27,689 nucleotides of DNA from a virus. Shown here piece by piece: positions 1 through 27,689 of the stretch. The notes beneath the pieces are model-generated. The model saw nothing but the letters and a program-made list of their open reading frames with translations. It had not been told where the DNA came from and searched no databases. The stretch's first letter is position 1; every line of letters starts with the position of its first letter. A program made the translations under genes and the position numbers. Location: positions 1 through 27,689 of IMG/VR virus record IMGVR_UViG_3300049811_000146; one strand, written 5' to 3'.

Positions 1-185
1 TCTTTTTCTACTTTTTCTGGAATTTTTTCAAAGTCAGTATCTTTAGAAAACTCATTTGCCCACTTTTTCCATTTCTTTCTTTCTTTTTTGGGTAATGATT
101 TATCTGAAGATTTCGCATAAAAAAACTTTTGTTGTTTTTTTGATACAAATTTTTCTTCAATAACTTGTTTTATGAACTTATTCAT
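1..185 (-). CDS. Partial small basic protein (5' part only)
   Basis: This reading frame starts at the ATG complementary to 183-185 and runs open off the left edge, so only the first 61 residues are visible. They are very lysine-rich and begin MNKFIKQVIEEKFVSKKQQK. The KKQQKFF segment near residue 17 resembles a short motif seen in many small phage proteins of unknown role; I cannot assign a function. The start is supported by a TATTTAT element on its coding strand (204-210), 18 nt upstream. It is divergent from the gene at 241. It could be a small virion or core-type protein, but that is only inference. Confidence 0.6.
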   Translation of the reverse strand, partial: MNKFIKQVIEEKFVSKKQQKFFYAKSSDKSLPKKERKKWKKWANEFSKDTDFEKIPEKVEK

Positions 186-203
186 CAATTTCCGTTTATT
201 ATA

Positions 204-210
204 ATAAATA
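204..210 (-). promoter_or_regulatory. Putative TATTTAT promoter element, leftward
   Basis: GATATTTAT reads leftward from 212 to 204, 18 nt before the gene starting at 185. With 226-234 it makes a perfect 9-bp inverted repeat spaced by 13 nt, so the two divergent genes have mirror-image elements. Confidence 0.45.
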
Positions 211-227
211 TCAAATCTTTTGAAAGA

Positions 228-234
228 TATTTAT
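228..234 (+). promoter_or_regulatory. Putative TATTTAT promoter element, rightward
   Basis: GATATTTAT (226-234) ends 6 nt before the ATG at 241. If it is a -10-like element, the message would be leaderless or nearly so. Confidence 0.45.
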
Positions 235-240
235 GACTAA

Positions 241-1344
241 ATGAGTAGTCAAAATATTTTAAAATATTACGGATTGGGAGTTGATTTAATTTTGGATACT
301 TCGGAATTATATGATTATGAAATAGCGGAGTTTGGTTCTGATTACAATTCGAATGTTTTAGATTTTAATAATGAGTTATCTTTTTCAAGCTTAACAATCA
401 ATTCAAGTTGTTTTTCAACCCCAATAAATGACATAAAACCTATAATTACCCCCATAAATCAACAATTTACGGGGGATACTTGCAATTTTTTGGTTAGAAG
501 AAGAACTGAGAATGGGTGGACGCTCGATTTTATTTTTAATAGGGAAGATTTGTCTTGGACAAGTGGAAACACTTTTTATTACTGGGGAATTAGTGGGGAA
601 ACCGATCCTAAAAATTACTTAGATAATAATTTATCATTTTCTTTTACGTCAGATGGCAGAATAAAATGGGTTTCATACCACTATTCGGGATATTGTCACA
701 CATCTTCGGGGTACACAGAAACATCATATATTTCATCAGGGTATACACCATTGTTTTGTTTAGATGGTGTGAGTGATGATTTCAATATTACCATAACCTT
801 TAAAAGGTACATGGAATATTTGGATTGTGATATTGAAAATGAAGGTGGATGGAATGATTTAGTTACTGGTTGGACAGTAAATAATGTCATGGATGTTATA
901 ACCGGATCTACCGAAGATTTTGACATTATTGAGGTTTTAAACAACAATTGGAATTCAGAAAGAAAAAAAAGATTAGGAGTTTTAAAAATATATCTCAATG
1001 GTAGATTAATATATCGATATGATAATTTTGAGGAAATTATTCCATCAAAAAGGGAATCTCTAAATGAGATGGTACAGGTTTGGGGAGGGGGTACTTTAGG
1101 AATTGAAAATTTACATACAGGAACCACAGAATTTAACCTGAAAAGATTTAAATATTTTGAAGAACCATTAACTTATCCTGAAATAAGACATCATTATTTG
1201 GTGTCAACTAAACCACATTATTCTATTATGGAGTGCGGTGCTCCTTGTGTTGATAGTCCTTTTACGACAGGAGATAATACCGTTTTATCGGAAGATGGTG
1301 ATTATCTAATCACAGAAGATTATTACCTAATAAACATGGAATGA
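241..1344 (+). CDS. Virion surface protein with lectin-like (LamG/concanavalin-type) fold, putative
   Basis: A 367-aa protein without signal peptide or membrane segment, rich in Asn, Tyr, Ser and Gly as phage fibre or decoration proteins are. Near residues 245-310 the pattern GVLKIYLNGRLIYRYDNFEE, then a Gly-rich WGGGTLG segment and an FNLKRFKYFEEPL strand, matches the end of LamG/concanavalin-like beta-sandwich domains as I know them. Six or so Cys and many Tyr are scattered. The C-terminus has a short acidic repeat (DGDYLITEDYYLI). It begins a rightward run of three virion-type genes (241, 1358, 2777). The ATG follows a TATTTAT element by 6 nt. The lectin fold and a glycan-binding role are inference; no catalytic motif was seen. 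Confidence 0.55.
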   Translation: MSSQNILKYYGLGVDLILDTSELYDYEIAEFGSDYNSNVLDFNNELSFSSLTINSSCFSTPINDIKPIITPINQQFTGDTCNFLVRRRTENGWTLDFIFNREDLSWTSGNTFYYWGISGETDPKNYLDNNLSFSFTSDGRIKWVSYHYSGYCHTSSGYTETSYISSGYTPLFCLDGVSDDFNITITFKRYMEYLDCDIENEGGWNDLVTGWTVNNVMDVITGSTEDFDIIEVLNNNWNSERKKRLGVLKIYLNGRLIYRYDNFEEIIPSKRESLNEMVQVWGGGTLGIENLHTGTTEFNLKRFKYFEEPLTYPEIRHHYLVSTKPHYSIMECGAPCVDSPFTTGDNTVLSEDGDYLITEDYYLINME

Positions 1345-1345
1345 A

Positions 1346-1352
1346 TATTTAT
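1346..1352 (+). promoter_or_regulatory. Putative TATTTAT promoter element
   Basis: ATATTTAT begins one base after the stop codon of the upstream gene (1342-1344) and ends 5 nt before the ATG at 1358. Confidence 0.4.
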
Positions 1353-1357
1353 TTAAA

Positions 1358-2767
1358 ATGGCAAATAAGAAAATATCACAATTAGATGAAATAACAAATC
1401 CGAACTTAACCGGATTGACGACCGTTATCTATCCAAATCAAAAAACATATAAAATAACGTTATCCAATTTAAAACAAACTATAGTTAATAGTGGGTCTTT
1501 AAACATAACCGGATCTGTTAGTGTAACGGGAAACTTCTTTGGAAATCTAAGTGGTACATCTCAATTTTCAGAATTTTCTTCGGATGGTGTTGGTGGTACA
1601 AATTACCTTTTTGTGAGAGGACTTGGTTCTCCTTCACAAAACGCAAATGAATTATCGTCATCATATTCCGAAGCAAAATCATTAAATCCAAATTCTTTAG
1701 CAAAAAGTGACGATAATAGGGTAATAATTGTAATTGCGCCAGGTAATTATGGGTTTTCAAGTGATTTTTTTGTTGACACCAATTATATCGATTTAATTTC
1801 ATTAACAGGTGAAAGAGATGTGGTATTTAGTGGTGCAGGTACAATAAATGTTAGTGCGAATAATTCACAAATAAAGGGGATTGATACGTTAAGTAAACCA
1901 TTTATTGTTGGTAACAATCTCAATCAATTAGTTGTCGAAAATTGTAAGGGTGGCGATTATAGTTTTGGTCATTCTGGTGTTTCTCCGTATGAAGATATAA
2001 GTGGTACTTATATTGATTGTGAGGGGGGAGTTCTTAGTTTTGGTAACATAGCGTCTGGTACATTTATAAGGTGTATCGCAGGTAATTTTTCGTTTGGTGT
2101 ATCGAATAATGGTGGTGTGGCTTCAGGATATTTTGAAAATTGTGTTGCGGGTGACAATAGTTTTGGGTCTTCTCTTGCCATTGATGATGAATACGGTGTT
2201 GCATCTGGTATATTTAAAAATTGTGTTGCAGGAGCAAGAAGTTTTGGTTATGGATGGAATAACCCACAAGACACAATAGCTAGTGGGATTTTTGATGGAT
2301 GTGTTGCTGATGAAATGAGTTTTGGTCGAGGGTTTAACGATATTGGGTATTTTACGGGTAAAATCTATTATAGTAGGTTAACTTCAGGTTCTTTTAAATT
2401 ACCAGAAAGTTCTGAAGGCAAAATACTACTTTCAATTGATGGAGATCATAATGTTGTTAATGTAACAACTCCAGGTCCAACAAGAACACCCACACCAACC
2501 CCAACACCTACACCAACTCCTACACCCACACCATTACCGTGTATTGGTTATTTTGTGACCAACTATTATACGGGACAAACAATAAGTGTTGATTTTAATG
2601 ATTGTGGAGGATCTCCTCAAACTCCTATTGAGGTTTTACCAGGACAAATGCAAACATTCAATTGTGTTCAGATGGATAGTTTAAGTTATAATGGTGATGT
2701 GTGTGCATCGGGACAAACATCGGAATGTGTATATATTGAAGTTGGAAATTGTATAGGGGGAGAATAA
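1358..2767 (+). CDS. Repeat-containing virion fibre/head-fibre protein with Thr-Pro stalk and Cys-rich tip
   Basis: A 469-aa protein in three visible parts. Residues 1-75 (MANKKISQLDEIT...) look like an N-terminal virion attachment segment of fibre proteins. Residues about 195-325 carry six SFG motifs (202, 227, 245, 268, 295, 321), most preceded by ASGxFxNCVAG; the 18-27-residue spacing suggests turns of a right-handed beta-helix or similar solenoid. Residues 377-392 are eight Thr-Pro pairs, a rigid linker, followed by a roughly 75-aa Cys-rich tail domain with about seven Cys. The Thr and Pro codons vary, so the tract is kept at the protein level, not as a pure DNA repeat. It sits between two other virion-type genes. 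Role in surface binding is inferred; no hydrolase motif was recognised. Confidence 0.6.
   Translation: MANKKISQLDEITNPNLTGLTTVIYPNQKTYKITLSNLKQTIVNSGSLNITGSVSVTGNFFGNLSGTSQFSEFSSDGVGGTNYLFVRGLGSPSQNANELSSSYSEAKSLNPNSLAKSDDNRVIIVIAPGNYGFSSDFFVDTNYIDLISLTGERDVVFSGAGTINVSANNSQIKGIDTLSKPFIVGNNLNQLVVENCKGGDYSFGHSGVSPYEDISGTYIDCEGGVLSFGNIASGTFIRCIAGNFSFGVSNNGGVASGYFENCVAGDNSFGSSLAIDDEYGVASGIFKNCVAGARSFGYGWNNPQDTIASGIFDGCVADEMSFGRGFNDIGYFTGKIYYSRLTSGSFKLPESSEGKILLSIDGDHNVVNVTTPGPTRTPTPTPTPTPTPTPTPLPCIGYFVTNYYTGQTISVDFNDCGGSPQTPIEVLPGQMQTFNCVQMDSLSYNGDVCASGQTSECVYIEVGNCIGGE
2486..2533 (+). repeat. Thr-Pro codon repeat (8 x 6 nt)
   Basis: Eight consecutive ACN-CCN pairs within the gene at 1358, with mixed synonymous codons. 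Slippage could change its length, but the mixed codons make this less likely than for a perfect repeat. Confidence 0.85.
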
Positions 2768-2776
2768 TTATATAAT

Positions 2777-3145
2777 ATGGAATTTTTTATAAGACAGGGA
2801 TCGTCATCACCGATTTTAAAAATGAGAATGGTAGATGATGCAAAAAACGATAAATCGTCATTTAATGATTTGTTGGAGAATTCTAACATAACATTTGAAA
2901 TGTTTGATACAAAAACAAATCAATACTACATTTTAAATGGCACATGCAATGTTACCAACAGAATAAAAAAATATTCTAATGTTAGTGATGAGTATTATAT
3001 CGTTTATCAATTTACCGAAGATCAAACATCTCAAGTTGGTAGGTATGAAGGAAAAATCAATATCGAATTTTTGGATATTAGTGGAAACACAACAAATAAA
3101 TTAATACTCCCAATTCGTGAAAAGTTATTCATCAATGTAATTTGA
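2777..3145 (+). CDS. Small virion-type protein, unknown function
   Basis: A 122-aa protein beginning MEFFIRQGSSSPILKMRMVD and ending in IREKLFINVI. Alternating polar/hydrophobic strands (YYIVYQFTEDQ, GRYEGKINIEFLD) suggest an all-beta fold. From memory, proteins of this type recur next to fibre-like genes in phages of Bacteroidetes, which fits its place just after the fibre-type gene at 1358; the gap is 9 nt, so they are probably co-transcribed. No TATTTAT element precedes it. No enzymatic motif, signal peptide or membrane segment is visible. An upper-baseplate or fibre-associated role is possible but unproven. Confidence 0.6.
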   Translation: MEFFIRQGSSSPILKMRMVDDAKNDKSSFNDLLENSNITFEMFDTKTNQYYILNGTCNVTNRIKKYSNVSDEYYIVYQFTEDQTSQVGRYEGKINIEFLDISGNTTNKLILPIREKLFINVI

Positions 3146-3150
3146 TATTA

Positions 3151-3164
3151 AACGAATTTTCGTT
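3151..3164 (+). terminator. Weak hairpin after the virion gene run, possible terminator
   Basis: AACGA (3151-3155) pairs with TCGTT (3160-3164) around a 4-nt loop, followed by a T-rich but interrupted tail. It lies 5 nt after the stop at 3145. The stem is short, so termination is uncertain. Confidence 0.25.
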
Positions 3165-3187
3165 ATTATTTGATTAATTAAGACTAA

Positions 3188-3202
3188 TTGCGTTTATCGC
3201 AA
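3188..3202 (+). promoter_or_regulatory. Hairpin in the DNA polymerase leader, possible operator
   Basis: TTGCG (3188-3192) pairs with CGCAA (3198-3202) around a TTTAT loop, ending 30 nt before the polymerase start. T4 gp43 represses its own translation by binding an RNA hairpin at its start; this hairpin is a candidate for something similar, but it is farther upstream and may be chance. Confidence 0.25.
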
Positions 3203-3232
3203 GATAATGTGTCAAACTAAAATAATTGAATA

Positions 3233-6079
3233 ATGAAGGAAATCATATCTCAAGAAGTTATTGAGGATTTTTTACATGGATCAGACCCAGAAAAGTATAT
3301 TGTTGGGGTAGAGTACGACTACAAATCAAATAAAATTTTTAAGATTATACAAGACCCTGAAAAGGGTAAAATCACTAAGTCCGATGATTTGGTGCCGTTT
3401 TTATGGGTTTCCGACTTGACTGGTTTAGGATTTTACAATAATTCCAAAACATTACAAAAAAGAAAAATGAATGAACATGGTATTCTAATTGAAAAATTAG
3501 AAACTCATGGTAATTCAAGGTTAGAAAATGGCATGACTTATTTGGTAAAAAGTATAAAGAGTTATGTCGATTTAATTAACTTTTTTAAACAGGGAGGTAT
3601 CGACCCTTGGGGGGATAAATACAAACAATATTTCACGATACTGTCTCCCGTGGAACAATACCTTATTCAAAAGAAAAAAAGGTTATTTAAGGGTTTAGAA
3701 GACTATTCTGAAGTTCATCGTTTTGTATTTGACATCGAAACGACGGGTTTAGATCCTGAAAAAGATCAGATAATATTGATTGGTGTAAAAGATAATAAGG
3801 GTTTACATAAAACAATACCTGCCTTTGGTGAGAACGGTGAAAAAAAGTGTATTGAAGAGTTTTTTAGAATTATAAAAGAAGTTAAACCAACGATAATTGG
3901 TGGGTATAATTCCGCATCATTCGACTTTCCTTTTATACTAAAGAGAGCAGAAATGTTAAAATTGGATATAAAAGAAGTCACCAGAATTTTTACAAATGAT
4001 GGAATAAAACAAAAAGAAGGGGTTTTAAAATTAGCAAACGAAATAGAACCGTACACCCAACACATACTATGGGGATTTAATATTGTTGATATTTCTCATT
4101 CAGTTAGAAGAGCTCAGGCTATAAATTCAGAAATTAAATCTTGGGGATTAAAATACATAACCAAATATCTAGAAAAGGAAAAACCAAATCGTGTATATGT
4201 GGATGGGGCGTTTATTTCTAAGACATATTTGGAAAATGAAAGCTATTATGTTAATCCAAAAACGGGTAAATATAAAAAAATTGGTGATCCGGGAACAGAA
4301 AACTTATTGGAGAAATATCCAAATAAATATGAAATATGGACCGGTCATAGAATAGTGGAACAATATCTTGATGATGACTTGTATGAAACGATGATTGTTG
4401 ACGATAGTTTTAGTCAATCAACTTTCCTTCTATCTAAATTAGTACCGACAACATATGAACGTATCTCAACTATGGGTACAGCAACATTATGGAAAATAAT
4501 AATGTTGGCTTGGTCATATGAACACAATCTTGCAATTCCTGAAAAAGATGAGAGAAGAGCTATTACTGGTGGGTTATCCAGATTGTTAAATGTTGGATAT
4601 TCAAAAAATGTGGTAAAATTTGACTACGCATCTCTTTATCCTTCTATACAGTTGGTGTATGATGTATTTCCCGATTGCGATGTAATGGGTGTACAAAAGT
4701 CGATGTTAAAATATTTCAGAAACATTCGTATTCAATACAAAAGATTAACAACGGAATTAAAAGATAAGGATCCGTTAATGTCGGAAATGTATGACAGAAA
4801 ACAATTACCGATTAAAATTTTTATTAACGCATATTTTGGTTCTTTATCCGCCCCGCAAGTATTTCCTTGGGGAGATATGAACATGGGGGAAATGATTACT
4901 TGTACAGGAAGACAGTTTTTAAGAATGATGATTATGTTCTTTACGAAAAAAGGATACAAACCAATCGTAATGGATACCGATGGTATTAATTTAGAAACTC
5001 CGTCAGAAGTTGAAACTCATAGATATATTGGTAAAGGATTAAATGAATTAGTAATAAAGGATAAAGAATATGTTGGGATTGAAGCTGATGTTGCTGAATT
5101 CAACGACATTTTCATGAGAAATGAAATGGGTTTAGATATTGACTATATTGCCCCATCCTCAATTAATGTTTCGAGAAAAAATTATATCATCAAAACCATA
5201 AAGAAAGGAAAGGAAAAGATAAAACTGACAGGGAACACGATAAAGTCAAAAAAAATCCAGCAATATATCGTAGATTTTTTAGATGAGGGATTAAAGCATT
5301 TGTTAAACGGAGATGGTTTATCTTTTATTGAACTATATTATTCTAATATAGATAAAATATATAATAAACAAATGCCCTTATCCAAAATAGCAAACAAAGC
5401 CAGGGTAAAACAAAGTGTTGAGGACTATAAAAAGTATATTCTGAAGACAAATAAAGCAGGATCATTAATGTCGAGACAAGCACATATGGAACTTGTTATT
5501 AAAAATAACTATCCCGCAACTTTAGGAGAAACAATTTATTATGTGAATAATGGTGTTAAAAAATCACATGGAGACGTTCAAAAAAACAATAAAACAAATG
5601 AGATTGATATCAACTGTTATATGATAACGGAAAAAGATATCCAAAATTATCCCGATAGGACTGGTGATTATAATGTGTTGAGGTATATTGCAAACTTCAA
5701 TAAAAGAATTGAACCTCTTTTATGTGTCTTTAAACCTGAAATTAGGAATGATATCTTAATCGAAGATCCGAGTAAAAGACAGTACTTTACAAAACTTCAA
5801 TGTGAATTAGTGAGTGGGTATCCCTTAAAAGAAGACGGACAAGATAAATTGGAAGATGTGATGACATTATCAGATAGTGAAGTTCTTTTTTGGAATAGGG
5901 TTAAAAAAGACCCGTTTTATATGTATGTAGATGATAGTATAAATGTTGTAGATCAATATTGGGTAGACCACAATAGAAAGGTGGTTTCTCTACAATCTGA
6001 AAGTGTTAAAAGCAATGAGGATGAAGAAATTATTGAAACCAACGGAAACGACTACGCATATCACGCAGTTCACGTTTAA
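3233..6079 (+). CDS. 43: Family B DNA polymerase, T4 gp43-type
   Basis: This 948-aa protein is the replicative DNA polymerase with 3'-5' proofreading (T4 gp43: 898 aa). Proofreading motifs: Exo I FDIETTG at 166-172 and Exo II NxxxFD at 226-231. Polymerase motifs: A, D464 with SLYPS at 467-471; B, KIFINAYFG at 528-536 (Kx3NxxxG); C, DTDG at 581-584. Motif C is unusual: most family B enzymes have DTDS after a Tyr-Gly, whereas here it is VMDTDGI. The catalytic aspartates (464, 581, 583) are present. No intein or frame break interrupts the gene. It lies between virion genes, with no TATTTAT element upstream, which fits a different, probably earlier, expression class. The 3' end faces the neck-type gene with an 11-nt gap. 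Confidence 0.93.
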   Translation: MKEIISQEVIEDFLHGSDPEKYIVGVEYDYKSNKIFKIIQDPEKGKITKSDDLVPFLWVSDLTGLGFYNNSKTLQKRKMNEHGILIEKLETHGNSRLENGMTYLVKSIKSYVDLINFFKQGGIDPWGDKYKQYFTILSPVEQYLIQKKKRLFKGLEDYSEVHRFVFDIETTGLDPEKDQIILIGVKDNKGLHKTIPAFGENGEKKCIEEFFRIIKEVKPTIIGGYNSASFDFPFILKRAEMLKLDIKEVTRIFTNDGIKQKEGVLKLANEIEPYTQHILWGFNIVDISHSVRRAQAINSEIKSWGLKYITKYLEKEKPNRVYVDGAFISKTYLENESYYVNPKTGKYKKIGDPGTENLLEKYPNKYEIWTGHRIVEQYLDDDLYETMIVDDSFSQSTFLLSKLVPTTYERISTMGTATLWKIIMLAWSYEHNLAIPEKDERRAITGGLSRLLNVGYSKNVVKFDYASLYPSIQLVYDVFPDCDVMGVQKSMLKYFRNIRIQYKRLTTELKDKDPLMSEMYDRKQLPIKIFINAYFGSLSAPQVFPWGDMNMGEMITCTGRQFLRMMIMFFTKKGYKPIVMDTDGINLETPSEVETHRYIGKGLNELVIKDKEYVGIEADVAEFNDIFMRNEMGLDIDYIAPSSINVSRKNYIIKTIKKGKEKIKLTGNTIKSKKIQQYIVDFLDEGLKHLLNGDGLSFIELYYSNIDKIYNKQMPLSKIANKARVKQSVEDYKKYILKTNKAGSLMSRQAHMELVIKNNYPATLGETIYYVNNGVKKSHGDVQKNNKTNEIDINCYMITEKDIQNYPDRTGDYNVLRYIANFNKRIEPLLCVFKPEIRNDILIEDPSKRQYFTKLQCELVSGYPLKEDGQDKLEDVMTLSDSEVLFWNRVKKDPFYMYVDDSINVVDQYWVDHNRKVVSLQSESVKSNEDEEIIETNGNDYAYHAVHV

Positions 6080-6090
6080 TCCATGATTTC

Positions 6091-7212
6091 TTAAATCGCA
6101 TTGAATGGGTTGGTAAATGGTCTAAACTTTAAAGACTTATTTAAGTTTTCTGCTTCCAGTGCTTTTCTTTCCAAAAGTTTTTCTGGTCTCATTCTTTCTA
6201 ACCTTTGCATTAGTTCTTCAATTAATTTCAATCTTTCGTCTTTTGCTTCGGTTAATAAAGTACTATAATCTAATTTTATATTACTTTCGGGTACTTGTAA
6301 GTCTCCAGAAAATTTACCCCAAACTCTCGCTAAAGCTTCTTTTGCGTATGATATAAAATATTTTCTTACCCATGTTTGAGCGGGTTTATTTAAATCATCC
6401 CATTTCATTTCCTCAACGGTAACATCAGAAGGTAATTTAATTATGTCTTTATTTTTTGCCAAACAATCGTCTCTATCACCGTCCGTTGTGTCATAATACC
6501 AATACCAAACTTTGTAATTATTGTTTTTAATTGAGCCGAAATCAAATCTACCTCCCGGTACATTGTATAAATGAACAATTTTAGTTCCGTCAGGACCGGC
6601 AGTAATTCTATATGTTAATTCACCACCGATTAATCTGTTTTTCAAATTTCTATCCTGCATCCTAAGTAAAAGATCAAATGCCGGTAATAAAAAATAAGAT
6701 CCAGCAGCTCCCATTTGTGCAAAACCACCAACACCACCAAATCCAACACCACCAAGACCCCCAAAACCACCTAAAAATGGGTCAACAATTGAATCTGTGA
6801 GTTCAGCTCTGGTAAACCATAAAAGTTCATTTATTTCCCTATTAGGGGGTATCACGTATGTTTGTGTGTTTGCACTTAACGTTATAAAATCTTTTTTTAA
6901 CACCCAAGGTCCGCCAGCCTGTAAACCAACAATTTTTGAATAAGCATATGCATATTGTGTTTCGTAATCCAAACTTCTTGTTGTAAATGCCCTGGTTAAT
7001 GATAATGTATCAATATCTACGTTTACTAAAGATGCCCATTGAGATTCGATTAACCAATCATAAACGTATTGTTCATAATCCGATATCGCTAATTGTAAAA
7101 AAGAATCTAGCTGTTCCTCAGCCAATTCAACCCCTCTGATTGGCATACCCAGTAGATGTAAAACTTGGGTATATAATTTATCTCTTTCTTCTTGTGTTAT
7201 AATAGTAGACAT
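6091..7212 (-). CDS. Neck / head-tail connector protein, T4 gp13-like (putative)
   Basis: A 373-aa protein on the minus strand. The N-terminal half (LLGMPIRGVELAEEQLDSFL, then a DYEQYVYDWLIESQW helix) and the QTYVIPPNREINELLWFTRA segment match, from memory, neck-type proteins of T4-like phages; T4 gp13 is 309 aa. Residues about 147-166 are a Gly-rich loop (GGFGGLGGVGFGGVGGF) that looks like an insertion. The C-terminal 50 residues are a charged helix (LIEELMQRLERMRPEKLLER). It has its own TATTTAT element 6 nt upstream and shares only a short gap with the divergent gene at 7242. Its strand is opposite to the other head-tail genes, suggesting an inversion or separate transcription. Sure it is a real gene; moderately sure of the neck role. 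Confidence 0.6.
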   Translation of the reverse strand: MSTIITQEERDKLYTQVLHLLGMPIRGVELAEEQLDSFLQLAISDYEQYVYDWLIESQWASLVNVDIDTLSLTRAFTTRSLDYETQYAYAYSKIVGLQAGGPWVLKKDFITLSANTQTYVIPPNREINELLWFTRAELTDSIVDPFLGGFGGLGGVGFGGVGGFAQMGAAGSYFLLPAFDLLLRMQDRNLKNRLIGGELTYRITAGPDGTKIVHLYNVPGGRFDFGSIKNNNYKVWYWYYDTTDGDRDDCLAKNKDIIKLPSDVTVEEMKWDDLNKPAQTWVRKYFISYAKEALARVWGKFSGDLQVPESNIKLDYSTLLTEAKDERLKLIEELMQRLERMRPEKLLERKALEAENLNKSLKFRPFTNPFNAI

Positions 7213-7218
7213 AATACA

Positions 7219-7225
7219 ATAAATA
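7219..7225 (-). promoter_or_regulatory. Putative TATTTAT promoter element, leftward
   Basis: CTATTTAT reads leftward from 7226 to 7219 and ends 6 nt before the start codon of the neck-type gene (7212). Confidence 0.4.
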
Positions 7226-7241
7226 GTTTATCATTTGAATA

Positions 7242-7457
7242 ATGACGATAACAAGTAAATTACAGGAGATTTTAGAATTCTGTTATAGACATAAAATAAA
7301 GTTCGATTTGGTCAACGAAGGGGATGTTAATGAGTTCGATATTTTAGATGAAAACAACGAACTATCCGTACACATTAAAATAAAGAAAAAAGCGGATAAA
7401 GATCTTGATGAGTTTTTAAACAAAAACTTTAAAAAGTTAAAGAATAGATTTAATTAA
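7242..7457 (+). CDS. Small hypothetical protein (71 aa)
   Basis: A short acidic/lysine-rich protein starting MTITSKLQEILEFCYRHKIK, with a central strand-rich part (VNEFDILDENNELSVHIKIK) and a charged C-terminal helix. I do not recognise the family. It is divergent from the neck-type gene (29-nt gap) and its 3' end overlaps the 3' end of the helicase gene by 21 nt. Codon use resembles its neighbours, and the protein has a plausible fold, so I regard it as real, though its small size leaves some doubt. No TATTTAT element precedes it. Confidence 0.55.
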   Translation: MTITSKLQEILEFCYRHKIKFDLVNEGDVNEFDILDENNELSVHIKIKKKADKDLDEFLNKNFKKLKNRFN

Positions 7458-9191
7458 TTCCGATGCAAACGATTCTGAATATTCCCCTTCACCCATAACT
7501 TGGTCTATGATATTCTTTTTTCTTTGTAATATATTATAAACAATCATTTCGATGGTGTTTTCAAAAATCGGATAATAGACAAGAACGGAGTTTTTTTGTC
7601 CGTGTCTAAACGCTCGGTCTTCTGCTTGAGTATGGTCCGCGGGAACAAAAGACAAGTCATTCATTATTTCAACCTCTCCCGCTGTTAAAGTAATACCAAC
7701 TCCAGCCGCCTTTATATTACCAATAAATAACTTTATTTTATCGTCATTTTGAAATTTATCAATACTTTCTTGTCTTTTTGTTTTATTCATCCTCCCATCT
7801 AAAACAACCGAAATTTTAGGGTATTTTTCATGAATTAAATCTAAACTGTTTGTGAAATTGGTAAATACGATAACTTTTTTATTTTGTTCTATTGTTTTAT
7901 CAATTAATTCACAGGTGTATGGAACTTTTTCAATTGCGATTATTTGTCTCAATTTCATCAATCTATTTATAGTGACACCAATGTTTTCATTAATCTTTTC
8001 TTCTTTGGTGATTTTTATAAACTCCAAAATTTCATCGTCATATAAAGAATTATTTAATTCGAGAAAGATTGGGTTTATTATTTTTTCGGGTAAATCTAAG
8101 ACTTCTGTTTTTGTCCTCCTTAAAATAATTCCTTTTGTTCTTTCTCTTAATTCATCTAAATTACTCGCCCCACTCGTACTCCATATTTTTCTATCCCCTG
8201 CTTTAAATTGAAATCCTTTGCAATACCTTTTTACATATCCCTGCCAATTAAGTGTCAATGGAGAATTAACCAATTTAAGAAGGTTGAAATAATTTATGGG
8301 TCTTGACGTTATTGGTGTTCCCGTTAATAACCACAATTTTGGTATTTTTTGAAGAACATCATTTAATAATTTGGTTCTCAATGCTTGGTTATTGCTGAGA
8401 TAATGAGCCTCGTCAACAATCGCCAAATCAAACCCTGTATTAACTAATAGTTTAAAGTCATCACTCTCTTCGTTTTTGTCTGTTGTGTGATAATTTTTAA
8501 TTATGTCATAATTTATGACATAAAAATCAAACGTAGACCCCCATTTTCTACCCTCCATAATTAAGATCTTTCTATCGCTATAATATTCAATTTCTCTTTT
8601 CCAGTTTATTTTTAACGATGCGGGGCATACAATTAATACTTTCTTAGCACCGCTTTCCAATGCTGCAATTATTGCGGATGTACTTTTTCCAACACCGGGT
8701 TCGTCAGCCAAAATGAACCTATCGTTTGATAAAAGTTTCTCAACAGCAACTTTTTGGTGTTCCATTAGAGGTCTGTGATCATATTTCGAATAATCAATTA
8801 CCCTATCTAATTTTTTTTCCTCCTGAACAATAGAAGATTTTGGTAACCAAAAAGCGTAGAACTCTTTTTCACCATCTAATATTTTACCCCATATATGGTA
8901 TGCTTTGTCGGATTCACATAAAAGTTTTTCACACCATATTTTCTCAATGGGTTTAGTCAATAATTTATCTTCCATCATTTTTTCACCATAAGATGAAAAT
9001 AGTGTCAAATACTTCTTTGCCACCTTTGGTTTAACATCGCGGTACTTTATAACATATTCTGCTTGAGATCTTGTTAGTTTAAAATTTTTTATAGTCTCAA
9101 ACTTTATCTTCCATATTAATAATTGATTGTTAAATCCATCATAGGTTTCCAATATATTTCTAGCCTCAATTTCTGGTATTTGTTTACCCAT
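7437..9191 (-). CDS. SNF2-family (SF2) DNA helicase/translocase
   Basis: A 584-aa ATP-dependent DNA translocase. Visible motifs: Q-like region MEHQ at 143-146; Walker A ADEPGVGKST at 162-171 (most SNF2 proteins have DEMGLGKT); Ia VCPASLKINW at 188-197; Walker B DEAH at 260-263; III LLTGTP at 288-293; IV VIVFTNF at 440-446; V KAAGVGITLTAG at 494-505; VI QAEDRAFRHGQ at 522-532. The order and HARP/SMARCAL1-like spacing indicate an annealing or fork-remodelling helicase; in T4 UvsW does comparable recombination and origin work, but UvsW has a different sequence, so I do not call it uvsW. About 140 residues precede the helicase core, with no domain I recognise. A TATTTAT element precedes it, divergent from the gene at 9242. 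Confidence 0.9.
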   Translation of the reverse strand: MGKQIPEIEARNILETYDGFNNQLLIWKIKFETIKNFKLTRSQAEYVIKYRDVKPKVAKKYLTLFSSYGEKMMEDKLLTKPIEKIWCEKLLCESDKAYHIWGKILDGEKEFYAFWLPKSSIVQEEKKLDRVIDYSKYDHRPLMEHQKVAVEKLLSNDRFILADEPGVGKSTSAIIAALESGAKKVLIVCPASLKINWKREIEYYSDRKILIMEGRKWGSTFDFYVINYDIIKNYHTTDKNEESDDFKLLVNTGFDLAIVDEAHYLSNNQALRTKLLNDVLQKIPKLWLLTGTPITSRPINYFNLLKLVNSPLTLNWQGYVKRYCKGFQFKAGDRKIWSTSGASNLDELRERTKGIILRRTKTEVLDLPEKIINPIFLELNNSLYDDEILEFIKITKEEKINENIGVTINRLMKLRQIIAIEKVPYTCELIDKTIEQNKKVIVFTNFTNSLDLIHEKYPKISVVLDGRMNKTKRQESIDKFQNDDKIKLFIGNIKAAGVGITLTAGEVEIMNDLSFVPADHTQAEDRAFRHGQKNSVLVYYPIFENTIEMIVYNILQRKKNIIDQVMGEGEYSESFASELIKSIL

Positions 9192-9207
9192 ATTTTATAA
9201 AATATAT

Positions 9208-9214
9208 ATAAATA
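9208..9214 (-). promoter_or_regulatory. Putative TATTTAT promoter element, leftward
   Basis: GGTATTTAT reads leftward, 16 nt before the helicase start at 9191. Together with 9231-9237 it brackets a 7-bp inverted repeat (TACCTTT at 9213-9219 and AAAGGTA at 9223-9229). Confidence 0.4.
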
Positions 9215-9230
9215 CCTTTCAAAAAGGTAC

Positions 9231-9237
9231 TATTTAT
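9231..9237 (+). promoter_or_regulatory. Putative TATTTAT promoter element, rightward
   Basis: CTATTTAT overlaps the first possible ATG (9236), and is followed by ATGs at 9242 and 9245. This favours one of the later starts. Confidence 0.4.
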
Positions 9238-9241
9238 GAAT

Positions 9242-9757
9242 ATGATGGACAACAAGCTCCCCATAACGAGGCTATCCAAATTTTTTTCTGAAGACGATTT
9301 TCGGTTACAGGAGCAATTAGGTAAAGAATACCTACATGGTGACCTTAATATGAAATTGGTTTTATATAGGGTAGATAGAACCAAAACTGAAATCGATGAT
9401 GTCTACGGTGAAGTTGGTAAAGATGAAATAAAATTTTTTCCTCCCGTTGAGTTTAATGCTTTGATAGCGATCGAAAGTCCTAAGAATAAGGCATATAAAG
9501 GCGGTTTACTGAGATATAACGAACCCGGTAATCTTACTTTTTATGTTTATATAAGTCATCTTAATGAATTAAATATCGACATAAAATATGGTGACTACAT
9601 TGGATATGCGGATACAGAAAATAAATTAAGATATTATAGTGTTTCAAATGATGGGGTCGTAACATCAGACAATAAACATAAAATGTTTGGTTATAAACCA
9701 TATTATAGAACAATAACTTGTACGATAGTACAAGATTCAGAATTCAGAGGAGTTTAA
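9242..9757 (+). CDS. Head-tail joining (neck) protein, T4 gp14-like, putative
   Basis: About 171 aa. Three ATGs (9236, 9242, 9245) are in frame; 9236 lies within the TATTTAT element, so I chose 9242. The body is an all-beta protein with segments LVLYRVDRTKTEIDDVYGEV, FFPPVEFNALIAIESP and GYKPYYRTITCTIV that I associate with neck/structural proteins of T4-like phages, next to the gp15-type gene. T4 gp14 is 256 aa, so this would be a shorter relative. The stop is followed by one base and then the ATG of the next gene (9759), showing tight coupling. The neck assignment rests on context and memory of the family and is uncertain; it is clearly a conserved-looking structural gene. Confidence 0.55.
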   Translation: MMDNKLPITRLSKFFSEDDFRLQEQLGKEYLHGDLNMKLVLYRVDRTKTEIDDVYGEVGKDEIKFFPPVEFNALIAIESPKNKAYKGGLLRYNEPGNLTFYVYISHLNELNIDIKYGDYIGYADTENKLRYYSVSNDGVVTSDNKHKMFGYKPYYRTITCTIVQDSEFRGV

Positions 9758-9758
9758 A

Positions 9759-11012
9759 ATGCCGTTACCAAAAAGAAAAAATAACATAAACGTATATGAC
9801 AATTTAGAAACCTATCAAGGGGAAGACCTGATGAATAGGAGGCAGGAACTTCTTGATAGAATTACAAAGGCGGATTCATATTTACCCGATTCTGTTTTGC
9901 ACGATGACTTAGATATGGGTATGTTGGAATTTGTTAAAAAAAATTTTGTAATTATTAGTGATAACAACCAAATACCTATTTTACCAAAAATTTTAACTAT
10001 ACAAAAATGGGCTGAATTATCGAATAATTGGTCATTTTCTGACGATGATGGAAATATTCAAATTCCATTTATTGCTGTAATAAGAAAACCTGATGTTCAA
10101 CCCGGAACAAATCCCGTCACACAAAGAACAATTCCAGATAGGGCCACATTTTATTACGCTTCTGTTCCAACATGGAATGGGACACAAATAGGTGCGGATA
10201 TATATAAAATCCCACAACCAGTTGCAATCGACATCACATTTGAGGTTACAATTGTGTGTAACAAATTCAGAGATCTAAACAGGTTTAATAAGATTGTGTT
10301 ACAGAAGTTTTCATCTAGACAAGCATACACAACGGTAAAAGGACACTATATTCCTATCGTGTTGGATTCCATCGATGATAGTTCTCCAATTGATTCACTT
10401 GAAGAAAGAAGATTTTATATTCAAAATTACAAATTTACAATGCTTGGATTTTTAATTGATAGTGATGAATTTGAAGTAAAACCAGCCATAAGCAGACTTT
10501 TTCTAATGAATGAGTTTATCACGAGCAACAACTATGAAAAAAAATATGTCAATAAAACCATTGATGTAACTATTGTAAATTTTAATGGTGACGGTATGCA
10601 AACACAATTTAGTGTTGGGGAAACCATTAGTATTTTATTCAATGTCTCCATAAATGGATTAATACAAACTTTAGGAGTAAACTATTATCACATTGCACAA
10701 ACAAGTAAAATTACGTTTGTTACTCCTCCACCAGAGGGATCTACAGTAACTATAAAATATTTTAAGGGTAAAAATAATGTCTTTATTGACAATTATGGAA
10801 AACCGTTATTCGTTCAAACCCAAAATTTTGTTTACAATGGATCAACGTTGTCATTTGAATTATTAAACCCAATTAAAGATATTATTTCTTTAGACATCAA
10901 TGGTCTTGTTGAAGAAGAGGGTGATGGTTATGGAATAACGGGGGAAAGGGAGTTTACATTAAATTATGCACCATTAAGTGGTTCAAGTATCGGGGTGACT
11001 TACATATACTAA
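9759..11012 (+). CDS. Tail completion / sheath-stabilising protein, T4 gp15-like, with C-terminal extension
   Basis: A 417-aa protein. Residues about 1-250 (ATFYYASVPTWNG, DIYKIPQPVAIDITFEVTIV, FSSRQAYTTVKGHYIPIVLD, YKFTMLGFLIDSDEFEVKPA) match the gp15 tail-terminator type of T4-like phages as I remember it; that protein caps the tail tube and sheath where it meets the neck. T4 gp15 is 272 aa. The extra 165 residues form two short beta-repeat units: one with SVGETISILFNVSINGLIQT and PPPEGSTVTIKYFKG, and one with YNGSTLSFELLNPIKD and LNYAPLSGSSIGVTYIY. Such repeats are common in fibre-like proteins. An SD-like AGAGGAG lies within the end of the upstream gene. Place before the sheath gene fits the role. 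Confidence 0.6.
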   Translation: MPLPKRKNNINVYDNLETYQGEDLMNRRQELLDRITKADSYLPDSVLHDDLDMGMLEFVKKNFVIISDNNQIPILPKILTIQKWAELSNNWSFSDDDGNIQIPFIAVIRKPDVQPGTNPVTQRTIPDRATFYYASVPTWNGTQIGADIYKIPQPVAIDITFEVTIVCNKFRDLNRFNKIVLQKFSSRQAYTTVKGHYIPIVLDSIDDSSPIDSLEERRFYIQNYKFTMLGFLIDSDEFEVKPAISRLFLMNEFITSNNYEKKYVNKTIDVTIVNFNGDGMQTQFSVGETISILFNVSINGLIQTLGVNYYHIAQTSKITFVTPPPEGSTVTIKYFKGKNNVFIDNYGKPLFVQTQNFVYNGSTLSFELLNPIKDIISLDINGLVEEEGDGYGITGEREFTLNYAPLSGSSIGVTYIY

Positions 11013-11013
11013 G

Positions 11014-11175
11014 TCATTCGTCATAGATGTCTTTGTTCTTGGTTTTACAAAATTCATCTATCCATTTTTCAACAACTTTATGGATTTTTAGTCCTCCCTT
11101 ATTACAATACTTTTTTAGGATTTCGTGGTGTCTAACACTAATTTTTATGTTTTTCATTTTTTGTTCTTCTTTCAT
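11014..11175 (-). CDS. Small 53-aa protein, possible ribbon-helix-helix-like regulator
   Basis: A short minus-strand frame reading MKEEQKMKNIKISVRHHEIL and on through KYCNKGGLKIHKVVEKWIDE to the stop at 11014-11016. The pattern of one beta strand (IKISV) followed by two helices recalls ribbon-helix-helix DNA-binding proteins or small phage proteins of that shape. It faces the end of the gp15-like gene with a 1-nt gap. A second in-frame Met (residue 7) could be the start, giving 47 aa. No TATTTAT element lies upstream, so it may be expressed in a different class from its virion neighbours. Function is not known; the DNA-binding idea is inference. Confidence 0.5.
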   Translation of the reverse strand: MKEEQKMKNIKISVRHHEILKKYCNKGGLKIHKVVEKWIDEFCKTKNKDIYDE

Positions 11176-11297
11176 AGATATAAAAAGATATTAATCGATA
11201 CTTTATTATCCATAATTTAAAAATTAAGTAAATCTTTGGATAAAATAAAGATATTTATATGATAAGCAATAAAATATTTTAACAAACAGAAAAATCA
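11176..11297. other. AT-rich intergenic region before the sheath gene
   Basis: This 122-nt stretch holds the divergent leaders of the 53-aa gene and the sheath gene. The only element I can point to is the TATTTAT site at 11252-11258. Confidence 0.6.
11252..11258 (+). promoter_or_regulatory. Putative TATTTAT promoter element for the sheath gene
   Basis: GATATTTAT (11250-11258) lies 39 nt before the sheath start, the longest leader in the set. Confidence 0.45.
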
Positions 11298-14156
11298 ATG
11301 GCAACTTCAAACAGAGTATTTGTTTCACCGGGTGTATATACTTCAGAAAAAGATCTAACTTTTGTAGCTCAGAGTGTCGGTGTTACGACATTAGGTGTTG
11401 TTGGAGAAACTTTAAAAGGACCCGCATTTGAACCAGTATTAGTCTCAAATTATGACGATTTTAGAAGATTTTTTGGTGGATCTTCAACCCTAAAAGATGG
11501 TGATGGTAATCCAAGATATGAATTACCATATGTGGCTAAATCTTATTTACAAGAATCTAATCAATTATTTGTCACAAGAATTCTTGGTCTCACAGGATAT
11601 AAACCATACGCATCATACGGTATTTCAACATTAGGTGGTCTTATTGTTGACACCGAAACCACACCAACTACCGATTCAGGAACAATGGATCCTACCGATG
11701 TTACCGCAAGTGGATACTACGCTGAATTATCAGGTAAAACATCTGTTGATGGTGACTCAATAACTGATTACATTGCCGCTTTAGATACAACATTAACTGT
11801 TGCTGATCATGGAAGATGGTTCGTTATTGGTTTAGTACCTGAAAGTGACTTAACTGGACTAACAGCAAATAGAGAAATGGTTTCACCATTAACTGGTCTT
11901 ATAAATGAAGAAAGTACTCATGGTAAAGAATGGTTTAACGTATTTTTCTCATCTGGGTTAACGGAAGTTTATTCATATCTATTCATCTTTGATAGTGGAA
12001 GTACCGAATTTAATGTTACCAGATACATATATGACGCATCGTTAAATACTGATTATAATAACATAGTTGTTGCATCTTTAAGACCAAGAGGACATTACGA
12101 TGGTTCTACCTTAATTAGAGAAGTTACTGGTAACACCAGTCTTACTCTTTCTGCGGTTGATAACGTAACAAATAACCCTATGGGTGTCTTTAGAATAAAC
12201 GTAAGTGGATACACGGAAGGTGCAAAAACATTCGATTGCTCATTCGATGCATCATCGTCAAGTTTTATAACAAAAGTATTAGGTAATGATGTATATGATA
12301 AGGATTACTCATCCTACCCAGTATATGTTCATGAAATCTATACAAATTTGATTAAAAATTTATATGATTTTGGTTTAATTAGGGGTATTAGTTTATCAAC
12401 CACATACAATACCGAAGCTAATAATTTCTTGACTGAGTGGTCAACTGGGGTATCTCCAATGGTTGTATCTGAAGTCAGAGGTAACAAAGTTGATGACTTA
12501 TTTAGAGTAATCCCGATTTCTGATGGAGAATCGTCAAATTTTGAAGTTAAAATTATGATACAGAATATCAATTTAGAAACAAGTGAATTTGATGTTCTTG
12601 TTCGTGATTTTAATGATACTGATGACAACATGGTTATTCTTGAGAAGTTTTCAAGATGCTCTATGAATCCATCATTACCGGGATATATTGCAAAGAAAAT
12701 TGGTACTTCAGATGGTTTTTATGGATTAAAGTCAAAATATGTAATGTTGGAAATGGTCGATAGTCACCCAATAGACGCAATTCCTGCGGGTTTTAAAGGG
12801 TTTGTAACAAATAGTAATTTCAATGGAAGAACATTAGGTTCTGTTTTATATAAAACCCAATATTTCAGTGCTGGTGAAGTGGTAAGATATGAGGCTGACG
12901 GAACACCTGTACTTTCAAATGGTGATAGAGTTAAAAAAGTATCTTTGGGATTATCAACTCAAGAAGGATATGCATTTGATGCCGATTTATTGAAGTTTAA
13001 AGGTACTACATCAACTGGTATAACTCATGGTTTCCATTTATCTGTAAACGCATCAACATTAACTGGTAGTACAACGGACGGATTTGCGTTCAGAACGACC
13101 GAATATGATTTAGAAGGTTCAGATAAAGGAATACTTGAATCAATTCAGTATAGAAAATTCACATTCGCAATCGGTGGTGGATTTGATGGTTGGGACATTT
13201 ATAGAAATGTAAGAACTTTTGGAGATAACTACATTTATGGTAAATCAATGTATACAAATGGTAATACCACAAATAACGGTGTTTTTAATCCGAATGTAGG
13301 AAACTCAGACTATTACGCATACACGGCGGGTATCCAAACTTTCGCAAATCCAGAGGCGATTGATATCAACGTTTTCGCAACGGCCGGAATTAATTTCTTT
13401 GACCACAGTTCATTGACACAATTCGCAATAGATATGGTTGAAACCGATAGAGCGGATTCCCTATATATCATCAACTCCAAAAATAGAGAAACCGCTAGTG
13501 ATGTGATTGATGATCTTGATTTTGTTGGGTTAGATTCTAACTATTCAGCAACATACTGGCCATGGATTTTGGTGAGGGACGAAGATAACCAAAGTCAACT
13601 TTATTTACCACCAACTTGTGAGGTTGTTAGAAATATCGCTTTAACAGATAATGTAGCATATCCTTGGTTTGCATCTGCTGGTTATACTAGAGGTATAGTG
13701 AAATCAATTAAAGCATCCAAAAAATTAACGTTGGATGAGAGGGATGATTTATATCAAAACAGGATTAACCCAATTGCAACTTTCTCCGATACCGGTACGA
13801 TTATTTGGGGTAATAAAACTTTACAAGTAAGAGAATCGGCGTTGGATAGAATTAATGTTAGAAGATTATTGATAAGAGCAAGAAAATTAATTTCAGCAGT
13901 TGCTATTAGATTAATCTTCGAACAAAATGATGAACAAGTTAGAGCCGAATTCTTGAGATTAGTTAACCCAATTCTTGAAGCAATTAAGAAAGAAAGAGGT
14001 TTAACAGATTTCAGAGTAACGGTATCAAACGATCCAGAAGATATTGATGCAAATACATTAAGAGGAAAAATTTACATCAAACCTACTAGATCACTCGAGT
14101 ATATCGATGTTGAGTTTATCATCACACCAACAGGTGCATCATTCGAAAATATTTAA
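11298..14156 (+). CDS. 18: Tail sheath protein
   Basis: The contractile tail sheath subunit (T4 gp18 type), 952 aa. The N-terminus FVSPGVYTSEKD and the following GVVGETLKGPAFEPVLVSNYD (a start common to sheath proteins) identify it, as does the C-terminal domain: SALDRINVRRLLIRARKLI about residues 853-871, VRAEFLRLVNPILEAI, and the last strands LRGKIYIKPTRSLEYIDVEF. T4 gp18 is 659 aa; the extra length lies in the Ser/Thr/Gly-rich middle part (residues about 110-650), presumably surface-exposed domains inserted between the conserved ends. The gene is intact and ends just before a strong terminator. Partner: the tube protein at 18074, which would normally be the next gene but is separated by about 3.9 kb of nuclease genes. 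Confidence 0.95.
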   Translation: MATSNRVFVSPGVYTSEKDLTFVAQSVGVTTLGVVGETLKGPAFEPVLVSNYDDFRRFFGGSSTLKDGDGNPRYELPYVAKSYLQESNQLFVTRILGLTGYKPYASYGISTLGGLIVDTETTPTTDSGTMDPTDVTASGYYAELSGKTSVDGDSITDYIAALDTTLTVADHGRWFVIGLVPESDLTGLTANREMVSPLTGLINEESTHGKEWFNVFFSSGLTEVYSYLFIFDSGSTEFNVTRYIYDASLNTDYNNIVVASLRPRGHYDGSTLIREVTGNTSLTLSAVDNVTNNPMGVFRINVSGYTEGAKTFDCSFDASSSSFITKVLGNDVYDKDYSSYPVYVHEIYTNLIKNLYDFGLIRGISLSTTYNTEANNFLTEWSTGVSPMVVSEVRGNKVDDLFRVIPISDGESSNFEVKIMIQNINLETSEFDVLVRDFNDTDDNMVILEKFSRCSMNPSLPGYIAKKIGTSDGFYGLKSKYVMLEMVDSHPIDAIPAGFKGFVTNSNFNGRTLGSVLYKTQYFSAGEVVRYEADGTPVLSNGDRVKKVSLGLSTQEGYAFDADLLKFKGTTSTGITHGFHLSVNASTLTGSTTDGFAFRTTEYDLEGSDKGILESIQYRKFTFAIGGGFDGWDIYRNVRTFGDNYIYGKSMYTNGNTTNNGVFNPNVGNSDYYAYTAGIQTFANPEAIDINVFATAGINFFDHSSLTQFAIDMVETDRADSLYIINSKNRETASDVIDDLDFVGLDSNYSATYWPWILVRDEDNQSQLYLPPTCEVVRNIALTDNVAYPWFASAGYTRGIVKSIKASKKLTLDERDDLYQNRINPIATFSDTGTIIWGNKTLQVRESALDRINVRRLLIRARKLISAVAIRLIFEQNDEQVRAEFLRLVNPILEAIKKERGLTDFRVTVSNDPEDIDANTLRGKIYIKPTRSLEYIDVEFIITPTGASFENI

Positions 14157-14177
14157 TATTTATATTAAATAAAGTAA

Positions 14178-14206
14178 AAAGGATACAAAATTGTATCCTT
14201 TTTTTT
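14178..14206 (+). terminator. Rho-independent terminator after the sheath gene
   Basis: GGATACAA (14181-14188) pairs with TTGTATCC (14191-14198), followed by an unbroken T-run to 14206. The flanking AAA/TTT can lengthen the stem; the inner A-T pairs probably open into the loop. It separates sheath transcription from the nuclease gene at 14245. Confidence 0.85.
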
Positions 14207-14207
14207 A

Positions 14208-14214
14208 TATTTAT
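14208..14214 (+). promoter_or_regulatory. Putative TATTTAT promoter element for the nuclease gene at 14245
   Basis: TATATTTAT starts directly after the terminator T-run and lies 30 nt before the ATG at 14245, so the nuclease gene seems to be an independent transcription unit. Confidence 0.4.
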
Positions 14215-14244
14215 ATATGCACCATTTGGTGTTACCATAAACGA

Positions 14245-15858
14245 ATGAAAACAAAAGAATTTATAGAAAGGGCAAAAACTGTTCATGGGGAAAAGTATGA
14301 TTATACTAATGTTTTATATGTTAATAATAGAACGAAGGTGAATATACTGTGCCCAAAACATGGGTTATTTAGTCAAACTCCATACAAACATATTAATGGA
14401 GGTAACGGGTGTCCAAAATGTCGAGGATTTAATAGAAGTAAAGATGAATTAATTGAAATTCTAAACTTAAAACATAAAAATAAATATGATTATTCTCTTC
14501 TTGAGTTTAAAAATACTTTAGATATTGTTAAAGTTAAATGTGAAAATCACGGAGTTTTTGAAATCAGATTAAAAGATCATTTAGCCGGTAATGGATGTTC
14601 TAAATGTAGTGGAAAAAACAAATCAAATGATGAGGTTATCAATGAATTAATTAAAGTTCATGGAAATAGGTATGATTATTCAAAGGTTTTTTACAAAAAA
14701 CAAACAGAAAAACTAACAATTATTTGTAAAGAACATGGTGAATTTTACCAAACATATAATGTACATAAAAAGGGTCATGGGTGTCCAAAGTGTTCTTTAA
14801 TAAATGTTAGTAACAAAAAACGTAAACCTCAATTTACATTTATTGAAGAATCTAATAGGATTCACGAAAATAAATATGACTATTCACTTACTGAATATAA
14901 TAGATCTCATGATAAAGTAAAAATCATGTGTAAAACACATGGAATATTCGAACAAACCCCTGACTTACATTTAAGAGGATCGGGATGCCCCATATGTGGA
15001 AATAAATTTGATAAATCAATATCTGTGTTATATGATTTTTTAGATGAAAAAAACATCGAATACATTAAAAATGATACTAAAATACTTAATGGATTTGAAT
15101 TAGATATTTTTATACCGGAGTTTAATGTTGCAATTGAGTATAATGGACTTCATTGGCACTGTGATATGTTTAAAAGACCGTCGTATCATTTAGATAAAAC
15201 TAAAATGTGTGAAAATCTTGGTATAAGATTAATACACATATTTGAGGATGAACTTATACATAAAAAGAATATTGTTTTTTCTAGAATAAATCAAATATTA
15301 AAGTTGAATAATGAAAAAATTTATGCAAGAAATTGTGTAGTAAGAGAAATACTTACTAACGAAACAAAAACATTTTTAAACGAAAACCATATACAGGGTA
15401 ATTGTAACTCAAAAATCAAAATTGGATTGTTTTATCAGGAAAAATTGGTTTCTGTTATGACATTTAATTCTATATCCAAAAACATGAATAAAGGGAATTG
15501 GGAACTTTCTAGGTTTTCTAATCTACAAAACACAAATGTGGTTGGAGGAGCATCGAAACTTTTATCTTTTTTTATAAAAAAATACTACCCATCATTGATA
15601 TATAGTTATGCGGATAAGAGATGGTCAAATGGTGATTTATATGAAAAATTAGGATTTATTAAAACAAAACAAAATAAACCAAATTATTGGTATGTTAAGG
15701 GTAATAAAAGATACCATAAATCTAATTTTAGAAAGGATAAATTGAAAAAACAATATTCAATTATTGGAGAATTTAAAGAATGGGAAATTGTTCAGAATTT
15801 AGGTTATAAACGGATCTGGGATTGTGGAACACTCAAATTTGAACTAAAATTAGATTAG
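14245..15858 (+). CDS. Zinc-ribbon-repeat protein with Vsr-like nuclease and Mom/GNAT-like C-terminal domain (paralogue A)
   Basis: A 537-aa protein, probably a mobile (homing-type) endonuclease. The ATG at 14245 is chosen because upstream in-frame codons run into the terminator. Residues 14-60, 77-121, 139-183 and 207-251 are four repeats of the form HxxKYDYS...C-x2-HG-x-F...H...GxGCPxC, each with a likely C/H/C/C zinc site, presumably DNA binding. Residues about 255-345 are Vsr-like: ELDIFIPEFNVAIEYNGLHW (285-304) aligns with the catalytic Asp and FWH region of E. coli Vsr, and LGIRLIHIFEDE (325-336) with its last strand. Residues about 357-500 (NENHIQGN, IGLFYQEKLVSVMTF, NWELSRFSNLQNTNVVGGAS, YSYADKRWSNGDLYEKLGF) resemble Mom-type GNAT acyltransferases. 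Paralogues lie at 16493 and 19528. Nuclease fold fairly sure; GNAT fold and homing role are inference. Confidence 0.75.
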   Translation: MKTKEFIERAKTVHGEKYDYTNVLYVNNRTKVNILCPKHGLFSQTPYKHINGGNGCPKCRGFNRSKDELIEILNLKHKNKYDYSLLEFKNTLDIVKVKCENHGVFEIRLKDHLAGNGCSKCSGKNKSNDEVINELIKVHGNRYDYSKVFYKKQTEKLTIICKEHGEFYQTYNVHKKGHGCPKCSLINVSNKKRKPQFTFIEESNRIHENKYDYSLTEYNRSHDKVKIMCKTHGIFEQTPDLHLRGSGCPICGNKFDKSISVLYDFLDEKNIEYIKNDTKILNGFELDIFIPEFNVAIEYNGLHWHCDMFKRPSYHLDKTKMCENLGIRLIHIFEDELIHKKNIVFSRINQILKLNNEKIYARNCVVREILTNETKTFLNENHIQGNCNSKIKIGLFYQEKLVSVMTFNSISKNMNKGNWELSRFSNLQNTNVVGGASKLLSFFIKKYYPSLIYSYADKRWSNGDLYEKLGFIKTKQNKPNYWYVKGNKRYHKSNFRKDKLKKQYSIIGEFKEWEIVQNLGYKRIWDCGTLKFELKLD

Positions 15859-15861
15859 TAC

Positions 15862-16188
15862 TTATTTCCAGCAATTCTTACAATACCATTCAACCTCAAG
15901 AGGTTTATCATAATTCAAATGACGGGCTTGGGTTTCTGGGTTTCCACAAACCAAACACGGTTGTTTAAATACCTTACCTCTTTTTATATAAACATGTAAA
16001 TACGATCTGGCGTTAGCTTTCTTTTTTTCTTCATCACTTAATTGGTGATGCTTTTTTCTAAACATTCTAGAATACTCATTTCTACATTTTCTACAATATC
16101 GTTGTTTCTCCAATAATTCCAGATCAATTAGTTCATTACATTTACTACAAGTATGTTTTCTTTTCCCTTTTGGGTTACGTATTCTCAT
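15862..16188 (-). CDS. HNH-like zinc-finger protein, possibly degenerate nuclease
   Basis: A 108-aa basic protein with three CxxC pairs plus one more: C14/C17, C32/C35, C78/C81 and C103/C106. The second half (PCLVCGNPETQARHLNYDKPLEVEWYCKNCW) has the shape of a phage HNH protein, usually ending H-H-x-D-Y...PL-x-V-x-W-L-C-x2-CH. Here the first His of the pair is Arg, the Asp is Asn and the last His is Trp, so the nuclease centre may be lost or altered while zinc ligands remain. It converges on paralogue A with a 3-nt gap. Upstream is the CTAG-rich repeat region. No TATTTAT element is oriented towards it. It may be a dead homing nuclease or a zinc-binding regulator. Confidence 0.6.
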   Translation of the reverse strand: MRIRNPKGKRKHTCSKCNELIDLELLEKQRYCRKCRNEYSRMFRKKHHQLSDEEKKKANARSYLHVYIKRGKVFKQPCLVCGNPETQARHLNYDKPLEVEWYCKNCWK

Positions 16189-16281
16189 ATGTTAAATGTA
16201 AAACATTAATGTGATACGTGAAACGTTTTAACACGATACAGGAAGGGTAATTGGGAGTAAATATTTTCCCATTAGAAATGG

Positions 16282-16451
16282 CCCAGTATATATTCTAGTT
16301 TTCTAGATCTAGATTTATTATTTCTAGATTTATTTATTATTCTAGTTTACTAGATATTCTAGATTTATTTATTATTCTAGTTTACTAGATATTCTAGATT
16401 TATTTATTATTCTAGTTTTATTATTCTTTATTCTGGTTCCAGTATACTGGG
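16282..16451. repeat. Inverted repeat bounding the CTAG-rich region
   Basis: CCCAGTATA (16282-16290) is the exact reverse complement of TATACTGGG (16443-16451), 152 nt apart. The right copy is part of a perfect 12-bp palindrome, CCAGTATACTGG (16439-16450). Confidence 0.7.
16306..16418. repeat. 35-bp tandem repeat rich in CTAG palindromes
   Basis: Two full copies with identical sequence (16341-16375 and 16376-16410), a third copy beginning at 16411 that soon diverges, and a partly matching unit at 16306-16340. Each full copy has CTAGTTTACTAG (a small hairpin), a TTCTAGATTT and a TATTTAT in plus orientation (16331, 16366, 16401). Eleven CTAG sites fall within about 130 nt (16294-16415). Function unknown; origin, recombination site, protein-binding array and structured RNA are all open. 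Confidence 0.85.
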
Positions 16452-16492
16452 TATATAGAAAAAATAACGAAAATTTTTGACAAAATCAAGTC

Positions 16493-18037
16493 TTAATATG
16501 ATTTTTCAAATTTTTTATTTCCAGCATCGTAAACTCTGAAATACCCAAGGTTGGACATTATTTCTTTTTCTGATTTATTTTTATCAAATCCTAGTTTTAT
16601 CAATTTATCTTTTCTGAAATTAAATCTATGTAATCTTTTATTTTCATTCGGTTTAACGTAATGATAGTTAACTTTCGTTGTTCCAACGAATTTAAATCCC
16701 ATATCCAAATATGAATTTCCGGAGAAATACCGAACATCACAATAACTAACAATTTTTTCTGGTTTTACCATTTTCTCAAAATATGAAAGCAATTTCTTGG
16801 AACCACCAATTATTTTTATATCAGGAACGGAACAAAGTCTTATCATTTCATAATGATTTTCAACTTTTGAGGTTCCCATAAATTTTCTCTGGGATGAGAA
16901 TGACATCACTTGTACCAGTTCGTTATTATAAAATAACCCCAACCGTATTCTTGCCGGAGCATACCCTTGGATATGGTGATTTTCAACAAAATATTTATAT
17001 ACATCATTATCCAATAATGATATTTCACATTTTCTAGCATAAATTTTATTATGATTTTCTAGAATTTTATTTGATATTAACTTTTTTATCAAATCTTTTT
17101 TATCCTTCCATTCATCTTCCCATATTTGAATTAAATCTATTTCATTTTTAGAACACTCCAACCATTTGTTTTTATGGTAATCCGCATCAACAAAATGCTC
17201 ACTATGGTAATATAATCCATTTAATTCAATTGCGATTTTTTTATCTGGAATGTAAAAATCAATTTCTTTTGGTTTGATAATTTTTCTATTGTGTTTATTA
17301 AAAGATAACCCAATTTCTGTTAGAAAATTTTCCATTTCGGTTTCAATCATTGATTGATATGGTGGAACACAATATTTACATTGGGATATGTTATTCCTAT
17401 TCCGATAATTGAAAGAATTATAATCATGTTCAGAGGATTTTAAACATACTGGGCAGGAATAAATTATTTTTTCATCAGATTTTTCAATATCGTGATGGGA
17501 GTATTTTTCTTCATACTTTTTCTGCATCTTTTTTTTGTAAAAATTGGTTTTCGTAATGATCGGATTACCATATTTTTCATTTATTCTTTTCTGTATATAT
17601 TCTTTTAATTCGAAAATATTCCCAACCCCATATTTCTTCAAATTGGTGTTCATTATCTTCGATTTAACGACCTCTGAACTAATTGGGGATATTCCACCAT
17701 ATTTAGAAATATTCGTCGATTTTACCTTGTTTATGTGTTTCTGGGACTTATTTGTACAGTTTATTGAACAGTAAGTTCCATATCCACCAGAGAAAGATTT
17801 TTTAAACTTCAATTTCTTACCGCATTCGATACAAACAGGAATGGTTTCAATATCATTTAAAAAATGATATAATTTTTCTTTGAATGGTAAAGACGATAAA
17901 TCGTTATCACCAACGAATGTTTTCAATTCCTCATATTCTTCTGGAAAATTTTTAGAAAAGTATTTCTCTTTTGTTTTATATCCGGATTTATTATCCTCCA
18001 AAATAATTTTTAATAACTCAGATTTATTTTTTTTCAT
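16493..18037 (-). CDS. Vsr-like nuclease fused to Mom/GNAT-like domain, with KYG repeats (paralogue B)
   Basis: A 514-aa protein with the same architecture as the one at 19528. Order: N-terminal domain with SGYKTKEKYF (18-27); zinc site C69-x2-C72...C90-x3-C94; repeats of the SKYGG/KKYGVGN/EKYGNP type (about 105-165), like DNA-binding repeats of phage nucleases; a second zinc ribbon C195-x2-C198...C220-x2-C223; Vsr-like part with KEIDFYIPDKKIAIELNGLY (257-276) and IDLIQIWEDEW (300-310); GNAT-like part (about 333-475) with VENHHIQGYA, IRLGLFYNNELVQVMSF, KIIGGSKKLLSYF and VSYCDVRYFSGNSYLDMGF. The catalytic Asp (D260) and the Glu (E271) are kept. It is divergent from the tail tube gene with a 36-nt gap. 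Probable homing-type nuclease; role of the GNAT-like part unknown. Confidence 0.75.
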   Translation of the reverse strand: MKKNKSELLKIILEDNKSGYKTKEKYFSKNFPEEYEELKTFVGDNDLSSLPFKEKLYHFLNDIETIPVCIECGKKLKFKKSFSGGYGTYCSINCTNKSQKHINKVKSTNISKYGGISPISSEVVKSKIMNTNLKKYGVGNIFELKEYIQKRINEKYGNPIITKTNFYKKKMQKKYEEKYSHHDIEKSDEKIIYSCPVCLKSSEHDYNSFNYRNRNNISQCKYCVPPYQSMIETEMENFLTEIGLSFNKHNRKIIKPKEIDFYIPDKKIAIELNGLYYHSEHFVDADYHKNKWLECSKNEIDLIQIWEDEWKDKKDLIKKLISNKILENHNKIYARKCEISLLDNDVYKYFVENHHIQGYAPARIRLGLFYNNELVQVMSFSSQRKFMGTSKVENHYEMIRLCSVPDIKIIGGSKKLLSYFEKMVKPEKIVSYCDVRYFSGNSYLDMGFKFVGTTKVNYHYVKPNENKRLHRFNFRKDKLIKLGFDKNKSEKEIMSNLGYFRVYDAGNKKFEKSY

Positions 18038-18044
18038 AACGAGA

Positions 18045-18051
18045 TATTTAT
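18045..18051 (+). promoter_or_regulatory. Putative TATTTAT promoter element for the tube gene
   Basis: GATATTTAT (18043-18051) lies 22 nt before the tube start. It overlaps the leader of the leftward gene B, so the two promoters cross. Confidence 0.45.
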
Positions 18052-18067
18052 CAATAACAAATATAAA

Positions 18068-18074
18068 ATAAATA
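18068..18074 (-). promoter_or_regulatory. Putative TATTTAT promoter element, leftward, for paralogue B
   Basis: CATATTTAT reads leftward, 30 nt before the start of paralogue B (18037), and ends inside the ATG of the tube gene. Confidence 0.35.
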
Positions 18075-18562
18075 TGGCAGACTTACTAATGAAAATGCCG
18101 GTTCCATATGAACCGAAAAGAGTAAACCGATTTATCGTAAGGTTCCCATCTTCATTGGGTATAAATGAGTGGTATGTTACATCCGCTAAAAGACCTTCAG
18201 CAAAAATTAATCCAGTTGAAATTCCATTTTTAAATACTTCAACATATGTTGCTGGTAGATTTACATGGGACACAATTCAAGTAACATTTAAAGACCCAAT
18301 CGGTCCTTCGGCTACACAAGCGTTGATGGAGTGGTTCAGATTACATGCTGAATCAGTAACGGGTAGAATGGGTTATGCTGCAGGATATAAGAAAGATGTT
18401 GAATTGGAAATGCTTGATCCAACGGGAGTTGTAGTTGAAAAATGGATACTACAAGGTTGCTTTATTGCGGACTTAAACTTCGGAGACCTAGATTATTCTA
18501 GAGATGATCTAGCAAACATTCAATGTACCCTCAGAATGGATCGTTGTATAAATGTGTACTAG
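18074..18562 (+). CDS. 19: Tail tube protein
   Basis: The inner tail tube subunit (T4 gp19 type), 162 aa against 163 in T4. Recognised from VPYEPKRVNRFIVRFPSSLG at residues 10-29, the WDTIQVTFKDPIGPSATQAL segment, EWFRLHAESVTGRMGYAAGYKKD and the closing strands GVVVEKWILQGCFIADLNFG and IQCTLRMDRC. The tube is built with the sheath (11298) around the tape measure (22040). It stands alone between two large nuclease genes of the same family (16493 on the left, 19528 on the right). An alternative frame starting at 18523 overlaps its end and is not a true start of the next gene. Confidence 0.95.
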   Translation: MADLLMKMPVPYEPKRVNRFIVRFPSSLGINEWYVTSAKRPSAKINPVEIPFLNTSTYVAGRFTWDTIQVTFKDPIGPSATQALMEWFRLHAESVTGRMGYAAGYKKDVELEMLDPTGVVVEKWILQGCFIADLNFGDLDYSRDDLANIQCTLRMDRCINVY

Positions 18563-18594
18563 TTTTATCCAACTATCCATTTGCAGTTTACTTT

Positions 18595-18624
18595 ATTTCC
18601 CATATATTTATGTATATGGGAAAT
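18595..18624 (+). promoter_or_regulatory. 12-bp hairpin enclosing the nuclease start codon
   Basis: ATTTCCCATATA (18595-18606) pairs perfectly with TATATGGGAAAT (18613-18624) around the loop TTTATG. The start codon at 18616-18618 lies in the right arm, and the TATTTAT element (18605-18611) spans the end of the left arm and the loop. Transcripts coming through from the tube gene would hide the start; those beginning at the element would lack the left arm. Confidence 0.65.
18605..18611 (+). promoter_or_regulatory. Putative TATTTAT promoter element within the hairpin
   Basis: ATATTTAT (18604-18611) ends 4 nt before the ATG at 18616. Confidence 0.4.
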
Positions 18625-19524
18625 TTTGTTTGTACTATATGTGAAAAAGAATTCACTAATTACTCTGGGTTGTTTAGACACCAATCATTAATACATAAAA
18701 AATCTGCAGAAGACTATTGTATTGAAATGAAATACAATGGGATAAGACCTACATGTGAATGTGGTTGTGGGGAATATACTGGTTTTATATCGGTAACGAA
18801 AGGGTTTAGTAGGTTTATTCAATCACACCATAATAGAATTCCGGGTAAAAATAATTTTCATAAAAATCCGGAATCAAAAATTAAATCAGCAAAAACACAA
18901 TCAGAAAATTGGAAAAAAGGAATGTATCGTAGATGGTGGGAAGAAGATACGGAAGAAACCAAACAGAAAATAGAAGGTATAAAAGAAAAACTGAGAAACA
19001 ATAAAGAAAGAGGGGAAAAAATATCTATATCCAATAAAGGTAGGGTGGTCACAGATTTAAGTAGAAAAAAAATTTCAGAATCTCAAATAAAAAGATTTAA
19101 TGATAATCCGGAACTTAGAAAAATAATGTCACATTATTCTTTAGAAAGATTAAGAACTAATTGTAAATTAAAAACATCTAAATTAGAAGATTTATTTATA
19201 GTTTTTCTTGGGAAAATTGGATTAATTAAAGATGTTGATTATATCCATAATCATTTAATTTATGAAATAAAAACATTTTTTGATTTTTATTTACCAAAAC
19301 ATAATATCATAATAGAAGTTGACGGTGATTTTTACCATTGCAATCCAAATACCATACATCGCGACGCGAAATATCCGATACAATTAAAAAATCAAAAAAA
19401 CGATAAAAGAAAAAATACTTGGTGTGAAACCCACAACATTAAATTAATTCGGTTTTGGGAAAAAGACATAAATGAGAGACCGGAGTGGGTAATAGAAGAA
19501 TTAAAGAAACATCTTTCAATATAG
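18616..19524 (+). CDS. Homing-type endonuclease with C2H2 zinc finger and Vsr/PD-(D/E)XK-like nuclease domain
   Basis: A 302-aa protein from the ATG at 18616; the ATG at 18610 lies within the TATTTAT element, and the longer frame from 18523 overlaps the tube gene. Order: a C2H2-like zinc finger (CTICEKEFTNYSGLFRHQSL, then IH); a Cys cluster CECGCGEY; a NUMOD3-like basic segment (KISISNKGR, SRKKISESQIKRF) that binds DNA in GIY-YIG and HNH homing nucleases; a C-terminal nuclease with FFDFYLPKHNIIIEVDGDFY and LIRFWEKDI. The latter aligns with the Vsr catalytic Asp region and last strand. Unlike its three larger relatives it has no GNAT-like domain. The next gene (19528) starts 3 nt after its stop, so they are probably co-transcribed. 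Confidence 0.8.
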   Translation: MGNFVCTICEKEFTNYSGLFRHQSLIHKKSAEDYCIEMKYNGIRPTCECGCGEYTGFISVTKGFSRFIQSHHNRIPGKNNFHKNPESKIKSAKTQSENWKKGMYRRWWEEDTEETKQKIEGIKEKLRNNKERGEKISISNKGRVVTDLSRKKISESQIKRFNDNPELRKIMSHYSLERLRTNCKLKTSKLEDLFIVFLGKIGLIKDVDYIHNHLIYEIKTFFDFYLPKHNIIIEVDGDFYHCNPNTIHRDAKYPIQLKNQKNDKRKNTWCETHNIKLIRFWEKDINERPEWVIEELKKHLSI

Positions 19525-19527
19525 TAT

Positions 19528-21117
19528 ATGGATTTTTCATTTTTCCAAACAGATAATTCCTCTGGTTACAAAACAAGAGAAAATTGGTTTCATCAAAACC
19601 ATCCTGAAAAACACCGAGAGATAATAGAGTATTCAAAAAATCTTGGGTATCAGGATATTTCTTTCAAAGAAAAAATTGTTTTTTACTTTTTAGGTTTAAA
19701 AGAGAGACCAAAGTGCAAGACATGTGGAGAAGATATTAAGTTTAGAAATAGGTTAGATAAACCTTACGGTGAATTTTGTTCTTTAAAATGTATTAACGAG
19801 AACAAGGATGAAATGAATTCAAGAATTAAAAAAACGATGAAATCAAAATACGGGGTGGATTATTATCCAGAACATGTTGATTTCATTAAAAAACAAAAAA
19901 AGACAAAATTGGAAAGATATGGTGACGACAAATACACCAATATTGAAAAACAAAAAAATACGAAATTAGAAAGGTACGGAGATAAGAATTACAATAATTT
20001 TCTAAAATACAAGAATACGTGCCTTAATAGATATGGTACAGAAAATTATTCAACATCCAACTCATTCAAAAATAAAATTATCGAAAACTTTAAGGGGATA
20101 TATCCTGATGTTGATTTTATTGACATTGGAAAAAATATGGTTACAATAATGTGTAAAGATTGTAATAATAGTTTTGAAATCAATAAACAATTATTATATG
20201 AGAGATATAAAAGAAATTATACAATTTGTACTAATTGTAACCCTGTTGGTCAATCTTTTATAAGTGGTTACGAGCAAGAAATTTCATCTTTTTTAAACAC
20301 AATGAATATTGAACATAAAAAGTCGATAAGAAATGTAATTAAAGGTGAATTAGATATATTCATTGAAAACAAAAACATTGCAATTGAGGTTAATGGTGTT
20401 TATTGGCACAATGAATTGTTTTTACCAACGGATTATCATTTAAGAAAAACGTTGGATTGTCAAAGTAACGGGATTGATTTAATTCACGTTTTTGAAGATG
20501 AATGGATATATAAAAAAGATATTGTTAAATCAATTATAAAAAATAGATTGAATTTAATTGATAACGTTATTTATGCTCGTAAATGTAACATAAAGGAAAT
20601 TAATCAGTCAATATGTAAAGAATTTTTGGAACAAAATCACATTCAGGGAAATGTAAACTCTAAGGTAAGAATTGGTCTTTATTATGGTAAGGAATTGGTA
20701 TCTGTCATGACATTTTCTAAGGGTAGAGTGATAATGGGAGGTAAGAAAGACGAATGGGAATTAACCAGATTTGCAAACGTGATTAATACAAATGTTGTTG
20801 GAGGATCAAGTAAATTGTTTAAATATTTTTTAGAAAAATACAAACCAGAAAAGATTGTGTCGTATTCAGATATTCGACTATTCAATGGGGGAATGTATGA
20901 AAAATTAGGGTTTACTAAAGTATCCCAATCCAAACCAAATTATTGGTATGTTATTAACAATCTAAGATATCACAGATTTAATTTCAGAAAATCGGTTCTG
21001 ATTAAAGAAGGATTTGACAAATCAAAAACAGAACAAGAAATAATGTTTGAAAGAGGGGTATATAGGATATACGACTGCGGAAACATTAGATGGGAATTTA
21101 AAAATTCTATTTACTAA
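19528..21117 (+). CDS. Vsr-like nuclease fused to Mom/GNAT-like domain, with KYG/RYG repeats (paralogue C)
   Basis: A 529-aa protein. N-terminus SGYKTRENWF (12-21) as in paralogue B; zinc site C63-x2-C66...C84-x3-C88; about four tandem units around SKYGVDYYP, ERYGDDKYTN, ERYGDKNYNN and NRYGTENYST (residues 106-178); a second zinc ribbon C209-x2-C212...C234-x2-C237; Vsr-like GELDIFIENKNIAIEVNGVY (273-292) with D276 and E287, then IDLIHVFEDEW (316-326); GNAT-like part (about 349-495) with EQNHIQGN, IGLYYGKELVSVMTF, WELTRFANVINTNVVGGSSK and VSYSDIRLFNGGMYEKLGF. The C-terminal half is closer to paralogue A than to B, while the N-terminal half is like B, which suggests domain shuffling. Probable homing-type nuclease, in an operon with 18616. 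Confidence 0.75.
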   Translation: MDFSFFQTDNSSGYKTRENWFHQNHPEKHREIIEYSKNLGYQDISFKEKIVFYFLGLKERPKCKTCGEDIKFRNRLDKPYGEFCSLKCINENKDEMNSRIKKTMKSKYGVDYYPEHVDFIKKQKKTKLERYGDDKYTNIEKQKNTKLERYGDKNYNNFLKYKNTCLNRYGTENYSTSNSFKNKIIENFKGIYPDVDFIDIGKNMVTIMCKDCNNSFEINKQLLYERYKRNYTICTNCNPVGQSFISGYEQEISSFLNTMNIEHKKSIRNVIKGELDIFIENKNIAIEVNGVYWHNELFLPTDYHLRKTLDCQSNGIDLIHVFEDEWIYKKDIVKSIIKNRLNLIDNVIYARKCNIKEINQSICKEFLEQNHIQGNVNSKVRIGLYYGKELVSVMTFSKGRVIMGGKKDEWELTRFANVINTNVVGGSSKLFKYFLEKYKPEKIVSYSDIRLFNGGMYEKLGFTKVSQSKPNYWYVINNLRYHRFNFRKSVLIKEGFDKSKTEQEIMFERGVYRIYDCGNIRWEFKNSIY

Positions 21118-21145
21118 AATTTAATTATCCCTTATATTCTTCAAT

Positions 21146-21895
21146 ATGGAAGAATTAAGAATAGATCCGTCGATATCGTATGATGTTGTTGAATTACCGA
21201 GTAGAGGTATACATTATCCAAATAACAGAAAATCTCTAAGGGTTGCATACCTAACCGCAGCGGACGAAAATATTTTATCCTCCCCCAATTTAATTCAATC
21301 AAATGGTGTTGTTAATGAATTACTGAAAAGAAAAATATTAGATAGAGATATATCAATAGATGATCTAGTTGAAGAAGATAGGAGAGCAATTCTTATTTTT
21401 TTGAGAAATACCGCATTTGGTACCGAATATCATGTAACACTAAGAGATCCAAAGACTGACGAAGAATTTAAAGTCGCCTTAGACCTATCTTCCTTAAATT
21501 TCAAAGAATTTAATTTAGTTCCAGATAGTAACGGGGAATATGAATATACTTTACCAAAAACAAAGATTAAAATTACGTTCAAGTTTTTAAATCAAAAACA
21601 AGAAAACGAAATAAAAGAAATACAAAAGAGTTGGAACGGTCTTGGAGTTGCCCCAGTTGTTACAAAACAATTGGAGTTTATGATTAAATCTGTTTCAGGT
21701 AACAGGGATATCATGAACATTAGGAATTTCATTGAAAACATGCCAATTAAGGATTCACAAGACTTTAGAAAGTTTGTTAATGAAAACAAACCCGGATTAG
21801 AATTAACACAAAAAGTAAAAGCCCCATCAGGAGAAGAAGTCGAGTTTGAGGTTGGCTTTGGGGTTGAATTTTTTCGCCCTTTCTACGGATTATAA
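21146..21895 (+). CDS. T4 gp26-like baseplate/tail assembly protein (chaperone-type)
   Basis: A 249-aa protein. VVELPSRGIHYP, LTAADENILSSPNLIQ, ELLKRKILDRDI and EEDRRAILIFLRNTAFGTEY match the T4 baseplate family (gp26; Pfam T4_baseplate) as I know it. T4 gp26 (208 aa) helps assemble the baseplate hub. Its place here, between the tube and the tape measure, is where other long-tailed phages carry the tail assembly chaperone and its frameshifted extension. The end of the gene fits that: a T6 run followed by C (21869-21875, read TTT TTT CGC) lies where a +1-frame ORF opens (see 21864). No TATTTAT element or Shine-Dalgarno is evident; the gene may be read from the upstream promoter. Confidence 0.75.
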   Translation: MEELRIDPSISYDVVELPSRGIHYPNNRKSLRVAYLTAADENILSSPNLIQSNGVVNELLKRKILDRDISIDDLVEEDRRAILIFLRNTAFGTEYHVTLRDPKTDEEFKVALDLSSLNFKEFNLVPDSNGEYEYTLPKTKIKITFKFLNQKQENEIKEIQKSWNGLGVAPVVTKQLEFMIKSVSGNRDIMNIRNFIENMPIKDSQDFRKFVNENKPGLELTQKVKAPSGEEVEFEVGFGVEFFRPFYGL

Positions 21896-22025
21896 AAAAA
21901 ATCAACTAACAGAAATACTTTTTTTAATAAGGGAAGGTTTTACTTGGGGGGATATATTATCCATGCCTGTTTACATAAGGCGTTATTATATCCAATACAT
22001 TGTTGAAATGAGAAATTCTGGGTAG
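21864..22025 (+). CDS. Overlapping +1-frame ORF, candidate frameshift extension of the gp26-like gene
   Basis: In the +1 frame relative to the gp26-like gene an ORF runs to a TAG at 22023-22025 and contains no ATG before a conserved-looking core (LSTDYKKNQLTEILFLIREG, then FTWGDILSMPVYIRRYYIQY). It could be made by frameshifting on the T6C run (21869-21875), joining 243 residues to 49 for a 292-aa product, or from a TTG at 21864 (53 aa). The codon after the slip site, CGC, is likely rare in this AT-rich genome. Upstream the frame is closed by TAA at 21816. The two ATGs inside (Met-Pro near 21962 and one near the end) would drop most of the core. It fills the gap before the tape measure gene almost completely. 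Confidence 0.6.
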   Translation: MNFFALSTDYKKNQLTEILFLIREGFTWGDILSMPVYIRRYYIQYIVEMRNSG

Positions 22026-22027
22026 GA

Positions 22028-22034
22028 TATTTAT
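22028..22034 (+). promoter_or_regulatory. Putative TATTTAT promoter element for the tape measure gene
   Basis: GATATTTAT (22026-22034) starts one base after the TAG at 22025 and ends 5 nt before the ATG at 22040. Confidence 0.45.
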
Positions 22035-22039
22035 ATTCA

Positions 22040-24685
22040 ATGGACGTATTTCAAATCTATCAAAGATATCAGAACGATAAAAAAGGTTTCGTTAATTATG
22101 TAATGGCTAATCAACCTCCTGGATCAACAATTGATAGGAAATTAGCTGAAAGTATGTGGGATGGTTTTAATCGATCATCATCAGTACAAACAAATAATAA
22201 TCAATTAAATGGTGCGTTTAGTAATAGTAGCAATATTTTCACTGCCCCATTAGAAATACTCTATGCTAACCAAAAAAGAGAATACCTTAAAGGTATTGAA
22301 CACGAAGAAGTTAAAATACAAGACGTACTTGATGTTGTCTTTGATGCGGAAGGTAAATTAAAGGGATTAAATCAAATTGCTTTTGATATTTTCAACAAGG
22401 CGAAGGATAATGCTAAATTATATTTTGAACAACAAACAGCATTACTAAGTCGTGTAAATAAGGAAATGGGTTTAACAGGTCAATTCTCTGAGGATTTTAG
22501 AGAAGAATTGACAAATGCAAATCCAAGATTATTACAATTAGGTATCGGATTTGAAGATTTAGCCCAATCCGCGATTGAGTTAGTTGAACAAACTGGTAGA
22601 TTTAATACTATAAATCAACAAACCTTTGAGAGGGCTGGAGAAATTGCTGGTGCATACGTCGGTGAATTGAGGGAACTTGTTAAAATGTATCCTGAATTTG
22701 AGAAGGTTGGGATTGGGGCTGCCGATGCTCAGGAAAGAATTGGTGATGCGGGTCAAAAGGCTTTAGAGCTAGGACTACGATCAAAAACTGTGACAAGAGA
22801 CTTAGCAGCAAATTTATCAAAATTAAATGAATATGGTTTTAAGAACGGTGTTGAGGGATTATCTCAGATGGTTCGAAAATCCGTTGAGTTTAGAATGAAC
22901 ATGGAATCCGTATTTACTATCGCGGATAAAGTATTGTCACCAGAAGGCGCAATAGAATTAAGCGCTAATTTACAGGTATTGGGTGGAGCTATTGGTGATT
23001 TTAATGATCCCTTAAAGTTAATGTATATGGCAACAAACAATGTTGAGGGATTACAAGATGCGTTGATCGGAGCAGCAAGTTCATTGGCAACATATAATGA
23101 CGAACAAGGCAGATTTGAAATTACTGGAGTAAATCTTAGAAGAGCCAAAGAAATGGCATCTCAATTAGGTATTTCTTATCAAGAATTAGCTAAGGGAGCA
23201 ATTTCGGCAGCAGAAAGAACCGCAGCAAGTACGGATTTAATGTTAAGGGGATTAACGTTATCACCAGAACAACAAGAGTTTCTAACAAACATTGCCCAAA
23301 TGAGGGATGGTAAAATGACCATCGAAATCAATAGTGAAAGATTAAGAAAGGCTCTTAATATCGAAGGTAATACAATTGCTTTAGAGAACCTAACTCAAGA
23401 AAACGCAAAAACTCTTTTAATGTATCAAGAAGAGTTTAAACAATTATCTCCGGAAGAGATTATCAGAAATCAGGCAACAAGTGTCATGAATATAGAACGT
23501 GATGTTGCGTTTTTGGCGGCATTGGCTAGAAATAGGGGAGGAAGGGCTTCGGAAGCGATATTCCAAGATGTCTTAAAGAAACAGTTTGGTTATAATACTA
23601 GGGATTTGTCGAATGTTGTGAATACCGTTGCAAAAGAAAATTCAGGTCAAGTTACTACCGTAATGGAAACAATGAAAGAATTTTTCGGTGTTGATAAATT
23701 TGCAACAACAAACTTAACTCCGAGATATAGAGAACTTACAAATGAACAACAAAATATAACCAATAATAATCAAAGAATTACACCACAGCAAGAAATTCCT
23801 AAAGAATTATCAATTAAGGCAAATATTGTAGAAAATAAAACACAACAGGAACAGACACAACATTTAGATAACATAAGACAAAATACATATGTGGCTTTAG
23901 GATTAAGTAAAGATTTAAATGAGAATATTAAAAATCAAAATATTCAAAATAAAAAACCTAATGTTGTTAATCAACCAAAAGTGGACGAAAAACCACCTAT
24001 AGTTCCTCCACCAGTAGTTAATCTTACCCCACCTGATAATGGACCAAAACAACTGTTTGATTACACTAAATCAAAAACTGAAACACAGGAAGCGTTTACT
24101 AATGCATTATTAAATAATAATAAAAAGATACCATCAATCGATCCAAAAAAAGATAATGAGGAAATATCAACATCGAAAGAAAATAAATCCAATCTTATCA
24201 AAATAGACGATTTCACCACAGATGTAATATTAACCGAAATGACAAGGATGGTTGATGAAAACATAAATGGTTTCGAAAATTTAGTTAAGAATAATAGTAA
24301 ACTAATTGAAGGTTACCATAAAGAATACGGTTTTGTAAGTGAAAAATTAAATGGATTTGAGGAAATCCCATCATATTTCGATCAAACATTTAAAAAGACA
24401 AACACGGTTGAAGTAGAAAACGACTATACCGATATTGTAAAAAACACAAAACAAAACAATTTTGTCACGAAAGATGATTTGGATAAGTATATGAAACCCA
24501 CAGAAAAAGTGGTTGAAAAGGAAACAACGAAAGTAAGTGACGGTAAGATAACCATTAAACATGATGTTAATGTAACCTCCCAACCAATTGTGGATGCTTT
24601 CAGTAGAGAAATATTAAAAAATCCTGATTTAGTTAAAAGTGCGTTTAATGTAGATCCGAGAGATTATTTATATGTAAATCCTTGA
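22040..24685 (+). CDS. Tail tape measure protein
   Basis: An 881-aa, mostly helical protein (T4 gp29: 590 aa) that sets tail length inside the tube. Evidence: size, place after the assembly-chaperone-type gene, and long alpha-helical stretches such as GIEHEEVKIQDVLDVVFDAE, ELVKMYPEFEKVGIGAADAQ, and GGAIGDFNDPLKLMYMATNN followed by GLQDALIGAASSLATY, which I associate with tape measure proteins of T4-like phages of Bacteroidetes. Residues about 575-730 are Asn/Gln/Pro-rich and low-complexity (NNNQRITPQQEIP, KPPIVPPPVVNLTPP), probably a flexible hinge before a conserved C-terminus (GKITIKHDVNVTSQPIVDAF). No transmembrane hydrophobic block or lysozyme domain was recognised. No frameshift is seen. 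Confidence 0.8.
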   Translation: MDVFQIYQRYQNDKKGFVNYVMANQPPGSTIDRKLAESMWDGFNRSSSVQTNNNQLNGAFSNSSNIFTAPLEILYANQKREYLKGIEHEEVKIQDVLDVVFDAEGKLKGLNQIAFDIFNKAKDNAKLYFEQQTALLSRVNKEMGLTGQFSEDFREELTNANPRLLQLGIGFEDLAQSAIELVEQTGRFNTINQQTFERAGEIAGAYVGELRELVKMYPEFEKVGIGAADAQERIGDAGQKALELGLRSKTVTRDLAANLSKLNEYGFKNGVEGLSQMVRKSVEFRMNMESVFTIADKVLSPEGAIELSANLQVLGGAIGDFNDPLKLMYMATNNVEGLQDALIGAASSLATYNDEQGRFEITGVNLRRAKEMASQLGISYQELAKGAISAAERTAASTDLMLRGLTLSPEQQEFLTNIAQMRDGKMTIEINSERLRKALNIEGNTIALENLTQENAKTLLMYQEEFKQLSPEEIIRNQATSVMNIERDVAFLAALARNRGGRASEAIFQDVLKKQFGYNTRDLSNVVNTVAKENSGQVTTVMETMKEFFGVDKFATTNLTPRYRELTNEQQNITNNNQRITPQQEIPKELSIKANIVENKTQQEQTQHLDNIRQNTYVALGLSKDLNENIKNQNIQNKKPNVVNQPKVDEKPPIVPPPVVNLTPPDNGPKQLFDYTKSKTETQEAFTNALLNNNKKIPSIDPKKDNEEISTSKENKSNLIKIDDFTTDVILTEMTRMVDENINGFENLVKNNSKLIEGYHKEYGFVSEKLNGFEEIPSYFDQTFKKTNTVEVENDYTDIVKNTKQNNFVTKDDLDKYMKPTEKVVEKETTKVSDGKITIKHDVNVTSQPIVDAFSREILKNPDLVKSAFNVDPRDYLYVNP

Positions 24686-24701
24686 ATTTTCAGAGATAAT
24701 C

Positions 24702-24708
24702 TATTTAT
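24702..24708 (+). promoter_or_regulatory. Putative TATTTAT promoter element for the gene at 24724
   Basis: CTATTTAT lies 15 nt before the ATG at 24724. A second TATTTAT at 24665-24671 is inside the tape measure gene and may be chance. Confidence 0.4.
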
Positions 24709-24723
24709 TATTAAAACTAATTA

Positions 24724-27689
24724 ATGCCATTAGATTTTAATTCGACGAAAGTTTTTAGAGATTTTATGTTAGGTAGGACATTGCAAGTACCCAATGGTCC
24801 ACAAACATTTACATCAACAAATTATATAGTACAAAATTTGACCGATTCACCCAACGTCGATCCTGGTGCTGTCGATACAAACCGACCTTTTGATTTATCT
24901 ATCCCACAAACATCTAACATATTCAAACCGTTGGAATATTTTGTTAAAGAAACTTTTGACACAATACCAAGAAGGGCTAATCTTTCGTTGTATTACGAGG
25001 GAACACCATATTTTAACGCGGAACATCATAGTTTAATCAGTATTATGTCAAATAGTAACTATGAAACAGAATCCGAGTTATTTAAATTCGCCGCCTCATA
25101 TATTAGGGATACAAATCAAAAAGGTCCTGTTTATGCGAGAATACAACAGAATTTATATACAGAAACTGCTGGTAGGGTAAGGATATTGGATGCTATTGAT
25201 GGTAATCTCGCAACCGCGGTAAACCTGTTGACAGGTAGAGAACCATTAATTGAATATGATTATAGTATTACTGTAAATCAGTCTTTAATTGGTAAAGGTG
25301 TAGATTTTTTACAAACTGTTGCTGGTGTTGAATTTCCTTGGGTGGAAATACCCGGAGATTATCTAACAAACCCATCTAATCCTCTTAACTACAGAAATTA
25401 TCCAAATACGTTTTTTGATAGAATTTTTAATGACACAACAAATGCGTTAGGTTCTTTATTTGGTATTAGAAAAAGATTTGAACCATCTAAAAAACCTTCA
25501 GATATTTTTATCGATTATATGGGTAGTGGACAAAGACAAAATTTGTTTAATTTATTAACCTTTTCCACATATGCACCAAATTACACCGCAGACGCAAGAA
25601 ACCAGCCAGTGAATTTAATGTTAGGATCAGATGCGCCAGAAACCATACAATATATTGGTAATGACAGGTCAAATGATGTTCGTTATGCAATGAATGATTT
25701 TAATGATCGACCTGTTAGAAGTAACTATTATTTAAGCTTATTATTCGACCCCGTACAAACAAAATTATTTGAAGGAAAGAAAAACGCGACCGATAATGGT
25801 GAAATTGGTGGTAGATTAACATGGATAAGTAGAAAATCCCAAAATAAGATCGGGGAAAACAACGAGCAATTTGAAAGTCAAAGATTTAATTTCGATAACT
25901 CACTATCAATCGGTCATGAATTCAGGGAAGATTCGATATTAGGAATTACTCAACAGATACTTGACACCATGCCAACCAATGCGGGTGAAGCAAGATCTCA
26001 TATCGCGAATGTAATTGACCAAACAAGTAGGATATTCAGGGAAGGTGATGTTTACATGTCTAGGGGGTCGGCAATAAAATACATTGACAAATATGGTGAA
26101 GAAACGGGTGTAGAGTATTGTAGAACATGGACAAAAGATAGACCATATTTTTCTCTTTCCGATACAATGAAAAGAGGAGGTAATATTAGAAAGTTTGAAG
26201 GATCTATTGTATCGGATCCTTGGAATTTAAATATTGCTCCAATGTCTAATGGGCAAAGAGGGTTTGATGGATCTACTAATATATTTGATGGTTATCCATT
26301 TGGTCCTGATAAAGACGGAAAAAGTTTTTATGCAAAGAAATATATGTTTTCAATTGAAAACCTGGCATGGAAAACCTCTAATCAACCCGGATTTACTGTT
26401 TTAGATTTACCATATTGCGAAAGAGGACCAAATGGAGGTAGAGTTATGTGGTTTCCACCATATGATTTAAAGGTTAATGAAAATATCTCAGCGAGATGGG
26501 AATCGAATTCTTTTTTAGGGAGACCCGAACCAATATATACATATCAAAATACCGAAAGAACAGGAACATTATCATTTAAAGTCGTTGTTGACCATCCAAG
26601 TATTTTAAATTTATTAATTAGAGAACTTTTCGGATCGATGTCAGAGGAAGAGGCAGATAATTACATTAACGCATTTTTTGCTGGATGTCAAGAAACAGAC
26701 TTCTATGATTTAATCAGAAAATATGTAACATTAGAACCAAGTGATATTGATTTAATAAAGAGATATTTAAATCAAGGTGGAGAACCTGAAGTGATAAGAA
26801 AATACAAAACAGTTTTAGAAGAGGTTGAGAAAAAAGAACCCGAATCTGTTAGTGTAAATACAACACCTAAAAAAGAAAAAATTAGTTTAAATACACAATT
26901 ATTTTTTGACAATGATGTACCAATGCCCGATTCTAAATTAGAATCTGATATTGAATATACTAGTTTATATAATTCATATTTGACAAAAAGATCAATTTAT
27001 GCATCACATCTTCAGGTGGATTTGACTACATTAAGTGGTTATACCGTAGATACTGTTACCATGAGAGACAAAAAAAACATCTACGGATCACCAGATCCAG
27101 TAAATGAGGATATTTCCGAACAAGTAAATAAGTTGACAACCTATTTTTCCTTATTAGAAAACAACTTTAATGAATATGTATCAAGAACAGATCAATTAAA
27201 AACAGATATTTCCCAAAAAATAGTCCAAAATATAACTATTGATGTTTCTTCCGCCACTTCATCGATAGCAACCGTTGATCACAATAAAAGATTATCCCTA
27301 AGAAGATCAAGTAGTTTAATAAAAGATTTCTTAAAAAGAATATCAAATAATAATGAAATACCTAATCTTGATAAATGGATAAAAACATTAACAAAAAATC
27401 AACCAGTAGAAACCTTAAACATAAGTGTAAGTTTAAAAGATCTCGGTTGGGTGGATATTGATGGCACAGTTAATATAAATGTTAAGAGTTATGGTGAAAC
27501 CAGTTCAGGAGCTTCAAATAATTCTTTAAATACGGATTGTAGAGGAAGAGACTTTTTTAAAGTTAGTAGATTAAATGTTGTTGCACCAGTATCTTTTTAT
27601 TGTAGAAGAGCAGAAATTTCCTTCTATTATGAAAAATCTGAGTTACCAAAACCACCAAATAATCCAAATCCAACTAGAGAATTACCCGC
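24724..27689 (+). CDS. Large tail/baseplate structural protein (3' end outside window)
   Basis: An open frame from the ATG at 24724 (MPLDFNSTKVFRDFMLGRTL) to the right edge: at least 988 residues without a stop. Features: a structural N-terminal half; near residues 575-625 the pattern FPPYDLKVNENISARWESNS followed by FLGRPEPIYTYQNTERTGTL and SFKVVVDHPSIL, which recurs in baseplate/tail proteins of large phages as I remember them; a charged linker (about 690-720, LEEVEKKEPE); a region rich in Ser and Lys; and near the edge a Cys-containing beta segment (LNVVAPVSFYCRRAEISFYY). Place after the tape measure fits a baseplate hub or wedge protein. I do not assign a specific T4 gene. Its own TATTTAT element precedes it. 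Confidence 0.7.
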   Translation, partial: MPLDFNSTKVFRDFMLGRTLQVPNGPQTFTSTNYIVQNLTDSPNVDPGAVDTNRPFDLSIPQTSNIFKPLEYFVKETFDTIPRRANLSLYYEGTPYFNAEHHSLISIMSNSNYETESELFKFAASYIRDTNQKGPVYARIQQNLYTETAGRVRILDAIDGNLATAVNLLTGREPLIEYDYSITVNQSLIGKGVDFLQTVAGVEFPWVEIPGDYLTNPSNPLNYRNYPNTFFDRIFNDTTNALGSLFGIRKRFEPSKKPSDIFIDYMGSGQRQNLFNLLTFSTYAPNYTADARNQPVNLMLGSDAPETIQYIGNDRSNDVRYAMNDFNDRPVRSNYYLSLLFDPVQTKLFEGKKNATDNGEIGGRLTWISRKSQNKIGENNEQFESQRFNFDNSLSIGHEFREDSILGITQQILDTMPTNAGEARSHIANVIDQTSRIFREGDVYMSRGSAIKYIDKYGEETGVEYCRTWTKDRPYFSLSDTMKRGGNIRKFEGSIVSDPWNLNIAPMSNGQRGFDGSTNIFDGYPFGPDKDGKSFYAKKYMFSIENLAWKTSNQPGFTVLDLPYCERGPNGGRVMWFPPYDLKVNENISARWESNSFLGRPEPIYTYQNTERTGTLSFKVVVDHPSILNLLIRELFGSMSEEEADNYINAFFAGCQETDFYDLIRKYVTLEPSDIDLIKRYLNQGGEPEVIRKYKTVLEEVEKKEPESVSVNTTPKKEKISLNTQLFFDNDVPMPDSKLESDIEYTSLYNSYLTKRSIYASHLQVDLTTLSGYTVDTVTMRDKKNIYGSPDPVNEDISEQVNKLTTYFSLLENNFNEYVSRTDQLKTDISQKIVQNITIDVSSATSSIATVDHNKRLSLRRSSSLIKDFLKRISNNNEIPNLDKWIKTLTKNQPVETLNISVSLKDLGWVDIDGTVNINVKSYGETSSGASNNSLNTDCRGRDFFKVSRLNVVAPVSFYCRRAEISFYYEKSELPKPPNNPNPTRELP

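Follow-up and report, generated by a model that had tools for sequence, protein, structure and literature searches.

The window analysed here, the whole 27,689-bp stretch of IMG/VR virus record IMGVR_UViG_3300049811_000146, raises the question of what role is served by phage proteins that carry a Vsr-type nuclease and a Mom-type GNAT domain on one chain. Three such proteins are encoded among its tail genes. Protein A (537 aa; 14245..15858, + strand, with an alternative TTG start at 14191) consists of zinc-ribbon repeats assigned by Pfam to DUF4379/DUF723, a Vsr-type nuclease and a C-terminal Mom-type GNAT domain. Protein B (514 aa; 16493..18037, - strand) has a zinc-finger/DUF7487 region, predicted to bind DNA, in front of the nuclease and GNAT parts, and protein C (529 aa; 19528..21117, + strand) is built in the same way. 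In BLASTP comparisons, A was 46% identical to C over 326 aa (E 4e-81) and 38% identical to B over 295 aa (E 7e-51). The alignment of B with C (38% identity) spanned 521 aa, so these two proteins are alike end to end, whereas the N-terminus of A is different. Judged by sequence, the likeness of the three proteins is far beyond chance, and the C-terminal half which the original prediction described as common to the three open reading frames is indeed shared by them at 38–46% identity.

The nuclease domain of C encompasses residues ~246–336 (20263..20535, + strand). The Vsr profiles TIGR00632/PF03852 gave matches below the curated cut-off only, the Pfam Vsr hits being weak for B and C. A clearer relationship was found in the PDB search, in which the homing endonuclease I-Bth0305I (3r3p) was matched with E 0.005 from the single sequence and E 1e-6 from a profile of 64 relatives. 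Structures were predicted with AlphaFold for C (pLDDT 92) and B (pLDDT 88), and the statements on folds cover these two proteins. The model of C superimposed on 3r3p with a TM-score of 0.76 on the target (E 8.5e-4), in agreement with the proposed Vsr-like fold. The conserved positions of the domain in C are E249, E274, D276, E287, H294, H304, K307, E323 and E325. Among 74 non-redundant relatives, D276 was kept in 73 and both E287 and E325 in all, and each of D276, E287, E325, H294 and H304 was retained in 69–74 according to the sequence alignment, as distinct from a coordinate mapping onto EDxHD. The fold and the conserved acidic residues are thus shared with I-Bth0305I and other EDxHD (Vsr-fold) homing endonucleases, but in A, B and C the nuclease is central, with DNA-binding modules before it and the Mom domain after it. 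Because I-Bth0305I is itself a homing endonuclease, the nuclease part supports a role in homing.

The second part of the shared half corresponds to residues ~351–529 of C (20578..21117, + strand). In the protein search, the Mom profile PF25680 matched A (E 6.5e-6) and C (E 1.7e-4) slightly under its curated cut-off, and in the six-frame search of the window it matched A, B and C with E 2.7e-8 to 2e-6; the cut-off was exceeded by A alone and in the latter search only. In a profile–profile comparison (hhalign), the C-terminal domain matched a set of ten Mom proteins with a probability of 97.8% (E 8e-13). Mom of phage Mu (8bv8) was the top PDB match for the models of both C and B, which bears out the predicted GNAT-like fold, and the co-occurrence of the nuclease and the Mom-type domain on one chain is supported by both the profile matches and the models. 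TM-scores normalised by Mom were moderate (0.55–0.58), and the domain is therefore described as a divergent Mom-type GNAT. The VVGGxSK segment, proposed from the sequence to form the acetyl-CoA pyrophosphate loop, was located in the cofactor-free model of C between the fourth core strand (410–417) and the next helix (426–438). In GNAT proteins, the junction of strand 4 with the following helix is the place where the CoA pyrophosphate is bound. PDB entry 8bv8 represents the inactive S124A mutant, as a check of the residue confirmed; the counterpart of Mom S124 in C is ambiguous, since topology would point to S427/S428 and the sequence alignment places it elsewhere.

The conserved GNAT residues of C are H371, E411, R414, G425, K429, D448, R450 and Y457. 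H371, R414, G425 and Y457 were present in 74/74 relatives and D448 in 72/74, with E411 being nearly invariant. Five of the six positions invariant in Mom (H58, Y59, E108, R111, D149 and Y159) are kept, namely H58, E108, R111, D149 and Y159, corresponding to H371, E411, R414, D448 and Y457; Y59 is replaced by I/L in the family, and D448 by N in 2/74 relatives and in Acinetobacter phage Acj9. The near-invariance of the nuclease and Mom signature residues in the 74 relatives suggests that each half is being maintained. A nuclease preceded the Mom domain in 127/127 open reading frames detected, in a search seeded with such fusion proteins. The domain therefore resembles Mu Mom in the GNAT fold and in the H, E, R, D and Y signature residues, and differs from it in the loss of Y59 and in being fused, Mu Mom being a stand-alone protein. 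Some jumbo phages, as seen in the records of RaK2, RCIP0023 and Muenster, carry a stand-alone Mom-like protein alongside Hef–Mom fusions.

Two other functions of this domain were considered. The loss of Y59, the D-to-N substitution in Acj9 and a small number of other members, and the persistence of Mom-less relatives as free-standing genes would fit a homing endonuclease whose Mom-type domain is catalytically dead and helps only in DNA binding or positioning. Such a loss of activity seems unlikely, as the retention of H371, R414, G425 and Y457 in all, and of E411 and D448 in nearly all, of 74 diverse members resembles the pattern of an active site rather than that of a scaffold. It is very improbable that the GNAT domain acetylates a protein, such as host RNA polymerase or a partner, independently of the nuclease: many GNAT protein acetyltransferases occurred among the weaker fold matches of the C and B models, but the top matches in both sequence and structure were to DNA-modifying Mom.

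The three proteins matched PHROG 3339, annotated as 'homing endonuclease' (E 1e-104 to 1e-119), and PHROG 559 (down to E 1e-155). These profile matches (PHROG 559/3339) place A, B and C among the free-standing homing endonucleases of the Hef family. About 400 phage records matched C, and the usual label was homing endonuclease, others being Hef-like or nuclease/acetyltransferase. The expectation that kin in other phages are labelled just as homing endonucleases is borne out by PHROG 3339 and by the phage record annotations, and the label 'nuclease/acetyltransferase' is already in use in GenBank. According to published reports, the hef gene of phage U5 sits between nrdA and nrdB (PMC2988022; PMC3322345), and U5 Hef cleaves nrdB (PMC2988022). 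In LIMEstone1, a Hef-like gene is reported to adjoin the tail tube gene (PMC3296691). The Acj9 protein encoded between nrdA and nrdB contains Vsr and Mom halves, as A, B and C do. With Hef of U5 and the T4-type Hef-like genes, A, B and C share the family profile and the free-standing location between conserved genes; their insertion sites, however, are different. The proteins gave weak matches in the anti-phage defence library, one of them to a 'homing endonuclease', and no near-identical genome was present in the phage collection searched.

The insertion sites were defined by the neighbouring tail genes. The tail sheath gene (11298..14156, + strand) is the upstream flank of the A and B insertions. 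The tail tube gene of the T4 gp19 type (18074..18562, + strand) lies between the insertions, and the gene of a T4-type baseplate protein (21146..21895, + strand) flanks C downstream. All genes flanking the A, B and C insertions are intact. The tube–baseplate gap was 2586 bp in the window versus 97–212 bp in 53 relatives, in which the junction is empty, as such a gap leaves no room for a gene of this kind. In more than 25 other contigs the junction was filled by C orthologues in the same orientation, these counts referring to records and not to independent events, since many contigs are near-duplicates. The sheath–tube gap was 3917 bp in the window versus typically 256–434 bp in relatives, and minus-strand relatives 5' of the tube gene were also found repeatedly in other contigs. 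A free-standing gene at a site that is empty in relatives, as required for Hef elements, was thus found at both junctions. The original prediction missed that A, B and C are mobile elements of the Hef family and that their sites stand empty in relatives.

Several other features of this region were noticed. In empty tube–baseplate junctions (e.g., 13707–13822 in contig L013), a hairpin and a recurrent ACTTTACTTT...TATA block, possibly a late promoter, directly preceded the baseplate start codon; they were absent from occupied junctions, including that of the window. At the sheath–tube junction of contigs L036 (11528–12646) and L055 (9262–10380), there was a 372-aa open reading frame resembling IS200/IS605 TnpB by eye, so the site may be a hotspot for more than one type of element. 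A small open reading frame between A and B (15862–16188, - strand) matched PHROG 2340 'endonuclease', a family reported from introns that interrupt DNA polymerase genes in phages (PMC11878797), and is probably an additional mobile endonuclease or a remnant of one. At 952 aa, the tail sheath protein is of unusual length, and the sheath Pfam domains match its C-terminal third only. The product of 1358–2767 (+ strand) resembles a surface or fibre protein, with NCVAG/SFG repeat units, then a long (TP)n linker and finally an end that contains Cys.

Fusions of Mom domains with restriction-type nucleases have been described in jumbo phages, with a predicted restriction–modification role; PA5oct was listed with five 'momylating enzymes' (Iyer et al. 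2021, PMC7824862). The domain pair is identical to that of A, B and C, and the search with C matched five places in PA5oct among the phage records. Under that prediction, the Mom domain would mark the whole phage genome and the nuclease would destroy unmodified DNA of the host or of a superinfecting phage, which is consistent with the presence of a nuclease and a modification-type domain, both with conserved predicted active sites, on one chain. Such a single-chain weapon is nevertheless judged a doubtful explanation for the present proteins, which come from a 27.7 kb fragment. The occupation of specific sites that stand empty in relatives suits homing better, as do the variable DNA-binding ends and the kinship with Hef and homing endonucleases, and many differing paralogues are found per genome although a single enzyme would be enough for genome-wide protection. 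The insertion pattern, the exchangeable N-termini and the multiplicity of paralogues thus favour homing over bulk restriction–modification.

The movement of C between phages was also indicated by divergence. For the baseplate gene next to C, the mean path was 2.56 between two phage clades and 0.93 within them, whereas for C it was 0.96 between and 0.99 within. The divergence of C between clades, not exceeding that within them, suggests transfer of C between the clades; in a strict tree test, grouping of C by phage clade was not rejected (AU p 0.066).

Directly 5' of C, at a common insertion site with it, lies gene D (18613..19524, + strand; open reading frame to the ATG at 18523), which encodes a C2H2 zinc finger and a Vsr/DUF559-type nuclease without a Mom domain. 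In contig L095, a copy of D (61% identical) likewise precedes the C orthologue. Zinc-ribbon–Vsr proteins devoid of the Mom domain were common among the relatives and mostly free-standing, and the existence of such kin, D included, indicates that the Mom domain is optional for homing. Phage Moonbeam has two intron-encoded endonucleases, both without Mom and one with a detectable Vsr-type domain. A rule was considered by which Mom-less Vsr proteins are intronic, their target being destroyed and needing no protection, and Mom-bearing ones are free-standing. It was rejected because, in the contigs retrieved, most relatives without Mom had close neighbouring open reading frames, often on the opposite strand, and are therefore free-standing; D beside C is a further counter-example. 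No group I intron was matched by Rfam in the window, but the same scan likewise failed to detect the introns annotated in Moonbeam.

The preferred reading, given a probability of about 55%, is that A, B and C are free-standing Hef homing endonucleases whose Mom-type domain likely marks their own target, which is then cut less. The sequences themselves show the domain architecture, the paralogy, the retention of signature residues and the contrast between filled and empty sites. From these we infer that the proteins cut DNA, home, have a catalytic Mom domain and protect the carrier's own target, the last two being the weakest steps. A long target, lying within or next to the gene for sheath, tube or baseplate, would be bound by the N-terminus, which varies between zinc-ribbon repeats (A) and a zinc finger/DUF7487 region (B and C), and the Vsr/EDxHD domain would cleave this target in a co-infecting phage that lacks the gene. 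Repair off the DNA of the carrier would then install a copy of the gene in the cut phage. The GNAT domain most likely still binds acyl-CoA, its catalysis being argued from the retained residues, and may modify a base near the same target, probably adenine at N6, so that the carrier's own copies would be cut less. Self-protection is proposed as the most economical reason for joining a Mom domain to a nuclease. Taken by itself, the idea of a self-protecting homing endonuclease that cuts the target of rivals and labels that of its carrier with a Mom-type acyl group is tentative and thought rather improbable.

The fusion of a Vsr-type nuclease with Mom and the family itself are already known, and A, B and C are new members. 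The link between cutting and protection in one protein, which we infer here, had already been predicted in print (Iyer et al. 2021, PMC7824862). Neither the combination of mobility evidence with a conserved Mom site nor the self-protection hypothesis was found in the open-licence literature searched. What is added is that Mom–nuclease fusion proteins appear to behave as site-specific mobile genes. If self-protection is true, a mobile gene located beside, and not inside, its target could spread without self-cutting. Should the Mom half prove active, such mobile genes would bring along a DNA modification of their own, and homing would be tied to the logic of restriction–modification; if it is inactive, the 'momylating' inference for such phages, as for PA5oct, would need revision.
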